The notes beneath the pieces were generated by a model, which was not told the origin of the DNA, ran no database searches, and was given only the letters and a program-made list of their open reading frames with translations. Shown piece after piece: positions 1-64,000 of a stretch of 64,000 nucleotides of DNA. Numbering within the stretch: the first letter of the stretch is position 1; every line of letters starts with the position of its first letter. The position numbers were made by a program, and so were the translations under genes. The stretch lies in contig JAHCJZ010000001.1 in assembly GCA_026126025.1 (NCBI GenBank), positions 124,001-188,000 of the forward strand, in the 5' to 3' direction. This stretch comes from Bauldia sp. (lineage in GTDB: Bacteria > Pseudomonadota > Alphaproteobacteria > Rhizobiales > Kaistiaceae).

Positions 1-206
1 AGCGCTTCGGCGCGCGCGCGGTCGCGACCAACCCCGACTGGCCGCTCCTGCTTCACTGCCCGGAGCCCGCGGTCGAAGCCTGCGCGGACTGGCTGCGGCA
101 GGATGGCGGCGCGCGCACCGTCGTGGTGCGGAAGGTCGAGAGCATCTTCTCGGCGGCGAGCCCGGCCTATGACCGGCTCGTCCGGAAGATCGACGCGCGT
201 TCTTAG
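1..206 (+). CDS. hisG: ATP phosphoribosyltransferase, C-terminal fragment
   Basis: Only the last 67 codons are in the window, in the frame that begins at base 3 and ends at TAG 204-206. The peptide (LLLHCPEPAVEACADWL, then VVVRKVESIF and a final YDRLVRKI) resembles the C-terminal regulatory tail I remember from alphaproteobacterial long-type HisG, where a LHCP motif and a YVF..NPL motif close the protein. HisG catalyses the first step of histidine biosynthesis, joining ATP and PRPP. The short length limits certainty; another protein with a similar tail cannot be excluded. Confidence 0.55.
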   Translation, partial: RFGARAVATNPDWPLLLHCPEPAVEACADWLRQDGGARTVVVRKVESIFSAASPAYDRLVRKIDARS

Positions 207-266
207 GCCCGGCCTGTCGCTCCGTTCCACTATTCGCCGAAGTCAAACCTTCGCGATCAACGGTCG

Positions 267-318
267 TTGACAATTGACCGCCACAATCGGGCGGTAAATA
301 ATTGAGTTTAGAACTCAA
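267..318 (+). promoter_or_regulatory. promoter region with two palindromes before the binding-protein gene
   Basis: TTGACA at 267-272 is a perfect -35 hexamer. A TAAATA at 295-300 could be the -10, but the spacer is long (22). An inverted repeat ACCGCC/GGCGGT (277-282 and 290-295) sits between them, and a perfect 7-bp inverted repeat TTGAGTT-TAG-AACTCAA (302-318) follows. The stretch is AT-rich against its surroundings. The palindromes look like operator sites; neither has the T-run of a terminator for the upstream hisG. Confidence 0.45.
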
Positions 319-372
319 CAATAAATGGCCGGCGCCGCCATCCGCGGTCATCGGCCGGGGAGGGAGTGCTTC

Positions 373-1578
373 ATGCGAAGGATTTCGGCCGTTTTCGGAA
401 CGGCTGGCGCGTTGCTGGCCGCCTTGGTCGTGACGGCGCCCGCACTGGCCCAGGACGACGCGCCCGCGGTCACCCCGTTTCCCATCGGCTTCGTCGAGCT
501 GGCGAACGATCCGCGGGTCGATCCCGAGCGGACCTATTACGAGGTCCAGGTCCGGCCGTGGGGGTCCTCGCTCGCCGGCGCTGAGCTCGCGATCCAGGAT
601 TCGCAGACCATCGGCAACGTCATCAATGTCGGTTTCACGCTCCGCGACACCGCGGCGGCGTCCATCGACGAGGCGATCGCCACGGTCCGCGAATGGGCCG
701 CCGAGGGCATGCATTTCGTGGTCGTCAACGTTCCGGCGGCCGAGATGCTCGCCCTCGCCGACGGCGTCGCCGACCTCCCGGTCACGCTTTTCAACACCAC
801 TGCGGCCGAGGACTATCTTCGCGGCGAATCCTGCCGCGCCAATGTCGTGCACACCGCGCCCAGCCAGCGCATGCTGACCGACGCGATGGTCCAGTTCCTC
901 GTGACCAACCGCTGGACCAACATTCTCGTCCTGGAGGGGCCGTCGGAGGCCGATGCCAGCGAGGTCGCCGCGCTGCGGCAGTCGGCCACCCTCTTCGGCG
1001 CCCGCATCGTCGATGTGAGGCCGTTCATCCTGTCCAACGACCCGCGCAACCGCGAGGAGAACAACGTCGCCCTCATCACCGCCCAGGGCAATTACGACGT
1101 GGTCTACATCGCCGACAGCGACGGCGAGTTCGCGCGCTTCGCCACCTACGAGGTCAACAATCCTCGCCCGGTCGTCGGCGCCGCGGGCCTGACCGCCGCC
1201 GCCTGGCACTGGTCGTACCAGAAGCAGGGGTCATCGGAGATCACCCAGCGCTTCGACGATGTCGGCGGCCGCCATATGCAGTCGCAGGACTGGACGGCGT
1301 GGATTTCGATCCGCGCGATCGTGCAGTCGGTGCTGCGCGGCCAGACCACGGAATACCAGGGCGTTCGCGACTATCTCCTCGGCGACCGGATGAATCTCGA
1401 TGGCGGCAAGGGCAACCCGATGAGCGTGCGCTCCTGGGACCACCAGCTTCGTCAGGCGATCCCGCTGGCGTCGGCGAACGCGGTGTTCGACGAGGCGCCG
1501 ATCACCGGCTTCCTCCACCCGACCAACGACCTCGACACGCTCGGCGTCGACGAGCGTCAGACGACCTGCCGCTTCTAG
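373..1578 (+). CDS. periplasmic ABC substrate-binding protein, PQQ-dependent alcohol dehydrogenase-associated type
   Basis: A 401-residue protein with a Sec signal peptide (residues 1-26, ending ALA). It has the two-lobe periplasmic-binding fold of branched-chain amino acid receptors, and its tail (FLHPTNDLDTLG, then a final CRF) matches the family I remember as associated with PQQ-dependent alcohol dehydrogenase operons (TIGR03863). In that family the protein is thought to serve an ABC exporter or importer linked to PQQ alcohol oxidation. No ABC permease, ATPase, PQQ or dehydrogenase gene is nearby, so here it is an orphan. ATG 373 is chosen over an in-frame ATG 325 because GGGAGGG lies just upstream and the signal peptide then has normal length. 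It converges with tadA, overlapping by 4 bp. Confidence 0.75.
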   Translation: MRRISAVFGTAGALLAALVVTAPALAQDDAPAVTPFPIGFVELANDPRVDPERTYYEVQVRPWGSSLAGAELAIQDSQTIGNVINVGFTLRDTAAASIDEAIATVREWAAEGMHFVVVNVPAAEMLALADGVADLPVTLFNTTAAEDYLRGESCRANVVHTAPSQRMLTDAMVQFLVTNRWTNILVLEGPSEADASEVAALRQSATLFGARIVDVRPFILSNDPRNREENNVALITAQGNYDVVYIADSDGEFARFATYEVNNPRPVVGAAGLTAAAWHWSYQKQGSSEITQRFDDVGGRHMQSQDWTAWISIRAIVQSVLRGQTTEYQGVRDYLLGDRMNLDGGKGNPMSVRSWDHQLRQAIPLASANAVFDEAPITGFLHPTNDLDTLGVDERQTTCRF

Positions 1579-2036
1579 CGCTTCCCGGCGAAGAAGCTCC
1601 TGAGCAAGCCGGCGGCCTCGCTTTCCGCGAGGCCGCCATAGACCTCCGGCGCATGGTGGCACGTGGCGGCGTGGAAGAACCGCACGCCGCTCTCCACCGC
1701 CCCGCCCTTGGGGTCGGCGGTGCCGTAATAGAGCCGCCTGATCCGGGCGAATGAGATCGCCGCCGCGCACATCGTGCAGGGCTCCAGCGTCACGTGAAGG
1801 TCGCAGCCGGTCAGCCGCTCGCTGCCCAGCGTCGCGGCGGCGGCGCGGATCGCGAGGAGCTCGGCATGCGCGGTGGGGTCGCGCAGCTCCAGCGTCCGGT
1901 TGCCGGCCGCGGCGATGACCGCGCCGTCGCGGCTGATCACCGCGCCGATCGGCACTTCGCCGCGCACCGCCGCGTCGCGCGCTTCGCGCAATGCCCGCGC
2001 CATGGGCTCCTCGCTGGCCATTCCGTCGCCTCGCAT
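1575..2036 (-). CDS. tadA: tRNA-specific adenosine-34 deaminase
   Basis: Zinc-dependent deaminase that converts A34 of tRNA-Arg(ACG) to inosine. The zinc and proton-shuttle motif AHAELLAI and the paired-cysteine motif EPCTMCAAA are both intact, and the C-terminal helix with RLYYGTADPKGGA is typical. Length (about 150 residues) fits the family. An internal ATG five codons in (MASEEP) is an equally plausible start. It is transcribed towards the binding-protein gene and lies back to back with rluB, from which it is separated by 29 bp. Confidence 0.93.
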   Translation of the reverse strand: MRGDGMASEEPMARALREARDAAVRGEVPIGAVISRDGAVIAAAGNRTLELRDPTAHAELLAIRAAAATLGSERLTGCDLHVTLEPCTMCAAAISFARIRRLYYGTADPKGGAVESGVRFFHAATCHHAPEVYGGLAESEAAGLLRSFFAGKR

Positions 2037-2065
2037 CCCACCCAGCGGCTTGCTAAGGGTGGCGC

Positions 2066-2968
2066 ATGAAAGCCACCGAACCGCCGGCGGGACAAGACGG
2101 CGACCGCATCGCCAAGGTTCTGGCCCGCGCCGGCCTCTGCTCGCGCCGCGAGGCCGAAACCTGGGTCGCCGCCGGCCGGGTGAGCGTCAACGGGCGCGTC
2201 CTGTCGTCGCCCGCGCTCAACGTGAAGCCCGGCGACACCATCCTCGTGGACGGCAAGCCGCTCCCCACCGCCGAGCCGACGCGCCTGTGGCTCTACAACA
2301 AGCCGCGCGGCCTCGTGACGACGGCGCGCGACCCGGAAGGACGGCGGACGGTGTTCCAGGCGCTGCCAAAGGACATGCCGCGCGTCGTCAGCATCGGGCG
2401 GCTCGACATCAACACCGAGGGCCTCCTCCTTCTCACCAATGATGGCGGCCTCGCGCGCATCCTCGAGCTGCCGGCCACGGGATGGCTCCGCCGCTACCGC
2501 GTCCGCGCCTGGGGCAATGTCGACGCCGCGACGCTTGCCGGCCTTGCCGAAGGGGTCGCGGTCGACGGCGTGCTCTACGGGCCGGTCGAGGCGACCCTCG
2601 ACAAGAAGCAGGGCGACAATGTCTGGATCACCATGGGGCTGCGCGAGGGCAAGAACCGCGAGATCAAGCACATCCTCGGTCACCTCGGGCTGGTCGTGAA
2701 CCGCCTTATCCGCCTGTCGTTCGGCCCCTTCCAGCTCGGCGACCTCCAGCCCGGCGAGGCCCGCGAGATCAAGGGGAAGGTGCTGCGCGACCAGCTCGGC
2801 GAGAAGCTCGCGCAGGAGGCGGGCGTGGTCTTCCCCGACGCCCGCCACCAGCGCCGCCCGACGCCGCCAACACCGGCCGCGGCGAGGCCGCAGCGCAAGC
2901 AGCCGCCCGCGGCCGGCCGCGCCGCGGCACGCACCGCCAGGACCGGACATGCGGATCGTCGGCGGTGA
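2066..2968 (+). CDS. rluB: 23S rRNA pseudouridine synthase of the RluB/RsuA family
   Basis: An S4 RNA-binding domain (about residues 12-60, [18 protein letters not shown]) precedes the RsuA-type catalytic domain. The signature [17 protein letters not shown] begins at residue 111, and Asp114 is the expected nucleophile. RluB modifies U2605-equivalent in 23S rRNA. The last 50 residues form a basic Pro/Ala/Arg tail with little predicted order, common in alphaproteobacterial members. Its 3' end overlaps rsmD by 20 bp, so the two rRNA-modifying enzymes are probably translated from one message. Confidence 0.9.
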
Positions 2969-3506
2969 GTTTCGCGGGCGGCCGCTGGTCGCGCCGTCCG
3001 GCGATGCCACGCGCCCGACCTCGGACCGCCTGCGGGAGACGGTGTTCGACATCCTGATTCACCGCTTCAGCCTGCCCACCGAAGCGACTCGCGTGCTTGA
3101 CCTTTTCGCCGGCACCGGCGCGCTCGGCCTCGAAGCGCTGTCGCGCGGCGCCTCCTATGCTCTCTTCATCGACGAGGGTGCCGCCGCCCGCGGCGCGATC
3201 CGCCGCAATGTCGAGACCCTCGGCCAGACCGGGCGGACGAAGATCTTCCGCCGCGACGCGACCCGGCTCGGCGAGGCCGGCCCGATCGCCCCGTTCCACC
3301 TCGTCTTCGCCGACCCGCCCTACGGCCGCGGGCTCGGCGTGGCGGCGCTCGCCTCGGCCGTCCGCGGCGGCTGGCTCGCGCCCGGCGCGCTCGCCGTGCT
3401 TGAGGAAGCGGCGGGCGCGGATGTCGAGGCGCCCGCGGGCCTTGCCGTCCTCGACGAGCGGCGCGTCGGCGATTCCCGGATCCTCTTCCTCGGCGGGGCG
3501 GCGTGA
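2949..3506 (+). CDS. rsmD: 16S rRNA (guanine966-N2)-methyltransferase
   Basis: A 185-residue class I SAM methyltransferase. The N-terminal [13 protein letters not shown] is diagnostic of RsmD. The SAM-binding loop [15 protein letters not shown] is at about 50-64 and the catalytic DPPYGRG at about 122-128. It methylates G966 of 16S rRNA in the assembled 30S subunit. It is nested in a tightly overlapping run: 20 bp with rluB upstream and 4 bp with the patatin gene downstream. Confidence 0.95.
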
Positions 3507-4339
3507 TGGCCGCCGCCGGCCGGCCGATCGGCCTCGCGCTCAGCGGCGGCGCCGCGCACGGCCTGGCGCACATTCCGATCCTCGAGGCGTTCGACGAGCT
3601 CGGCATCCGGCCTACTCTGATCGCCGGCACGTCGATGGGCGCGATCATCGGCGCGGCCTATGCTGGCGGCGGCGATGCCAGCGACATCGCGGAGTACGTT
3701 GCCGCGCTTCGCGCCGACCGGCGCCGGCTGATGGCCCGCCTGTGGGCAAGCCGGCCGCGGACGCTCCACCATCTCTTCGGCCCCTATCGCGCCACCGCCG
3801 GCCAGCTCGACGCCGAGGCGATCCTCGCGGCGTTCGCCGAGCCGATCCCGGAGGACTTCGCGGCGCTCCGCATTCCGCTCAAGGTCGTCGTCACCGATTT
3901 CTACGCCGGCCGCGAGGTCGTGCTGACCAGCGGCGCGCTGCGGAAGGCGGTCGCGGCGTCGATGGCGCTGCCTCTCCTCTTCCGCCCCGTGGTGATCGAC
4001 GGGCGCGGCATGGTCGATGGCGGCGTCCTCAACCCGCTGCCCTTCGAGCACGCCGCGGTGGAAGGCGGAATCCTCGTCGCGGTCGACGTCGTGGGCACGC
4101 CGCCGGTGCGCGAGCGGCCGATGCCGCGGCGGATCGAGGCGATCATGGGCGCGATCCAGCTCACGATGCGCCAGATCACCGTGGAGAAGCTGAAGGGACC
4201 GGTGCGTCCGGACATCCTGGTCGATCCGCCGATCGACGCCTTCCGGCCGCTGGAATTCAGCCGCGCCGCGGAGATCATCGCGGCCGGCCAGCCCGCCAAG
4301 GAAGACCTGAAGCGGCAGCTCGATGCGCTCCTTCGCTAG
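3503..4339 (+). CDS. patatin-like phospholipase (RssA type)
   Basis: Patatin-fold serine lipase of 278 residues. The oxyanion-hole loop LSGGAAHG is at 13-20, the nucleophile elbow GTSMG at 42-46 (Ser44), and the catalytic-dyad Asp lies in VDGGVLNPLP at 171-180. No signal peptide is seen, so it is probably cytosolic or peripheral on the inner membrane. The natural substrate of RssA-type bacterial patatins is unknown. The start overlaps rsmD by 4 bp (ATGA), and the 3' end overlaps the next gene by 17 bp. Confidence 0.88.
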   Translation: MMAAAGRPIGLALSGGAAHGLAHIPILEAFDELGIRPTLIAGTSMGAIIGAAYAGGGDASDIAEYVAALRADRRRLMARLWASRPRTLHHLFGPYRATAGQLDAEAILAAFAEPIPEDFAALRIPLKVVVTDFYAGREVVLTSGALRKAVAASMALPLLFRPVVIDGRGMVDGGVLNPLPFEHAAVEGGILVAVDVVGTPPVRERPMPRRIEAIMGAIQLTMRQITVEKLKGPVRPDILVDPPIDAFRPLEFSRAAEIIAAGQPAKEDLKRQLDALLR

Positions 4340-4817
4340 ACTCGCAGTCGCAGCGCTTTCCCTGGCCGCCGCCCCGGCGAGCGCCACGGTCACGGAAGGC
4401 CAAGCCATTGCCGCGGGCGGCTGGCGCGGTGGCGAAGAGTTCGCGGTGCGCGACGGCAGCTTCGTGCAGTGCGCCATCGCGCGCACCTTTCCCGGCGGCG
4501 TCACGGTGCGTTTCGCCATCACCGCCGAGCGGCGCTTCGTGATCGCGCTTGCCGCTCCGGCCTGGGCGGCCGCCGCCGAGCGCCAGTCGCCGCCCCTCCG
4601 CCTCCGCTTCGACGGGTCCGGCCTCTTCGTCGCGCACTACGTCACAACCGAGGAGGGCGTCGACATCCCGTTCGACGCCTGGACCGACCTGACCCGCCGG
4701 CTGCGCCAGGCAGCGGCCTTGACGATCGTCCTTGGCGACCTCTCCGCCACGGTGCCGCTCACGGGGACGTCATCGGCCCTGCCGGCGCTGGAACGCTGCG
4801 CCGACCGCCACCGCTAG
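4323..4817 (+). CDS. small secreted protein of unknown function
   Basis: A 164-residue protein with a clear Sec signal peptide (MRSFARLAVAALSLAAAPASA) and no family I recognise. The mature part has two cysteines (in VQCAIAR and LERCADRHR) that could form a periplasmic disulfide. Its overlap with the patatin gene suggests co-transcription. Some Hyphomicrobiales encode small secreted proteins of comparable layout, but I cannot name a function. Confidence 0.7.
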   Translation: MRSFARLAVAALSLAAAPASATVTEGQAIAAGGWRGGEEFAVRDGSFVQCAIARTFPGGVTVRFAITAERRFVIALAAPAWAAAAERQSPPLRLRFDGSGLFVAHYVTTEEGVDIPFDAWTDLTRRLRQAAALTIVLGDLSATVPLTGTSSALPALERCADRHR

Positions 4818-4914
4818 AGCATGATCCGAAAAAGTGGACGCCGGTTTTTCGAGAGGATCATGCTCCAACAAAGGACAGCGCTGGAGCGTGATCCGACCTG
4901 GTCCGATCACGCTC
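4817..4914. repeat. palindromic intergenic repeat (GAGCATGATCC type)
   Basis: Two imperfect hairpins stand in tandem. The first has GAGCATGATCC (4817-4827) pairing with GGATCATGCTC (4855-4865), with an inner CGAAAAA/TTTTTCG stem. The second has GAGCGTGATC (4884-4893) pairing with GATCACGCTC (4905-4914). The GAGCATGATCC...CCGGTTTTTCG arrangement is the widespread intergenic repeat I know from Rhizobiales genomes. It may act as a transcript-end hairpin for the rluB-rsmD-patatin run. Confidence 0.75.
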
Positions 4915-4961
4915 TAGCGCCGGGCCTTGTGCCGGGTAGGGCGCAACCCTACTAGAAGGGC

Positions 4962-6305
4962 ATGACAGCCCAGCTCGACCAGACCGACCTTCTCGACCGC
5001 GCCGCCCGCCTCGTCGAGGCCGCAAGGCGCGCCGGCGCCGACGCAGCCGATGCGCTCTCCGTCCGCAAGGTGGCGCTCAGCGTCGATGTGCGCCTCGGCA
5101 AGGTCGAGGAGACGACGCGTGCCGAAGGCGACGACTTCACGCTCCGCGTGTTCGTCGGGAAGCGGAACGCCAGCGTGTCGGCCAACGTCCTCGGCAACCC
5201 GGCCGAAATGGCCGAGCGCGCCGTCGCCATGGCGAAGGTCGCCCCGGAGGACAAATATGCCGGCCTCGCCGAGCCCGAGCGTCTGGCGATGGACCCGCCC
5301 GACCTCGACCTCCTCGACACCGCCATTCCCGGCGTCGACCGGCTGACCGAGATGGCGGGCGAGGCCGAGGCCGCGGCCCTTGCCGTCCCGGGCATCACCA
5401 ACTCCGCCGGTGGCTCGGCGCGCTGGGCGCTCGCCGGCCTCGTCCTCGCGACCTCGACCGGCTTTTGCCGCGCCCATATCGGCTCGAACTTTGCACTGTC
5501 CTCGACCGCGATCGGCGGCGAAGGCACCGGCATGGAGCGCGATTACGAATATGTGCTGAAGACGCACCTCGCCGACCTGCCGCCACCGGCCGAAGTCGGC
5601 CGCCTTGCCGCGGAGCGGACGCTCCGCCGGCTCAACCCCGTCTCGATCCCGACCGGGCGGATGACGGTGGTCTACGATCCGCGGGTCGCGACCAGCCTTC
5701 TCGGCCACCTCGCCGGCGCCGCCAACGGCGCCGCGGTCGCGCGGGGGACGACGTTCCTCTCCCGCTCGCTCGGCGAGGCGATCTTCCCGGCGTCGATCCG
5801 TATCACCGACGATCCGCTCCGCAAGCGCGGCCTCGGCTCGCGCCCGTTCGACGGCGAGGGCGTCGCCGCGCAGCCGCTCGACCTCGTGACGGCCGGCGTC
5901 CTCAAGACCTGGCTCCTCGACAGCGCCGCGGCCCGCGAGCTCCGCCTCGAGACCAACGGCCGCGCCGTGCGTGCCGGCGCCTCGACCGCCCCTGGCGTCA
6001 CCAATCTGACGCTGCTGCCCGGTGACGTCGCACCGGAGGATCTGATCGGGGGCATCTCCGACGGCTTCTACGTCACCGACATCCTCGGCGCCGGCGTCAA
6101 TCTCATCACCGGCGACTACAGCCGCGGTGCGTCGGGGGTTCGCATCCGCAACGGCCAGCTTGCCGAAGCGGTGACCGAGCTGACGATGGCCGGAACGCTG
6201 CAGGAGATGTTCCGCAACATCACCGTCGCCAACGACCTCGTCTACCGGATGGCCGTCAACGCGCCCACCGTTGCGGTGGAAGGCATGATCGTTGCCGGCC
6301 GATGA
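4962..6305 (+). CDS. pmbA: TldD/PmbA family metalloprotease subunit
   Basis: A 447-residue PmbA (TldE) homologue. PmbA pairs with TldD to form a heteromeric metalloprotease that degrades unfolded peptides and matures some RiPPs such as microcin B17; TldD carries the zinc site and PmbA does not, so the absence of HExxxH here is expected. The N-terminal VEAARRAGADAADAL and the C-terminal MIVAGR are typical. No tldD is in the window. It heads the envelope operon, and its stop overlaps the next gene by 14 bp. Confidence 0.88.
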   Translation: MTAQLDQTDLLDRAARLVEAARRAGADAADALSVRKVALSVDVRLGKVEETTRAEGDDFTLRVFVGKRNASVSANVLGNPAEMAERAVAMAKVAPEDKYAGLAEPERLAMDPPDLDLLDTAIPGVDRLTEMAGEAEAAALAVPGITNSAGGSARWALAGLVLATSTGFCRAHIGSNFALSSTAIGGEGTGMERDYEYVLKTHLADLPPPAEVGRLAAERTLRRLNPVSIPTGRMTVVYDPRVATSLLGHLAGAANGAAVARGTTFLSRSLGEAIFPASIRITDDPLRKRGLGSRPFDGEGVAAQPLDLVTAGVLKTWLLDSAAARELRLETNGRAVRAGASTAPGVTNLTLLPGDVAPEDLIGGISDGFYVTDILGAGVNLITGDYSRGASGVRIRNGQLAEAVTELTMAGTLQEMFRNITVANDLVYRMAVNAPTVAVEGMIVAGR

Positions 6306-7122
6306 GCGCCTTCCTCCGCTCGAGGACGAGCTTGCCCTCCTCACCGAAGCGGTAGCCGCCGCCGCCGAGCGTGCCATCGGCTTCCACGGCAAGGAGCCGA
6401 AATCCTGGCACAAGGCGAACAACTCGCCGGTGTCGGAAGCCGATATTGCCGTCGAGACCCTCCTTGAGGCGACGCTCCGCCCGGCGCGGCCGTCCTATGG
6501 CTGGCTGTCCGAGGAGACCGCCGACGACGGCAGCCGCCTCACCGCGCCGCGCACTTTCATCGTCGACCCGATCGACGGCACTCGGGACTTCGTCGCCGTC
6601 GGCCGCAACTGGAGCATCCCGATCGCGCTGGTCGAAAACGGCCGCCCCGTCGCGGCGGTCCTGATGGCGCCGGCCCGCGGCGAGATCTTCCGCGCCATTG
6701 CTGGGGGCGGCGCCACGCTCAACGGCAAGCCGATCCACGTGTCCGCCCAGGAGGGCCTCGACGGGTCGCGCCTTGCCATCACCCGGCGCTTCACCCGCGA
6801 CGAGCCGGAAACCGCGGACCTCACGATCGATACCCCGTTCTTCGCGTCGCTAGCCTACCGCCTCGCCCGTATCGCCGACGGCCGGCTCGACGGCGGCCTC
6901 ATCAGGCCGGACGCCCAGGACTGGGATCTCGCCGCGGCAGACCTTTTGCTTCACGAGGCCGGCGGTTCCCTCGCCGACCTCGAAGGCAAGATGCCGCGCT
7001 ATGATCGGCGCACGACCGCGCATCCGGTTCTCGTCGCCGCGACCCCGTCCCTGGTTGCTCCGCTGGTTCGGCTCGCCCTTTCCTTCGCCGCCCGCCACGG
7101 AGTGCCGGTCACCCCGTACTGA
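6292..7122 (+). CDS. inositol monophosphatase/CysQ-family phosphatase
   Basis: Lithium-sensitive Mg2+-phosphatase fold, 276 residues. The metal-site motifs are all present: LSEETAD (Glu74-Glu75), DPIDGT (92-97) and WDLAAADLL near residue 208. Candidates are 3'(2'),5'-bisphosphate nucleotidase (CysQ) or an inositol phosphatase; WLSEETAD and DPIDGTRDFV look closer to CysQ, but the sequence alone does not settle the substrate. The start is a TTG at 6292 inside the end of pmbA. Confidence 0.8.
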   Translation: MPADERLPPLEDELALLTEAVAAAAERAIGFHGKEPKSWHKANNSPVSEADIAVETLLEATLRPARPSYGWLSEETADDGSRLTAPRTFIVDPIDGTRDFVAVGRNWSIPIALVENGRPVAAVLMAPARGEIFRAIAGGGATLNGKPIHVSAQEGLDGSRLAITRRFTRDEPETADLTIDTPFFASLAYRLARIADGRLDGGLIRPDAQDWDLAAADLLLHEAGGSLADLEGKMPRYDRRTTAHPVLVAATPSLVAPLVRLALSFAARHGVPVTPY

Positions 7123-7139
7123 CTGGAGACGCCCCGTCC

Positions 7140-7394
7140 ATGACTTCGCAGCCCGCGCCTTCGGCCGAGCCCCAGCTCCTCCACCTCGTCTTCGGCGGCC
7201 GCCTCGCCAGCCTCGACAGCGACCGCTTCGCCGACCTCTCCAAGCTGGACCTCGTCGGCATCTACCCGAACTACCGGACCGCCTATGTCGCCTGGAAGGC
7301 GTCCGCCCAAAGGACGGTCGACGACGCCCAAATGCGCTACTACATCGTCCATCTGCACCGGCTGTTGCAGCCGGACGCGCCGCCGGGCGCCTGA
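7140..7394 (+). CDS. DUF4170 small protein
   Basis: An 84-residue protein with the DUF4170 signature: LHLVFGGRL at the N-terminus, VGIYPNYRTAYVAWK in the middle and MRYYIVHLHRLL at the end. Function is unknown. In alphaproteobacteria it sits, as here, between an inositol-phosphatase gene and the Kdo transferase region, so a role in envelope biosynthesis is an inference from position only. A GGAGA lies about 10 bp before the ATG. Confidence 0.85.
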   Translation: MTSQPAPSAEPQLLHLVFGGRLASLDSDRFADLSKLDLVGIYPNYRTAYVAWKASAQRTVDDAQMRYYIVHLHRLLQPDAPPGA

Positions 7395-7412
7395 ACGAAA
7401 GGACCGCTGGCG

Positions 7413-8177
7413 TTGGTGACCGGGGAGGAGGGGGTCGAGGAAGAGCCCGAACGCGACCGGCGCTCATGGCTGAGCCGCGCCTGGAAGCGCTTCGGCCGCT
7501 CGTCCCGCGTCCAGGCGCTGCTGGGCAGCGGCGCCGCGGCCTATCTCCGCTTCGTCGGCGCCACCAACCGCCTCACCTATGAGGGCGCGTTCGACTACGA
7601 GGCGTTCGACGTCCGCACGCCGCTCATCATCACCATGTGGCATGGCCAGCATTTCCTGCTGCCCATCGTCCGCCGCCGCGACCACCGCATCTATGCCCTG
7701 ATCTCCCGCCATCGCGACGGCGAGATCAACGCCATCGCCGCCCGCAAGCTCGGCGTCGAGACGATCCGCGGCTCGGCTGCCCGCGAGCCCGGCCGGGTCA
7801 TGGGAAGCGGCGCGGTCAGCGGCTATCTCAGGATGCGGGCCGTGCTGAGCGAAGGGGCGTCCGTCTCGATGACCGCCGACCTGTCGCGGACCGTGGCGCG
7901 GCGGGCGGGGATCGGCGTCGTCCATCTCGCCCGCGCGTCGGGCGTCCCGATTGCCACCGCCGCGATCGCGACCAGCCGGCGGCTCGGCATCCGGTCGTGG
8001 GACCGCGCCTCGCTCAACCTTCCCTTCGGGCGCATGGCGCTGGTGATCGGCGCCTTCATCGACGTGCCGCCCGACGCCGACGATGCGCTGATGGAGGAGA
8101 AGCGCCTCGCGGTGGAGAACGAGCTGAACCGGATCACCGACCGCGCCTACGCGATCGTGGATCGCCGGAATGCCTGA
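7413..8177 (+). CDS. DUF374 family lysophospholipid acyltransferase-like protein
   Basis: A 254-residue protein. IITMWHGQHFLLPIV carries the WH..H-type substitute for the HX4D motif of acyltransferases, and MTADLSRTVARRAGIGVVHLARASG matches the conserved DUF374 core (usually MTPDGPRGP...). The usual DGPRGP loop is changed to DLSRTVARR, a mild departure. DUF374 proteins lie next to waaA in alphaproteobacteria and are proposed to acylate lipid A or a related lipid. TTG 7413 (or GTG 7416) follows a GAAAGGA ribosome-binding site. Confidence 0.78.
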   Translation: MVTGEEGVEEEPERDRRSWLSRAWKRFGRSSRVQALLGSGAAAYLRFVGATNRLTYEGAFDYEAFDVRTPLIITMWHGQHFLLPIVRRRDHRIYALISRHRDGEINAIAARKLGVETIRGSAAREPGRVMGSGAVSGYLRMRAVLSEGASVSMTADLSRTVARRAGIGVVHLARASGVPIATAAIATSRRLGIRSWDRASLNLPFGRMALVIGAFIDVPPDADDALMEEKRLAVENELNRITDRAYAIVDRRNA

Positions 8178-9468
8178 GGGATTGGGCGGCGCGATGCTGT
8201 CCGCCTATGGGGCCGCCGGCACGCTGTTGCGTCCGGTCCTGCCCCTCGTGCTCCGCCTTCGGGCGCAGCGCGGCCGCGAGGATCCCGGCCGGCTGGGCGA
8301 GCGGAAGGGGATCGCCTCCGCGCCGCGGCCGCCCGGCGACCTCCTCTGGGTCCACGCCGCCAGCGTCGGTGAGACCAACGCCGTGATGCCGCTCGTCCAC
8401 CGCCTCGCCGAAGCCGGCTGGGCGATCGTCTTCACCACGGTCACCGTGACCGGGGCGACGACGGCGGCGCGCTCGCTGCCCCCCGGCGCGATCCACCAGT
8501 TCGTGCCGGTGGATGTGCGTCCCTGGGTGCGGCGCTTCCTCGCGCATTGGCGGCCCGCGGCGGCGCTCTTCGTCGAGTCGGAGATCTGGCCAGTCACCAC
8601 GGGCGAGCTGGCACGGCTGCAGGTGCCGCACGTCATCGTCAACGGGCGCATGTCGGAGCGCGCCTATCGCTCGTGGCTGCGCTATGGCAAGGCCGCGCAC
8701 GGCGTCTTCGGCCGGATCGGCCCGGTGCTCGCGCAGAGCGCCGCCGACGGCGAGCGCATGACCGCGCTCGGCGCGCCAAACGTCGCCGTCCTCGGCAACC
8801 TCAAATTCGACGCCCCGCCGCCGCCGGCCGATGCGGCGGCGCTCGCCACGCTCTCCGCCCAGCTCGGGCGCCGGCCGCGCTGGCTCGCCGCGAGCACCCA
8901 TCCCGGCGAGGAGGGGATCGTCGCCGACGCCCACCGCCGGCTGCTGGAGCGCCATCCGACCCTCGTCACGATGGTCGTGCCCCGCCATCCCGAGCGCGGC
9001 GCCGCCATTGTCGACGCGTTGGGCAAGGGCAACGCGTCGGTCTGGCTGCGCAGCCGCGGCGGCGCGCTCGGGCCGGGCCCGGGGATCCTCGTCGGCGACA
9101 CGCTGGGCGAGCTCGGCCTGTTCTACCGGCTTGCGCCGGTGTCGTTCGTCGGCGGCTCGATCGCGCCGCGGGGCGGGCAGAACCCGATCGAGCCGGTCCG
9201 GCTGCGAAGCGCCATCCTCCACGGGCCCGAGACGGCAAACTTCGCCGAAATCTACGCCGCGCTCGGCCGCGCCGGCGGCGCGGTCGAAACGCCCGACGCC
9301 GCGACGATGGCGTCCGTCGTCGCTCGCCTCCTCGGCGACGAGGCGACGCGCCTTCGCCAGCTCGTCGCCGCCGAAACCGCGCTCGAGCCGTTTTCGGGCG
9401 CACTGCGCCGTACGCTCGATGCCCTCGCGCCGATCCTCGCCGCGGCACGGGAGAGGGGAGGCGCCTGA
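8170..9468 (+). CDS. waaA: 3-deoxy-D-manno-octulosonic acid (Kdo) transferase
   Basis: A GT30 glycosyltransferase of 432 residues that adds Kdo from CMP-Kdo to lipid IVA at the inner face of the cytoplasmic membrane. Visible are the N-terminal membrane anchor (LLRPVLPLVLRL), WVHAASVGETNA with its catalytic Glu, FVESEIWP, LAASTHPGEE and GSIAPRGGQNPIEP. It overlaps the DUF374 gene by 8 bp and ends in TGATG with lpxK, so the lipid A-Kdo steps are coupled. Confidence 0.95.
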   Translation: MPEGLGGAMLSAYGAAGTLLRPVLPLVLRLRAQRGREDPGRLGERKGIASAPRPPGDLLWVHAASVGETNAVMPLVHRLAEAGWAIVFTTVTVTGATTAARSLPPGAIHQFVPVDVRPWVRRFLAHWRPAAALFVESEIWPVTTGELARLQVPHVIVNGRMSERAYRSWLRYGKAAHGVFGRIGPVLAQSAADGERMTALGAPNVAVLGNLKFDAPPPPADAAALATLSAQLGRRPRWLAASTHPGEEGIVADAHRRLLERHPTLVTMVVPRHPERGAAIVDALGKGNASVWLRSRGGALGPGPGILVGDTLGELGLFYRLAPVSFVGGSIAPRGGQNPIEPVRLRSAILHGPETANFAEIYAALGRAGGAVETPDAATMASVVARLLGDEATRLRQLVAAETALEPFSGALRRTLDALAPILAAARERGGA

Positions 9469-10505
9469 TGGCCCGCGCACCGCGCTTCTGGCAACGCCGC
9501 GGCCCGACCGCGCTCGCGCTGTGGCCGGCGTCGCGCATCTGGGGGAGCCGCGTGGCGCGGCGCATGGCGCGAAGCCCGTCATTTCTCGCGCCGGTGCCGG
9601 TGATCTGCGTCGGCAACTACACCACGGGCGGCGAGGGCAAGACGCCGACCGCGATCGCGCTGGCGCGGCTCGCGGTTGAGGAGGGCCTTCGCCCCGGCTT
9701 TCTGTCGCGCGGCCATGGCGGCGTCGAGCGCGGGCCGGTGATCGTCGTGGAGCGCGACACCGCCTGGCGCGTCGGCGACGAGCCGCTGCTCCTCGCCCGG
9801 GTCGCGCCGACCGTGGTGTCGCGCGACCGGCCGTCCGGCGCGCGGCTCCTCATCGAGAAGACCGGGGTTGACCTCATCATCATGGATGACGGCTTCCAGA
9901 ACCCGTCGCTGGGGAAGGACCTCGTCTTCGTCGCCGCCGACGCCGAGAGCGGCTTCGGCAACGGGCTGGTGCTTCCCGCCGGGCCACTGCGCGCTCCGCT
10001 GGCGGTGCAGTTGCAGCGGACCGACGCGCTGGTGCTGATCGGGGAGGGCGCCGCCGCGCCGGGGCTTGCGCGGCTCGCCGCGCGCGGCAATCTCGATCTC
10101 TTCCGTGCTCATCTCGAGCCCGCGAGCCGCGAAGGCTGGGCGGCGCGCCCGGTGCTCGCCTTTGCCGGCATCGGCCATCCGCAGAAATTCTTCGCCGGGC
10201 TCGAGCAGGTCGGCGCCAAATTCGCCGGGCGCATTCCCTTCCCCGACCACCACGCCTTCACCGCGGACGAAGCCGAGATGCTGCTGCAGCGGGCGCGCTC
10301 CGGCGCGCTCCGGCTCGTCACCACCGAGAAGGACCTCGCGCGCCTCTACGGCGCCAGCGGCAAGCTCGGCGAACTGGCGGCGGCGTCCGAGCCGTTCAAG
10401 GTGCGGCTCGTCTTCGACCGGCCCGAGGCGGTGCGGGCGATGATCCGCGCCGCGGTGGAACGGGTGCGCACCAACCGGCGGCGCGCCCTAGCGGTGGCGC
10501 AGTGA
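9468..10505 (+). CDS. lpxK: tetraacyldisaccharide 4'-kinase
   Basis: A 345-residue membrane-associated P-loop kinase that phosphorylates the 4' position of the lipid A disaccharide. The Walker A GGEGKTP is at about 54-60, preceded by VPVICVGNYTTGG. MDDGFQNPSL and FPDHHAFT are further LpxK signatures. ATG 9468 shares one base with the waaA stop. The gene converges with and overlaps the DUF2093 gene by 18 bp. Confidence 0.95.
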   Translation: MARAPRFWQRRGPTALALWPASRIWGSRVARRMARSPSFLAPVPVICVGNYTTGGEGKTPTAIALARLAVEEGLRPGFLSRGHGGVERGPVIVVERDTAWRVGDEPLLLARVAPTVVSRDRPSGARLLIEKTGVDLIIMDDGFQNPSLGKDLVFVAADAESGFGNGLVLPAGPLRAPLAVQLQRTDALVLIGEGAAAPGLARLAARGNLDLFRAHLEPASREGWAARPVLAFAGIGHPQKFFAGLEQVGAKFAGRIPFPDHHAFTADEAEMLLQRARSGALRLVTTEKDLARLYGASGKLGELAAASEPFKVRLVFDRPEAVRAMIRAAVERVRTNRRRALAVAQ

Positions 10506-10721
10506 GCTCTCGGCCACTTCCTGGTGCCGGCGCAGCGAGGTTTCGGCATCGACATAGGCTTCCTGCAGCGCGACGCTCCAGTAGCGGAGCTCGTCGAGCG
10601 GGATGCCGCGCCCGGTCACCGCGCAGCGCACATAGGCGCCCGGCGAGATGACCTGGAAGTCGCCGTCGAGATAGCGAAGGCGCGCCTCGCCGCCGCGGTC
10701 GGATATGTCGATACGGTTCAA
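10488..10721 (-). CDS. DUF2093 protein
   Basis: A 77-residue protein with the DUF2093 core GEARLRYLDGDFQVISPG, YVRCAVTGRGIPLDELRYW and QEAYVDAE. This is a small, well-conserved alphaproteobacterial family of unknown function. The CAVTG cysteine could bind metal, but only one cysteine is present. It is the last gene of a minus-strand run that includes mutL, 72 bp downstream of it. Confidence 0.85.
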   Translation of the reverse strand: MNRIDISDRGGEARLRYLDGDFQVISPGAYVRCAVTGRGIPLDELRYWSVALQEAYVDAETSLRRHQEVAESSLRHR

Positions 10722-10793
10722 GTCAGGCCTCGTTGATGTCCGGCCGAAGATAAGCCGCCTTGCCCCGAACGCAATGCCGGAGATTCGCCCGGG

Positions 10794-12581
10794 TCAGCGC
10801 CGCCCAAACAGTCGCTCAATATCGCTGAGCTTCAGCTCGATATAGGTCGGCCGGCCGTGAATGCACTGGCCGGAATGCGGCGTTGCCTCCATTTCGCGCA
10901 GCAGCGCGTCCATTTCTTCCGGCCTGAGGCGCCGCCCGGCGCGCACCGAGCCGTGGCACGCCATCGTGCCCGCGATCGCATCGAGCCGGTCGGCGAGGAG
11001 CGTCGCGGTGTCGAGCTCGGCGATCTCGTCGGCGAGGTCGCGGACGAGACCGGCGGTATCGCCATGGCCGAGCAGCCCCGGCACTTCGCGCACCGCCACC
11101 GCGCCCGGCCCGAAGGCCTCCAGCACGAGGCCAAGCGGCTGCAGCTCCGCGGCGCGGGACGCCAGCCGGTCGACATCCTCCTCGGGGAGCTCGACGATCT
11201 CCGGGATGAGGAGGATCTGGCGCGGCACGCCGCCGTCCGCGGCGAGCGCGGCCTTGAGCCGCTCATAGACCAGCCGCTCATGGGCGGCGTGCTGGTCGAC
11301 CACGACGAGGCCGTCCTCGGTCTCGGCGACGATGTAGGTCTCGTGCAGCTGCGCCCGGGGAACGCCGAGCGGCTGCGCGGCGACCGGCGCGGCCGCGGGC
11401 GCGGCGGCCGGGACATAGGCCGCGGCGCGGCGGTCGGCGCTCCGCGGCAGATCGGTGAGCACGGCCTGCGCCGGTTCGGCGAAGCCCTCCCAGCCGCGCT
11501 CCGCACCGCGGGCGGCGGGCGCCTGCGGAGGCGCAAACGCGCTCCGGCGCAGCGCCTCGATCATCGCGGTGGCGCCGCGGTCGCTGGCGCGATGGCCCGC
11601 CGCCGCGAGCGCTTCACGCAGCGCGCCGATCATCAGCGCGCGGACCAGCCCGGGGTCGCGAAACCGGACCTCGGCCTTGGCGGGGTGGACGTTCACGTCC
11701 ACTTCGGCCGGCGGCACGTCGAGGAAGAGCGCGAGCACCGGGTGACGGTCGTGGGGGATGAAGTCGCCATAGGCGGCCCGCACCGCGCCGGCGAGGAGCT
11801 TGTCCCGCACCGGCCTGCCATTGACGAATAGATATTGCTGCGCGGCGTTGCCGCGGTGATGGGTCGGCAGGCCGGCGAAGCCGGTGAGGCGGATCGGCCC
11901 GCGCCCCGAATCGATCGCCATCGCATCGGCGCGGAAGCCATTGCCGAGAATGCGGTCGAGGCGGTCGAGCCACCCATTGGGGCCGGTCGCCGGCAGGTCG
12001 GTCGCAGTCCGGTCGGCGCCGGAGAGGCTGAAGCGGATCTCGGGATGCGCCATCGCGAGCCGCCGGACGGTCTCGGTGATCGCCGCCGTCTCCGCCCGCT
12101 CCGACTTCATGAATTTGAGCCGCGCCGGCGTCGCGAAGAAGAGGTCGGTCACCTCGACACGGGTGCCCGGCGCCATCGCGACCGGGCGCGGGTCGCCGAC
12201 CGCGCCGCCGTCGACCGCGATCTCGAAGCCGTCCGCGCTGCCGCGCTGGCGCGACGCCAGCGCAAGCCGCGCCACCGATCCGATCGAGGCCAGCGCCTCG
12301 CCGCGAAAGCCGAGCGTCCCGATCGCTTCAAGACCGCCGTCGAGCTTCGACGTGCAGTGCCGCTCGACGGCGAGCGCAAGATCGTCAGCGCCCATCCCCG
12401 CGCCGTCGTCGGTGACGCGGATGAGCGCAAGGCCGCCGCCCGCCGTCGCCACCTCGATCCGGGTCGCGCCGGCGTCGATCGCGTTCTCGACGAGCTCCTT
12501 GACGACGCTCGCCGGCCGCTCGACCACCTCGCCGGCGGCGATGCGGTTGATGGTCTCTGGGGAGAGCCGACGAATCGACAT
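10794..12581 (-). CDS. mutL: DNA mismatch repair protein MutL
   Basis: A 595-residue MutL. The GHKL ATPase has [18 protein letters not shown] and [12 protein letters not shown]; the middle carries a Pro/Ala linker; the C-terminal dimerisation domain has [12 protein letters not shown] at about 429-440. That is the DQHA(X)2E(X)4E endonuclease signature, with ACHGSVRAG and CIHGRPT completing the metal site. Such MutLs nick the error strand themselves, as expected where MutH is absent. ATG 12581 ([18 protein letters not shown]) is the standard start; further in-frame upstream codons are not MutL-like. Confidence 0.96.
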
Positions 12582-12958
12582 CGGCGGATCACAGCGCGGT
12601 TGGCGGCGGAAGGAAAGCCGGGCAGGGGCCGGTGAAGGGGAGGCGGACGAAAACCGACGGATTGGCGCGCGACAGTCACCTGGGTTGCGAGCGGCTGGCG
12701 CAATAAGCTGGCCGCCTCGTCTTCCCTTGCCATGCGCACGACCCGATGGGTCGACCGACCTCCCCCTTAGACCGGGATAAGCATAAAGCGGCCCCAGCCT
12801 TGTGAAGCACCGCGCAGCACTTGTCGCGATTCTGGCTACCGGTGCCGTGCGTGGTGAAAGGTGCGAGCACCACGCCAAAGCGGGTCGAGGTTAGCCGAGC
12901 GCGAACCGAGTCATCAAGGGTCGGGGGACGGGTCGCGGGAGGCCGTGACCGAAATGCC
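12582..12958. other. 377-bp intergenic stretch upstream of mutL, no gene recognised
   Basis: This lies between the start of mutL and the stop of the beta-helix gene, both on the minus strand. I see no conserved ORF, tRNA, hairpin terminator or repeat. A GTG-started 30-codon plus-strand frame (12802-12894) begins [15 protein letters not shown], slightly signal-like, but has no ribosome-binding site. The segment is somewhat less GC-rich than its flanks and probably carries the mutL promoter. Confidence 0.5.
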
Positions 12959-14305
12959 TCAGCCGACCTGGTTTCCCTCGATCCGGAGCTGGGGAAAGGC
13001 GTCAGCGCCGCCGAGAACGAGGTCGCCCGTCGCGGGTTCGGCGTAGTTCATGCCGACCACCGCGCCCTGGCGCACCGCCGAGATGACGTTGGCCGCGATC
13101 AGCGCCGAGCCCGCGCCCTCGACCACGGTGACGGCGACGCCGATCGCCGTGTCGCGGATGATGTTGCTCGCCACCGAGGCCGAGCGGAGGAACGGCCCCC
13201 AGCCGAGCCAGACGCCGGCCTTCGGCGCGCCGTCGATCACGTTGGTGCTGATCGCCACGTCCGCTTCGGCCGCGATGCCGATGCCGAAGCCGGCGCCGTC
13301 CTCGGGATAGGGCCCGGTGGTGCTGAGGTTGCGGATGACGTTGCCCATCACGGTCGCGATCCGGCCGCCATCGTTGAAATTGGCGATGCTGATCCCGACC
13401 GCCGCGGTGTCGACGATGTTGTTCGCGACCACCGCGCCCTGGAAGCCGAACTCGGCATAGAGTCCGACCTCGCCGAGGCGGCTGCAATTATTGCCGGCGA
13501 TGATGACGTTGTCGGCAGTGTTGGCGCGCACCGCGGTGAAGGCGCAGTCGGCGATCCGGTTGTCGCTGACCGTCACGCTCCCCGCCTGGAAGACGTTGAT
13601 GCCGTTGCCGTTCTCCCCGGTGCCGCCTGCCGCGGCGGCGATCCGTTCGACGCGGTTGCCGGTGACGATGGTGCCGTCTTCGCCCTCCTCCCAGCGGAAG
13701 ACGAGGATGCCGTTATTGCTGCAATCGGTGACGGTGTTGCCGGTGATGGCAAGGCCGGTCGATCCGATCGCGCGGATGCCCTCGCCGGCGCCGGTCACGT
13801 CGTTGCCGGCGATGCGGCCGCCGCACTCGTCCATCGCCAGCGCCGCCGTCGATCCGCCGCGGAAGGCGCAGCCCTCGATGTGCACCGCGGCGATGCCGGC
13901 GAGATAGACGAGCCCCGGCGCGTCGCCCGGGAGCGGTCGCCCGCCATCGTCGAAAATGATGCCCGCCATCTGCGCGAGGTCGAGGCCCTGGCCGAAGAAG
14001 AAGCCGCCCGACCCGCCATAGAGGAGATGCGTCGCGCCGCGGATGCCGACGAGCCGCGCGCGGGTCGGCAGCGCGATGTTGGCGACGACGTAGCGTCCGG
14101 GCGGGAGGAACAGCGGGCGGTCCTCGGCGGAGGCCTGCTGCAGCGCCGCCTGCAGCAGCGCGCTCTGGTCGTCCGTGCTGCCCGGCACCAGCCCGAGGGA
14201 CGCGGCGTTGAGCGCAGCGTCTGCCGCGATCGCCGGCTGCGCCAGCGCCGCCGGCAGGCCAACGGTTCCCGCCGCCGCGAGGGAGAGGAAGGTGCGCCGG
14301 TCCAT
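12959..14305 (-). CDS. Tat-exported right-handed beta-helix protein (TIGR03808-like)
   Basis: A 448-residue protein starting MDRRTFLSLAAAG, a twin-arginine signal. The rest is repeats of the parallel beta-helix kind: GNDVTGAGEG, GNTVTDCSNN, DNRIADCAFT, ANNIVDTAAV, SNIIRDTAIG. It resembles the alphaproteobacterial family of twin-arginine-translocated repeat proteins (TIGR03808). Related folds occur in polysaccharide lyases and epimerases, but no catalytic residues of those can be assigned. It is probably periplasmic or surface-exposed. DUF2267 lies 33 bp upstream in the same direction. Confidence 0.85.
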   Translation of the reverse strand: MDRRTFLSLAAAGTVGLPAALAQPAIAADAALNAASLGLVPGSTDDQSALLQAALQQASAEDRPLFLPPGRYVVANIALPTRARLVGIRGATHLLYGGSGGFFFGQGLDLAQMAGIIFDDGGRPLPGDAPGLVYLAGIAAVHIEGCAFRGGSTAALAMDECGGRIAGNDVTGAGEGIRAIGSTGLAITGNTVTDCSNNGILVFRWEEGEDGTIVTGNRVERIAAAAGGTGENGNGINVFQAGSVTVSDNRIADCAFTAVRANTADNVIIAGNNCSRLGEVGLYAEFGFQGAVVANNIVDTAAVGISIANFNDGGRIATVMGNVIRNLSTTGPYPEDGAGFGIGIAAEADVAISTNVIDGAPKAGVWLGWGPFLRSASVASNIIRDTAIGVAVTVVEGAGSALIAANVISAVRQGAVVGMNYAEPATGDLVLGGADAFPQLRIEGNQVG

Positions 14306-14338
14306 TCGCCGAGGATACCCCGGCCGGCCCGTCTCGGC

Positions 14339-14701
14339 CTAGAGAAGCTGGCGGATCGCCGGCACCGAATTGGCGATATCGTCAACGGCGGCGTCGCCGA
14401 GCTTCTCGCGGGCGAAGGCGAGGATCTCGTTGCCGGCCGCCTGCATCTGCGTGCTGGAAAGGCCGGCAGCGGTGAGCTGGGCATAGACGCCCATCAGCCC
14501 GCCGCCGAGGATGCTGAAGAGGCCGCCGCCCTTCTTCTCTCCCGCCAGCTCGCGGGCGCCGGGAATGGCGGCGTAGAGCGGGGCCATCTTCTCGGCCGGC
14601 GCGTTCTTGTCGAGATAGGAGAGGATCGTCTGGATCGCCTTGCGGCCGGCCTCCGGACCGACCCCGGCTTTCTCTTCGAGGCGTGCGAGCAGTTCGTCCA
14701 T
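14339..14701 (-). CDS. DUF2267-like small protein
   Basis: A 120-residue protein with a glycine-rich centre (EKKGGGLFSILGGGLMGVYAQL) between two helical halves (MDELLARLEEKAGVGPE and QAAGNEILAFAREKLGDA). It resembles short alphaproteobacterial proteins annotated DUF2267 or DUF2780. Function is unknown. The spacing to the beta-helix gene downstream would allow an operon. Confidence 0.6.
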   Translation of the reverse strand: MDELLARLEEKAGVGPEAGRKAIQTILSYLDKNAPAEKMAPLYAAIPGARELAGEKKGGGLFSILGGGLMGVYAQLTAAGLSSTQMQAAGNEILAFAREKLGDAAVDDIANSVPAIRQLL

Positions 14702-14772
14702 GGTGGTCTCCGGCGGCGGGCCCGTGGGGTCTAGCGATCCCGCGCGTGGGGCGCAAACCGGGCGATCTTTGC

Positions 14773-14800
14773 TTGCCGGGGGAGGGGGGCAAACCTATGT
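14773..14800 (+). promoter_or_regulatory. candidate sodB promoter
   Basis: TTGCCG (14773-14778) and CTATGT (14795-14800) are separated by 16 bp, a fair fit to the alphaproteobacterial housekeeping pattern CTTGAC-N17-CTATAT. A TTTGC/GCAAA inverted repeat (14769-14793) overlaps the spacer. The predicted transcript would carry a leader of about 50 nt before the strong GAAGGAG of sodB. Confidence 0.4.
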
Positions 14801-14858
14801 TCCCGGCGAAAGACGGGGCCGGTGCGCCTCGCCGCGCCGAGACCTGAAGGAGTCACCG

Positions 14859-15458
14859 ATGGCTTTCGAACTCCCCGCCCTTCCCTATGCCTATGAAGCG
14901 CTGCAGCCGGCGATGTCCGCCGAGACGCTGCAGTTCCATCACGACAAGCACCACCAGGCCTACGTCACCAAGGGCAACGAGCTCCTCGCCGGGTCCGGCC
15001 TCGAAGGCCAGAGCGTGGAGGACGTGGTGAAGGGGAGCTACGGCAAGAACCAGGCGCTCTTCAACAATGCCGGCCAGCACTACAACCACATTCATTTCTG
15101 GAAGTGGATGAAGCCGGGCGGCGGCGGCACCAGGCTGCCGGGCGCGCTGGAGAAGGCGATCGCCGACGACCTCGGCGGCTACGACAAGTTCCGCGCCGAT
15201 TTCGTCGCGGCCGGCATGGGCCAGTTCGGCTCGGGCTGGGCCTGGGTGGCGGTGAAGGACGGCAGGCTGGAGATCACCAAAACGCCGAACGGCGAGAACC
15301 CGCTCGTCCATGGCGGTACGCCGATCCTCGGCTGCGACGTGTGGGAGCACTCCTACTACATCGACTACCGCAACGCCCGGCAGAAGTATCTTGAGGCCTT
15401 CGTCGACCAGCTCGTCGACTGGGACTACGTCCTCGAGCTCTTCGAGAAGACGCGTTAG
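14859..15458 (+). CDS. sodB: superoxide dismutase [Fe]
   Basis: A 199-residue Fe/Mn superoxide dismutase. Metal ligands align as His27 ([10 protein letters not shown]), His77 (YNHIHFW), Asp160 and His164 (DVWEHSYY). Gln73 in NAGQHYNH takes the place of the Gln69 that marks iron enzymes, so Fe is the likelier metal. There is no signal peptide, so it is cytosolic. ATG 14859 follows GAAGGAG by 6 bp. It converges with msrB, overlapping by 4 bp, which pairs two oxidative-damage functions. Confidence 0.95.
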
Positions 15459-15868
15459 GACGCCGCTGCATCGGGCTCGAAGTCGAGCGCGGTGCCGTTC
15501 ATGCAGTAGCGAAGGCCCGTCGGCCGCGGACCGTCCGGGAAGATGTGGCCGAGATGCGCGTCGCAGCGGGCGCACAGGGCTTCGGTGCGCACCATGCCGT
15601 GCGAGTTGTCGGCGCGCTCCTCCACGACGTCCGGGTCGACCGGCCCGGTGAAGCTCGGCCAGCCGGTCCCGGAGTCGAATTTCGTCTCCGAGCGGAACAG
15701 CGTCTCGCCGCAGCACACGCAGCGATAGGTGCCGGCGCGCTTCTCGTTCCACCACGGCCCGGTGAAGGCCGGCTCGGTGCCCTGCTGCCGCGCGACGCGA
15801 TACTGATCGGACGTCAATTCCGCGCGCCACTCCTCGTCGGTCCGCCTGATCTTTTCCGGTCTCGCCAT
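15455..15868 (-). CDS. msrB: peptide-methionine (R)-S-oxide reductase
   Basis: A 137-residue MsrB that reduces the R epimer of methionine sulfoxide. Structural zinc motifs are CVCC and CARC; the SGTGWPSF motif and the catalytic Cys in [11 protein letters not shown] are intact. ATG 15868 has a GGAGG 8 bp upstream on the minus strand. No export signal is seen. Confidence 0.95.
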
Positions 15869-16488
15869 CGTCTTCCTCCGCAAGGTCAAGGTGGTGTCGT
15901 GGAAAGCACCGGGCAACCGGACTCGACCAAAGAAATGATTCGCATTGCCCCGTACAGGAGTTGAGAACCGGCCCAAGTTGTGGAATACGCTCGGTCGCCC
16001 TCCTTTGCAGTGGATCGCCGCGCTTTCGCCTCGGTCGGATGGCAAGAGCGGCAGACGAGGCCTCGCCGGATCCGGCGGCTCCGAAGAACGTGCCGCGGAG
16101 GCGACTGTCCCGCCGCAGGGATTCCCGTTCTGTACTGCGCCGCCCGTGCAGTTGTCATGAAATCGACCGGTCACGTCGGCTGTCGGACAATCGCTCCGGC
16201 GCGCGGCATCGGTTATGATCGGCCGGCCGATGCGCGTCGATTTGCCTCGCTGCTCGCTTTGCGTGCACCGCGCCGTACTATCCTTGCTGCGATATCCAGC
16301 GAACCGAGGAAATTCTTGCGACCCTCTTGTCGCCTCGGAAGAATAGTCATATAGGAGCCGCGAGCTTTGATGGATCGCGCGGCTCGAAATGCTCGCGATT
16401 CCCATGTAAGCGGGCCGATGCTGCCTCCCACCTCATCCCGCTTCGGCTCCGACGTTTCGCGTTGCCCCTCAAGCAAGCCAGGTGAGTC
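15869..16488. other. 620-bp intergenic region between msrB and mucR, no gene recognised
   Basis: Divergent control region of msrB (minus) and mucR (plus). No convincing ORF or structured RNA is visible. It is clearly less GC-rich than the neighbouring genes. Three GANTC sites (15937-15941, 16120-16124, 16397-16401) occur; GANTC is the target of the cell-cycle methylase CcrM. A weak promoter-like pair, TTGCGA at 16316-16321 and AAGAAT at 16339-16344 (17-bp spacer), could drive a long mucR leader. MucR proteins bind AT-rich DNA at their own promoters, which would fit this composition. Confidence 0.55.
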
Positions 16489-16902
16489 ATGAACGAAGAA
16501 ACCCCATCCTCCGATCTGATCGATCTGACCGCCGACATCGTCTCGGCCTATGTCAGCAATCACAACGTGGCCGCCCAGGATCTCGCGGGCCTCATCGCCG
16601 ATGTGCATCAGGCGCTCGCGCGCACCCATAACGGGCTGAACGAGCCCGAGCCGGAGCCGCTGAAGCCCGCCGTGAACCCGAAGAAGTCCGTGTTCCCCGA
16701 CTACATCATCTGTCTGGAGGATGGGAAGAAGTTCAAATCCCTCAAGCGGCACCTGCGCACCCATTACGACCTTTCGCCCGAGGAGTACCGCGAGAAGTGG
16801 GGCCTGCCGGCCGACTATCCGATGGTCGCCCCGAACTACGCCGCGGCGCGCTCCGCGCTCGCCAAGCAGATGGGCCTCGGCCAGCAGCGCCGCCGGCGCT
16901 AA
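16489..16902 (+). CDS. MucR/Ros family transcriptional regulator
   Basis: A 137-residue protein of the Ros/MucR family, H-NS-like global regulators of Hyphomicrobiales controlling exopolysaccharide, motility and cell-cycle genes. The zinc finger reads [18 protein letters not shown]: Cys75, Asp78, His88, His92, the C-D-H-H set seen in Muc[26 protein letters not shown] is the conserved C-terminal half. The N-terminal helix that mediates oligomerisation is present. Confidence 0.93.
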
Positions 16903-16935
16903 GGCCTGGACACGACGTCTCCGCGTACTTCTTTC

Positions 16936-17024
16936 TTCGTCATTCCGGCGAAGGCCGGAATCCAGGGCCCCGAACGCGACCGGGCAAGCTGCTCTGGACC
17001 CCGGCCTTCGCCGGGGTGACGAAG
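16936..17024. repeat. inverted-repeat element (TTCGTCATTCCGGCGAAGG type)
   Basis: Two arms, one starting TTCGTCATTCCGGCGAAGGC and one ending GGCCTTCGCCGGGGTGACGAA, are near-complementary and each also folds on itself (CCGGCGAAGGCCGG; CCCCGGCCTTCGCCGGGG). This is the common CATTCCGGCGAAGGCCGGAATCC repeat of alphaproteobacterial intergenic regions. A shorter relative lies at 35925-36003. Confidence 0.75.
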
Positions 17025-17077
17025 GGGTGAAGCCTGAAGGCGTGGTTGGCGATTCCGGTTAGGTCCGGCATCCTTCG

Positions 17078-17108
17078 AAAAGCGCCGCCCTTCAGGGGCG
17101 GCGTTTTG
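17078..17108. terminator. bidirectional intrinsic terminator between mucR and sufE
   Basis: An 8-bp GC stem, CGCCGCCC (17083-17090) with GGGCGGCG (17096-17103) and loop TTCAG, is flanked by AAAAG on the left and TTTT on the right. It can terminate plus-strand transcripts from mucR and minus-strand transcripts from sufE, whose stop codon is 10 bp away. Confidence 0.8.
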
Positions 17109-17112
17109 CTGT

Positions 17113-17541
17113 TCAGGCGGCCGCCTGGAGCGCGGCGGCGTCGGCCTTGATCCGCTTCACCATCGAGCGAAGGCCGTTGGAGCGCTGCGACGACAGGTGT
17201 TCGGAGAGGCCGAGCTCCTTGAACACCGCTTCCGGATCGATCGCCGCGATCTCCGCCGGCGTCTTGCCGTCGAAGATGGCAAGGACGATCGCGATCAGCC
17301 CGCGCACGATATGCGCGTCGCTGTCGCCGACGAAGCGAAGCCGCGGCTCGCCGTCGCCCTCGGCCGTCGTCCACAGCCAGACCTGGCTGGCGCAGCCCTG
17401 GACCTTGTTGGCGAGCGTGCGCTCCGCTTCCGGCAGCGGGGCGAGGCCGCGGCCGAGCTCGATGAGATAGCGGTAGCGGTCTTCCCAGTCGCCGAGATAG
17501 GCGAAATCGTCGACGATGCGCTGGAGGGGCTCTTCGCTCAT
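17113..17541 (-). CDS. sufE: SufE-type cysteine desulfuration protein
   Basis: A 142-residue SufE homologue. SufE accepts persulfide sulfur from the SufS cysteine desulfurase and stimulates Fe-S assembly. The sulfur-accepting cysteine is Cys50 in NKVQGCASQVW, the family signature. SLSQRSNG-like LSSQRSNGLRSM near the C-terminus is also conserved. ATG 17541 is chosen; the in-frame upstream codons are not SufE-like. No other suf genes are in the window. Confidence 0.92.
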   Translation of the reverse strand: MSEEPLQRIVDDFAYLGDWEDRYRYLIELGRGLAPLPEAERTLANKVQGCASQVWLWTTAEGDGEPRLRFVGDSDAHIVRGLIAIVLAIFDGKTPAEIAAIDPEAVFKELGLSEHLSSQRSNGLRSMVKRIKADAAALQAAA

Positions 17542-17585
17542 GCGGGGAGATATAGCGCCGCCGGAGGGCGCGTTAAACGGCGCGG

Positions 17586-17912
17586 CTACTCGACCGCCGC
17601 GACCGCTTCCGCGCCCTGCCACGGTACCTCGACATCCTCCTCGGTGAGCGTGCCTTCGTCGTCGAGATGCCGGCGGATCTGCTCCAGCCCGTAGCTCGCC
17701 TTGTCAACCATCACGTCGACCACCGCGCCGCCGGTCGCGCAGACGTCCGGGTTGCGGTCGCAGAACTGGGCGAGGTCGGCGACGGTGGCGCGGGCCGCCA
17801 TGAACGCCTCCAGCACGGTGACGCTCGGCGCATCCGCCGGCCGGTCGGGATTGGCCGGCAGGAAGAGGATCACGACGCAAAGCCAGAACACGGCCCGAAG
17901 GAGGAACATCAT
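17586..17912 (-). CDS. DUF5330 small membrane protein
   Basis: About 108 residues, opening with one membrane helix (MMFLLRAVFWLCVVILFLP). It is followed by the DUF5330 core VLEAFMAARATVADLAQFC and a Cys pair (FCDRNPDVC). Function is unknown; the family is typical of Hyphomicrobiales. Two ATGs (17912, 17909) and upstream in-frame ATGs are possible; 17912 is chosen because the membrane segment then begins the protein. Confidence 0.72.
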   Translation of the reverse strand: MMFLLRAVFWLCVVILFLPANPDRPADAPSVTVLEAFMAARATVADLAQFCDRNPDVCATGGAVVDVMVDKASYGLEQIRRHLDDEGTLTEEDVEVPWQGAEAVAAVE

Positions 17913-17992
17913 GGGAAGCGTATCCATCGCGGACGACGCCCGACCCATACCGCCGAGGCTTGAAAGGGCGGTTCAGCGGTTTCGTAAAATTC

Positions 17993-18162
17993 GAATCATC
18001 CGCAACCGAATCGATCGCAAGCCCTTCACGACACGGCAGACGTGCCCTTTGCTGGCGGCGAACGGCGAGGTTTCATTAACCGCAACGCGACAATCCCGCG
18101 CCTCGCGAAGCTAAAGCGCGCGGTGCAGCGCCGAATGCCGCGTCGCCTTAGGCAAGCCTTAA
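17993..18162 (+). promoter_or_regulatory. cell-cycle-type control region of the DivJ-like kinase gene
   Basis: Two GANTC sites (17993-17997, 18008-18012) lie 15 bp apart. A TTAACC half-site lies near 18078. A TTAG-N7-TTAA box (18148-18162) follows, one mismatch from the CtrA consensus TTAA-N7-TTAA, 67 bp before the start codon. The rest of the stretch from 17913 to 18229 holds no gene. Confidence 0.45.
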
Positions 18163-18229
18163 GCCGGCACTGCGACCGTCGCCGCGTTGAAGGCTGGCCC
18201 CGGAAAGAGGGCCGAGGCGGCGCGGCGGC

Positions 18230-20005
18230 ATGATCCGTATTCCTGCGGCACTGAAGCGGTTTCTCGACGGCCAGTTCGAGGAACTGGCGGCCGATCCGGT
18301 CGCACTCGCGCGCCATCGCGATTTTCTCGGCGCGCGGCTCGCCGCCGGCCTCGTCGGCCTCGCCGCCTTTCCGCTCTGGCTTGCGCTCGGCGCGCCGGGA
18401 TCGGTGTTCGCGGCGCTGACCTTCGTGTGGCTTCTCGCGCCGCTGCCGATCGCCGCTTTCCTTGCGCGGAGCCACCGGCTCGACGCAGCGCATCTCCTTG
18501 CCGCAATCGCCATGACCGGCCTCGTCCTCTGGGTGGCGATGATGACCGGCGGGCTGACGTCGCCGATGCTGGTGTGGCTCGCGGTCGTTCCCGCCGAGGC
18601 TGCGCTCGCCGGCAAGCTGCGCACCGTCGCCCGCGCCGGCGGCGTCGTTGTCGCCGGTCTCGCGGCGCTTTCCTTCGCCGAGGTCGCCGGGCTCACCGCC
18701 GGCGTGCCGCAGTGGGACTGGTACGGCCCGGTGGGGACGCTGGTCGCCGTCGCGGCGCTCGTCTATCTCGCGGTCGTCGGGCTCCGCCTCGTCGTGGTGC
18801 AGCGCGTCGGCGAGCACATCGTCGGCGCCGGCGAGCAGCGCTATCGCCTCGTCACCGAACACACCGCCGATCTCGTGACCCGGCACCACACCGGCGGCGA
18901 GGTCGAGTTCGCCTCGCCCGCGGCGCGCAGCCTCCTCGGCGCGCGCCCCGCCGACCTTCACGGCGACGGCCTCTTCAAGCTTGTCCACGTCGCCGATCGT
19001 CCCGCCTACCTCACCGCGGTGACCACCGCCGTCCATGACGGCCGGACGACCGAAGTGGAGTATCGCGTCCGCAGCCGCCGCGCCGGCGACGGCGAGGATG
19101 CCTTCATCTGGGTCGAGACCCGCTGCTGGCCGGTTGCCGCCGGCGAGGCCGACGCCGGCGTCGTCGCTGTCACCCGCGACATCAGCGACCGCCGCGCCAA
19201 TGAAGCCGCCCTCGCCGAGGCGCGCGAAGCGGCCGAAGCGGCGAACGCCGCCAAGACCCGCTTCCTCGCCCATATCAGCCACGAGCTCCGCACGCCGCTC
19301 AACGCCATTCTCGGCTTTTCGGAGATCCTCGGCGGGGAGGGGGTGGTCACGCTCGATCCCGCGCGCCGCGCCGACTATGTCCGCCTGATCCGCAAGTCGA
19401 GCCAGCATCTCCTCCAGGTCGTCAACGACCTCCTCGACATGTCGAAGATCGAGGCGGGCAAGCTGGCGATCTCGCCCGAGCCGGTAGCGGTGAAGCCTCT
19501 CGTCGAAGGCTGCGCCGAACTCCTCGCGCAGCAGGCGGCCGAGCGCGGCGTCACCATCCGGACCGAAATCGCCGCGGACCTTCCCGACCTCGTCGCCGAC
19601 CCGCGCGCCTGCCGCCAGATCCTCCTCAACCTCATCGCCAATGCGGTGAAGTTCAGCAATGCCGGCGGCGAGGTCGCGGTGAGCGCCCATCGCTTTGGCG
19701 GCACGTATCTTTTCCGCGTCGCCGACCGCGGCATCGGCATCGCCGAGGGCGACCTCGCGCGCCTCGGCACGCCTTTCTTCCAGGCCGATTCCGCCTATAA
19801 TCGCCAGTATCAGGGCACCGGGCTGGGGCTGTCGGTGGTCAAGGGCCTCGCCGCGCTTCACGGCGGCGACGTTTCGATCGAATCGAAGCTCGGCACCGGC
19901 ACGGTGGTGACCGTGAAGCTGCCGTCCGACGGCGCCGGCAAGGCCGACATGACGACCGTCCGTTCCGGCTTCGCCATGCCTGTGGAGGAACGCAAGAGTG
20001 CTTGA
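18230..20005 (+). CDS. membrane PAS-domain sensor histidine kinase, DivJ-like
   Basis: A 591-residue kinase. About six membrane helices fill residues 35-190, a PAS domain covers about 200-320, and a DHp domain has His351 in HISHELRTPLNAILGFSEI. The CA domain has NLIANAVKFS, DRGIGI and GTGLGLSVVKG. The DHp sequence belongs to the DivJ/PleC/PdhS group acting on DivK in alphaproteobacteria. DivJ is my best guess because of the multi-helix N-terminus; an uncharacterised PdhS paralogue is possible. It overlaps the peptidoglycan-binding gene by 8 bp. Confidence 0.75.
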   Translation: MIRIPAALKRFLDGQFEELAADPVALARHRDFLGARLAAGLVGLAAFPLWLALGAPGSVFAALTFVWLLAPLPIAAFLARSHRLDAAHLLAAIAMTGLVLWVAMMTGGLTSPMLVWLAVVPAEAALAGKLRTVARAGGVVVAGLAALSFAEVAGLTAGVPQWDWYGPVGTLVAVAALVYLAVVGLRLVVVQRVGEHIVGAGEQRYRLVTEHTADLVTRHHTGGEVEFASPAARSLLGARPADLHGDGLFKLVHVADRPAYLTAVTTAVHDGRTTEVEYRVRSRRAGDGEDAFIWVETRCWPVAAGEADAGVVAVTRDISDRRANEAALAEAREAAEAANAAKTRFLAHISHELRTPLNAILGFSEILGGEGVVTLDPARRADYVRLIRKSSQHLLQVVNDLLDMSKIEAGKLAISPEPVAVKPLVEGCAELLAQQAAERGVTIRTEIAADLPDLVADPRACRQILLNLIANAVKFSNAGGEVAVSAHRFGGTYLFRVADRGIGIAEGDLARLGTPFFQADSAYNRQYQGTGLGLSVVKGLAALHGGDVSIESKLGTGTVVTVKLPSDGAGKADMTTVRSGFAMPVEERKSA

Positions 20006-20783
20006 TCGCGTGGCGCGCTACCCCGACTTCGACTACGACGAACCGGACGAGCGGCGGGGTTTCCTCGGCCGCTTCGCCGGCCGTGCGCTGCGCAATCCGG
20101 GCCGGACGCTGGCCATCCTTCTCATCGTCGGCGGCACCGGGGTGATCGGGGCGAACGCGACCTTCTTCCAGACCGGCGAGCATCCGTCGCCGCTCTTCTC
20201 CACCCGGGGCGCGGACGAGGGCGCGGCATCGATGGCCGCCGTGGCAGCCGAGGAAGCCGAGCCGGTCGCCGCGCCGCGCGCCGCGGCTCCCGCCGAAGAC
20301 GAGCTCGCCCGCCTCGTCGAGACCTCGACCGAGACGCCCGCCGCCCCCGTCAACCGCGGTCCGCAGGTGTCCCAGACCGTGACCGAGGTCCAGCAGCTCC
20401 TCACCGATCTCGGCTATCGCCCGGGCACGGTGGACGGCCTCCTCGGCGGCCAGACCGGCGCGGCGATCGAGGCCTTCCAGCGCGATCGCGGCATGACCGT
20501 CACCGGCGACATCGACGCGTCGCTTCTCAGTGCTCTGCGCCAGGCGTCCGCATCGCCCGGCGAGACGGTGCCCGTCGCGCCGCCGCCCGAGGTCCAGCTC
20601 CGCGCCGTGCAGACCGCGCTCAACGAAGCCGGCTACGGCCCGATCGAGGTGAACGGCGCCGCCGATGCCGACACGCAGGACGCGATCCGCCGCTTCCAGC
20701 TCGACAACGGCCTCGGCGTCAGCGGCGCGGTCGACGCCACGCTGATCGACCGGATGATCGCCATCGGCGCGATGACGCGTTGA
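19998..20783 (+). CDS. membrane-anchored protein with two peptidoglycan-binding domains
   Basis: A 261-residue protein. A single membrane helix at about 31-54 follows a short cytoplasmic tail (FDYDEPDERRG). A Pro/Ala/Glu linker leads to two PG_binding_1 repeats, each with the L..LGY.P...DG.....T..AI..FQ pattern (EVQQLLTDLGYRPGTVDG and AVQTALNEAGYGPIEVNG). It probably tethers the inner membrane to the cell wall. Its 8-bp overlap with the DivJ-like kinase gene implies coupled translation and perhaps a shared task. Confidence 0.82.
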   Translation: MLDRVARYPDFDYDEPDERRGFLGRFAGRALRNPGRTLAILLIVGGTGVIGANATFFQTGEHPSPLFSTRGADEGAASMAAVAAEEAEPVAAPRAAAPAEDELARLVETSTETPAAPVNRGPQVSQTVTEVQQLLTDLGYRPGTVDGLLGGQTGAAIEAFQRDRGMTVTGDIDASLLSALRQASASPGETVPVAPPPEVQLRAVQTALNEAGYGPIEVNGAADADTQDAIRRFQLDNGLGVSGAVDATLIDRMIAIGAMTR

Positions 20784-20786
20784 GGG

Positions 20787-21125
20787 ATGCGGGTCACCTC
20801 GGCCCTCTTCGTCAGCGCCTATATCCGCCGCTGCAATCTCGAAGGCGCGGCCGCCGCGCTGGTGAAGCGCGGTGCGGAGGAGGCGGGCGCAATCTTCGTG
20901 TCCGTCGATCGCCTCGACGGAACCGTCGACCTCTATGCCCCGGCGCCGCAGACCGCATTCGACGACCGGCCCGACGAGCGGCTGTTCCAGCGCGTCGCCG
21001 AGCGCGCGACGCCCGCCGATGTCGAGGAGCGGCTGAGCCGTGAGCGACGGTTCGATCCGGATCTGTGGGTCGTCGCGGTCGAGGACCGCGAGGGGCGGTG
21101 CTTCCTCGATCTTGCGACGGGGTAG
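20787..21125 (+). CDS. DUF1491 protein
   Basis: A 112-residue protein with the DUF1491 pattern: MRVTSALFVSAYIRRC, KRGAEEAGAIFVSV, LYAPAPQ and RFDPDLWVVAVEDREGR. The family is alphaproteobacterial and uncharacterised. It follows the peptidoglycan-binding gene by 3 bp, so it likely shares its transcript. It ends immediately against the stop of the minus-strand DUF2336 gene. Confidence 0.85.
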   Translation: MRVTSALFVSAYIRRCNLEGAAAALVKRGAEEAGAIFVSVDRLDGTVDLYAPAPQTAFDDRPDERLFQRVAERATPADVEERLSRERRFDPDLWVVAVEDREGRCFLDLATG

Positions 21126-22262
21126 CTATCCCTCGCTTCCGGTCCGCCACCGCGTTTCCGGCTGCACGGCCGGTGCGCTTCTCTCCTGCGCGCGGACCGG
21201 GCGCTCGCGCCCGTCGGCATAGACCGGGGCATGCTGCGGCCGCGACGCCGGCGCGCGCCAGGCGTCGACGAAGCTGCTTGCGACCGCCGGCTCGACCGAC
21301 GCGAACAGCTCCGCGAGGCGAAAGAACCGCTCCACCGACTGCCCGATCTGGGGATTGGCGAGGAGGAGCACGGACCGGCCGTCGGCATCGCTGAGACCGG
21401 ATGCCTTCACCATCAGCACCAGCGGCTCGCCTGAGGGATCGGCGATGAGGCGGTCGACGAGCTCGGGATCGACCTGGAGGACCTCGGCGAAGGCCTGGAC
21501 GAGGCCGGCGCGGTCGCCGCGGCGCGAGCAGATCACGATCTGCGCCCGCGCATAGGCGCTGCGCACCGCCTGGTCGAGTTGCCCCGCGGGTGAGCCTGGC
21601 GGCCGGCCGCCGCCCTGGCGCCCGGCGACTTCCCCGATCACCTGAAGCCGGGCCGTGGTCGGCAGGTCGAGGAAGCGCGCCATGACGTTAGGCGAGACGC
21701 CGAGATTGCGCTCCGGGGCGGGGGGCTCCATCGGATGCGGCGGGCGGAGCGGCGGGCTCCACGCTATCCCGTCATCGTCCTCGTAGCGCTCCTCGGGCTC
21801 GGGCGCGGCAGGCTCCGGCTCCGCCGCGACGCGCAGCGATTCGCCGGCGATCTCGAGCGCCCGCAGCACCTCGGGCGAAAGGTGCGGGCGCATGGCGACG
21901 AGCCGGTGATGTTCGGCGCCGGTGACCGCGATCACGCCGAGAAGGTCGACCGTGGAAAGAACCGGCGACTGGCGCAGCACGGGCGCTGCAACCGAGATCA
22001 CGTCGCGGGCGAGGAGCCGCATCACCGCGGCCGGCGCGTCGGCGCGCCCGGCCAGCATCGACGCGACATAGGCGCGGTCGGGCTCGGATGCCTTCGGCAG
22101 GAAGTAGGTCGCCAGCTGCTCGTAGCGGCGCACGCCGTCGCGGTCATGCGCCGGTTCCTGGCAGAAGAGGGCGGTGGTCGCCCGCAGCAGCGTCGCGTCG
22201 CGGTCGGCGGGCGCCGACCGCGCCAATGCCAGCAAATCTTCGGAGGGTGTCCGGTGCGCCAT
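21126..22262 (-). CDS. DUF2336 protein
   Basis: About 378 residues from ATG 22262 (MAHRTPSEDLLALARS); an upstream in-frame start at 22337 would add 25 residues. The helical-repeat halves (LLRATTALFCQEPAHDRDGVRRYEQL and QAFAEVLQVDPELVDRLIAD) match DUF2336, an alphaproteobacterial family of unknown role, some members of which are adaptor-like. AAGG lies before 22262. A CtrA-like box is 51-67 bp upstream of this start. Confidence 0.72.
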   Translation of the reverse strand: MAHRTPSEDLLALARSAPADRDATLLRATTALFCQEPAHDRDGVRRYEQLATYFLPKASEPDRAYVASMLAGRADAPAAVMRLLARDVISVAAPVLRQSPVLSTVDLLGVIAVTGAEHHRLVAMRPHLSPEVLRALEIAGESLRVAAEPEPAAPEPEERYEDDDGIAWSPPLRPPHPMEPPAPERNLGVSPNVMARFLDLPTTARLQVIGEVAGRQGGGRPPGSPAGQLDQAVRSAYARAQIVICSRRGDRAGLVQAFAEVLQVDPELVDRLIADPSGEPLVLMVKASGLSDADGRSVLLLANPQIGQSVERFFRLAELFASVEPAVASSFVDAWRAPASRPQHAPVYADGRERPVRAQERSAPAVQPETRWRTGSEG

Positions 22263-22312
22263 TGCCACGCCTTGCAAGAGAACCGCCTGGCCGCGAGCAT
22301 CAGCAGTATTCG

Positions 22313-22376
22313 TTAGCGGACTGTTAACCTTGGCCAATTCCTAATCGCCCTGCTGAGACGAAGCGCCAAGTTGGCG
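22313..22376. promoter_or_regulatory. CtrA-like box and palindrome in a divergent control region
   Basis: TTAG-N7-TTAACC (22313-22329) matches the CtrA consensus TTAA-N7-TTAAC with one mismatch. A perfect palindrome CGCCAA-G-TTGGCG (22364-22376) lies 18 bp before the start of the small plus-strand gene. Both could serve either the DUF2336 gene or the small gene. Confidence 0.45.
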
Positions 22377-22393
22377 ACGATGGCGGGGTTGGA

Positions 22394-22585
22394 ATGGGAA
22401 CCGTGCTTGTGTTCGAACGCAATCCGGAGGCGCGCCCGCCGCGCCCGCCGAAGACCGACCCCGGCTGCCACATCCTCATCTTCCCCGGAGTGAGGATCGA
22501 GCGGCATGCCGCGACCACCGAACCGCCGGTCCATCGCTCCGGCAAGGGCCAGACCCGGCGGCGGAAGCGCTCGCGCGCAAGCTGA
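22394..22585 (+). CDS. small conserved-looking protein, 63 residues
   Basis: Starts MGTVLVFERNPEARPP, has CHILIFPGVRIERH in the middle and a very basic tail (GKGQTRRRKRSRAS). Short alphaproteobacterial proteins with a similar ILIFPGVRIER core come to mind, but I cannot name the family. It ends directly against the DUF1254-like gene on the other strand. The ribosome-binding site is weak. The call rests on the tidy fit between flanking genes and the non-random core. Confidence 0.5.
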   Translation: MGTVLVFERNPEARPPRPPKTDPGCHILIFPGVRIERHAATTEPPVHRSGKGQTRRRKRSRAS

Positions 22586-23194
22586 TCATTCGGCGACGGG
22601 CCGGGGCTCCGGCACCGGCACCGCGATCTCAGCCTGCGGTTCGGCCGGCGCCGGGTCGAGGCTGAATGGGGCGTCGCAGTCCCCGGTCTGGAGCGACTGC
22701 GCCACGCGGGTGCGCGAGAAGGGCTGCCCGGCAAACGCGCGCACCAGCACGAACCCCTCCTCGCCGCGCATCTCGACCACCACCACCTCGTCGAGAAGCG
22801 CCGGCGGACTGGCGCGCAGCGCCTCGATGTCGGCGGATCGCGCGAGGAAGAGGTCGAGGCTCGCAAGGCCCGTCGAACGGTCGTTGAGGCTGTAGACGTT
22901 GCGGCCCTGGATGTCGAAGACCGAAGCCGACCAGAAGTCCGCCGCCGGATCGGCGGTGACGCGCACCGGACCGCCGCTCAGCGTGAACCGGCACACGCCG
23001 TAGACCATCGACGGGTCGGCGTCGGGAAGGTCCGGATCGTCCGGCAGGATCGCGAAGGCCGCGGTCGGCTCCAGCTCCCGCATCAGCTGCGCGGTGTCGC
23101 CGCCGGCGAAGCCCGGCCAAAGCAGGATGGCGCCGATATGGACGATGACCCCGCCGAGGACGCCCAGCGCGAGAATGAGCCACAGCCGCATCAT
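22586..23194 (-). CDS. DUF1254-like membrane-anchored protein
   Basis: A 202-residue protein with one N-terminal membrane helix (LWLILALGVLGGVIVHIGAIL). It has PDADPSMVYGVCRFTLSGGP and the ASVFDIQGRNVYSLNDR motif of the DUF1254 family, trimmed to the Rhizobiales short form. Its start overlaps the stop of the DUF1214-like gene in ATGATG, so the two are translationally coupled. Function is unknown. Confidence 0.7.
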   Translation of the reverse strand: MMRLWLILALGVLGGVIVHIGAILLWPGFAGGDTAQLMRELEPTAAFAILPDDPDLPDADPSMVYGVCRFTLSGGPVRVTADPAADFWSASVFDIQGRNVYSLNDRSTGLASLDLFLARSADIEALRASPPALLDEVVVVEMRGEEGFVLVRAFAGQPFSRTRVAQSLQTGDCDAPFSLDPAPAEPQAEIAVPVPEPRPVAE

Positions 23195-23760
23195 GCGCAG
23201 TCGTCCCGCACGATCCGGGGAAGCTCGGCGCTGCGCGACGGCGCGGTCGCGATCGGCGTGTCGTAGAGGACGAGGGTCAGGCCGAAGGGCTCCGCCGCCT
23301 CCACGGGCAGCCAGTTCCCCGGCTGCGCCGATGCCGCGATGGCGATCACGAAATTCCCCGCGCCGTCGCGAAGGAGGTCCTCGGAGTTGAAGGTGATGCG
23401 GCCGGACGGATTGCCGAAGACGCCGCCGTCCGCCGACCGCGCCGTGATCGTCCACAGCCGGGCGGGAATCCCGCCGCCCACCAGCCGGTAGCTGCAGGAC
23501 CCGGTGAGCGGCTCGCCGTCCGAATCGGTCGCCGCCGAAAAGGCCATGCCTTCGGCCGCGCCGAGGCGGAGCTCGTCGGTCCGCGAGGCGATCGCGGCGC
23601 GGTAGGGATCGGCGCCCGCACCCTCGGCGGCGGGCGCCGACCACGGGCCAAATCGGACGGCCGTAAGATTGCTGCCATATTCGACGGCCAGAAAGGCGGA
23701 ACCGACGCCGAGACCCATCGCGATCGCAAGGGCCAACGCCAGGCTGGAGAGGAGCCGCAA
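23191..23760 (-). CDS. DUF1214-like exported protein
   Basis: About 189 residues from a TTG start with AGCGGAGG well placed upstream. A signal or anchor helix (LLSSLALALAIAMGLGVGSAF) is followed by the DUF1214 core: LWTITARSADGGVFGNP, GNWLPVEAAEPFGLTLVLYDTP. In many bacteria DUF1254 and DUF1214 are fused; here they are separate neighbours. Two cysteines (SCSYRL and DDCA) may form a disulfide outside the cytoplasm. Confidence 0.75.
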   Translation of the reverse strand: MRLLSSLALALAIAMGLGVGSAFLAVEYGSNLTAVRFGPWSAPAAEGAGADPYRAAIASRTDELRLGAAEGMAFSAATDSDGEPLTGSCSYRLVGGGIPARLWTITARSADGGVFGNPSGRITFNSEDLLRDGAGNFVIAIAASAQPGNWLPVEAAEPFGLTLVLYDTPIATAPSRSAELPRIVRDDCA

Positions 23761-23883
23761 GGTGCCTCCGCTGTGTCTCCCCTGCTATTGCCACGAAACC
23801 CCGTCTGCGGCGACGATTGGAACAACTTGCACCCGGGTTCGATTGAACCCGACTACCGCGGGACTTGGGGCAGGGGCGGCGGG

Positions 23884-25392
23884 TTGACCGGAGCGAGCGA
23901 AGCAAGCGGCTTGGCGGGCGTGCGGCGGCTGTCGTGGGAGCGGCTGGCCTTCCTGCTCGTCGCCGCGCTTACAATCGCGCGCTTCGTCATCACGCCTTTC
24001 GTGCCGCTGTCTTTCGACGAGGCCTATTACTGGCGCTGGTCGCAGAACCTCGCCTTCGGCTATCTCGACCACCCGCCGCTGATCGCCTGGATCATCCGCT
24101 TCGGCACCGGGATCTTCGGCGACACGCTGTTCGGCATCCGCTTCGTTCCGCTGCTGGGCGGCGTGGCCGCGACCTGGGCGGTCTGGCGCGCGGCCGACAT
24201 CCTCTTCAAGGACCGGCGGCTTGCCGCGCTCGCTGCCGTGTTCTTCAGCTTCACGCTCATCGTGTCGGTCGGCACGATCCTGGCGACGCCGGACGCCCCG
24301 CTCCTTGCGGCGTCGGCCTTCCTTCTTCTCTTCCTCGCCAAGGTGCTGACCACCACCGGGCGCCCTGTCTGGTGGATCGCCGCGGGCGCGGCGGTGGGCA
24401 TCGGCTGCCTCGCCAAGTTCACCGCGATGTTCTGGCTGCCCTCGATCTTCCTGTGGGCGCTTCTCGTGCCGGAGCTGCGGCGGCAGCTGCGCACCCCATG
24501 GCCCTGGGCCGGCGCGGCGGTCGCCGCCCTGATCTACCTGCCCAACTTCATCTGGAACGCCCAGAACGGCTGGATGACCTTCATCAAGCAGTTCGGCCGC
24601 GTCGACGACGGCAACGGGCTGCAGCTCGGCTACCTCGCCGAGCATCTCGGCGCCCAGATCGGCATGTCGACGCTGGTCGTCTTCTTCCTCGGCTGGATCG
24701 GGCTGATCGCGTTTCTCGGCGGGCGCGGCGGCACCCACGGCGTCCGCGTCCTCCTGTCGCTGATGGTCTGGCCCGCCACGGCGTACTTCATCTTCCACGG
24801 CCTCCATGCGCGCGTCGAAGGCAACTGGACCGGGCTGATCTTCCCGGCCTTCTCGGTCGCGGCGGCCGCCGCGGTCCTCGGCATCGACTGGCGCGGGCGG
24901 ACCGGATGGTTCGTCAACCGCTTCGCGCCGCTCGCCATCCCGGTCGGCATCATCTTCGTGGTCGGCATCTATGCACAGGCGCTGGTCGGATGGGCGCCGC
25001 TCGGCGCCAGCGATCCCACCGCCTCGAACATCGGCGCCGGCATGGAGACGGTCGCCGCCGAGGTCGATGCGATGCGCATCGCAGCCGGCGCGGAGGTCGT
25101 CCTGACCACCGGCTACGCGCTAGCGTCGTGGCTGAGCTACTACCTGCCGAGCCGTCCGCCGGTGCTCGAACCGAACGAGCCCGACCGGTGGCTGCAGGAG
25201 GAGCCGCCCGACCCGAGCGTCCTCGACGGGCCGGCGCTCGCCGTCGTGCGCGAGGGCGAGGGTCTGCGCCGCCTCGAGGAACTGTGGGGCACGGCGACGC
25301 TGATCGGCTCGGTGGTCCGCCGCCGCGGCAGCCTGACGATCGCCACCTACGACGTCTATCGCCTCCCCGGCCCGCAGGTCGCCACGCGCTGA
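23884..25392 (+). CDS. GT39/ArnT-like membrane glycosyltransferase
   Basis: About 502 residues. The first extracytoplasmic loop carries the GT-C signature SFDEAYYWRWSQNLAFGYLDHPPL, where the Asp-Glu pair is catalytic in related PMT/ArnT enzymes. Roughly ten further membrane helices follow, with a C-terminal soluble tail. It probably transfers a sugar from a polyprenyl carrier to lipid A, glycan or protein; the acceptor is not inferable. The start is uncertain: TTG 23884 is chosen, though the frame stays open to 23773. A GGGTTC-GATT-GAACCC hairpin (23835-23850) lies just upstream. Confidence 0.82.
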   Translation: MTGASEASGLAGVRRLSWERLAFLLVAALTIARFVITPFVPLSFDEAYYWRWSQNLAFGYLDHPPLIAWIIRFGTGIFGDTLFGIRFVPLLGGVAATWAVWRAADILFKDRRLAALAAVFFSFTLIVSVGTILATPDAPLLAASAFLLLFLAKVLTTTGRPVWWIAAGAAVGIGCLAKFTAMFWLPSIFLWALLVPELRRQLRTPWPWAGAAVAALIYLPNFIWNAQNGWMTFIKQFGRVDDGNGLQLGYLAEHLGAQIGMSTLVVFFLGWIGLIAFLGGRGGTHGVRVLLSLMVWPATAYFIFHGLHARVEGNWTGLIFPAFSVAAAAAVLGIDWRGRTGWFVNRFAPLAIPVGIIFVVGIYAQALVGWAPLGASDPTASNIGAGMETVAAEVDAMRIAAGAEVVLTTGYALASWLSYYLPSRPPVLEPNEPDRWLQEEPPDPSVLDGPALAVVREGEGLRRLEELWGTATLIGSVVRRRGSLTIATYDVYRLPGPQVATR

Positions 25393-25405
25393 GCTATAGA
25401 CGCCG

Positions 25406-25448
25406 TTTCTATAACTCAGTCATGCCGGCAATTGTGGGTTATAGGAAC
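25406..25448. terminator. AT-rich hairpin between convergent genes
   Basis: TTTCTATAAC (25406-25415) can pair with GTTATAGGAA (25438-25447) across a 22-nt loop, with one bulged mismatch. CTATAG at 25394 repeats part of the arm. It stands between the convergent glycosyltransferase and PBP genes and may end both transcripts, but it lacks the GC stem plus T-run of a standard terminator. Confidence 0.35.
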
Positions 25449-25474
25449 GCCAGCCCCGCCTCGGTCGTCGCGCG

Positions 25475-27595
25475 CTAAGGCCCGATCGGCGCGAGGTTTC
25501 CGCCGTCCGCGCGCGCCTGCTCGACTGGCGGGCGCAGCAGGGCGGACAGCGCCAGCAATTGCCGCTGCACGGCCCGGCTGAGCGGGGCGGTCTCCGCGCT
25601 GACCGCGACGTTCGCGGCGGCGACGGGGAGGGGCGGCTCGGCGTCATAGGCCGGGTCTTCGATGAAGGGGATGGGCACGAGCCGGACGCCCTGATGGGCG
25701 ACGGTCATGAACTGGTTCCAGGTCTGTGCCGGCAGCGTGCCGCCGGTGAGGCTGCCGGTCGATTCGTAGTTGTCGTTGCCGAACCACACCGCCGCGACGA
25801 GGTTGCCGGTGAAGCCGACGAACCACGCGTCGCGGAAGGCGTTGGTCGTCCCCGTCTTGCCGGCGGTGGGGATGCCGTCGAGTTGCGCGGCGCGTCCGGT
25901 GCCGCGAAGCGGGACCTGGACCAGGATCTGGTTCATGTCGGCGACGACGCCGGGTGGCAGCACGCGCTCGGGCGGTCCGGTCTGCGCGTCGTGGTCGTAG
26001 ACCACCGTGCCCGAGGAGTCGGTGATCCGGGTGATGCCATAGGGCACGGCGCGGAAGCCGCCATTGGCGAAGGCGGCGTAGGCCCCCGCCATGTCGATCA
26101 CGCTGACCTCGGAGCTGCCGAGCGGCAGGGAGCGCGTGATGAGAAGCTGCGAGGTGATGCCCATGCGATGCGCGGTGTCGACGATCGCTTCGCGGCCGAT
26201 GTCCTGCGCGAGGCGGACCGGCACCGTGTTGATCGACTGCACCAGCGCGGTGGTGAGCGTCACGGCGCCGGCATAGGTGCCGGAGAAATTCTGCGGCGAC
26301 CAGTCGCCGATCGTGATCGGCGCGTCGGCCACCACGCTCATGGGCGTGTAGCCGTTCATGAACGCCGTCGCATAGACGAACGGCTTGAACGACGAGCCGG
26401 GCTGGCGGAGCGCATTGGTGGCGCGGTTGAACTGGCTCTCGCCATAGTCGCGCCCGCCCACCATGGCGCGCACCGCGCCATCGGGGTCGACCGCCACCAT
26501 CGCGCCCTGGCCGACCGTGTAGCGGTCGGTGGACTGGCGAAGGCCGGTCTGGATCGCTTCCTCCGCTGCCTGCTGGAGGCCGATGTCGATCGTTGTGTGG
26601 ACGAGGAGCGTGCGGTCGCCCTCGGGCACGAGCCGCTGGACCTGGGTGTAGGCCCAGTCGAGGAAATTGTCCGGCGTCGGCCGCGCCTGCTGCGGCACCA
26701 CCACGGCCGGACTGCGCCGCGAGCCGATGACCTGCCCTTCGGTGTAGTAGCCGGCTTCCACGAGGTTGGTGAGCACCTCGTTGGCGCGGGCGCGCGCGGC
26801 GGGGAGGTTGACGTGGGGCGCGTAGCGGGTCGGCGCCTGGAAAAGGCCGGCGAGCATGGCCGCCTCGGCAAGGCTCACCTCCTGCACCGGCTTGCCGAAA
26901 TAGAACTCCGACGCCGCCGCGACGCCGAACGTGCCGCCGCCCATATAGGCGTGGTCGAGATAGAGCTTCAGGATCTCGTCCTTGGTCATCGTCACGTTGA
27001 GCCAGACGGCGATGAATGCCTCCTTGATCTTCCGCTCCAGCGTGCGTTCGTTGGAAAGGAAGAGGAGCTTCGCCACCTGCTGGGTGACGGTCGAGCCACC
27101 TTCGACGACGGCGTTGGCCTGGAGGTTCTCGATCAGCGCGCGCAGCGTGCCGAAGATGTCGACGCCGAAATGGCTGTAGAACCGGCGGTCTTCCGTCGCG
27201 AGCACGGCTTCGATCAGATAGTCTGGCATCTCGTCGAGGGCGACGGTATCGATCTGCCGGATGCCGCGGGTGCCGATCTCGGCGCCGTTGACGTCGAGGA
27301 AGGTGACGGCGAAATCGCCTTCGGTCCGCCAGTCGGTCCGGGTCGCCTCGATCGCCGGCAGCGCAAGGGCGAGGAGCAGCACGGCCCCGACGCTGACGAG
27401 GGTGAGGCCGTCGCCCACGACCTCGACGACGACGCGGAGCGGCCCGGTCACGCGAAAGCGCGACAGGCCGCTGCCGAGACCGCGATAGGCCGAACGCACC
27501 CGCGCCGCGCCGCGTTCGACCGAACTGTCGAACCGCGTTCCGAAGGCCTCGAAGCGGCTGGGTCGGCGGCGGCCTTGCTCGAAGGGGCTGCGCAC
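25475..27595 (-). CDS. class A penicillin-binding protein (PBP1A family)
   Basis: About 706 residues from GTG 27595, preceded by AGGA. After a membrane helix ([16 protein letters not shown]) the glycosyltransferase domain shows [13 protein letters not shown] with the catalytic Glu, [15 protein letters not shown] and ERKIKEAF. The transpeptidase has SxxK in QPGSSFKPF, SxN in QSINTV and KTG in [17 protein letters not shown]. It polymerises and cross-links peptidoglycan in the periplasm. The start is a judgement; upstream in-frame codons extend the frame. Confidence 0.92.
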
Positions 27596-27644
27596 GCGCG
27601 GTATCCTGTCGTTGCGGCAAAACTCTTCCGTCACGGAGGCGGGC

Positions 27645-28127
27645 TTGGCAAGTCGGACTGAGGAAGAGCCGTTCTGGCGGCGTCTCACGCTGGAGGAAAT
27701 GAGCCCGGCGGAGTGGGAATCGCTGTGTGACGGCTGTGGACGGTGCTGCCTCAACAAGCTCGAGGACGAGGACACCGGCGCGATCGAGTGGACGGCGATC
27801 TCATGCCGACTCCTCGACGAGGGCACCTGCCGCTGCGCCGACTACGCTCATCGCAGCGAGGCGGTGCCGACCTGCATCCAGCTCACGCCGGAGAAGGTGC
27901 GGTCGATCGCCTGGCTGCCGCCGACCTGCGCCTACCGCCTCGTCGCCGAGGGCCGCGATCTCTACTGGTGGCACCCCCTGGTCTCGGGCGATCCCGCGAC
28001 CGTCCATGACGCCGGCATCTCGGTGCGCGGGCGGATCGTGAGCGAGGCCGACCTGCCGTTCGAGGAATGGGAGCGGTTCCTGGTCACCTGGCCGGGCGAG
28101 AACCCGCATGGGGACGACGAGCCATGA
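27645..28127 (+). CDS. ycgN: YcgN-family cysteine cluster protein (UPF0260)
   Basis: A 160-residue protein with the clustered cysteines of the UPF0260/YkgJ group: [31 protein letters not shown] and VPTCIQL. These are expected to bind zinc or an Fe-S cluster. [23 protein letters not shown] is a close match to YcgN. The biochemical role is unknown. TTG 27645 is placed by an upstream GGAGG. It overlaps the SelW-like gene by ATGA and is divergent from the PBP gene. Confidence 0.88.
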
Positions 28128-28411
28128 GCCTTCCCGCGGTCGAGATCGTCTATTGCCGCCAGTGCCGGTGGCTGCTGCGCGCCGCCTGGCTGGCGCAGGA
28201 ACTGCTGTCGACGTTCGAGGAGGAGATCGGCGGGGTCACGCTGGCGCCGGGAACGGGCGGCGTCTTCCGCGTGGCCGTCGACGGCATAGTGGTCTGGGAC
28301 CGCAAGGAGGAGGGGCGTTTTCCCGAGGCCGCCGAGCTGAAGCGGCGGGTCCGCGACCGCGTCGCCCCGGACCGGCCGCTGGGCCATGTCGACGCCGAGG
28401 CCGCGACGTGA
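28124..28411 (+). CDS. SelT/SelW/SelH-family (Rdx) thioredoxin-fold protein
   Basis: A 95-residue protein: [23 protein letters not shown] gives a CxxC near the N-terminus followed by a long helix, then [33 protein letters not shown]. This is the Rdx fold of selenoprotein W, here with plain cysteines (TGC codons). Such proteins are thought to act in thiol redox control. Coupling to ycgN through an ATGA overlap suggests that the cysteine-rich partner may be related to its redox role. Confidence 0.82.
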
Positions 28412-28503
28412 TCGCGGGCGGGCAATCCCTTGCATGCACACCGCCGGAACGCCAATTGTCTTCGGGGCTTGCGCCGGGCTGCGACAGGATCGCCTGAAGG
28501 GCG

Positions 28504-28537
28504 CATTCAGGCCCCATTCATGTCGCCGGCGCTATCT
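28504..28537 (+). promoter_or_regulatory. tandem CATTCA box and -10 element before the feuN-like gene
   Basis: CATTCA is repeated at 28504-28509 and 28515-28520, exactly 11 bp apart. A CTATCT -10 hexamer lies at 28532-28537, 11 bp after the second copy. This is the layout of PhoP-type promoters, where the regulator's direct repeat replaces the -35. FeuP is an OmpR/PhoP-type regulator encoded just downstream. The ATG at 28546 is so close to the -10 that the message would be leaderless or nearly so. Confidence 0.6.
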
Positions 28538-28545
28538 CCAGCGGC

Positions 28546-28920
28546 ATGGTCAAGAAAAGCCTCATATCTCTGGTGATTGGTGCCGCACTGGTAGCGTCGG
28601 GGACATCCGCGCTAGCGCAGCAGCGTATCCTGCCCCAGATCCCGCCGCCGCAGCAGGTCACCCAGCTGATCGCGCAGCAGCAGGTCGCGCAGCTCGTCTG
28701 CCTGTCGCAGGAGGCCGGCCGCGCCGCGCTCAACCGCGACGCGCCGGTCCTGAACCTCGCGCAAGCGCTTCAGATCGCGGGCATTTCCGGTGAGGTCGTT
28801 TCCTACCAGCTGTGCCAGCTGAACGGCGCCTATGTCTACCAGATCAACGTGCTCGGGCCCGGCGGCGTCGTCACGCGCTACGTCGTCGATGCCGTGAGCG
28901 GCGCCATCCTCCCGGCCTGA
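28546..28920 (+). CDS. exported PepSY-like small protein, FeuN-like
   Basis: A 124-residue protein. A signal peptide (MVKKSLISLVIGAALVASGTSALA) is followed by a Gln-rich stretch and a PepSY-like C-terminus (GAYVYQINVLGPGGVVTRYVVDAVSGAIL). Two cysteines (LVCLSQ and YQLCQL) may pair. In Sinorhizobium, FeuN is a small periplasmic inhibitor of the FeuPQ pair encoded next to it. Position and export support the same role here, but this protein is longer than the FeuN I remember (83 residues). Confidence 0.72.
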   Translation: MVKKSLISLVIGAALVASGTSALAQQRILPQIPPPQQVTQLIAQQQVAQLVCLSQEAGRAALNRDAPVLNLAQALQIAGISGEVVSYQLCQLNGAYVYQINVLGPGGVVTRYVVDAVSGAILPA

Positions 28921-29038
28921 CGAACCACGATCCGGCAGGGCAGAAACGGCGTTTTCCCTAGGCAACACTGGCGATCTGTGCTGTTCATCCGGCAGCCGTG
29001 ACATCTGAGGCAGAGTCGCCACCCGGACGGAGGGGACC

Positions 29039-29710
29039 TTGCGGATACTCGTAGTCGAGGACGATGCGGATCTGAGTCGCCAGCTGGTCGCGGCGCTCAA
29101 GGACGCCGGTTACGCGGTCGATACCGCCAATGACGGCGAGGAGGGCCACTTCCTCGGCGACACCGAGCCCTACGACGCGGTGGTGCTCGACGTCGGCCTG
29201 CCGCGCATGGACGGCATCAGCGTGCTGGAGCAGTGGCGGCGCGACGGCCGGGCGATGCCCGTGCTGCTCCTCACCGCGCGCGACCGCTGGAGCGACAAGG
29301 TCCAGGGCATCGACGCCGGCGCCGACGACTACGTCGCCAAGCCTTTCCACATGGAGGAAGTGCTGGCGCGGCTGCGGGCGCTGGTGCGCCGCGCCGCCGG
29401 CCACGCCGCCAACGAGATCGAGTGCGGCCCGGTTAGGCTCGACATCAAGGCCGGCCGCGTCACCGTCAACGGCAACCCGATCAAGCTCACCTCGCACGAG
29501 TTCAAGGTGCTGGAATATCTCATGCACCACCGCGACCGCGTGGTGTCGCGGACCGAGCTTACCGAGCACCTCTACGATCAGGACTTCGACCGCGACTCCA
29601 ACACCATCGAGGTCTTCGTCGGGCGCCTTCGCAAGAAGGTGCCGTCGGACCTGATCGAAACCGTGAGAGGCCTCGGCTACCGGATCGTCACTCCGGGCAA
29701 TGTGGCCTAA
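29039..29710 (+). CDS. feuP: OmpR-family response regulator FeuP
   Basis: A 223-residue response regulator. The receiver has the acidic pair ED at 7-8, phospho-acceptor Asp51 (VVLDVGLP) and Lys in KPFHMEEV; the C-terminal winged helix has SHEFKVLEYL and IEVFVGRLRKK. GHFLGDTEPYDAVVLDVGLP and RRAAGHAANEI are very close to the rhizobial FeuP I remember, which controls osmoadaptation and cyclic glucan export. TTG 29039 follows GGAGGGG. It overlaps feuQ by 11 bp. Confidence 0.85.
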   Translation: MRILVVEDDADLSRQLVAALKDAGYAVDTANDGEEGHFLGDTEPYDAVVLDVGLPRMDGISVLEQWRRDGRAMPVLLLTARDRWSDKVQGIDAGADDYVAKPFHMEEVLARLRALVRRAAGHAANEIECGPVRLDIKAGRVTVNGNPIKLTSHEFKVLEYLMHHRDRVVSRTELTEHLYDQDFDRDSNTIEVFVGRLRKKVPSDLIETVRGLGYRIVTPGNVA

Positions 29711-31049
29711 CTCCCTCTCGTTCCGGCTGATCACCGGCGCGGCGCTGTGGACCGCGGCGGCGATCGTCGTCGCCGGCCTCGTGCTGACCTCGCTCTACAG
29801 CCGCACCGTCGAGCGCACCTTCGACGAGCGCCTCGGCGTCTACCTCAACACGCTGGTCGGCCAGCTGGCGCTGCAGGAAGAAGGCCCGCTGCAGAGCCCC
29901 GGCAATCTCGGTGAGGCGCGCTTCGAGCAGCTCTATTCCGGCTGGTACTGGCAGGTCGACGGCGACGGCATCGACATCGCCTCGCAGTCGCTCGGCTTCG
30001 ACAATCTCGTCCCCGACACGATCATGACCGACGAGAACGGCGTCGGCCGGTTCGCGATCGCAGGCCCGGCCTCGGAATCGCTGCGCGGCCTGCAGCGGCC
30101 GGTCAGGCTGCCCGATGGCCGCGAGGTCGAAGTGCTCGTCACCGGCAATGCGACGGAGCTTCAGGCCGAGATCGGCACCTTCCGCACCAGCGTGATCCTG
30201 ACGCTTGCGGTGTTCGGCCTCGGCCTCGTCGTCTCGACCTTCATCCAGATCCGCTGGGGCCTGCGGCCGCTCGATCGCGTGCGCCGCGGCCTTGCCGATC
30301 TGCGCAGCGGCAAGCGGAGCCGGTTCGAAGGCAAGCTCCCCGCCGAGATCGAGCCGCTGGTCCGCGAGCTCAACGCGCTCCTCGATTCCAACCAGCAGAT
30401 CATCGAGCGCGCCCGCACCCAGGTCGGCAACCTCGCCCATGCCCTGAAGACCCCGCTCAGCGTCATCACCAACGAGGCGCGCGCCGCCAAGGGGTCGCTC
30501 GCCGAGAAGGTGTGCGAGCAGGCGACCCTGATGAGCCGGCAGATCACCCACTATCTCGACCGCGCCCGCATCGCCGCGCGCTCGGAGGTGATCGGCGCCA
30601 ACACGCCGGCCGAGCCCGTCATCACGCGCCTCGTGCGCGCGATGAACCGCATCCACGAGGACAAGCGGCTCGCCATCACCGCGAAGGTGCCGGACAACGC
30701 CAATTTCCGCGGCGAGCAGCAGGATCTGGAGGAGATCGTCGGCAATCTCGCCGACAATGCCTGCAAATGGTCCCGCACCGTGGTTGCGATCGAGGTCACC
30801 CGGACCAAAGCGCCAGCCGGCCAGGACTGCCAGCTCATCATCCGCATCGACGATGACGGCCCCGGGCTGACGCCGGAGCAGCGCGGGGAAGCGACGCGGC
30901 GCGGCCGGCGGCTTGACGAGAGCAAGCCGGGCTCGGGCCTCGGCCTGTCGATCGTCGCCGACCTCGTCGGGCTCTATGGCGGCTCGTTCCGCCTCGACAC
31001 CGCGCCGGCCGGCGGTCTGCGCGCCGAAGTGGTGCTGCCGGCGGCTTAA
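29700..31049 (+). CDS. feuQ: PhoQ-like sensor histidine kinase FeuQ
   Basis: A 449-residue kinase with two membrane helices (about 12-31 and 164-184) bounding a periplasmic domain. HAMP is followed by the DHp motif NLAHALKTPLSVI (His248) and the CA motifs NLADNACKWS, DDDGPGL and GSGLGLSIV. The LAHALKTPLSV wording is typical of PhoQ/FeuQ. The periplasmic domain is the expected contact site for the small exported protein encoded upstream. Confidence 0.85.
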   Translation: MWPNSLSFRLITGAALWTAAAIVVAGLVLTSLYSRTVERTFDERLGVYLNTLVGQLALQEEGPLQSPGNLGEARFEQLYSGWYWQVDGDGIDIASQSLGFDNLVPDTIMTDENGVGRFAIAGPASESLRGLQRPVRLPDGREVEVLVTGNATELQAEIGTFRTSVILTLAVFGLGLVVSTFIQIRWGLRPLDRVRRGLADLRSGKRSRFEGKLPAEIEPLVRELNALLDSNQQIIERARTQVGNLAHALKTPLSVITNEARAAKGSLAEKVCEQATLMSRQITHYLDRARIAARSEVIGANTPAEPVITRLVRAMNRIHEDKRLAITAKVPDNANFRGEQQDLEEIVGNLADNACKWSRTVVAIEVTRTKAPAGQDCQLIIRIDDDGPGLTPEQRGEATRRGRRLDESKPGSGLGLSIVADLVGLYGGSFRLDTAPAGGLRAEVVLPAA

Positions 31050-31059
31050 CCTTCCCTAC

Positions 31060-31083
31060 ACCCCATTTTTGCCACGCTGGGGT
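31060..31083 (+). terminator. weak hairpin after feuQ
   Basis: ACCCCA (31060-31065) pairs with TGGGGT (31078-31083). A T-run lies inside the loop, not after the stem, so termination here is uncertain; the next gene starts 50 bp further on. Confidence 0.3.
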
Positions 31084-31133
31084 GACACCCACGCGGCGGA
31101 TCGACCCCTCGCCACAATTGCCGGCCGGAGCGC

Positions 31134-31556
31134 ATGAACCGTTTCCTTCCCGCGACTGTCCTGATCCTCGGCCTGGCGGCGACGCTGTCGGCCTGCGCCA
31201 CCTCCAACACCGTGCCGGGCGGCGTTCCGACGGTACAACTGGCGCAAGCGGCAGAGGGGTCGGTGACGCTCACCGCCGGCCTGATCGGCAACGCCATCGG
31301 CATCGACCTGCCGGCGGCCGACAAGCAGGCCGGCCTCCTCGCCGAATACCGCGCGCTGGAGCTCGGAACCGCGGGCACGCCCGTGAGCTGGACCGGCAGC
31401 AATGTCCGCGGCGACGTCGTCCCGGGCGCGCGCTACCGCGTCAACGAATATGAGTGCCGCGACTATACCCACACCATCTATCGCGCCAGCGGAACCGAGG
31501 CTGCCCGCGGCACCGCCTGTCGCGAGCCCAACGGCAACTGGTCGCCGGTGATCTAG
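31134..31556 (+). CDS. surface antigen-like lipoprotein (RT0821/Lpp0805 type)
   Basis: A 140-residue lipoprotein: signal MNRFLPATVLILGLAATLSAC with the lipobox LSAC, a short glycine zipper (LIGNAIG), then AEYRALE...GTPVSW, VVPGARYRVNEYECRDYTHTIYR and GTACREPNGNWSPV. That C-terminal block is the hallmark of rickettsial-type 17 kDa surface antigen relatives common in alphaproteobacteria. It should be outer-membrane anchored. Whether it belongs to the feuPQ transcript is open. Confidence 0.78.
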   Translation: MNRFLPATVLILGLAATLSACATSNTVPGGVPTVQLAQAAEGSVTLTAGLIGNAIGIDLPAADKQAGLLAEYRALELGTAGTPVSWTGSNVRGDVVPGARYRVNEYECRDYTHTIYRASGTEAARGTACREPNGNWSPVI

Positions 31557-31595
31557 AGCATGACCCGATATGGCGGCTTCAAAAGGGTTGTTTAA

Positions 31596-31718
31596 CCTCC
31601 CCCTTGCGGGGAGGTCGAAATCGGCAAGCGGAGCGCCGCCGATTTCGGGAGGGGGTCACTGACCCTCAGCACCCCTCCCCGACGCCTTCGGCGTCGACCC
31701 TCCCGCAAGGGGAGGGTT
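31596..31718. repeat. CCTCCCC...GGGGAGG palindromic repeat cluster
   Basis: Nested inverted repeats: CCTCCCC-CTTG-CGGGGAGG (31596-31614), GAAATCGGC/GCCGATTTC (31617-31646), GACGC-CTTC-GGCGTC (31681-31695) and CCCTCCC-GCAAG-GGGAGGG (31698-31716). They are related to the elements at 56071-56184. The remainder of the 275-bp gap before ccmI shows no gene. Confidence 0.75.
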
Positions 31719-31831
31719 GAAGCAGAACTAGTGTCGATCGATCCCGATCGCTCCCTCGCGGGCGCCGTGCCGCGTTGCGCCCGCCCGGGCTGGCCGGTAC
31801 AAGCCGCCAGCGCTGAGAAGAACGATCCGGC

Positions 31832-32935
31832 ATGGCCTTCTGGATAGCGATTGCGGTCCTGACCGCGGCGGCGAGCATTGCCCTGCTCGCACCGCTGTTC
31901 CGGGCGCGCCTCGGCGCCGCCGACAAGGACGCCGCGATCGCGATCTATCGCGACCAGCTGGGCGAGATCGAACGCGACCTCGACCGCGGCGTGCTGGTCG
32001 AGACGGAGGCCAAGGCCGCCCGCACCGAGATCGCCCGCCGTCTGCTCCAGGCCGAGGACGATCCCGAACGCGGGCGCAGCGCCTCCCGCCGCCTCCGTGA
32101 CGCGGCGATCGTCGTCGTCCTCGTCCTGATCCCCGCGGCCGCGCTGGGCGGCTATCTCTACTGGGGCGAGCCCAATCGCGGGGACCTCCCCGTCGCCGGC
32201 CGCCTCGACGGAGCGGACGATGCCGATCCCGTCGCGCGCATCGCAACGCTGGAGGAAGAGCTCGCGGCGAGCCCGGACGACGCCGCGCTGTGGGAGGAGG
32301 CGCTCAACCTCTACCTCACCCTCGGCGACGGGACGAATGCCGCCGCCGCCTACATCGAAACGGTCCGCCTGAACGGAGCCGCCGCCGACCCAACCGGCAA
32401 TCTCGGCACCAATCTCGGTTTCGCGCTGCTGCAGAGCGGCGACCCGATCAACGCCGTCATGGTGCTCACCACCGCCGCCCGCGCCGCGCCGGCCAATCCC
32501 GACCCGCGCTATCTCATCGCCAGCACGCTGACCGGCCTCGGTCTGATCGACGAGGCGATCCTCGCCTGGCAGGAAGTGCTGACCCTCGCGCCGGACGGCG
32601 AATTCGCCGACATCGCCCGGCAGCAGCTCGCCGCGCTCGAGGCCGAACAGGCCGCGCCGCAGGAGCCGGCGGTCGATCCCGGCGCGGTCGCCGCGATGAC
32701 CGCGGAGGAACAGGCGGCCTTCATCGAGCAGATGGTCGCAGGGCTGGCGGAAAGGCTTGCGGCCGAGCCCGATGACCCCGAAGGTTGGGCAGACCTGATC
32801 CGATCCTATATTGTCCTCGGCCGGACCGGGGAGGCGCGCGCGGCGCTGGAGGATGCCAGGGCCGCGCTGGAGGGGGACGAAGCAGCGCTGGCCGTGGTCG
32901 AAGAGGCCGCCCAGCCCTTGGAGCAGACGGAATGA
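31832..32935 (+). CDS. ccmI: cytochrome c biogenesis protein CcmI
   Basis: A 367-residue protein (CycH). Two membrane helices (about 2-20 and 90-107) flank a cytoplasmic loop with a leucine-zipper-like stretch (IYRDQLGEIERDLDRG), followed by a periplasmic TPR region (LYLTLGDGTNAAAAYIE, LTGLGLIDEAILAWQEVL). CcmI chaperones apocytochrome c to the CcmFH haem-lyase complex. It opens the ccmI-E-F-H operon, the cycHJKL order of rhizobia, and ends ATGA with ccmE. Confidence 0.92.
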   Translation: MAFWIAIAVLTAAASIALLAPLFRARLGAADKDAAIAIYRDQLGEIERDLDRGVLVETEAKAARTEIARRLLQAEDDPERGRSASRRLRDAAIVVVLVLIPAAALGGYLYWGEPNRGDLPVAGRLDGADDADPVARIATLEEELAASPDDAALWEEALNLYLTLGDGTNAAAAYIETVRLNGAAADPTGNLGTNLGFALLQSGDPINAVMVLTTAARAAPANPDPRYLIASTLTGLGLIDEAILAWQEVLTLAPDGEFADIARQQLAALEAEQAAPQEPAVDPGAVAAMTAEEQAAFIEQMVAGLAERLAAEPDDPEGWADLIRSYIVLGRTGEARAALEDARAALEGDEAALAVVEEAAQPLEQTE

Positions 32936-33438
32936 CGATCGCGCAGACAGCAGGCCGCCGTCCCGGCCGAATGAGCCGGAAGCAGCGGCGGATGGTGTTG
33001 ATCGCGGCGGCCGGCGTGGTGCTGGTGGTGGCCGTGGGCCTCATCCTCTTTGCCCTGTCGGACCGGCTGACCTTCTTCAACTCGCCGACCGACATGCTGG
33101 AATCCCCGCCGGCGCCGACCGACCGCGTGCGGCTCGGCGGCCTCGTCGCGCTCGACAGCATCGTGCGCGAGGAGAACGGCCGCATCACCTTCGACGTGAC
33201 CGACGGCCCGTCCACCATCACCGTGACCTATCAGGGCATCGTCCCCGACCTCTTCCGCGAAGGGCAGGGCGTCATCACCGAAGGCACGCTCGGCTCCAAC
33301 GGCATCTTCAACGCCGATACCGTCCTCGCCAAGCACGACGAGGCCTACATGCCGGCCGAGGTCGTCGATGCGCTGAAGGCGCAGGGCGAGTGGTACGGCG
33401 ATGAGGCGATGCCCGCCGAGGCGCCGGCCGTGGAATGA
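32932..33438 (+). CDS. ccmE: cytochrome c maturation haem chaperone CcmE
   Basis: A 168-residue membrane-anchored OB-fold protein. KQRRMVLIAAAGVVLVVAVG is the single helix, and AKHDEAYMPAEV carries the haem-binding His of the HxxxY motif. CcmE (CycJ) takes haem covalently in the periplasm and hands it to CcmF. ATG 32932 overlaps the ccmI stop; the second Met (MSRKQRRM) is an alternative. Overlaps ccmF by 4 bp. Confidence 0.95.
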   Translation: MTIAQTAGRRPGRMSRKQRRMVLIAAAGVVLVVAVGLILFALSDRLTFFNSPTDMLESPPAPTDRVRLGGLVALDSIVREENGRITFDVTDGPSTITVTYQGIVPDLFREGQGVITEGTLGSNGIFNADTVLAKHDEAYMPAEVVDALKAQGEWYGDEAMPAEAPAVE

Positions 33439-35423
33439 TCGTCGAGCTCGGCCATTTCGCGCTGATCCTCGCGGCGGCGGTCGCGCTGGCGCAGGGCGTG
33501 CTGCCGATCGTCGGCGCCCGCCGCGGCGACGAGCGCCTGATGGCCGTGGCGCCCTATGCCGCGATCACCCAGTTCCTCCTCATCGGCATCGCCTTCGCGG
33601 TGCTGATGCGGTCCTACATCGTGTCGGACTTCTCGGTCCTCAACGTCGTCCAGAACTCGCACACCGACAAGCCGCTCCTCTACAAGATCACCGGCGTGTG
33701 GGGGAACCACGAGGGCTCGATGCTCCTCTGGGTCCTCATCCTCGCGCTGTTCGGCGCGCTGGTCGGCGCATTCGGCCGCAACCTGCCGCAGCGCCTCAAG
33801 GCGACGGTGCTGTCGGTGCAGGCGTGGATCGGGGTCTCGTTCCTTGCCTTCATCCTGACCACGTCGAACCCGTTCCTGCGGGTCGCCATGCCGCCGCTCC
33901 AGGGCAACGACCTCAACCCGGTGCTGCAGGACATCGGCCTCGCGATCCACCCGCCGCTCCTCTACATCGGCTATGTCGGCTGCTCGATCTCGTTCGCCTT
34001 CGCGGTCGCCGCGCTGATCGACGGCAAGATCGACGCCGCCTGGGCGCGCTGGGTCAGGCCGTGGACGCTCGGCGCCTGGCTCTTCCTCACCGTCGGCATC
34101 GCGATGGGCTCCTACTGGGCCTATTACGAGCTCGGCTGGGGCGGCTTCTGGTTCTGGGATCCGGTCGAGAACTCGTCCTTCATGCCGTGGCTCGCCGCTA
34201 CCGCGCTCCTCCACTCCGCCGTGGTGATGGAGAAGCGGAACGCGCTCCGCATCTGGACGGTGCTCCTCGCCATCCTCACCTTCAGCCTCAGCCTCCTCGG
34301 CACCTTCCTGGTGCGCTCCGGCGTCCTCACCTCGGTCCACACCTTCGCGGTATCGCCGAGCCGCGGCCTCTTCATCCTCGCGATCCTCGTGATCTTCATC
34401 GGCGGCTCGCTCGCGCTCTTCGCCTTCCGCGCCCAGTCGCTGAGCCAGGGCGGCATCTTCGCGCCGATCAGCCGCGAAGGCGCCCTCGTTCTCAACAACC
34501 TCTTCCTCACCGCCGCCGCGGCGACCGTGCTGGTCGGCACGCTCTACCCCCTCCTCGTCGAGGCGATCACCGGCGACCGCAGCGTCTCGGTCGGGCCGCC
34601 CTTCTTCAACCTCGTCTTCACGCCGCTCGTCGTCCCGCTGTTGCTGGCCGTCCCGTTCGGTCCGCTGCTCGCCTGGAAACGGGGCGACCTCTACGCCGCC
34701 GCGCAGCGCCTGATGGTGGCGTTCGGCGCCGCCCTGGTGGGTGTCGTCCTGGTGCTGGTGCTCGCCGGCTTCGACGAGGTGCTCGCCGCCTTCGGCATCG
34801 GCATCGCGATCTGGCTCATCGTCGGCGCGCTGTCCGAGCTCGCCTCCCGCGCCCAGTTCGGCCAGCGCCCGCTGTCGGTCTCGCTCGCCCGCCTCGCCGG
34901 CCTGCCTCGCTCCGCCTTCGGCATGACGCTGGCGCATCTCGGCGTCGGCCTCACCGTCCTCGGCATCGTCGCCTCCACCACGTGGAACGAGGAGGTCATC
35001 GTCGACATGACGCCGGGCGAGACGATCATCGTCGGCGGCAGGGCGTTGACCCTCGACGGCTACCGCATCGAGGACACCGCGAACTACAGCAGCCAGATCG
35101 CGCGCTTCACCCTGCGCGACGGCGACCGCGTCCTCTCCGCGATCGAGACCGAGGTCCGCCTCTTCACGTCGCGCCCCGGCGAGGTCACCACCGAGGCCGG
35201 CATCCGGACCTTCGGCTTCTCGCAGCTCTACGTGTCGCGCGGCGAGCTGACTGCCGAGGGCGTCCTGACCGTTCGCGCCTTCTGGAAGCCGCTCGTCACC
35301 CTGATCTGGCTCGGTGCGGTCGTGATGGCGATCGGCGGGCTCCTGTCGCTTTCCGACCGGCGGCTGCGGGTCGGCGCGCCGAAGCCGGCCCGCGGTGGCC
35401 ATGTCGTCGCGCCGGCGGAGTAG
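33435..35423 (+). CDS. ccmF: haem lyase subunit CcmF
   Basis: A 662-residue polytopic membrane protein. The WWD-type haem-binding region GWGGFWFWDPVENSSFMPWL and the preceding KITGVWGNHEGSMLLWVLIL are strongly conserved. CcmF (CycK) removes the haem from CcmE and, with CcmH, attaches it to the CxxCH motif of apocytochrome c. About 13-15 membrane helices; a periplasmic domain lies near the C-terminus (TPGETIIVGGRALTLDG). Confidence 0.97.
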   Translation: MIVELGHFALILAAAVALAQGVLPIVGARRGDERLMAVAPYAAITQFLLIGIAFAVLMRSYIVSDFSVLNVVQNSHTDKPLLYKITGVWGNHEGSMLLWVLILALFGALVGAFGRNLPQRLKATVLSVQAWIGVSFLAFILTTSNPFLRVAMPPLQGNDLNPVLQDIGLAIHPPLLYIGYVGCSISFAFAVAALIDGKIDAAWARWVRPWTLGAWLFLTVGIAMGSYWAYYELGWGGFWFWDPVENSSFMPWLAATALLHSAVVMEKRNALRIWTVLLAILTFSLSLLGTFLVRSGVLTSVHTFAVSPSRGLFILAILVIFIGGSLALFAFRAQSLSQGGIFAPISREGALVLNNLFLTAAAATVLVGTLYPLLVEAITGDRSVSVGPPFFNLVFTPLVVPLLLAVPFGPLLAWKRGDLYAAAQRLMVAFGAALVGVVLVLVLAGFDEVLAAFGIGIAIWLIVGALSELASRAQFGQRPLSVSLARLAGLPRSAFGMTLAHLGVGLTVLGIVASTTWNEEVIVDMTPGETIIVGGRALTLDGYRIEDTANYSSQIARFTLRDGDRVLSAIETEVRLFTSRPGEVTTEAGIRTFGFSQLYVSRGELTAEGVLTVRAFWKPLVTLIWLGAVVMAIGGLLSLSDRRLRVGAPKPARGGHVVAPAE

Positions 35424-35427
35424 CGCG

Positions 35428-35898
35428 GTGCGCCGCGTCGTCGCCGCGCTCGCACTCTTCGTCGGCCTTGCCGCAGGGCCGGCTTACGCCGTGCTGCCCG
35501 ACGAGATGCTGGACGATCCCGTCCTCGAGGAGCGCGCGCGCAATCTCTCGGCCGAGCTGCGCTGCATGGTCTGCCAGAACAACTCGATCGACGAATCGAC
35601 CGCGGAGATCGCACGCGACCTCCGGGTCCTCCTGCGCGAGCGGATCGTCGCCGGCGACACCGACCAGCAGGTCCTCGACTTCCTCGTCGCGCGCTATGGC
35701 GAATACATCCTCCTCAAGCCGCGCTTCAGCGCCACGACGCTGATCCTGTGGATCACCCCCGCCGTGGCTTTGGTCGGCGGCACCATCCTCGCCGTCGCGA
35801 CGGTGCGGCGGCGGGCTGCTGGGGGTTCGGGTCCCGAGCTGACGGCCGACGAGGAACGCCGGCTCAAGCGCCTGATGGACGAGCCGCCATCCGCGTAG
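35428..35898 (+). CDS. ccmH: cytochrome c maturation protein CcmH
   Basis: About 156 residues from GTG 35428; upstream alternatives are ATG 35401 and GTG 35395. The chosen start gives a normal signal peptide (VRRVVAALALFVGLAAGPAYA) and follows GGCGGAG. LRCMVCQNNSIDESTAEIARDLR has the redox CxxC that reduces apocytochrome c for haem ligation. One C-terminal membrane helix (TLILWITPAVALVGGTIL). It is the last gene of the ccm operon (CycL). Confidence 0.93.
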   Translation: MRRVVAALALFVGLAAGPAYAVLPDEMLDDPVLEERARNLSAELRCMVCQNNSIDESTAEIARDLRVLLRERIVAGDTDQQVLDFLVARYGEYILLKPRFSATTLILWITPAVALVGGTILAVATVRRRAAGGSGPELTADEERRLKRLMDEPPSA

Positions 35899-35924
35899 CC
35901 AGGGGATACAGGGCAAACCACCCG

Positions 35925-36003
35925 CTCACTCCCGCGCAGGCGGGAGTCCATGCGTCGAGCGCGGTGCCCGCCGGTGGATTCCCGCCTGCGCGGGAATGAG
36001 CAG
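35925..36003. repeat. inverted repeat of the CTCCCGCGCAGGCGGGAG type
   Basis: Two self-complementary units, ACTCCCGCGCAGGCGGGAGT and ATTCCCGCCTGCGCGGGAAT, are also complementary to each other and are separated by a 30-bp spacer. It resembles the CATTCCGGCG... family at 16936-17024. It could act as a transcript end for the ccm operon. Confidence 0.7.
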
Positions 36004-36134
36004 GTCCGGGAATGCCCCCTGACATTACCGAGGTTTAATCTCCCCGACAGGCGGCCGTAAGGTCGGCCCTCCCATAGTCGCGGCGATCGCCGGGCCGCCC
36101 CCCGCCTGGCGTCGACCGAATTTGGGAGACTGAC

Positions 36135-37595
36135 GTGACTTATACCCCCCTTGCCGACACCCGTCGGCGCTTTCCGCGGGCGCTGCTGTTCGGCACCGCC
36201 ACCGCCGCGCTGATCGCCGGCGCCGTCATCGGCGGCGCGCTTCCCCCCGCCACCTCGGCGCTCGCCGAGCCTGTCACCATCGAGCAGCCGGTCGAGCTGC
36301 CGAGCTTCGCCGATGTCGTCGAGGCCGTCGGGCCCGCCGTCGTCGGCATCCGCGTCCGCGGCCTCAGCGAGCCGCGGTCGATCTTCAATTTCGAGGGCCT
36401 GCCGGAGAATTCCCCGCTGGAGCGGTTCTTCGAGGGCCTCCCCGACATGCAGCAGGATCCGGTCCCGACCATGGGCCTCGGCTCCGGTTTCTTCGTCTCC
36501 GAGGACGGCTATGTCGTCACCAACAACCACGTCGTCGACGACGCGACCGAGTTCACCATCATCATGAATGACGGCGCCGAATATCCGGCCCGGCTGATCG
36601 GCACCGACCCGCAGACCGACCTTGCGCTGCTCAAGGTCGATGCCGAGCGCGAGTTCACCTACGTCCAGTTCGCACCCGACACGCCGCGCGTCGGCGACTG
36701 GGTGCTCGCCGTCGGCACGCCCTTCGGCCTCGGCGGCACCGTGACCGCCGGCATCGTGTCGGCGAACGGCCGCCAGATCAGCAACAATGCCTATGACGAC
36801 TTCCTGCAGATCGACGCCGCCATCAACCGCGGCAATTCCGGCGGCCCGACCTTCAACCTCTCCGGCGAGGTGGTCGGCATCGCCACCGCGATCTACTCGC
36901 CGACCGGCACCAATGTCGGCATCGCCTTCGCGGTCCCGGCCGACGTCGCCGCAGCCGTCATCGACGACCTTCGCGACCATGGCGCGGTGCTCCGCGGCTG
37001 GCTCGGCGTGACGATCCAGTCGGTCTCCGCCGAGATCGCCTCCGCGCTCGACCTCCCCGAGGCGTCCGGCGCTCTGGTCTCCGAGCCGGCCGACGGCAGC
37101 CCGGCGGACGAAGCCGGCGTCGAGATCGGCGACGTGATCCTCAGGGTCGACGAGCATGTCGTGGCCGATTCCGGCGACCTCGCCCGCACCATCGGCGCGA
37201 TCGATCCGGACACCGAGGTGACGCTGACGATCTGGCGCGACGGCGCCGAGATCACCCTGCCGGTTGTGCTTGGGACCCTGCCGAGCGCGGACCGCCAGGC
37301 CGCCGTGCAACGGCCGCCGGTGCAGAACGAGCCGGCGGAGTCGGTCGGCCTCGGCATGGCGGTCGGCACCGGCCGCGGCGGCCAGCCGACGGTGGCCGAC
37401 CTTAACCGCAACGGCCTCGCCGCCGCCTACGGCCTTCGCCCCGGCGACGCGATCATCGCCATCAACAACGAGGAAATGGAAACGCCCCAGGAGGTGGTCG
37501 ATACCATCGAAGCCGCCCGGGAGGCCGGCCGCGAGGCGATCCTCTTCCGGGTCGAGCGGAACGGCACGACCCTTCACTTCGCCGTGCCGCTCTAG
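36135..37595 (+). CDS. DegP/DegQ-family periplasmic serine protease
   Basis: A 486-residue Do-type protease with an N-terminal export segment (RALLFGTATAALIAGAVIGG). The trypsin-like domain has His in TNNHVVDD, Asp in DPQTDLALLKV and Ser in AINRGNSGGPTFN; two PDZ domains follow (RGWLGVTIQSVS and LGMAVGTGRG...PGDAIIAIN). It degrades misfolded envelope proteins. GTG 36135 follows GGGAGA. Location after ccmH and before a two-component pair matches the rhizobial degP locus. Confidence 0.93.
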   Translation: MTYTPLADTRRRFPRALLFGTATAALIAGAVIGGALPPATSALAEPVTIEQPVELPSFADVVEAVGPAVVGIRVRGLSEPRSIFNFEGLPENSPLERFFEGLPDMQQDPVPTMGLGSGFFVSEDGYVVTNNHVVDDATEFTIIMNDGAEYPARLIGTDPQTDLALLKVDAEREFTYVQFAPDTPRVGDWVLAVGTPFGLGGTVTAGIVSANGRQISNNAYDDFLQIDAAINRGNSGGPTFNLSGEVVGIATAIYSPTGTNVGIAFAVPADVAAAVIDDLRDHGAVLRGWLGVTIQSVSAEIASALDLPEASGALVSEPADGSPADEAGVEIGDVILRVDEHVVADSGDLARTIGAIDPDTEVTLTIWRDGAEITLPVVLGTLPSADRQAAVQRPPVQNEPAESVGLGMAVGTGRGGQPTVADLNRNGLAAAYGLRPGDAIIAINNEEMETPQEVVDTIEAAREAGREAILFRVERNGTTLHFAVPL

Positions 37596-37615
37596 GCGCG
37601 GCCGATGGACCGGGC

Positions 37616-37687
37616 GGGAGCGTGCCCGTGTCGCCCCCCGAAGCGCTCCCGCTGGTGACGACGGCAGGCCGGTTTCCGGCCTGCCGT
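37616..37687 (+). terminator. two strong hairpins after the protease gene
   Basis: GGGAGCG (37616-37622) pairs with CGCTCCC (37644-37650). A second hairpin has a perfect 12-bp stem, ACGGCAGGCCGG (37661-37672) with CCGGCCTGCCGT (37676-37687), and a TTT loop. Only a short CTTT follows, so this may be a Rho-independent-like or mRNA 3'-protecting structure. Confidence 0.55.
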
Positions 37688-37740
37688 CCGCCTTTCCGCG
37701 ACGGCTGACCCGAAGCCGCGCGGGTCCTATCTTAGAGCCG

Positions 37741-38421
37741 ATGCGAATCCTGCTGGTCGAGGACGACAGGGAAACGGCCGCCTATCTCGTGCGCGCCTTG
37801 CGCGAGGCCGGCCACGTTCCCGAACACACCGCCGACGGCGCCAGCGGCGCCGAGATGGCGCTCGGCGGCGGCTATGACGTGCTCGTGGTCGACCGCATGC
37901 TGCCCGGCCGCGACGGCCTCTCGATCATCGAGGAGCTTCGCGCCACCGGCGACCACACCCCGGCGCTCATCCTGTCCGCGCTCGGCCAGGTCGACGACCG
38001 GGTGAAGGGTCTTCGCGCCGGCGGCGACGACTACCTCGCCAAGCCCTACGCCCTGTCCGAGCTGCTGGCGCGCATCGAGGTGCTGGCGCGCCGCCGCCGC
38101 CAGGGCGATGGCGATGTGGTCTACCGCGTCGGCGACCTCGAGCTCGACCGGCTCTCGCACGCCGTCGCCCGCGCCGGCCAGGCGATCCCGCTCCAGCCGC
38201 GCGAGTTCCGCCTCCTCGAATATCTCATGAAGAACGCGGGAAAGGTGGTCACGCGCACGATGCTGCTGGAGAATGTCTGGGATTATCATTTCGACCCCCA
38301 GACCAACGTCATCGACGTGCACATCTCACGCCTTCGCGCCAAGATCGACAAGGGCTTCGAGGAGCCGCTGCTGCAGACCGTGCGCGGCGCCGGCTACATG
38401 ATCCGTGACCCCCGTCGCTAG
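37741..38421 (+). CDS. OmpR-family response regulator
   Basis: A 226-residue regulator: acidic pocket ED at 7-8, phospho-acceptor Asp51 (VVDRMLPGRDGLS), KPYALSELLARIEVL, and a C-terminal winged helix (QPREFRLLEYLMKNAGKVV, NVIDVHISRLRAKID). The sequence resembles copper- or tricarboxylate-type regulators, but the signal is unknown. ATG 37741 gives the standard MRILLVEDD opening. It overlaps its kinase by 17 bp. In rhizobia this pair lies between degP and glnE, as here. Confidence 0.9.
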   Translation: MRILLVEDDRETAAYLVRALREAGHVPEHTADGASGAEMALGGGYDVLVVDRMLPGRDGLSIIEELRATGDHTPALILSALGQVDDRVKGLRAGGDDYLAKPYALSELLARIEVLARRRRQGDGDVVYRVGDLELDRLSHAVARAGQAIPLQPREFRLLEYLMKNAGKVVTRTMLLENVWDYHFDPQTNVIDVHISRLRAKIDKGFEEPLLQTVRGAGYMIRDPRR

Positions 38422-39793
38422 GATCGCCAAGACGACGGCGTTCAAGCTGTCGGCCGTCTATCTCCTCGTCTTCTCCGCCTTCGCGCTGATCTTCGTCTTC
38501 TCGATCAGCTACACCGCGAGCGAGGTGCTCAACGGCCAGCTCGCCGATTCGGTCGAGGAGGAGATCCTCAACCTCGCCGATCCTTGGAACGACGGCGGCG
38601 TCTATGCCCTGATCGCCGCGATCCAGGAGCGGAGCAGCCGGCCCGGCGCCGCGCTCTACCTCCTCGTCGACCCGATGGGGCGGCTCCTCGCCGGCAACGT
38701 GACCCGCGTGTCGGGCGATCTCCTCGCCGACGCCGTGCGGGGACCGATCACCACGGTCTATTTCGACACCGCGGAGAACCAGCGCGAGGCGGTCATCCGC
38801 GCCGTCCGCCTCGGCGGCGGCTATACGCTGCTCGTCGGCCGCGACATCGCCGAGAGCGAGCGCTTCGGCAGCGTCATCCGCACCGCGCTGATCCTCGCAG
38901 GCGCGCTCCTCATCGCGCTGGCGATGGGGAGCTGGTTCTTCGTCAGCCGCCGCGTGCTGAAACGGATCGACGCCGTCTCCGACGCAACCCGCCGCATCAT
39001 GGCCGGCGACCTCTCCGGCCGGCTCGAAGTCCTCGGCACCGACGACGAGTTCGACCGGCTCGCGGCGAGCCTCAACGCGATGCTGGAGCGCATCGAGCAT
39101 CTCCTCAGCGGCCTCAGGAGCGTCTCCGACAACATCGCGCACGACCTCAAGACGCCGCTGACGCGAATGCGGAACCGCATCGAGACGGCACTCGGTGCCG
39201 CCCCCGACAGCGACGCGCAGCGCGCCGTCCTGCAGGACACGATCGACGAGGCCGACCAGCTCATCCGCACCTTCAACGCCCTCCTCATGATCTCCCGCAT
39301 CGAGGCGGGCGCCCCGCAGGAGGCGCGCGAGCTGGTCGACCTTGCGGTGGTGGCCGCCGATGTCGGCGAGCTCTACGGCCCGGCGGCGGAGGAGGCCGGC
39401 GCGACGCTGACCGTCTCCGCGGAGGGGCCGCTCAATGTCCGCGGCAATCGCGAGCTCCTTGGCCAGGCGCTGGCGAATCTGATCGACAACGCGCTGAAAT
39501 ATGCTGGCGGCGCCGGCCGCGAGCCGCGTATCGCGGTGACGGCGGCGCGGGATGGAGGCGATGTGGTGGTGACCGTGACGGACAACGGCCCCGGCATTCC
39601 CGAACGCGACCGCGAGCGCGTCTTCGGGCGGTTCGTGCGCCTGGAGGAAAGCCGCTCGACGCCGGGGACCGGCCTCGGGCTGAGCCTCGTCGCGGCGGTC
39701 GTCACGCTCCACGGCGGAACCGTGACCCTCGGCGACGCTGCGCCGGGCCTCGCGGTTGCGATCCGCCTTCCGGCTGCGGTGGACACGCCGTGA
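38405..39793 (+). CDS. sensor histidine kinase partner of the upstream regulator
   Basis: A 462-residue kinase with two membrane helices (about 15-37 and 160-180), a periplasmic domain of about 120 residues, HAMP (VLKRIDAVSDATRRI), DHp with His246 in NIAHDLKTPLTRMRNRIE, and CA motifs NLIDNALKYA, DNGPGI and GTGLGLSLV. GTG 38405 lies inside the regulator gene. Its stop overlaps the glnE start as GTGA, so a signal may coordinate kinase and GlnE synthesis, though no functional link is known to me. Confidence 0.9.
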   Translation: MTPVARIAKTTAFKLSAVYLLVFSAFALIFVFSISYTASEVLNGQLADSVEEEILNLADPWNDGGVYALIAAIQERSSRPGAALYLLVDPMGRLLAGNVTRVSGDLLADAVRGPITTVYFDTAENQREAVIRAVRLGGGYTLLVGRDIAESERFGSVIRTALILAGALLIALAMGSWFFVSRRVLKRIDAVSDATRRIMAGDLSGRLEVLGTDDEFDRLAASLNAMLERIEHLLSGLRSVSDNIAHDLKTPLTRMRNRIETALGAAPDSDAQRAVLQDTIDEADQLIRTFNALLMISRIEAGAPQEARELVDLAVVAADVGELYGPAAEEAGATLTVSAEGPLNVRGNRELLGQALANLIDNALKYAGGAGREPRIAVTAARDGGDVVVTVTDNGPGIPERDRERVFGRFVRLEESRSTPGTGLGLSLVAAVVTLHGGTVTLGDAAPGLAVAIRLPAAVDTP

Positions 39794-42786
39794 AGGCGCC
39801 GCGTCGCGGCAAGGCCGGGAAGGCGGGCGGCGAGGGCGCTCTCGCCGACCGCATCCGCCCGTCGATCAGGGCGAGCGATGCGCGCCGCGCCAAACGCTGG
39901 CTCGCCGACCTCGATGCCGCGGCGCGTGAGGTGGGCGCGGAGGCGGCGCTGGCGCCACATCTCGCCGATCCGGACCGCGCGAAATTCCTCGCCGCGGTGA
40001 TGGACGACGCCCCGTTCCTCCGCAGCCTGATGCTCGATGATCCCGCGCGCCTCGGCCGGCTGCTCGGTGCTTCCCCCGAGGCGGGCCGCGATGCGGTGAT
40101 CGCGCGTGTCGCCAAGGCCTGGACCCTGGCCGAGCCCGAGATGATGGCGGCGCTTCGACAGGGCCGTGCCGAGCTCGCGCTGCTCGTCGCGCTCGCCGAT
40201 CTCGGCGGCGCCTGGGATGTCGAGGCCGTGATGGCGGCGCTCACCGCTTTTGCCGACGCCGCGGTCGGCGCCGCCGCCAGCTTCGCCCTCACAGCCGAGC
40301 ATACCGACGGCAAGGTCCGCCTGCCCGACCCGGCCAACCCGCAGGCCGGCAGCGGCTGGATCATCCTCGCCATGGGCAAGCACGGCGCGGGCGAGCTCAA
40401 CTACTCCAGCGACGTCGACCTCATCGTGCTCTACGATCCGCGCATCCTCCCGCGCGGCGAGGAGGTCGAGCCCGGCAAGCTGTTCGCGCGCATGACGCGG
40501 AAGGTCGTGCATCTCCTCGAGGAGCACACCGCCGACGGCTATGTGCTGCGCACCGACCTTCGCCTCCGCCCTGATCCGGGCTCGACGCCGATCGCGATCT
40601 CGGTCGACGCCGCGCTGCAATATTACGAGGACCGCGGCCAGAACTGGGAGCGCGCGGCGCTCATCAAGGCACGGCCGGTCGCCGGCGACATCGCGGCGGG
40701 GGAGGCGTTCCTCGCCGAGCTCTCCCCCTATATCTGGCGCAAATATCTCGACTACGCGGCGATCGCCGACATCCACTCGATCAAGCGCCAGATCCACGAT
40801 TATCGCGGCCACGCCACCGTGGCGATCGAGGGGCACAATCTCAAGCTCGGCCGGGGCGGCATCCGCGAGATCGAGTTCTTCGTCCAGACCCAGCAGCTGA
40901 TCGCCGGCGGGCGCAATCCCGAGCTCCGCGGCCGCCGCACCGTCGACATGCTGGCCGCGCTCGCCTCCGGCGGCTGGATCGACGCCGCGGCAGCCGAGTG
41001 GCTGACCGGCGCCTACCATGCGCTGCGCTCGGTCGAGCACCGGTTGCAGATGGTCGCGGACGAGCAGACCCACACTTTGCCCGAAGACCCCGAGCCGCTC
41101 GCCAACATCGCGCATCTCATGGGCCTTGCCGGCCGCGACAGGCTGGCCGCGCGCCTCCGGCCGATCCTGGAGGGCGTCGAGAAGCACTACGCCCGGCTGT
41201 TCGAGAGCGCGCCGAGCCTCGGCGCGGCCGGCGGCAGCCTGGTCTTCACCGGCGAGGACGACGACCCCGGCACGGTCGCCACGCTGGCCGGCCTCGGCTA
41301 TGGCGACCCGTCCGCGGTGATCCGCACCGTGCGCGGCTGGCACTATGGCCGCTATCCCGCGATGCGCTCGGCTACCGCCCGCGAGCGCCTCACCGAGCTG
41401 ACGCCGGCGCTCCTCCAGGCGCTCGCCGGCACTGACAGCGCCGACACCGCCTTCATCGCGTTCGACCGCTTCCTGTCGCGGATGCCGGCGGGGCTGCAGC
41501 TCTTCTCGCTGCTCGGCTCGAATCCCGGCCTGCTGACGCTCTTTGCCCGTATCCTCGGCACCGCGCCGCGCCTTGCCGACATCCTGACGCGGCGGCCCCA
41601 CGTCATCGACGGCGTGCTCGAGCCGGCCTTTTTCGGCCGGCTGCCCGACCGCGCCACGCTGGGCGAGCGGCTGCGGCTTTCGCTGACGGAAGCGCGCGGC
41701 TTCGAGGACATCCTCGACCGCTCGCGGGTGTTCGGTCAGGAGCAGGGTTTCCTGATCGGCGTTCGCATCCTCGCCGGCGCCGTCACCGCGAAGCAGGCCG
41801 GGGCCGCCTATGCCGACCTCGCCGACGTGCTCGCCGCCGAGCTCTTCGCCCGCACGCTGGCGGAGTTCGAGAAGGTCCACGGGCGCCTCGCCGGCGGCGC
41901 CGTCGTCCTCGTCGCGATGGGCAAGTTCGGCGGCCGCGAGATGACGGCGAATTCCGACCTCGACCTCATCCTGATCTACGACCACGCCGCCAGCGCATCC
42001 GCCTCGAACGGCGCCAAGCCGCTCGCCGGGAGCCAGTACTACACCCGCCTCACCCAGCGCTTCGTCGCCGCGCTGTCGGCGCCCACGGCCGAAGGCGCGC
42101 TCTACGAGGTCGACTTCCGGCTTCGCCCGTCGGGCAATGCCGGGCCGCTCGCCACCCGCATCGACGCCTTCACCGAATACCAGACCAAGGAGGCCTGGAC
42201 GTGGGAGCACATGGCGCTGACCCGGGCGCGCTGCGTCGCGGGCGCCGAAGCGCTGAAGAAGCGCGTCGACAGCGCGATCACCGGCATCCTCATCCGGCCG
42301 CGGCCGAAGAAGAAGCTCACGACCGACGTCATCGAGATGCGCGCGCTGGTCGAGGAGGAGATCGGCGGCAAGGGGCATTGGGACCTCAAGCAGGCGCCCG
42401 GCGGGCTGGTCGACGTCGAGTTCGTCGCCCAGTACCTCCAGCTCCTCCACGCCCATGACCACCTGGCGATCCTCAGCGTCGAGACCGAGGCGAGCCTCGC
42501 CGCGCTGCGGGACGCCAAGCTCCTGCCGCGCAAGGACGCCGACCTCCTCGTCACCGCGCTTCGCCTCTACCAGAACCTCCACCAGGTCCTCCGGCTCTGC
42601 GTCGACGAGGTCTTCGACCCCGCCACGGCGCCCCGCGAACTCCTCGACTTCCTCGCCCGCATCGGCGAAGCGCCGGACTTCGCCCGCCTCGACGCCGACC
42701 TCGTCGCGACGCAGCGGGCGGTCCGCGAGGCTTTCGAGCGCCTGATCGGCAAGCTGACGCCGGCGGAAGGCCCCGCGATCCGCTGA
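39790..42786 (+). CDS. glnE: bifunctional glutamine synthetase adenylyltransferase/deadenylase
   Basis: A 998-residue two-domain nucleotidyltransferase that adds AMP to, and removes it from, glutamine synthetase in response to PII. The N-terminal catalytic motif is ELNYSSDVDLIVLYD and the C-terminal one REMTANSDLDLILIYD, each with G/S-x-D-x-D metal ligands. Regulatory helical segments separate and follow them. GTG 39790 overlaps the kinase stop. No glnA or glnB is in the window. Confidence 0.96.
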   Translation: MKAPRRGKAGKAGGEGALADRIRPSIRASDARRAKRWLADLDAAAREVGAEAALAPHLADPDRAKFLAAVMDDAPFLRSLMLDDPARLGRLLGASPEAGRDAVIARVAKAWTLAEPEMMAALRQGRAELALLVALADLGGAWDVEAVMAALTAFADAAVGAAASFALTAEHTDGKVRLPDPANPQAGSGWIILAMGKHGAGELNYSSDVDLIVLYDPRILPRGEEVEPGKLFARMTRKVVHLLEEHTADGYVLRTDLRLRPDPGSTPIAISVDAALQYYEDRGQNWERAALIKARPVAGDIAAGEAFLAELSPYIWRKYLDYAAIADIHSIKRQIHDYRGHATVAIEGHNLKLGRGGIREIEFFVQTQQLIAGGRNPELRGRRTVDMLAALASGGWIDAAAAEWLTGAYHALRSVEHRLQMVADEQTHTLPEDPEPLANIAHLMGLAGRDRLAARLRPILEGVEKHYARLFESAPSLGAAGGSLVFTGEDDDPGTVATLAGLGYGDPSAVIRTVRGWHYGRYPAMRSATARERLTELTPALLQALAGTDSADTAFIAFDRFLSRMPAGLQLFSLLGSNPGLLTLFARILGTAPRLADILTRRPHVIDGVLEPAFFGRLPDRATLGERLRLSLTEARGFEDILDRSRVFGQEQGFLIGVRILAGAVTAKQAGAAYADLADVLAAELFARTLAEFEKVHGRLAGGAVVLVAMGKFGGREMTANSDLDLILIYDHAASASASNGAKPLAGSQYYTRLTQRFVAALSAPTAEGALYEVDFRLRPSGNAGPLATRIDAFTEYQTKEAWTWEHMALTRARCVAGAEALKKRVDSAITGILIRPRPKKKLTTDVIEMRALVEEEIGGKGHWDLKQAPGGLVDVEFVAQYLQLLHAHDHLAILSVETEASLAALRDAKLLPRKDADLLVTALRLYQNLHQVLRLCVDEVFDPATAPRELLDFLARIGEAPDFARLDADLVATQRAVREAFERLIGKLTPAEGPAIR

Positions 42787-42809
42787 TCGCGAGGCCCGTT
42801 CGCGAGGGG

Positions 42810-43568
42810 CTAGTTCATCGCCGGTTCGTCGGCGTCCATGGCCGGCTCGTCCGGATCCAGCATCGGCTCGGCCGGCTCCATCATGGCGTCCCAGGCGACC
42901 GGCGTGATGGTCACCCGCGCGACGAGCTGCGGGTCGAAGTTCCACTCCGCCGGCGCATCGGCGTCGCCGCGAACGCCGGTGTGGACGGCGATCACCCCGC
43001 CCTCCGGGTCACGCTCGTTCCCGGCGCCGAGGGCGCCGAGGAAACCGGAGCGCTCGTTGTTCACCTCGGAGCCGGCGTCATAGCCCATGAGGTCGAGCGT
43101 GACGGCGCCGGTGAGCGCGTACGCGTCGACGCCCGCGAAGCCGCTGAAGCCGTCATTGGTCATCCCGAGCATCCACACGCCGGACAGCAGCGGGTGGCTC
43201 TCGGTCACGGTGACGTAGACCGTGCGCGTTCCGCCCGGCGGGGTGTGGACGGCGATGACGGCGTCGCCAAATGCGCTGCCGATCGTCCCGGCGGCTTCGC
43301 CGCTGAAGGGGCCGACATTCCCGCCCTCGGCGACCGCGACGAGCGGGTCGCTGGCGGTTTCGCCGAGCGCCCACAAACGGGTCGCCGCACCGTGGCTGAC
43401 GATGAAGCTCGGGGAGAAGTTCTGGCCGGTGGTGAGGTTCTCGATGGTGATCTTCACCAGCCGCGCCTGGTCCATGGCCATGTCCTGGGCGAACGCAGTC
43501 AGGCCGCTCGCGGCGAGCGCGACCGCGAGCGAAGTGGAAGAAGCAAGGGCAACGATCCGACGTGACAT
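42810..43568 (-). CDS. secreted spondin-domain protein
   Basis: A 252-residue protein with a signal peptide (RRIVALASSTSLAVALAASGLTAFA) and a spondin_N-type domain: ARLVKITIENLTTGQNFSPSFIVSHG, LVAVAEGGNVGPF, VYVTVTESHPLLSGVWMLGMTNDGFSG. The C-terminus is acidic and Met/Asp/Pro-rich (EPAEPMLDPDEPAMDADEPAMN). Bacterial spondin-domain proteins are exported and uncharacterised. A likely ECF promoter lies 50-80 bp upstream, directly after nrsF, which ties it to the adjacent sigma factor. Confidence 0.82.
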   Translation of the reverse strand: MSRRIVALASSTSLAVALAASGLTAFAQDMAMDQARLVKITIENLTTGQNFSPSFIVSHGAATRLWALGETASDPLVAVAEGGNVGPFSGEAAGTIGSAFGDAVIAVHTPPGGTRTVYVTVTESHPLLSGVWMLGMTNDGFSGFAGVDAYALTGAVTLDLMGYDAGSEVNNERSGFLGALGAGNERDPEGGVIAVHTGVRGDADAPAEWNFDPQLVARVTITPVAWDAMMEPAEPMLDPDEPAMDADEPAMN

Positions 43569-43623
43569 TGGGGGGCTCCGGGGTTGCGAATGTGTTCGGC
43601 GGCGCCACGCGCCGTCGACGGAC

Positions 43624-43650
43624 ATTCGCGCGGAGACCCGCGCCGGTTAC
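43624..43650 (-). promoter_or_regulatory. ECF sigma-factor promoter for the spondin-domain gene
   Basis: On the minus strand, GTAACC (43650-43645) and CGAAT (43628-43624) are separated by exactly 16 bp. As I remember, GTAACC-N16-CGAA is the consensus for Caulobacter sigma-F, whose anti-sigma is NrsF; both relatives are encoded immediately upstream. The -35 overlaps the nrsF stop codon. A transcript would start about 50 nt before the spondin ATG. Confidence 0.72.
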
Positions 43651-44297
43651 GCGCTGCGCAGGAAGCGACCGCCGACGAGCGCGCTTGCCGTGACGACCGC
43701 GGCGACGCAGGCGGTGTGCACGGCAACGTCGAGGACGGTGGAATTATGCGGGTTCACCAGGATCAGCACCGTCGAAGCGGCCGCGGCGCTCGCCAGCCCC
43801 GCGAGAAGCGCGACCCGGGCAAAGCGCTCCGGTCGCGCCCGCCGGATCATCACAATGGCGAGAGCCGAGAGCGGCACCGATGCCCCGATGATGATGGTGA
43901 GGCACGCGCGGACCTCAGCGCCGGTGGTGCCCCACGTTTCCGGGTCGCCCGCCCCGGCGATGCAGCCGGCGACCAGCGACACCACCCACAGCAGCACGGC
44001 GGGCAGCGGCAGCAGCATCCACGCGTCGGCCCTGTCGGGCCTGCTGAGGAGGAAGGCCGAGACCGCGGCGAGCGCGGCGGCGGCGGCCGATCCGATGAGC
44101 GACGGCAACACCCACGGCCGTTCGACCAGGCCGTCGAGCTCGCCGCCCAGGATCGCGTAGAGGACGGCGGCCAGTACGATCACCGCCGCGAGCCACAGCG
44201 CCACGCCGATCCACGGCGGGGCCAGCTTGCGGACCGGCTGGAGCGACGCCGTCAGCTCCGCGATCGTCGCGTCGATGCCATTCGGCTGCCCGGTCAT
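43647..44297 (-). CDS. nrsF: NrsF (DUF1109) anti-sigma factor
   Basis: A 216-residue protein with about six membrane helices, opening with LTASLQPVRKLAPPW, the conserved cytoplasmic start of the NrsF/DUF1109 family. NrsF proteins hold SigF-type ECF factors at the membrane. Two cysteines in loops (VSLVAGCIAGAG and VRACLTII) could sense oxidants or metals, as proposed for Caulobacter NrsF. It overlaps the sigma gene by ATGA. Confidence 0.85.
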   Translation of the reverse strand: MTGQPNGIDATIAELTASLQPVRKLAPPWIGVALWLAAVIVLAAVLYAILGGELDGLVERPWVLPSLIGSAAAAALAAVSAFLLSRPDRADAWMLLPLPAVLLWVVSLVAGCIAGAGDPETWGTTGAEVRACLTIIIGASVPLSALAIVMIRRARPERFARVALLAGLASAAAASTVLILVNPHNSTVLDVAVHTACVAAVVTASALVGGRFLRSA

Positions 44298-44869
44298 CCG
44301 GAACCCTCCAGTCGAGCCCTGAGGCTCTTGATCGCGCGATGGAAGCTGACCTTCAGCGCGGTCTTGGTCTTCCCGCTCAATTCGGCGCTCTCGGCCAGGG
44401 TGTAACCGTCGAGGCCGAGGAGTTTCACCGCCTCGCGCTGGCCTTCGGGCAGCGCGTTGATGGCGGGACGCAGCCGCTCGGCGTCGCCCTTCATCTCGAC
44501 CGCCACGTAGCGGTCTTCCTCCTCGGCGTGCGCTTCATAGGCGATCGGGGCGTGGACCTCCCGCGTCGATCGACGCCCCTGCGCGCGCAGCATGTCGATC
44601 GACCGGCGCCTTGCGATGGCGTTGAGCCACGGCGCGAACGGCCGGGCGGGATCGTAGGTGTGGAGGAGCCGGTGCATGGAAAGAAGCGTCTCCTGCACGA
44701 CATCGTCGACGCTGGCGGGAGGGACGCCGATCGCCCGGGCGACGCGGCGGACGACCGGGACCGCGGCGGAGAGAAGCGCCCGGTAGGCGACCTGATCGCC
44801 GCCCTGCGCCGCGATCATCAACGCGCGCAGGCTGTCGGCTGCCTCGGATGGTGCGCCGTCCGAACTCAC
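44294..44869 (-). CDS. sigF: ECF sigma factor, SigF-like
   Basis: A 191-residue sigma-70-family protein with only regions 2 and 4. Region 2 shows VDDVVQETLLSMHRLLHTYDPARPFAPWLNAIARRR; region 4 shows LPEGQREAVKLLGLDGYTLAESAELSGKTKTALKVSFHRAIKSLR. Translationally coupled to a DUF1109/NrsF membrane protein, which defines the SigF/NrsF group responding to heavy metals and oxidants in Caulobacter. It starts at GTG 44869. Confidence 0.88.
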   Translation of the reverse strand: MSSDGAPSEAADSLRALMIAAQGGDQVAYRALLSAAVPVVRRVARAIGVPPASVDDVVQETLLSMHRLLHTYDPARPFAPWLNAIARRRSIDMLRAQGRRSTREVHAPIAYEAHAEEEDRYVAVEMKGDAERLRPAINALPEGQREAVKLLGLDGYTLAESAELSGKTKTALKVSFHRAIKSLRARLEGSG

Positions 44870-44935
44870 CTGGTTCGCCCTGTCTGGGGGACACCGCGTC
44901 GGGGAGAATACACAAACCGGGATGCGGGACGAGTG

Positions 44936-47284
<2,349 letters not shown>

Positions 47285-47329
47285 TGTTGGCCCCCTCGAT
47301 TTTCTTTCGTCATCGGGGTCCGCTTCCCC

Positions 47330-47394
47330 GAATCAGTGCATTTGAATCGAGGCGAATCAGCTTGTCCAGAGCAAAAGGGTTAACGCGGCGCTAA
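47330..47394 (-). promoter_or_regulatory. CtrA-like box and GANTC cluster upstream of the PleC-like gene
   Basis: On the minus strand, TTAG-N7-TTAACC (47394-47378) matches the CtrA consensus with one mismatch. Three GAATC sites (47330-47334, 47344-47348, 47354-47358) lie between it and the start codon at 47284. GANTC is the CcrM methylation target found at cell-cycle promoters. Confidence 0.6.
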
Positions 47395-47404
47395 TCGTCC
47401 CGCG

Positions 47405-50041
47405 TCAAGCCAGCGTCCGCGTGACGATGTCTTTCACGTCGGAGGAAAGATCGTCGCCGGCCGCGACCCGCCGCAGTGCGGCCTCGGCCCTCGCGCGCCG
47501 GCCATCCTCCAGCGCCCGCCACGAGCGGAACGAGACCAGAAGCCGCGCCGCGGTCTGCGGGTTGCGCGCATTGAGCGCCAGCACGACGTCGGCGAGGAGG
47601 TCGTAGCCAGCGCCGTCGGCGCGGTTGAACTGCGTCTGGTTCGCGGCGGCGAACGTCCCGATCAGCGCGCGCACCCGGTTCGGGTTGGCCATCGAGAACA
47701 CCTCGTGGCTCATCAGCTCGCGGACGCGGTCGAGCGTCATCGCCGCGGGAAGGGTCGCTTCGAGGGCGAACCATTTGTCCATCACCAGCGGGTCGTGGCG
47801 GTAGCGCGCCTCGAAGGCGTCGAGCGCGGCGCGGCGCTCGGGCGACGGCGTCTGGTTGAGCGCGGCGAGCGCGGCCATCCGGTCCGTCATGTTGTCGGCA
47901 TTGGCTGCCTGTTGCGCGGCCGTGCCGATGGCGCCGGCGACGCTGCCCGCCACCATCAGGTCGAGGGCGATGTTGCGGAGCGCCCGCCGCCCCTGGCTCG
48001 CGGCGTCCGGCGTGTATGGGCTCGTGGAGGCAAGCTCGGCATAAAGCCGCTGCAACGTTGCGCCGGCTTCGCTCCCGATGGCGGCGCGGATGCCGCGGCG
48101 CGCGGCGGCGATCGCATCGGGATCGACGTCGCGGCCGATCTCGCGCGCGATCTCCGCCTCGCCCGGCAGGATCAGCACCTGCGCGCGCAGCGCCGGGTCG
48201 AGCGCGTCGTTCGCCGCAACCTCGCCGAACGCCGCGACGAGCTCTGCCGGCGGCCGCACCGGCTGGCCGGCGCGGACCGCGGCGGTGGCGCTCACCAGCG
48301 CCCGCATCGCCAGCGTCTGCGCCGCTTGCCAGCGGTTGAACGAGTCGGCGTCGGTGCGCATCAGGAAGACCAGCTCTTCGGCCGGGAGCTCGATCGACAG
48401 CCGCACCGGCGCGGAGAAGCCGCGCAGCAGCGACGGCACCGGCCGCGCCGCGACGCCCTCGAACACCACCGTCTGGCTCGCCTGGGTGAGATGGATCACG
48501 TCGCCGGTCACCGTCGCGCCGCTCACGCCGGTGAAGCCGAGATCCTGGCCGTTGGGTCCGACCAGTCCGAACCGCACCGGGATGTGCAGCGGCGCCTTGG
48601 TCGACTGGCCCGGCGTCGGCGGACAGGTCTGGGCAAGGCTCAGCGTGTAGCGCCGCGCGCCGGCATCATAGACGCCGCGCGCGACCACCTCCGGCGTGCC
48701 GGCCTGCGAATACCAGAGCTTGAAGTGGCTGAGGTCCGTCCTGGTGGCGTCGGCGAAGCAGGCGAGGAACTGCTCGACCGTCGCCGCCTCGCCGTCATGG
48801 CGCGCGAAGTAAAGGTCCATGCCGGCGCGGAAGCCGTCGGCGCCGAGGATGGTGTGGAGCATGCGCACCAGCTCGGCGCCCTTCTCGTAGACCGTCGCCG
48901 TGTAGAAATTGTTGATCTCGTGATAGACCTCCGGCCGCACCGGATGGGCGAGGGGGCCGCCGTCTTCCGGGAACTGCCGCGCCTTGAGCGTGCGCACATC
49001 GTCGATCCGCTTCACCGGACGCGACAGCATGTCGGACGAGAATTCCTGGTCGCGATAGACCGTCAGCCCTTCCTTGAGGCAGAGCTGGAACCAGTCGCGG
49101 CAAGTGATTCTGTTGCCTGTCCAATTGTGGAAATATTCGTGGGCGATGACGCCCTCGATATGGGCGTAGTCGTCGTCGGTCGCGGTGTCGGCATCGGCCA
49201 GCACGAAGCGGTCGTTGAAGACGTTGAGCCCCTTGTTCTCCATCGCCCCCATGTTGAAGTCGGAGACGGCGACGACGTTGAAGACGTCGAGATCGTATTC
49301 GCGGCCGAACACCTCCTCGTCCCAGCGCATCGAGTGCTTGAGCGACTCCATCGCGTGGCCGCACCGGCCTTCCTTGCCGTGCTCGCAATAGATCGCGAGG
49401 TCGACCTTGCGGCCCGAGGCGGTGGTGAAGGTGTCGGTGATCCGGCCGAGGTCGCCGGCGACGAGAGCGAAGAGGTAAGCCGGCTTCGGAAACGGGTCGT
49501 GCCAGATCGCGTAGTGGCGGTCGGTGCCGGGCACGTCGCCGGCCTCGACGAGATTGCCGTTGGAGAGAAGGATCGGCGCGGCGGCCTTCGGCGCCTCGAC
49601 GCGGGTGGTGTAGACCGACAGCACGTCCGGGCGGTCGAGGAAATAGGTGATGCGGCGGAACCCTTCCGCCTCGCATTGCGTGCACCAGATCGCGGATGCG
49701 CGATAGAGTCCCATCAGCTGGGTGTTCGCCGCCGGGTCGAGCTCGGTGACGATCTCGAGCTCGAACGGCCCCTCCGGCACCGCATCGAAGCGCAGGAAGT
49801 CCGGCGCGGCGTCATACTGGTCCTGCGGCACCAGCGCGCCGTTGCAGCGGAAGCCGACCAGCGTCAGCTCGTCGCCCATCAGCGTCAGCGGGCCGGTGCC
49901 CGGGACCACCCGGCGCATGGCGAGCTTCGCGATCACGCGGGTCGTCTCGGCTCCGATGTGGAAGTCGAGATGGACGGTGTCGATGCGGAAATCGGGGGCC
50001 CGGTACTCTTCGAGGCGCACCGGGGCGGCGTCGGTCTTCAT
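47405..50041 (-). CDS. pepN: aminopeptidase N
   Basis: An 878-residue M1 metallopeptidase. The exopeptidase motif GAMEN is at 265-269, and the zinc site HEYFHNW at 301-307 with the downstream Glu in LKEGLTVYRDQEF. MKTDAAPVRLEEYRAPDF and FRRITYFLDRPDVLSVYT are typical of proteobacterial PepN. It removes N-terminal residues from peptides in the cytosol. ATG 50041 is the standard start. It lies upstream of the PleC-like gene with a regulatory gap of 120 bp. Confidence 0.96.
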   Translation of the reverse strand: MKTDAAPVRLEEYRAPDFRIDTVHLDFHIGAETTRVIAKLAMRRVVPGTGPLTLMGDELTLVGFRCNGALVPQDQYDAAPDFLRFDAVPEGPFELEIVTELDPAANTQLMGLYRASAIWCTQCEAEGFRRITYFLDRPDVLSVYTTRVEAPKAAAPILLSNGNLVEAGDVPGTDRHYAIWHDPFPKPAYLFALVAGDLGRITDTFTTASGRKVDLAIYCEHGKEGRCGHAMESLKHSMRWDEEVFGREYDLDVFNVVAVSDFNMGAMENKGLNVFNDRFVLADADTATDDDYAHIEGVIAHEYFHNWTGNRITCRDWFQLCLKEGLTVYRDQEFSSDMLSRPVKRIDDVRTLKARQFPEDGGPLAHPVRPEVYHEINNFYTATVYEKGAELVRMLHTILGADGFRAGMDLYFARHDGEAATVEQFLACFADATRTDLSHFKLWYSQAGTPEVVARGVYDAGARRYTLSLAQTCPPTPGQSTKAPLHIPVRFGLVGPNGQDLGFTGVSGATVTGDVIHLTQASQTVVFEGVAARPVPSLLRGFSAPVRLSIELPAEELVFLMRTDADSFNRWQAAQTLAMRALVSATAAVRAGQPVRPPAELVAAFGEVAANDALDPALRAQVLILPGEAEIAREIGRDVDPDAIAAARRGIRAAIGSEAGATLQRLYAELASTSPYTPDAASQGRRALRNIALDLMVAGSVAGAIGTAAQQAANADNMTDRMAALAALNQTPSPERRAALDAFEARYRHDPLVMDKWFALEATLPAAMTLDRVRELMSHEVFSMANPNRVRALIGTFAAANQTQFNRADGAGYDLLADVVLALNARNPQTAARLLVSFRSWRALEDGRRARAEAALRRVAAGDDLSSDVKDIVTRTLA

Positions 50042-50115
50042 GGCACTCCGCGGGGGTCGGAACGGCAGGGGGTCCGCTGCTTCTAGTCGGTCTGCCGAAA
50101 CAAGGCCACCCGCGC

Positions 50116-51333
50116 CTACAGCGAGGGCCGCGGCGGCGTCATGCGGCGGCGCAGGAAGAGGAACCCGACGAGCGACATCGTCGCCAGGCCGGCGCCGGCG
50201 AGGAACATCCCCTGCGGGCCCGAACCGGCCCACAGGAACCCGGCGATGACGCTCGCCCCGAGCATCGCAACGCCGCCGACGAGGTTGAAGAGGCCATAGG
50301 CGGTGCCGCGAAGATCGGCAGGCGCGGTGTCGGCGACCATCGCGGCGAAGAGGCCCTGCGTGAAGCCCATATGGAGGCCCCACAGCACCACCCCGATCGC
50401 GAGGCCGGCGATGCTGGAGGTCGTCGCCATCACGATGTCCGCCGCGATGAGAAGGCCGACGCCGATGGCGAGAAGCGTGGTCCTCGGCACACGGTCGGAG
50501 AGCGCGCCCGCCGGGTAGGCCGAGACGGTGTAGGCGAGGTTCATCACGATCAGCACGACCGGCACGAAGGCGATCGCGATCCCGATGTCCTCCGCCCGCA
50601 GCACGAGGAACGCCTCGCTGAACCGCGCCAGGGTGAACACCGCGCTCACCCCCACGACGAGCCAGAACGCCGAGCGAAGCCGGCGCACCTCCGACCAGCG
50701 GAGCGGCATCTTCGGGCTTCGCGCGATGGTCCGGGTGGCCTCGGGATCGCGGACGGCGAACGTGATGAGGCCGGCCGAGAGGAAGGCCGGCACCACGGCG
50801 ATCCAGAACACGACCGCATAATTGTCGCCGCTGAGCAGCATGAAGAGGATGGCGAGGACCGGGCCGATGGCGGCGCCGATGGTATCGAGCGCCTGGCGAA
50901 GGCCGAACGCCGCACCGCGCACCTCCGGCGCCGTGAGGTCGGCGATCAGCGCGTCGCGCGGCGCGCCGCGAATGCCCTTGCCGATGCGATCGACGAAGCG
51001 CGCCGTCACCACCCAGCCGATCGTCTGCGCCAGCGGGAAGATCGGCTTGGTGATCGCCGCCAGGCCATAGCCGATCGCGGCCAGCGCCTGCCGCTTGCCG
51101 AGCCAGTCCGACAGCGTGCCGGAGAACACCTTGGTGATCGAGGCGGTGGCCTCGGCGATGCCCTCGATGAAGCCGACCGCCACCGTCGACGCGCCGAGCA
51201 CGGCGACGAGATAGACCGGCAGCAACGCGTGGATCATCTCCGAGGAGATGTCCATCAGCATCGAGACGAAGCCGAGCATCCAGACGCCGCGCGGAAGGCG
51301 AAACGCTGCCACGCCGCGCACCCGATCCGCCAC
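50116..51333 (-). CDS. MFS transporter
   Basis: A 405-residue protein with 12 predicted membrane helices. The loop 2-3 motif of the major facilitator superfamily is visible (GTLSDWLGKRQALAAIGYGLAA), and DRIGKGIRGAPRDALIADLTAPEVRGAAFGLRQALDT is characteristic of a subgroup of MFS proteins of unknown substrate. GTG 51333, preceded by GGAGCAGG, is chosen over a longer frame whose extra residues are Pro/Cys-rich and not membrane-like. It is divergent from the toxin-antitoxin pair. Confidence 0.85.
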   Translation of the reverse strand: MADRVRGVAAFRLPRGVWMLGFVSMLMDISSEMIHALLPVYLVAVLGASTVAVGFIEGIAEATASITKVFSGTLSDWLGKRQALAAIGYGLAAITKPIFPLAQTIGWVVTARFVDRIGKGIRGAPRDALIADLTAPEVRGAAFGLRQALDTIGAAIGPVLAILFMLLSGDNYAVVFWIAVVPAFLSAGLITFAVRDPEATRTIARSPKMPLRWSEVRRLRSAFWLVVGVSAVFTLARFSEAFLVLRAEDIGIAIAFVPVVLIVMNLAYTVSAYPAGALSDRVPRTTLLAIGVGLLIAADIVMATTSSIAGLAIGVVLWGLHMGFTQGLFAAMVADTAPADLRGTAYGLFNLVGGVAMLGASVIAGFLWAGSGPQGMFLAGAGLATMSLVGFLFLRRRMTPPRPSL

Positions 51334-51462
51334 TACCTGCTCCGTCCTGTTGCCTGGCGGAGGAATGCGCCGGCCGGCTGGAAAGTGCAACAGGGGCACC
51401 GGCTTGCAGGCCCCCGCCGCGCCGGCCGCGCATGTAGGCGAACTGTCGGAGGGTTGAAGCGC

Positions 51463-51487
51463 CCGGCCAATGGCCGTACATTGCCGG
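51463..51487 (+). promoter_or_regulatory. candidate autoregulatory operator of the toxin-antitoxin pair
   Basis: CCGGCCAATG (51463-51472) and CATTGCCGG (51479-51487) form an inverted repeat with one extra base in the left arm. It lies directly before the ribosome-binding site of the antitoxin gene. Antitoxins with a ribbon-helix-helix fold bind this kind of site to repress their own operon. Confidence 0.5.
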
Positions 51488-51500
51488 CAGGAGACCTCCG

Positions 51501-51803
51501 ATGGCTGAACCTGCACAGAAACCCGGCGGCGGCCGGCTGCGCGCCGAGCGGCTCGAAACCCGCATTACCGTTGAACAGAAGCAACTCATCGAGCATGCGG
51601 CCGCGCTCCAGGGAAGGACCGTGACGGACTTCGTGCTGACCAGCGTGCAGGATGCCGCGCGGCGTGCCATCGAGGAGCACCGCCAGATCGAGTTGTCGGT
51701 CGCCGACAGCCGGGTCTTCGTGGATGCCTTGCTCCACCCCCGCCCCGTCAACGCCCGCCTGAAGCAGACGATCCGCCGCTACCGCAATGCGACGGGCGTC
51801 TAG
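51501..51803 (+). CDS. DUF1778 (TacA-like) antitoxin
   Basis: A 100-residue protein. The ribbon-helix-helix core RLETRITVEQKQLIEHAAALQGRTVTDFVLTSV is the DUF1778 signature, followed by the toxin-neutralising tail with the conserved phenylalanine (LSVADSRVFVDALLHPRP). GGAGACC lies 7 bp before the ATG. Partner of the GNAT toxin gene 3 bp downstream. Confidence 0.92.
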   Translation: MAEPAQKPGGGRLRAERLETRITVEQKQLIEHAAALQGRTVTDFVLTSVQDAARRAIEEHRQIELSVADSRVFVDALLHPRPVNARLKQTIRRYRNATGV

Positions 51804-51806
51804 GGT

Positions 51807-52319
51807 GTGGCGGGAGAGGCTGAGGGCCTGCGACGTACCGAGCTCCTCGCCGCGCACCACAACCGTGCGTCCTTCGAATGCGGCATCGAACCGCTCGACC
51901 GCTATCTGAAGGTGCAGGCCGGGCAGGATGCCCGCAAGAACATCGCTGCGCCCTTTGTCCTGGCGCTGCCGGGCGGTGAGGTCATCGGGTACTACACGCT
52001 CTCCTCGACGTCGGTGACGCCGGGGGAGCTGCCCGCAGAGGTCATCCGCCGACTTCCGCGCTATCCTCAAATCCCCGCGACGCTGCTCGGCCGGCTGGCG
52101 GTCGACAGGCGTTACCAAGGTCGGGGCCATGGCCGCTTTCTCCTGGCGGATGCCCTCTACCGCGCCGTGCGCAGCGAGATCGCCTCGTTTGCCGTGATCG
52201 TCGACGCCAAGGGCGAGGAGGCGCGCCGCTTCTACCAGCGCGAAAGCTTCATACCGTTTCCGGATCGGCCGATGCGGCTGTTCCGTCCGATGGCAGACTT
52301 GGCGGCGCTTTTCGCCTAG
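51807..52319 (+). CDS. GNAT-family (TacT-like) toxin
   Basis: A 170-residue acetyltransferase starting at GTG. FECGIEPLDRYLKVQAGQDARKNIAAPFVL is the hallmark of TacT/AtaT-type toxins, which acetylate the amino group of charged tRNA and stop translation. The acetyl-CoA P-loop RRYQGRGHGRFLL and the catalytic Tyr (EEARRFYQRESFIPFP) are intact, so the toxin looks active. Pairs with the DUF1778 antitoxin. Confidence 0.92.
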   Translation: MAGEAEGLRRTELLAAHHNRASFECGIEPLDRYLKVQAGQDARKNIAAPFVLALPGGEVIGYYTLSSTSVTPGELPAEVIRRLPRYPQIPATLLGRLAVDRRYQGRGHGRFLLADALYRAVRSEIASFAVIVDAKGEEARRFYQRESFIPFPDRPMRLFRPMADLAALFA

Positions 52320-52351
52320 ATGCTTTCGGGTATGACGAGAAGTATGGCGAT

Positions 52352-53356
52352 ATGAACGATTTGGGCCGCCGCTTCGCCGTTGCCCCGATGATGGACTGGA
52401 CCGACCGGCATTGCCGCTCGTTCCATCGCCGGCTGTCGCGGCATGCCTTGCTCTATACCGAGATGATCACCGCCGAGGCGATCATCCGCGGCGACCGCGA
52501 ACGCCTCCTGGCGTTCGAGCCGCTCCAGCATCCGGTGGCGCTGCAGCTCGGCGGTTCCGACCCGGCGCGCCTCACCGAGGCCGCGCGCATCGGGGCTGCC
52601 TTCGGCTATGACGAGATCAATCTCAATGTCGGCTGCCCGTCCGACCGCGTGAAGTCGGGCACCTTCGGCGCGTGCCTGATGCTGACGCCGGCGCTGGTCG
52701 GCGCATGCGTGGCGGCGATGCGGGCGGCGGTCGATGTGCCGGTGACCGTCAAATGCCGCCTTGGCGTCGACGACCAGGACGCGGAGACCGCGCTCGATGC
52801 GCTTGCGGACGCTGTCGTCGCGGCGGGCGCATCGGCGATCTGGGTCCATGCCCGCAAGGCATGGCTGAAGGGCCTCAGCCCGAAGGAGAACCGCACCGTC
52901 CCGCCCCTCGACCATGACCGCGTCCACCGCCTCAAGGCGCGGTTGCCGGATGTCTTCATCGGCATCAATGGCGGGATCGCGGATCTCGACAGCGCGGAGG
53001 CGCATTTGGCCCATGTCGACGGGGTCATGCTGGGCCGGGCCGCCTATCACCGCCCCGACCTCCTCGCCGAGGTCGACCGCCGCTTCTTCGGTGCGGCCGG
53101 CCTGGACGCCGATCCGTTCGCGGTGGCCCGGGCGATGATCGGCTACGCCCGTGCCGAATGCGCCGAGGGCGTCCCCGTCCATCACATCACGCGGCACATG
53201 CTCGGCCTCTTCCACGGCCAGCCCGGTGCCCGCGCGTGGCGTCAGATGCTGACCACGGGCGCTTCGAAGCCAGGCGCGGGACCGGAGGTCATCGCCGCCG
53301 CCCTCGCGGTCGTCGAGGCGGCGCGGAGCGAGGCGACGGCAGACGCCGCGGCCTGA
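52352..53356 (+). CDS. dusA: tRNA-dihydrouridine(20/20a) synthase
   Basis: A 334-residue FMN-dependent TIM barrel reducing U20/U20a in tRNA. FAVAPMMDWTDRHCRSFHR at the N-terminus, INLNVGCPSDRVKSGTFGACLM with the catalytic Cys, and GINGGIADLDSA are DusA-specific. ATG 52352. It meets the stop of the retropepsin-like gene with no gap. Confidence 0.95.
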   Translation: MNDLGRRFAVAPMMDWTDRHCRSFHRRLSRHALLYTEMITAEAIIRGDRERLLAFEPLQHPVALQLGGSDPARLTEAARIGAAFGYDEINLNVGCPSDRVKSGTFGACLMLTPALVGACVAAMRAAVDVPVTVKCRLGVDDQDAETALDALADAVVAAGASAIWVHARKAWLKGLSPKENRTVPPLDHDRVHRLKARLPDVFIGINGGIADLDSAEAHLAHVDGVMLGRAAYHRPDLLAEVDRRFFGAAGLDADPFAVARAMIGYARAECAEGVPVHHITRHMLGLFHGQPGARAWRQMLTTGASKPGAGPEVIAAALAVVEAARSEATADAAA

Positions 53357-54091
53357 TCACGGCGTCAGCGTCATCCGGTTGCCGCTGATGGTGAAGCTCT
53401 GGAGCTCGTTGAGGAAATTGAGCCCGAGGAGGCTCGTCTCCAGCATGCCGGGCTGCGCCACCAGCGCCGCGACGCGGTTCATCCGGATCGAGCCGATCGC
53501 GAGGCGCTCGATTACCACCGGCGCGGCGAGCGCGACGCCATTGGCGGTCGAGACCTGCACGACATAGTCGCGCGCCCGCGGCGTGTAGCCCGCGAGCCAG
53601 GCGTCCTCGGCCGAGAGGGTCACGACGCTGGCGCCGGTGTCGATCATCATCTCGACCGGGGCGTTGTTGACCGTCGCCCGCACATTGAAGTGCCCGCCGG
53701 AGCGGGTGACGATGACCTCGTTGGTCTCGCCGTCGGTCGTCATCATCGCGGTGCCGGGGAAGAGCTCCGAGCTGACCCGGCGGAACATCCATTCCAGCTC
53801 GTCGCGATAGGTGTAGCCGACGAGCACCACGATGAAGATCGCCGCCCAGGCGATCGCCTGGCGGAGCAGCCGCCCCACCGGCGTGCGCCCGATCAGCCCG
53901 GCGAAAAGGAACGCCGAGATCGCGATGAGGCCGGCAAGCTGGGCGAAGCGGTTGTCGGCAAGCCCGAGGATGGCGTCGTCGCCGCCGCGAAAGACGAGGA
54001 GGAGCGCCGCCAGCGCGATGATGGCGACGGCGAGCCAGAGAAAGACCGGCCTGCCGCGTCGCGGCGGGGGCGTGGTCTCGTCGACCGCCAT
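53357..54091 (-). CDS. membrane-anchored retropepsin-like aspartic protease (TIGR02281 type)
   Basis: A 244-residue protein. Three membrane helices in the N-terminal half (LWLAVAIIALAALLLVF, LAGLIAISAFLFAGLIG, AIAWAAIFIVVLVGYTY) precede a clan AA aspartic protease domain with the single catalytic motif MMIDTGASVVTLS. Flap and dimer segments follow (SLLGLNFLNELQSFTIS). The catalytic domain should face the periplasm and act as a homodimer. The substrate is unknown. Confidence 0.85.
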   Translation of the reverse strand: MAVDETTPPPRRGRPVFLWLAVAIIALAALLLVFRGGDDAILGLADNRFAQLAGLIAISAFLFAGLIGRTPVGRLLRQAIAWAAIFIVVLVGYTYRDELEWMFRRVSSELFPGTAMMTTDGETNEVIVTRSGGHFNVRATVNNAPVEMMIDTGASVVTLSAEDAWLAGYTPRARDYVVQVSTANGVALAAPVVIERLAIGSIRMNRVAALVAQPGMLETSLLGLNFLNELQSFTISGNRMTLTP

Positions 54092-54147
54092 CCCTCACGG
54101 CCCCCGACGATGCGAAGACTTCGACATGAATTGAAGATGGGGCTTCT

Positions 54148-54954
54148 TCACGCGAAGGCCAAGGCGAGGAGGAGATAGGTGACCGCGGTCACCTGCTGGA
54201 CCGCGCCCAGCGTCTCGCGGGTGTAGCCGCCGAGACGGCGCCGGCACCATGCCTCGAGCGCGAAGGTTGCGGCGGCCGCGCCGGCGAGCGCCACGATCAT
54301 CGGCCAGACGCCGACCGCGATCGCGGTGAGGATCGCGGCGATGAGCGCGCCAATGGCGATGGCCGTGGTGGTGCCGCGCTCGTCGGGGACGCTGAGGCCG
54401 GCGGTCGCCGGATCCTGCGTCGCCGGCGCGAGCGCCCGCCACGGGCGGACCATCGCCCCGAACGACACCGCTTCCGCCGCGATCAGGACGAACAGCCCGT
54501 CGGTCTCGTACGGCACCGCGAGCCCGCCAAGCGCTGCGGCCGAAAGGGAGACCGCGAAGACGATGGCGAGCACGCCGCGCGCGCCGAGCGGGCCGGCGAG
54601 CCGGGCGATCCGCCCCGGCGGCGTGTCGCCGGCGCCGGCTTCCGCGGTGGCGGCGAGCCCGGCCTCGTTCACGGCGCCGGTCAGCGTCACCACGACCAGG
54701 ATGGCGAGAAGGCCCGCGACGAGCGAATTGAGGCCGATCGCGATGGCGATGAGGAGCGCGATGCCGCCGGCAATGCCGATCCCCGCGCCGATGACCGGGA
54801 AGGTCCATGCCGCCTTGGCGACCTGGCCGGGGAGCGGCGCGCTGCCCCATTGCGGCGGCATGCCCGGGATGCGGGTCAGGAAGGCGAGGCCGGTAATGAG
54901 ATCCGAAATCCCGGCGGCCCGCGGATCGGGGCCGGCCTTGTCGTCGGAGGCCAT
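54148..54954 (-). CDS. CobS-like protein with degenerate catalytic motifs
   Basis: A 268-residue polytopic membrane protein clearly derived from cobalamin synthase (adenosylcobinamide-GDP ribazoletransferase): LAFLTRIP, LTGAVNEAGL, RRRLGGYTRETLGAVQQVT. In functional family members the core reads HEDGLxDTADG and later MKDSRIGxxG and GGxTGD. Here residues 96-106 read NEAGLAATAEA, the second motif LAGPLGARG, and the third YTRET. The Mg2+-binding Asp residues are therefore gone, although the frame is intact. It is divergent from a cobT-like gene with similar losses. ATG 54954 is chosen; a TTG at 54984 is possible. Confidence 0.8.
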   Translation of the reverse strand: MASDDKAGPDPRAAGISDLITGLAFLTRIPGMPPQWGSAPLPGQVAKAAWTFPVIGAGIGIAGGIALLIAIAIGLNSLVAGLLAILVVVTLTGAVNEAGLAATAEAGAGDTPPGRIARLAGPLGARGVLAIVFAVSLSAAALGGLAVPYETDGLFVLIAAEAVSFGAMVRPWRALAPATQDPATAGLSVPDERGTTTAIAIGALIAAILTAIAVGVWPMIVALAGAAAATFALEAWCRRRLGGYTRETLGAVQQVTAVTYLLLALAFA

Positions 54955-55043
54955 GTCTGCGCCGCCACGATGCTTGTCGTTCAACTTCAGGGATTTATAG
55001 AAGGCCGGCGGGCGGCGGTACAGAGACGCCGCCGCGCCAGTTG

Positions 55044-56006
55044 ATGCCTCACTTAACGGCAGTCCCCATGCCCCCGCCGCCCGTCCGGCCGCTCGACGAC
55101 ATCCGTACGATCATCGCTGGCCTGCCCGCGGCGGACCGCGCGGCCGTCGCTGCGCTTCGCGAGCGGCGGCTCGGCAGCCCCGCCGGCGAGCTGGGCGCCT
55201 TCGAGGACATCCTCGCCTGGCTGGCGGCATGGCAGGGCAAGGATCCGCCGACCGCCAGCCGGCCGCAGATCGTGGTGTTTGCCGGCAATCACGGTGTCGC
55301 CGCCCGCCACCGGCGCGGCGGCGCCGCCCGCGAGATCGCCGCCCTCGCGGCGGGGACGACCACGCTCAACCGCCTCTGCCAGGCGAACGGCATCGGCCTG
55401 AAGGCGTTCGACCTCGCGCTGGAGACCGCGACCGCCGATTCTGCCCGGGCGCCGGCGATGAGCGAGGTCGAATGCGCCGCGACGATCGCCTTCGGCATGG
55501 AGGCGGCAGCCGGCAATGTCGATCTTCTCGCGGTGAGCGGGATCGGCGACGGCTCGGCGCTCGCCGCGGCCGCGATCGGGCGGTCGCTGTTTGGCGGCAT
55601 GGTCCCGTCATGGCTCGACCGGCGCGCGCGGGCCGGGACCGCCGAGAAGGTCGCGGACGCCGTGGGGCGCCACCTCCCTGCTGCCGACGACGTGGTCGAC
55701 CTCGCGCGCCGCCTCGGCGGCCGCGAGACGGCCGCGATCATCGGCGCGATCCTCGCCGCGCGGATCGCACGCGTGCCGGTGCTGGTCGACGGCCTCGCCG
55801 CCACAGTCGCCGCCGCCCTCCTCCAGGCGGCCGCGCCGGCGGCGATCGACCATTGCCGCTTCACGCAGCCCGCCGCCGGCCGGGTGCACCGGCGCTTGCT
55901 CGACGCCATCGGCGCACGCCCCGTCCTCGACACCGCCCCCGCCGGCCCCGGCATCGGCTCGGTGCTGGCGATCGCGGCCATCAAGGCAATGGTGGCGGCG
56001 GCCTGA
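55044..56006 (+). CDS. CobT-like protein lacking the family's catalytic glutamates
   Basis: A 320-residue relative of nicotinate-nucleotide:dimethylbenzimidazole phosphoribosyltransferase. VVFAGNHGVAAR, CAATIAFGMEAAAG, RRLGGRETAAIIGAILAAR and AAIDHCRF fit the family well. The substrate loop GEMGIGNTT is replaced by AVSGIGDGS, the KPPGxLG loop by SPAGELG, and the GEGTGA loop carrying the catalytic Glu (Glu317 of Salmonella CobT) by GPGIGS. The reading frame is full length. No cobalamin riboswitch is seen upstream. The start (ATG 55044 or 55068) is uncertain. Confidence 0.8.
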   Translation: MPHLTAVPMPPPPVRPLDDIRTIIAGLPAADRAAVAALRERRLGSPAGELGAFEDILAWLAAWQGKDPPTASRPQIVVFAGNHGVAARHRRGGAAREIAALAAGTTTLNRLCQANGIGLKAFDLALETATADSARAPAMSEVECAATIAFGMEAAAGNVDLLAVSGIGDGSALAAAAIGRSLFGGMVPSWLDRRARAGTAEKVADAVGRHLPAADDVVDLARRLGGRETAAIIGAILAARIARVPVLVDGLAATVAAALLQAAAPAAIDHCRFTQPAAGRVHRRLLDAIGARPVLDTAPAGPGIGSVLAIAAIKAMVAAA

Positions 56007-56070
56007 CACCCTTGGGGGGGAGGGTCGCAAGCGCCGCGGTTCGCATTCCAACGCTGCCTGACAACACGCC

Positions 56071-56184
56071 CCTCCCCCTTCAGGGGGAGGCAGGTGGGGG
56101 TCAACGGCGGTGCAGCAACCTCAGATTCGATGGCTGTCGCACGGCCGCGGGAACCCCACCCATCCTCCCCTTTTCAAGGGGAGG
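56071..56184. repeat. CCTCCCC...GGGGAGG palindromic repeats
   Basis: CCTCCCCCTTCAGGGGGAGG (56071-56090) and CCTCCCCTT-TTC-AAGGGGAGG (56164-56184) flank about 75 bp, and shorter G-tracts occur on both sides (56007-56230). They are related to the cluster at 31596-31718. The segment lies between the convergent cobT-like and HerA-like genes and holds no ORF of note. Confidence 0.75.
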
Positions 56185-56231
56185 GGTCGCAAGCGGCTCG
56201 GGGAGCGTTCAAGCGCGCCCCACAGCCTGAC

Positions 56232-58073
56232 CTAGGCGTCGTCGCTGCGGCCGAAGGCGGCGCGGTTGAAGCCGAGCGGCCGGCCGGTGCCTTCCACGCT
56301 GCGCGGAGTGGGGGCGCTGCGGTCCGGCGTTGCGGTCTCGCGGGGAGGCGCGGACGGGGCGAGCGCCCGCTCTGCCTGGTCCTGGAGCAGGCCCGGCAGC
56401 CCGTCGATCGGCGGCGGTACGCCGCGGCTCATGCTGGCGTTCCGCCAGCGCTCCACGACCGCCGCGACCATCGGGCGCGTGACCGAGCTCGCCTCGCCGA
56501 CGCCTTCGCCGGCGGTGGTGCTCTGAGGCAGGAGGTGCTTCGGCAGGCGATGGAAGCGAAGCCGCGTCGGCAGCGACACGCCCTCGCCGAACGCGAACAC
56601 CTCGCCGGTGCCGAGCGACGGCACGAAGGCGAGGAGGCTTGCCGCGGCGTCCGAGACTGCCGAGCGCACGATGTCCTGGTCGCGGTCGTTGGCCATGCGC
56701 ATCGTGAAGAGCGTGCTGCACTGGGAGAGGATCGTCGCGTCGAGCTCGGCCGGGCGCTGGGTGATAAGGCCGAGATGGACCGCGTATTTGCGGCCCTCCT
56801 TGGCGATGCGGGACAGCGCCTTCTTGGTCGGCCCGAAGCCGATCGACTTGTCCGCCGGCGCGTAGCGGTGGGATTCCTCGCAGACCACCAGCAGCGGCAC
56901 CGCGCCGCCGCTCCACAGCCCGAACTCGAACGCCATCCGGCACAGCACGGACACCAGCGAGTCCACGACCTCGGCCGGGAAGCCGGCGAGCTGCAGCACG
57001 CTGACATTGGTGCCGTCCTCGGTGAGCTGGAAGACGCGGGTCAGCACGTCGACCATGGTGTCGCCGCCGACATTGGCGCTCTGGAACATGAAGCCGTAGC
57101 GGGGATCGTTCGACAGCGTCTCGATGCGGCTGATCAGGCGGTTGTATTTCGGGAACGCAGAGCGGTTCTCCAGCTTCCCCATCCGGTCGTCGATGACGTC
57201 GATGAGGTCGGAAAGCCGGTAGGGCACGGGCGTGTCGACCGTGTAGCCGCCGCGCTCTCCGGCGGCGGCCTTGCGCAGGCTCACCTTCTGGCCGTCGCGC
57301 TCGCTGGCGAAGCGGTTCTTGGCCTCGGGGATCGCCTCGCTGAGGATGCCGACCTCCTCATCCACGCCCGGGCGGGCGCGGAAGATCGCATCGACGATCT
57401 CCTCGAAATTGAAGAGCCAGAATGGGAGGCGGAGCGTCGTCGGGCTCAGCACCTGCGCCGCCGGTCCGAAGCATTGGCCGTATTCATTGTGCGGATCGAC
57501 CAGGAACACCCGCTGCTGCGGCCGGGCGCGAAGGATCTCGCGCAGGATCACCGCAACGCCGCTCGACTTGCCGACGCCGGTGGTGCCGAGAATGGCGAAA
57601 TGCTTGTTCACCATCTCGTCGACGTCGATATAGGCCGGGATGGCGCCGTCCTGCGACAGCCTGCCGATCTCGATCGTGTGCTGGCCGCTGAGGTCGTAGA
57701 TGAGGCGGAGCTGGTCCGTCGTCATCAGCGCGACCGCGTCACCGATCACCGGATAGCCGCTGATGCCGCGCTGGAAGAAATGCTTCCCGGTATCGGCAAG
57801 GGCGATCTCGCCGAGAAGGTCGATGTCGGCGCCCGCATGGCCCCGGCTGCCGTCGGAGACGGCCGTGATCGCGCCGACGACGATCGACGAGGAGGTGGCG
57901 ATCGCGACGAGCTTGCCGACCGTCAGCGGCGCCTCGCCCGCGACCGTCGCGCGGTCGTCCGCAAGGCTCATGACCGCGCTCGATCCGCTGACCGACACGA
58001 TCCTGCCGCGGGGCGCCGGATCGGCGGCGGCAAACTGGCTGGGAGCAGGTGAATCCACCGGGCGCACCTTCAT
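56232..58073 (-). CDS. HerA-like ATPase with HAS-barrel domain
   Basis: About 613 residues. An N-terminal HAS-barrel-like beta domain (GRIVSVSGSSAVMSLADDRA, GDAVALMTTDQLRLIYD) precedes a FtsK/HerA-type ATPase: Walker A AILGTTGVGKSSGVAV, Walker B PLLVVCEESHRYAP, and sensor ITQRPAELDATILSQC. The tail (last 80 residues) is Pro/Ser/Arg-rich and disordered-looking. Bacterial HerA-like proteins take part in DNA translocation, repair or defence; without a NurA-type nuclease nearby the role is open. Two TTAACC motifs lie upstream. Confidence 0.85.
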   Translation of the reverse strand: MKVRPVDSPAPSQFAAADPAPRGRIVSVSGSSAVMSLADDRATVAGEAPLTVGKLVAIATSSSIVVGAITAVSDGSRGHAGADIDLLGEIALADTGKHFFQRGISGYPVIGDAVALMTTDQLRLIYDLSGQHTIEIGRLSQDGAIPAYIDVDEMVNKHFAILGTTGVGKSSGVAVILREILRARPQQRVFLVDPHNEYGQCFGPAAQVLSPTTLRLPFWLFNFEEIVDAIFRARPGVDEEVGILSEAIPEAKNRFASERDGQKVSLRKAAAGERGGYTVDTPVPYRLSDLIDVIDDRMGKLENRSAFPKYNRLISRIETLSNDPRYGFMFQSANVGGDTMVDVLTRVFQLTEDGTNVSVLQLAGFPAEVVDSLVSVLCRMAFEFGLWSGGAVPLLVVCEESHRYAPADKSIGFGPTKKALSRIAKEGRKYAVHLGLITQRPAELDATILSQCSTLFTMRMANDRDQDIVRSAVSDAAASLLAFVPSLGTGEVFAFGEGVSLPTRLRFHRLPKHLLPQSTTAGEGVGEASSVTRPMVAAVVERWRNASMSRGVPPPIDGLPGLLQDQAERALAPSAPPRETATPDRSAPTPRSVEGTGRPLGFNRAAFGRSDDA

Positions 58074-58135
58074 TCGCACGGCCGCCGGACGCGGCCTGAA
58101 CCGGCGCGAACTCTAGGAAAACAATGCCAAGGCCG

Positions 58136-58173
58136 GGTTAAGCGCGGCGGGGTGATTTCGCCGGCGCGGTTAA
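58136..58173 (-). promoter_or_regulatory. paired TTAACC sites upstream of the HerA-like gene
   Basis: On the minus strand two TTAACC hexamers (58173-58168 and 58141-58136) are 32 bp apart, about three helical turns. TTAACC is a CtrA half-site. They sit in the 113-bp gap between the mrp stop and the HerA-like start. Confidence 0.35.
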
Positions 58174-58192
58174 GGAAGTCGGAACGCGCCGC

Positions 58193-59326
58193 CTACTCCA
58201 GCACGATGCGCGGCGGCGGCCGCCCGCCGGCTTCGCGCTCATGCCGGACCGCTTCCCAGGTGGCGTCGGCGATCACGCGATAGATCGCGGCGTGCGGTCC
58301 CTCCGGGTCCGCCGCGACGACGGGCGTTCCGGCGTCGGAGGTTTCGCGGATCGCGAGGTGAAGCGGCACCTCGCCGAGGAACGGCACGCCCAGTCGCTCG
58401 GCCTCGTGCCGCGCGCCGCCATGGGCGAACAGCTCCGTCCGCTCGCCGCAATGCGGGCAGACGAAGAAGCTCATATTCTCCACGATGCCGAGCACCGGCA
58501 CGTCGACGCGGCGGAACATCGCCAGCCCCTTGCGCGCATCGATCAGCGCCAGATCCTGCGGCGTCGACACGATCACCGCGCCGGCGAGCGGCACCTGCTG
58601 CGCCATCGTCAGTTGCGCGTCGCCGGTGCCGGGCGGCATGTCGACGACCAGCACGTCGAGCTCGCCCCACACCACCTCGCGGAGCATCTGGGTGAGAGCG
58701 GAGATCACCATCGGCCCGCGCCAGATCATCGGCGTCTCCTCGTCGACGAGGAAGCCCATCGACATGACCTTGAGGCCGTAGCGCTCCATCGGCCGCATCA
58801 GCTTGCCCTCGACCTGCTCCGGCCGGCCGGAAAGCCCGAGCAGGCGTGGGAGCGACGGGCCGTAGATGTCGGCGTCGAGGATGCCGGTGCGAAGGCCGCT
58901 CGCCGCAAGGCCGAGCGCGAGATTGACGGCGGTGGTTGATTTGCCGACGCCGCCCTTGCCGCTGGCGACCGCGATGATCGCGCCGATGCCGGGCACGCCG
59001 GCCTTCGGCGGTGCCGGGGCGCGGCGGGGCGGGGCGCCCGGCGTGACCGCGCGCCGCGGTGGCGCAGGGGAAGGCGGGCGCTCGGCCGTCAGCACCGCGC
59101 TGACGCCGGTGACGCCGCGGACCGCGCGCACCGCGTCTTCCGCCGCCTGCCGCACCGTCTCCATCTCGCCCGCCCGCGCCGGGTCGATCATCAGCGCGAA
59201 GCTGACCTGGCCGCCGACGGCGATGATGTCCGAGACCATGCCGAGCGTGACGACGTCGGCGCCTCGCGCGGGGTCGATGACGGACCGAAGCGCGGTCTCG
59301 ATCGCGTCTCTGCTGGGTTCTGCCAC
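58193..59326 (-). CDS. mrp: Mrp/ApbC family iron-sulfur cluster carrier ATPase
   Basis: A 377-residue protein. An N-terminal MIP18-like domain (ETALRSVIDPARGADVVTLGMVSD) is joined by a Pro/Ala linker to the ParA-like ATPase with the deviant Walker A ASGKGGVGKSTTAVN. DADIYGPSLPRLL, VDMPPGTGDAQLT and the cluster-binding CPHC in FFVCPHCGERTELF are intact. It carries Fe-S clusters to apoproteins in the cytosol. Confidence 0.95.
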   Translation of the reverse strand: MAEPSRDAIETALRSVIDPARGADVVTLGMVSDIIAVGGQVSFALMIDPARAGEMETVRQAAEDAVRAVRGVTGVSAVLTAERPPSPAPPRRAVTPGAPPRRAPAPPKAGVPGIGAIIAVASGKGGVGKSTTAVNLALGLAASGLRTGILDADIYGPSLPRLLGLSGRPEQVEGKLMRPMERYGLKVMSMGFLVDEETPMIWRGPMVISALTQMLREVVWGELDVLVVDMPPGTGDAQLTMAQQVPLAGAVIVSTPQDLALIDARKGLAMFRRVDVPVLGIVENMSFFVCPHCGERTELFAHGGARHEAERLGVPFLGEVPLHLAIRETSDAGTPVVAADPEGPHAAIYRVIADATWEAVRHEREAGGRPPPRIVLE

Positions 59327-59423
59327 GGGCGCGGCATAGGCCCGGGCAATGGGCCGGTCAACGCCCGCCGCCTTGTCTCGCTCCGGCGCCGCCGATAGTC
59401 ATCGCGGACGCTGGAGGGTTACG

Positions 59424-60296
59424 ATGGCAGAAGTCGCATTCATCGGTCTGGGCGTGATGGGCTACCCGATGGCGGGGCATCTCGCCCGCGCCGGACACGC
59501 CGTCCGCGTCTTCAACCGCTCGCCCGCCAAGGCCGAGCGCTGGGCCACCGAGCATCAGGGCACGATCGCGACGACACCGGCGGAGGCCGCTACGGGGGCG
59601 GCGTTCGTCTTCACCTGCGTCGGCAATGACGACGACGTCGCGGCGGTGACGACCGGCCCCGACGGGGCGCTCGCGGCGATGGCACCCGGCTCCGTGCTGG
59701 TCGACCACACCACCGCTTCGGCCGACCTTGCGCGGCGGCTCCATGCGCTGGCCGATGCGCGCGGCGTGGGCTTTCTCGACGCGCCGGTCTCGGGCGGCGA
59801 GGCGGGCGCGCAGACCGGGCGGCTGTCGGTCATGGTCGGCGGCGACGAGCGGGATTTCGCGCGGACCGAGCCGGTGCTCGCCGCCTACGCCCGGTCGATC
59901 GCGCTGATCGGTCCGCCGGGCTCCGGCCAGCTCACCAAGATGGTCAACCAGCTCTGCATCGCTGGCGTGGTGCAGGGGCTCGCCGAGGGTTTGGCCTTCG
60001 CCAAACGGTCCGGGCTCGACGCCGAGCGGGTGGTTGAAGCGATCTCCAAGGGCGCCGCGCAATCCTGGCAGATGGAGAACCGCTGGCAGACCATGGTCGA
60101 AGGCCGGTTCGACTTCGGTTTCGCCGTCGACTGGATGCGCAAGGACCTCGCCATGTGCTTCGCCGAGGCAAGGCGCAACGGCGCCGACCTCCCGCTGGCC
60201 GAAATGGTCGACCGCTTCTACGCCGAGATCCAGGAGAAGGGCGGCGGCCGCTGGGACACGTCGAGCCTCATCAGCCGCCTCGTCGGCGATGGCTGA
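59424..60296 (+). CDS. NAD(P)-dependent beta-hydroxyacid dehydrogenase
   Basis: A 290-residue 3-hydroxyisobutyrate dehydrogenase-family enzyme. The Rossmann motif VAFIGLGVMGYPMAGHL begins at residue 4, the substrate-binding DAPVSGGEAGAQTG near 127, and the catalytic Lys in GQLTKMVNQ near 176. Substrate cannot be set by sequence; tartronate semialdehyde, 3-hydroxyisobutyrate and gamma-hydroxybutyrate relatives are all possible. ATG 59424 follows GGAGGG. It overlaps the AlkD-like gene by 8 bp. Confidence 0.88.
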   Translation: MAEVAFIGLGVMGYPMAGHLARAGHAVRVFNRSPAKAERWATEHQGTIATTPAEAATGAAFVFTCVGNDDDVAAVTTGPDGALAAMAPGSVLVDHTTASADLARRLHALADARGVGFLDAPVSGGEAGAQTGRLSVMVGGDERDFARTEPVLAAYARSIALIGPPGSGQLTKMVNQLCIAGVVQGLAEGLAFAKRSGLDAERVVEAISKGAAQSWQMENRWQTMVEGRFDFGFAVDWMRKDLAMCFAEARRNGADLPLAEMVDRFYAEIQEKGGGRWDTSSLISRLVGDG

Positions 60297-60990
60297 CGAG
60301 ACCGCCGCGCGGGTCCGCGAGGTCCTCGCCGAGCTGAAGGCGATGGGGTCGGAGAAGAACCGCGCGGGCATGGCGCGCTACGGCATCAACGTCGACCGCG
60401 CCTATGGCGTCTCGATGACCGCGATGAAGCCGCTGATGCGGCGGTTCAGGGGCGACCACGCGCTCGCGCTGGCGCTCTGGGCGACCGGGATGCACGAGGC
60501 GCGAATCCTCGCCGCGCAGATCGCCGATCCGAGGCAATTCACGCCGGCGCTGATGGAGGAATGGGTCGCCGCCTTCGATTCATGGGACATTTGCGACCAG
60601 GTCTGCATGAAGGTATTCGCCCGCACGCCCTACGTCCGCGAGAAGGTCCAAGCCTGGGCCGCCGACGAGCGCGAATTCGTCCGCCGCGCCGCCTTCGCGC
60701 TGATCGCCGGCTACGCGGTAGCTGCGAAGAAGGCGCCGGACGCGGCCTTCCTCGCCTTCCTCCCGATCATCGAGCAGCAGGCGACCGACCCGCGCAACTT
60801 CGTGAAGAAGGCCGTGAACTGGGCGCTGCGTCAGATCGGCAAGCGTTCGATCGCCCTCCACAAACCCGCGCTTGCACTCGCCGAAAAGCTCGCCGCGTCG
60901 CCCGACCGCACCGCGCGCTGGATCGGCCGCGATGCGGTGAAGGAGCTCACCGACCCGAAGCAGCTCCAGCGCCTGTCGCGCTGGAGCTAG
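60289..60990 (+). CDS. DNA alkylation repair protein (AlkD-like)
   Basis: A 233-residue all-helical HEAT-like repeat protein. The conserved core FDSWDICDQVC has the Trp and the Asp four residues on that line the AlkD active site, and PRNFVKKAVNWALRQIGKRS is the other strongly conserved stretch. AlkD glycosylases excise N3- and N7-alkylated purines without base flipping. Its stop abuts the Lrp regulator stop. Confidence 0.88.
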   Translation: MADETAARVREVLAELKAMGSEKNRAGMARYGINVDRAYGVSMTAMKPLMRRFRGDHALALALWATGMHEARILAAQIADPRQFTPALMEEWVAAFDSWDICDQVCMKVFARTPYVREKVQAWAADEREFVRRAAFALIAGYAVAAKKAPDAAFLAFLPIIEQQATDPRNFVKKAVNWALRQIGKRSIALHKPALALAEKLAASPDRTARWIGRDAVKELTDPKQLQRLSRWS

Positions 60991-61482
60991 TCACGCGGTC
61001 TTCGCCTTCTCGCGCTCCAGCTGGACGTAGGAGAGCGGCAGCTGCGTGGTGTATTTGATCTGCTCCATCGCGAAGGTCGTCGACACGTCGGCGATCGCGA
61101 TCTTCGAGATCAGCTTCTGGTAGAACGCGTCATAGGCCTCGATGTCGGGCACCACGACGCGCAGCAGATAGTCGACCTGGCCGGCCATGCGGTAGAACTC
61201 GACCACCTCCGGGAACTCGCGGATCACCTCCGCGAACCGCTTCAGCCACTCCTCATTGTGCTGGTTCGTCGTGATCGCCACGAAGGCGGTGACCTTGACG
61301 TTGACCTTCCGCGGATCGAGGAGGGCCACCCGCCCGGTGATGACGCCTTCCTCCTCCAGCTTCTGGACGCGGCGCCAGCAGGGCGTCGTCGACAGCCCTA
61401 CGCGGCGGCCGATCTCGGCGACGGGGATGGTTGCGTCCTCCTGCAGGATTTGCAGGATCTTGCGGTCAAGGCGGTCGACCAT
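60991..61482 (-). CDS. Lrp/AsnC family transcriptional regulator
   Basis: A 163-residue regulator. The N-terminal helix-turn-helix (LDRKILQILQEDATIPVAEIGRRVGLSTTPCWRRVQKLEEEG) and the C-terminal RAM ligand domain (VTAFVAITTNQHNEEWLKRF, VVEFYRMAGQVDYLLRVVV) are complete. The ligand is probably an amino acid. It is divergent from the rhodanese gene across about 100 bp containing an AT-rich stretch (AGATTAGATTATCATT near 61547), a possible autoregulatory site. Confidence 0.92.
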   Translation of the reverse strand: MVDRLDRKILQILQEDATIPVAEIGRRVGLSTTPCWRRVQKLEEEGVITGRVALLDPRKVNVKVTAFVAITTNQHNEEWLKRFAEVIREFPEVVEFYRMAGQVDYLLRVVVPDIEAYDAFYQKLISKIAIADVSTTFAMEQIKYTTQLPLSYVQLEREKAKTA

Positions 61483-61584
61483 GGTGAGGCCCGGGTGTTG
61501 GCAGGTTGGAGAACGCGTTTTCGCGTAACGCCTGATTTGGCGCCGAGATTAGATTATCATTCCAATCGTGCGCGATCCAGAGGG

Positions 61585-62502
61585 ATGTCCGCGACGTGGC
61601 GCCGCGTCGTGCGAGGGCTCATCGCCGCCGCGCTGGCGGTCTCGGTCGCCGCCCCGGCTGCGTCTGCCGGACCGGCCGTGACGCCGCTGGTGTCCACCGC
61701 CTGGCTCGAGGACAATCTCGGCGCGGACGGACTGGTCGTCCTCGACATCCGGGGCCGCACTTTCGAGACGGGCCACGTCCCCGGCTCGGTCCGCAGCGAC
61801 TATCCCGGCCGCTGGCGGGCGACGATCGACGGCGTCCCGTGGTCGATGCCGCCGGTGCCGGATCTGGAGGCCACGATCGGCGCGCTGGGGATCGGGCCGG
61901 ACAGCAGCGTCGTCATCGTCCCGGCAGGCACTGACGCCACCGAGCTCGGCGGCGCGACGTGGATCTACTTCGTCTTCAAATATCTCGGCCACGACGCCGT
62001 CGCTATCCTCGACGGCAGCTGGGCGGCGTGGGTGGAGGAAGCGCGACCGGTGGCGACCGACGCAGCCGCGCCCGTGGCCGCATCGTTCACCGCATCGCTC
62101 CGGCCGGAAATCCTCGTCGCCACCGCGGACGTCGCCGCGCGCGTCGGCACCGACACGGTCCTGATCGACGCGCGCTCGCCGGCGCAATATCGCGGCGAGG
62201 AGACGAGCCAGCTGGTCCTCCGCCCCGGCCACATCCCGGGCGCCGTCAATTTCGACAACGCGCTCACCTTCGACGCAGCGACGCACCGCCTGCTGCCGCC
62301 CGACGCGATCCGCGCCCTGCTTCCCGCCGCGGCGCGCGATCCGGCGACACCCGCGATCGTCTACTGCAATTCCGGCCACTGGAGCTCGATCGTCTGGTTC
62401 GTCCTCCACGAGCTCCTCGGCTACGCCGATATGCGCCTCTACGCCGGCTCCATGGCCGCCTGGAGCCGCATCCCCGAACTGCCGGTGGAAACCGGCGAGT
62501 AA
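61585..62502 (+). CDS. exported tandem-rhodanese sulfurtransferase
   Basis: A 305-residue protein with a signal peptide (VRGLIAAALAVSVAAPAASA). Two rhodanese domains follow: the N-terminal one (STAWLEDNLGADGLVVLDIRG) has VIVPAGTDATEL where the active loop should be and lacks Cys; the C-terminal one has IVYCNSGHWSSIVW with the catalytic Cys. It should work in the periplasm. Thiosulfate or mercaptopyruvate may be the donor. ATG 61585 follows AGAGGG. Confidence 0.88.
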   Translation: MSATWRRVVRGLIAAALAVSVAAPAASAGPAVTPLVSTAWLEDNLGADGLVVLDIRGRTFETGHVPGSVRSDYPGRWRATIDGVPWSMPPVPDLEATIGALGIGPDSSVVIVPAGTDATELGGATWIYFVFKYLGHDAVAILDGSWAAWVEEARPVATDAAAPVAASFTASLRPEILVATADVAARVGTDTVLIDARSPAQYRGEETSQLVLRPGHIPGAVNFDNALTFDAATHRLLPPDAIRALLPAAARDPATPAIVYCNSGHWSSIVWFVLHELLGYADMRLYAGSMAAWSRIPELPVETGE

Positions 62503-62548
62503 GTGAGTACTCACCCTTTCTTTCGCCGGGGCGACGAGGCTGAGATTG

Positions 62549-63208
62549 TCAGCCGCCAATCGCCTCCGCCACGACTTGCCGGACCACCGGCAGGAGCTCC
62601 GCCTCGAACCACGGGTTCTTCCTGATCCAGGAATTGTTGCGCCAGGACGGGTGCGGCAGCGGGATGACCGGCGGGCCGCTCCGCGCCGTCGCCTCCATGA
62701 TCTCGCGCCAGGCGGCGACGGTGTCGGTGAGGTTGCCGCGCACCAGCGGGCCGAGGTGATAGGCGTGCGCGTAGAGGCCGATGGCGAGGATCGCGCGCAG
62801 CTGCCGAAGGTGCGGGAACACCTGCGGGCGCCATAGCGGGGCGCATTCGCGCCGCGGCGGAAGGTCGCCGCCCTTCGCGTCCTGGCCCGGAAAGCAGAAG
62901 CCCATCGGGACGATCGCCACCCGCGCGTCGTCGTAGAAGGTCTCGCGGTCGACACCCATCCAGCTGCGGAGCCGGTCGCCGGACGGGTCGGTGAAGGGGA
63001 GGCCGCTCGCATGGACCCGCGTCCCCGGCGCCTGGCCGACGATGCAGAGGCGCGCCGACGGCTTGGCGCGGATCACCGGCCGCGGCTCGTGCGGCAGGGG
63101 CGCGCCGCGCGGCGCGTCGCGGCAGACCCGGCAGGACCGGATCGAAGCCAGCAACGCATCGAACCCGGCCGCGGCGCCGGCCGGTTCCTCCAGATCTTGC
63201 GCCGCCAT
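62549..63208 (-). CDS. uracil-DNA glycosylase family protein
   Basis: A 219-residue member of the UDG superfamily. The motif 1 region is IVGQAPGTRVHASGLPFTDPSGDRLRSWMG and motif 2 PLPHPSWRNNSWI. Cysteines near the N-terminus (SCRVCRDAP) and in the middle (RECAPLW) recall the Fe-S-bearing branches. The exact substrate class is uncertain; many such proteins are annotated only as UDG family. It is divergent from the kinase gene at the window end. Confidence 0.85.
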   Translation of the reverse strand: MAAQDLEEPAGAAAGFDALLASIRSCRVCRDAPRGAPLPHEPRPVIRAKPSARLCIVGQAPGTRVHASGLPFTDPSGDRLRSWMGVDRETFYDDARVAIVPMGFCFPGQDAKGGDLPPRRECAPLWRPQVFPHLRQLRAILAIGLYAHAYHLGPLVRGNLTDTVAAWREIMEATARSGPPVIPLPHPSWRNNSWIRKNPWFEAELLPVVRQVVAEAIGG

Positions 63209-63220
63209 TAACCACGCTCC

Positions 63221-63235
63221 TGAAAGCCATCTTAA
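63221..63235 (+). promoter_or_regulatory. CtrA-like box upstream of the PdhS-like kinase gene
   Basis: TGAA-N7-TTAA (63221-63235) differs from the CtrA consensus TTAA-N7-TTAA at one base and lies 60 bp before the ATG. A TTAACC half-site also lies at 63208-63213. Confidence 0.4.
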
Positions 63236-63294
63236 GCCTTCCCCCGCAATTGTTAGTCAACCAAGCGGAAAAAGGCGTTCAGGGAAGGCCGTCG

Positions 63295-64000
63295 ATGACT
63301 GCCGTGCGCTCCGGCGAGTCCGACAAGACAGCGATCAACCGCCAGCGCGCCGAGCGGCGCCGCGCGGTCGCGCGCACCGTCCACGACCTTCGCGAAAGGC
63401 TCACCTCGAGCACCGGCACCCGACCGGCCTTCGACTACGAACTCGCCCTGACCTATGCCCGCAACCGCCGCAGCGCGACCTTCGTGCTGCCGCTGCTCGT
63501 CATCCTGGTGGGCGCGACGGCGCTGCTGTGGATCGACGTGGCCTTCGTCGCGACCTGGGCGCTCGTCGTGCTGGCGGTTCAGCTCGTCACCCTGATGATG
63601 TCGCGCCAGTTCCTGGCGACACCCGCCGCCAAGGTGAATGTCCGGCAATGGGTGCGCCGCTTCGTCGGCGCCGACATCGCGCATGGCCTCGCCTGGTCCG
63701 GCATGCTCGCCCTGTCGCTGGTCGGCGAGGGCGGGCCGGGGCTCGACGTCTTCCAGTTCTCCACCACCGTCCTGATCATCTCGGTCGGCACGATGCTGGC
63801 GTCGACCGTGCCGGCCGCCGCGGTCGCCGGCACCATCTCGATGGGCCTCACCGCGGTGGTCGTCTTCGCCAGCCACGGGACACCGCTCTATTACGCGATG
63901 GCCCTTCTCGCCGCCGGCGCGGAGGTGTTCTTCCTCGTGCTTGCCGGCCGGTTCTATTCGGCGACGTTGGCGACGCTGGAATCCCGTGCCGAGAAGGATC
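63295..64000 (+). CDS. sensor histidine kinase, N-terminal part (PdhS-like)
   Basis: The open frame runs from ATG 63295 to the window end without a stop (235 codons). A basic cytoplasmic start (INRQRAERRRAVARTVHDLRE) is followed by about five or six membrane helices (ATFVLPLLVILVGATALL, FVATWALVVLAVQLVTLMM, and later segments). It then reaches YSATLATLESRAEKD, the linker that in PdhS/DivJ-type kinases of Hyphomicrobiales leads into the PAS and DHp domains. The catalytic part lies beyond the window, so kinase activity is inferred. Confidence 0.6.
   Translation, partial: MTAVRSGESDKTAINRQRAERRRAVARTVHDLRERLTSSTGTRPAFDYELALTYARNRRSATFVLPLLVILVGATALLWIDVAFVATWALVVLAVQLVTLMMSRQFLATPAAKVNVRQWVRRFVGADIAHGLAWSGMLALSLVGEGGPGLDVFQFSTTVLIISVGTMLASTVPAAAVAGTISMGLTAVVVFASHGTPLYYAMALLAAGAEVFFLVLAGRFYSATLATLESRAEKD

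Follow-up and report, generated by a model that had tools for sequence, protein, structure and literature searches.

A degenerate CobS-CobT gene pair in a Bauldia genome as the probable remnant of lost cobamide nucleotide-loop assembly

Loss of B12 synthesis is common, and its intermediate stages are seldom caught. In the genome of a Bauldia species, the 64,000-nucleotide stretch of DNA analyzed here (hereafter, the window) contains an open gene for a homologue of CobS with a strongly altered core motif, raising the question of what such a gene is for, if it is for anything. The first-pass annotation had proposed that this protein lost every metal-binding acidic residue of the motif and that it represents a membrane pseudoenzyme or an enzyme with changed chemistry, as opposed to the product of a decaying gene.

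The cobS open reading frame encodes 278 amino acids if translation starts at TTG and 268 if it starts at the ATG at position 54954. The Pfam CobS profile (PF02654) is matched over positions 2-207 of 207 with a score of 66.4 bits (cut-off 23.2; E = 5e-18), which bears out the initial description as a full-length homologue. The protein resembles the CobS/CobV family (PF02654, TIGR00317) over its full length, including the hydrophobic helices and the FLTR-P and FP--G motifs of the first helix, and its membrane segments are uneroded, as the annotation had also stated. It differs from the family in that R175 and the HxDxxxDxxD, DSRxG and GxTGD motifs are degenerate (Table 1) and that the scores fall under the NCBIfam equivalog cut-offs (63.4 versus 110 for TIGR00317; 133.7 versus 322 for NF001276). 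The altered motifs had been read correctly: NEAGLAATAEA is the exact translation of the minus strand, corresponding to residues 106-116 of the 278-residue frame, and LAGPLGARG in place of KDSRIG and TRE in place of TGD recur in our alignment.

Table 1. Features of the cobS-cobT locus, in window coordinates
Feature	Position	Strand	Basis or remark
CobS (adenosylcobinamide-GDP ribazoletransferase) homologue	54148..54984	-	Pfam; alignment with 25 canonical relatives; AlphaFold (pLDDT 89)
NEAGLAATAEA for HEDGLADTADG (Salmonella HxDxxxDxxD, loop 2)	54637..54669	-	H to N, D to A, D to A, D to E
Second loop-2 motif, IARLAGPLGARG for L-IM-DSRIG--G	54571..54606	-	Alignment; one residue deleted
GYTRETLG for GxTGDTLG (Salmonella loop 6, GxxGDxxG)	54196..54219	-	G to R; E at the position of D229
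CobT (nicotinate-nucleotide:dimethylbenzimidazole phosphoribosyltransferase) homologue, encoded divergently from cobS	55041..56006	+	Pfam DBI_PRT, E = 7e-47
CobT SGIGDGSAL for GEMGIGNTT	55536..55562	+	Alignment; Salmonella Glu174 equivalent is Gly
CobT AGPGIG for LGEGTG	55941..55958	+	Alignment; equivalent of general base Glu317 is Pro
Flanking aspartic protease gene	53357..54091	-	Locus marker, together with dusA (52352-53356), in congeners without cobS-cobT
Flanking HerA-type ATPase gene	56232..58079	-	Adjoins the aspartic protease gene in both congeners without cobS-cobT

For Salmonella CobS, PMC8092220 describes the HxDxxxDxxD motif, reports that each of the substitutions D82A, D86A, D89A and D229A abolishes function, and links the catalytic loop to the corrinoid substrate. 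The equivalents of these four aspartates in the window protein are A, A, E and E, respectively. Thus, the annotated loss of all acidic residues, described there as metal-binding, holds for the essential aspartates but goes too far with respect to the invariant Glu107, which is retained here. With two of the four aspartates replaced by glutamate, some ligand binding could persist.

The alignment with the 25 family relatives includes 38 invariant CobS columns, 13 of which are lost in the window protein (H109, D111, D115, D118, G122, L130, M133, D135, R181, L199, G204, G263 and D264, in alignment numbering). HEDGL-D---D is present in all 25 relatives, among which the aligned catalytic columns are invariant, and D108, D112, D115, R175, G256 and D257 are conserved in 35 of 35 sequences of an independent CobS alignment; because these columns do not vary in either data set, chance can be excluded as the cause of the motif change. 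CobS rarely loses its motifs in this way: across 73 loci, almost all of them in other genera, 70 had both motifs, and the remaining three were two partial matches and one protein in which the Asp is kept. The CobS of an alphaproteobacterial metagenome-assembled genome (L165:4149-4922) reads SEDAIADSFD, with the histidine replaced and all aspartates present.

The adjacent gene encodes a protein that shares with CobT (PF02277, TIGR03160) the fold and the core sequences FAGNHGVAA, AFGMEA and RRLGGRE. In Salmonella CobT, Glu317 is the general base and Glu174 a ligand-holding residue (PMC9561151), and the window protein lacks the equivalents of both; the Glu317 position is Glu in 31 of 31 other CobT sequences, and the Glu174 position is Glu in 29 and Asp in 2 of the 31. 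Furthermore, the segments TK, SAYP-VT-QMV, GEMGIGNTT and GPGTG are changed or deleted, with active-site loops among the deletions, and the C-terminus is truncated. Of 141 family-invariant CobT residues, 61 are lost, compared with 0 to 5 in canonical relatives by the same leave-one-out count, and the score of 133.5 bits stays below the cut-off of 319. Judged by sequence, CobT appears to be catalytically degenerate to the same extent as CobS, that is, equally dead, a point that the first-pass annotation had overlooked.

Both proteins yielded confident AlphaFold models from alignments of canonical homologues, an input that biases the predictions toward the canonical fold. The CobS model (pLDDT 89) contains all the long helices, and within the protein its confidence is lowest (64) in block 121-130, where the catalytic loop used to be. 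The CobT model (pLDDT 90.7) has the CobT structures 1wx1 and 1j33 and ArsAB as its top PDB matches, with TM of about 0.8. As predictions, the models show that the two sequences are compatible with their folds, which says nothing on expression. Sequence and fold searches yielded no solved CobS among the structures covered. ArsAB, one of the best Foldseek matches of the CobT model, is likewise a diverged CobT-like system, a Veillonella heterodimer whose two CobT-like subunits make up an active enzyme. The window locus differs in that a single CobT-like protein is encoded beside a CobS-like one.

CobS and CobT of the window are the sole copies in the genome (3.22 Mb, 99.6% complete); a second, canonical cobS, for which the first-pass annotation had recommended a search, was found nowhere in it, nor was a second canonical cobT. 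Canonical CobS is encoded in all 25 other family genomes outside the genus Bauldia, and all 24 relatives with a CobT match have the canonical form, with the two genes divergent and adjacent wherever both were seen, an arrangement that the window shares. At the family level, then, the relatives at this locus are uniformly canonical, a pattern that the annotation had named as speaking against its reading (recent loss). In the comparison it had suggested, of the NEAGLAATAEA form among close homologues, no sharer was found in the family, in an order sample of 397 genomes or in GTDB scans. The same searches yielded no CobS closer than 41%; a GTDB scan with the CobS pattern returned nothing, and one with the CobT alignment gave a best match of 47%.

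In the CobS tree, the window protein groups with G010, which represents the nearest genus (support 80), by which inheritance looks vertical, and in the CobT tree the window branch has a length of 2.2 compared with 0.27 for the neighboring G012. A horizontal origin was rejected given this CobS grouping and the match of the locus and its neighbors to the family. Two congeners (G008 and G009) have neither CobS nor CobT, and in both the gap between the protease and HerA genes measures 0.2-0.4 kb. These two species are sisters (DusA 90%) and share 0.55-0.62 identity with the window species at four-fold sites of DusA, HerA and Mrp, placing the congener split at about 0.75-1 substitution per site pairwise. 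A further copy of the window's HerA-type ATPase, at 57% identity, lies elsewhere in this genome (G000:C44:97862-99496).

To place the pair in its metabolic context, we considered the rest of the B12 pathway, for which absences refer to a single genome for each species, with completeness between 93 and 99.6%. CbiB, which is encoded by 24 of the 25 family genomes outside the genus, is absent from the window genome and the two congeners; CobP, CobO, CobQ and CobN are likewise absent from all three Bauldia genomes, and the same search recovered them in four relatives, except for CobN in the fragmented G010. The window genome encodes two TP-methylases, like relatives no longer making the corrin ring. 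It retains one B12-binding protein of MetH length and a PduO-type adenosyltransferase, and has three cobalamin riboswitches (in regions including G000:C41:195000-212000 and G000:C1:88000-102000), located upstream of metE, of nrdA-nrdB, and of an operon for a FecCD-type permease and a periplasmic binding protein. The two congeners have one cobalamin riboswitch each, upstream of an import permease. Judging from these genes, the bacterium presumably imports B12 and keeps B12-independent enzymes as a back-up. Several genomes of the family encode just two TP-methylases and hence apparently lack corrin-ring synthesis; two of these (G007 and G012) keep CobN, CobO, CobQ, CobP, CbiB, CobS and CobT, and possibly salvage at the level of hydrogenobyrinate.

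With CbiB and CobP missing and CobT dead, there is no route to the substrates of CobS. That the window CobS would be unable to act as a cobalamin synthase is well supported, because its essential aspartates are all replaced, a second CobS is lacking, and the enzymes that would supply it with substrates are either absent or dead. The state of CobS is best explained together with that of its equally dead neighbor and with the loss of the rest of the pathway, and we consider it very probable that the two genes are a catalytically dead pair, the remnant of a lost assembly of the cobamide nucleotide loop. Under this scenario, cobS-cobT would be the ancestral locus of the family, passed down vertically; the lineage would have lost nucleotide-loop assembly, with cobS-cobT left over; and the import of complete B12 for MetH would have released the pair from catalytic constraint. 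A single loss of the pathway for the whole genus is the parsimonious assumption.

What has happened to the pair since then can be read in two ways. Either the pair, or CobS alone, has been maintained by purifying selection for a noncatalytic role, for example as a membrane-bound protein that would hold a corrinoid or a nucleotide, to which we assign a chance close to even; or function was lost recently on the window branch and both genes now drift neutrally, their frames being still open because stops arise slowly in DNA of 70% GC, an account to which we give an only slightly lower chance. We simulated neutral drift from canonical relatives; the tests were chosen post hoc and are modest, none of them decisive. 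Both genes are free of stops. CobS has two internal deletions and an insertion and CobT four internal deletions, all of which preserve the frame, although the CobS gap at column 120 is shared by two canonical relatives. Frameshift-tolerant alignment at every penalty tried detected no compensating frameshifts behind the motif changes, which, with the in-frame indels, favors maintenance. The intact frame emphasized in the first-pass annotation is real but carries little weight alone: at 70% GC, an open frame is weak evidence of selection. With this value as the equilibrium GC (the window's intergenic DNA has about 0.67), a gene that had drifted to the observed residue retention would still be free of stops with a probability of 0.27-0.40 in the case of cobS and of about 0.16 in that of cobT; for both together the probability drops to about 0.04, and drifting genes would also have had to escape every frameshift. 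Invariant-residue retention (0.68 in CobS, 0.63 in CobT) is reached by simulated drift at about 0.15-0.23 substitutions per site, such that neutral drift of about 0.2 per site reproduces both the 63-68% retention and the observed GC1 and GC2. GC at the three codon positions (0.73/0.58/0.92 and 0.78/0.59/0.91) resembles that of active genes, yet it was rejected as proof of selection, since drift of 0.2 per site can, from some starting genes, give nearly the same values. Had the genes drifted neutrally ever since the ancestor of the genus, about 0.4 of the invariant residues would be left, below what is observed; the congener split is thus too old for pure drift since that ancestor, and recent release requires a late or independent pathway loss in the window lineage. 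Such a loss is plausible given that B12 genes have been lost repeatedly within the family of Kaistia, with ring-synthesis genes already gone in several genera.

The two proteins give different pictures. In CobS, about 61 of 177 variable columns match the family majority, a rate equal to that of canonical long-branch relatives, where uniform drift would leave about 46 (P between 0.002 and 0.07, depending on the baseline); charged residues occupy 3 of 180 never-charged columns, compared with 9-10 in the simulations (P about 0.0075). Both results favor maintenance and conflict with drift. In addition, CobS invariants are all kept outside the cytoplasmic loops (11 of 11) but only in part inside them (14 of 27; Fisher P = 0.006), with loops assigned by us after PMC8092220. 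The losses in CobT are clustered (39 runs versus 59.5, P below 0.001), which also argues for maintenance, as do the confident predicted folds, although the latter lean toward the canonical form through their alignments. Against it, the erosion of the variable columns of CobT is what uniform drift would give, its C-terminus is shortened and its tree branch is much longer than that of G012, the altered form of CobS is conserved in no relative, the pathway is gone, and the sister species have dispensed with both genes. The original view of a membrane pseudoenzyme that is not decaying is therefore supported only in part: the in-frame indels, the lack of stops, the uneroded CobS columns and the confident fold speak for it, and pathway loss, deletion in congeners, even erosion of CobT and the similar retention under drift of 0.2 per site speak against it. 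A more specific form of maintenance, in which CobS and CobT would be a selected pseudoenzyme pair forming a noncatalytic membrane complex for binding, sensing or delivery of corrinoids after pathway loss, seems unlikely to us. Far less probable still is an active enzyme pair whose substrates or metal site would be new. Glutamates at two of the four aspartate positions and the retained Glu107 would suit it, as would the general base of Methanocaldococcus jannaschii CobT, which can move (PMC9561151), but CobT also lacks Glu174, the GIGNTT segment and the GPGTG and SAYP loops, CobS lacks the DSR and TGD motifs, and no new invariant motif is definable because no relative carries the form. The changed chemistry put forward in the first-pass annotation thus gained no positive support.

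As a catalytically dead remnant, the locus would capture a stage at which the last two nucleotide-loop genes have kept open frames but not their active sites, and the surrounding pathway is lost. Our literature search gave no trace of CobS or CobT pseudoenzymes; if kept by selection, these proteins would be the first of which it does, and they may help to separate the membrane location of CobS from catalysis. If they are relicts, they exemplify how an open frame can mislead in GC-rich DNA, and annotation would wrongly credit the bacterium with finishing cobamides. A partial parallel is offered by Mycobacterium tuberculosis, which, according to PMC12713380, retains B12 biosynthetic genes without making B12; nearly all of the genes are kept there, whereas the window species has only cobS-cobT left, both stripped of catalytic residues.

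Follow-up and report, generated by a model that had tools for sequence, protein, structure and literature searches.

The window, that is, the whole stretch of 64,000 nucleotides of Bauldia sp. DNA analysed here, encodes a CobT-like protein in which both catalytic glutamates, the phosphate- and base-binding loops and the C-terminal tail of CobT have been lost, in a host without the pathway, and this protein is read, at a probability of about one half, as a pseudoenzyme that would have kept a catalysis-independent role. CobT is the NaMN:DMB phosphoribosyltransferase and CobS the adenosylcobinamide-GDP ribazoletransferase, and structures of CobT have been solved for Salmonella, Thermus, and Yersinia. 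The gene and its neighbours were assigned as follows.

52352-53356, plus strand: DusA, a neighbour conserved across the family as well as in the other lineages with odd CobT copies.
53357-54091, minus strand: TIGR02281 clan AA aspartic protease, a conserved neighbour and marker of the ancestral locus.
54148-54954, minus strand: degenerate CobS homologue (Pfam CobS match, alignment), with ATG at 54954 and TTG at 54984.
55044-56006, plus strand: CobT-like (DBI_PRT family) protein of 320 aa lacking both catalytic glutamates (open reading frame, profile matches, alignment).
56232-58079, minus strand: HerA-like ATPase, which directly adjoins the aspartic protease in the sister species G008 and G009.

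The CobT-like gene is one open frame with a possible earlier start (TTG at 55041). The original prediction had placed a CobT homologue at 55536-55958; the assignment holds, and those coordinates cover only the central and C-terminal part of the frame. Homology to the family was detected with Pfam DBI_PRT (PF02277, 160.6 bits), and the scores fell under both NCBIfam cut-offs (TIGR03160, 133.5 against 319 bits; NF000996, 159.4 against 306 bits). Of the features of an active CobT, PF02277 homology and the fold are present, and the cut-off score, both glutamates, and the binding loops are not. The protein was modelled with AF2 (mean pLDDT, 88; pTM, 0.89), all of the top 36 Foldseek matches of the model were CobT or ArsAB, and the CobT fold is predicted to be intact. 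The protein resembles CobT (PF02277, TIGR03160) in family, in fold (TM about 0.8-0.85) and in the chromosomal locus of the family orthologues, and is 44-49% identical to CobT of Hyphomicrobiales. It is encoded by a single-copy gene, and no canonical CobT was found in the genome. No RNA families or tRNAs were found within the window.

The window protein was aligned with 130 Hyphomicrobiales orthologues (131 rows; glutamate positions in Salmonella numbering), and the following elements were found to be replaced or missing in this alignment, all on the plus strand.

55170-55196: LGSPAGELG in place of LTKPxGSLG (KPPG loop; Lys lost).
55305-55337: RHRRGGAA-REI in place of the base-pocket loop GVSAFPxxVTRQM, with an in-frame deletion of four residues.
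55536-55562: SGIGDGSAL (residues 165-173) in place of GEMGIGNTT, the equivalent of E174 being Gly166.
55608-55646: phosphate loop VGRGTG lost by an in-frame deletion of six residues, and RK lost (K199T).
55866-55880: QPAAG in place of HxSAE.
55932-55961: TA-PAGPGIGS in place of LGMRLGEGxGA, the equivalent of E317 being Pro302.
56001-56006: early end, the conserved C-terminal tail HxGMATFxxAGV being missing.

The loss of both catalytic glutamates, as originally predicted, was confirmed, and so were the change of the KPPG loop (KPxG to SPAG) and the reading GPGIGS for GEGTGA at residues 301-306, which puts Pro302 at the glutamate. For the first motif, given as AVSGIGDGS, the glutamate is gone as claimed, the register had been set two residues off, and no acidic residue falls on the glutamate column in either register. 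Four losses had not been part of that prediction, namely those of the GVSAFP...TRQM loop, the GRGTG loop, HxSAE, and the HxGMATF tail. In canonical relatives the first position is Glu in 147/148 and Asp in 1/148, and the second is Glu in 148/148. The window protein departs from the consensus at 45 of the 119 columns conserved to at least 95%, the next worst row doing so at 13, and it keeps 65 of the 92 columns conserved to at least 97% among the 130 orthologues and has lost 27. That catalysis has been lost is as sure as sequence allows. GC-rich inverted repeats (cccctccccctt...agggggagg and a similar one) occupy the intergenic positions 56030-56200, just downstream of the early stop, and the C-terminal tail may have been removed by their insertion; the scar left by the deletion in G008 (L226) contains stretches like these.

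An artefact of sequence or gene model (frameshift errors, a chimera or a wrong register) was considered, given the high-GC sequence and the earlier register that was two residues off. A frameshift-aware profile alignment revealed no hidden or compensated frameshift behind the lost motifs of CobT at penalties of at least 8, the frame reads through with a coding GC3 of 0.91, and the gene is part of a contig of 470 kb, in a genome that is 99.6% complete; an artefact is therefore very improbable.

One family member (G001) is Bauldia litoralis (identical sequence), which places the host in the Bauldia group of Hyphomicrobiales. The ancestral layout in the family is DusA, TIGR02281 aspartic protease, cobS and cobT, with cobS and cobT head-to-head, so that this arrangement is no sign of joint repurposing. 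In the other two genomes of the genus, G008 and G009, cobS-cobT has been cleanly deleted, and no traces of either gene were found by HMM in the gap. The apparent absence of cobT from G010, a candidate for a further loss, was rejected as an artefact, since a cobT frame is present there, cut short by the end of the contig. Two further features of the neighbourhood were recorded: the HerA-like ATPase, conserved beside the locus in the genus, has HerA_antiphage_2 as its best NCBIfam match (207/850 bits, under the cut-off), and two adjacent short frames at positions 51501-52319 (plus strand) probably encode, on a sequence reading, a type II toxin-antitoxin pair (DUF1778/TacA antitoxin, 51501-51803; GNAT acetyltransferase toxin, 51807-52319).

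The CobS homologue is, as had been described, degenerate and divergent from the CobT homologue; the acids of HEDGLAD...D have been lost. It was scored at 66 bits with Pfam CobS (146-174 bits in the other family members), and 15 of 35 strongly conserved columns have been lost, including H106, D108, D112, D115, D131, R175, and D257; HEDGLADxxD reads NEAGLAATAE (54640-54669, minus strand; NEAGLAATAEA against HEDGLADxxDG), and GGYTRE stands where GGxTGD is expected. Weak frameshifts appeared in its frameshift-aware alignment. Beside the CobT-like gene it is best regarded as a companion in decay, since none of the other odd lineages has cobS at the locus. A degenerate CobS suspected at L129 was ruled out, a full-scoring CobS being present there.

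CobU/P (PF02283), CbiB/CobD (PF03186) and CobO (PF02572) were found in none of the genus's three genomes (G000, the window's own, G008, and G009), and CobU/P, CbiB, and CobO are present in nearly all other family members searched. The set for nucleotide-loop assembly (CobU/CobP, CbiB/CobD, CobS, and CobT) is incomplete in the host, where the proposed genome search for canonical cobT and cobU returned neither. CobS has no substrate if CobU/P is missing, and the product of CobT then has no user. As CobU/P and CbiB are both missing, neither the CobT-like protein nor the CobS homologue can act in the old pathway. MetH, NrdJ and a PduO-type adenosyltransferase are retained in the genome. B12 riboswitches precede MetE, NrdAB and an operon for a BtuC-like transporter, and from this gene set it would appear that the host imports cobamide, uses B12 when available and has B12-independent backups. 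Two of these cobalamin riboswitches, before MetE and class I NrdAB, lie less than 10 kb apart (L222, G000:C41:194000-213500), and the control of MetE and NrdAB by riboswitches beside NrdJ and MetH represents a B12-controlled isoenzyme switch.

A redundant set of 268 CobT-like frames, from the order, related named loci and the window itself, was surveyed for similar losses. Both glutamates were missing only in the window protein and in the copies of G077 and G113 (genus g59), and a further degenerate CobT was present in G111.

L287, 9570-10487, minus strand: CobT copy of g59 lacking both glutamates (found here).
L288, 5480-6376, plus strand: CobT copy of g59 lacking both glutamates (found here).
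L354, within 9179-10483, minus strand: degenerate CobT of G111, with Ser at the first glutamate and the second (E317) kept.

The g59 loci have 40-44% GC. In the copies of genus g69 (G094 and G129) the first glutamate is Asp and the second motif is ISHGEG. Three other families carry degraded copies at this same locus, DusA-(TauE)-aspartic protease, divergent from the protease, and cobS is absent from the locus of the g59, G111, and g69 copies. The g59 and G111 copies, 31-41% identical to the window protein, share with it the locus, the loss of the C-terminal tail and overlapping sets of lost and kept columns, and differ from it in the absence of cobS at the locus; unlike the window's genome, g59 has canonical cobT-cobS elsewhere, and the G111 copy, unlike the window protein, keeps E317. 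In g59 and g69, canonical cobT is found elsewhere in the genome, beside cobS in the loci read. These cobT-cobS operons (L289, L290, and L293) are of a different type and look horizontally acquired. The canonical CobTs of g59 and g69 are sisters in the tree, which fits a foreign operon replacing the native function, and the odd copies of g69 cluster with their family's native CobT. At L356 (7626-8618, plus strand) and L357 (9528-10718, minus strand), native-locus CobTs of two species, 84% identical, carry GDLGVGNST and ISHGEG and have no cobS beside them; this variant is possibly one of altered specificity or half-degraded.

A clade of the window protein and the dead g59 copies appeared in the tree and was not accepted, as long branches meet there and vertical descent in the host family was not rejected (AU p 0.5). 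The tree is hampered by long-branch attraction; on synteny and family membership, the losses in the separate lineages are more likely to have been independent. The claim that the cobT and cobS forms were repurposed together was not supported: the layout is ancestral, the g59 and G111 loci have no cobS, both genes have been deleted in G008 and G009, and the two forms are accordingly not conserved together.

The distribution of the losses was compared with neutral decay. At columns conserved to at least 93%, the window protein has lost 23/31 in the active-site loops and 10/49 elsewhere, the loop ranges having been drawn after the alignment was seen, and this contrast was reached in 0/1200 simulations of neutral decay on family genes with GC-biased mutation. 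The comparisons with g59 and G111 are independent of that choice: the lost and kept columns of g59 predict those of the window protein (p=4e-5; neutral null, 0, 0, and 1 of 1000), and the same is true of the columns of G111 (p=9e-6). When columns were split by conservation in distant CobTs, losses were alike (16/47 versus 20/63), with no contrast. The window protein stands on a very long branch, of 2.2-4.5 changes per column (median near 0.5).

In the two species of g59 the dead copies are 67% identical; the corresponding figure is 68% for the canonical CobTs that these genomes also carry and 56-80% for genes nearby. The differences between the dead copies fall mostly at codon position 3; since dS of the pair is saturated, only relative protein identity and codon-position differences were used. 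Identity in the pocket and in the rest is 0.76 and 0.64 for canonical pairs of equal divergence, and 0.56 and 0.67 for the dead pair. The g59 protein was modelled with a pLDDT of 89. The dead g59 copies are under ordinary purifying selection, though they are no ordinary CobT, and as their pocket is no longer extra-conserved, the constraint lies on the fold or surface and not chiefly on the old pocket. In the window protein and in g59 alike, the fold has been kept beyond neutral expectation with catalysis lost.

A plain relic, in which cobS and cobT became useless after the switch to imported B12 and the core was spared by the cost of misfolding or because the loss is recent, is a strong contender, at somewhat below even odds. 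It agrees with the loss of the whole pathway in the genus, the clean deletion of cobS-cobT in G008 and G009, the simultaneous degeneration of cobS and cobT, the long branch, and the raised GC2 of the gene (0.59; family mean, 0.526; sd, 0.009), which is expected where GC-biased mutation meets relaxed constraint. The intact frame was dropped as evidence of function, because the probability of no stop is 0.14-0.50 when neutral decay at 70% GC is simulated to the same level of loss, and an open frame is uninformative at this GC. Moreover, the copy is kept by no close relative, two sister species live without the gene, and the core would be spared as well if a useless protein, while expressed, were constrained only to fold; all of this weighs against a pseudoenzyme. 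Against a relic, uniform neutral decay is rejected by the distribution of the losses, all internal indels are in frame, and equally dead CobT copies are under strong purifying selection in another lineage (g59).

An altered enzyme, with phosphoribosyl transfer or related nucleotide binding through another acid such as E49 or D169, is improbable. Both are new acids within rebuilt loops, and archaeal MjCobT is active with Val at the E317 position and supplies Asp52 instead (PMC9561151). However, MjCobT, whose structure has low similarity to the window protein (TM 0.5-0.59), retains a Glu equivalent to E174 (E150) that is absent in the window protein, the KP, GRGTG, RK, and HxSAE elements have been lost too, and no CobU/P or CbiB is available to use a product. 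A different substrate, as originally suggested, is unlikely for the same loss of the parts that bind the NaMN phosphate. ArsA/ArsB, the phenolic-base phosphoribosyltransferase heterodimer, are likewise divergent CobT homologues of PF02277; they retain the GEMG and GEG loops and occur in tandem pairs, whereas the window has a single copy without either glutamate.

In the pseudoenzyme reading, the window protein would descend from an ordinary CobT of the ancestral DusA-aspartic protease-cobS/cobT locus, its NaMN:base phosphoribosyltransferase activity would have been lost, and it would no longer take part in cobamide synthesis, which the genus has given up for B12 import. Its fold would still be constrained, most likely through a catalysis-independent role such as the binding of a partner protein, and other families may share this role through the glutamate-less CobT copies that occupy the same locus there. 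We infer that this constraint is still in force in the species of the window and, from its placement on the fold or surface, that the role is one of protein binding. For g59 the likelihood of a maintained role is much higher than for the window protein. What stands in favour of the original interpretation is that the loss in the CobT-like protein is focused on the active site and preserves the fold, in a way that random decay does not reproduce; repurposing of the pair is not supported. More broadly, CobT of Hyphomicrobiales may have a second, cobamide-independent function tied to the DusA-protease locus, persisting as a pseudoenzyme after synthesis was lost or a foreign cobT-cobS took over, with the window and g59 proteins as pure forms and the G111 copy and the E-to-D copies of g69 as intermediates; this is put forward tentatively, as an idea that would sooner fail than hold.

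No description of CobT pseudoenzymes was found in a full-text literature search, most subscription papers being outside its reach. Genome surveys rely on CobT to mark both the assembly of the cobamide nucleotide loop and the choice of lower ligand. Family-level annotation would miscount homologues lacking the glutamates; for the window protein, Pfam still gives a call of 160 bits. Should there be a reason why the dead copies have been retained, CobT would have a second function that has gone unrecognised, and genomes of the g59 type, in which canonical and dead copies occur together, would make this function directly testable.
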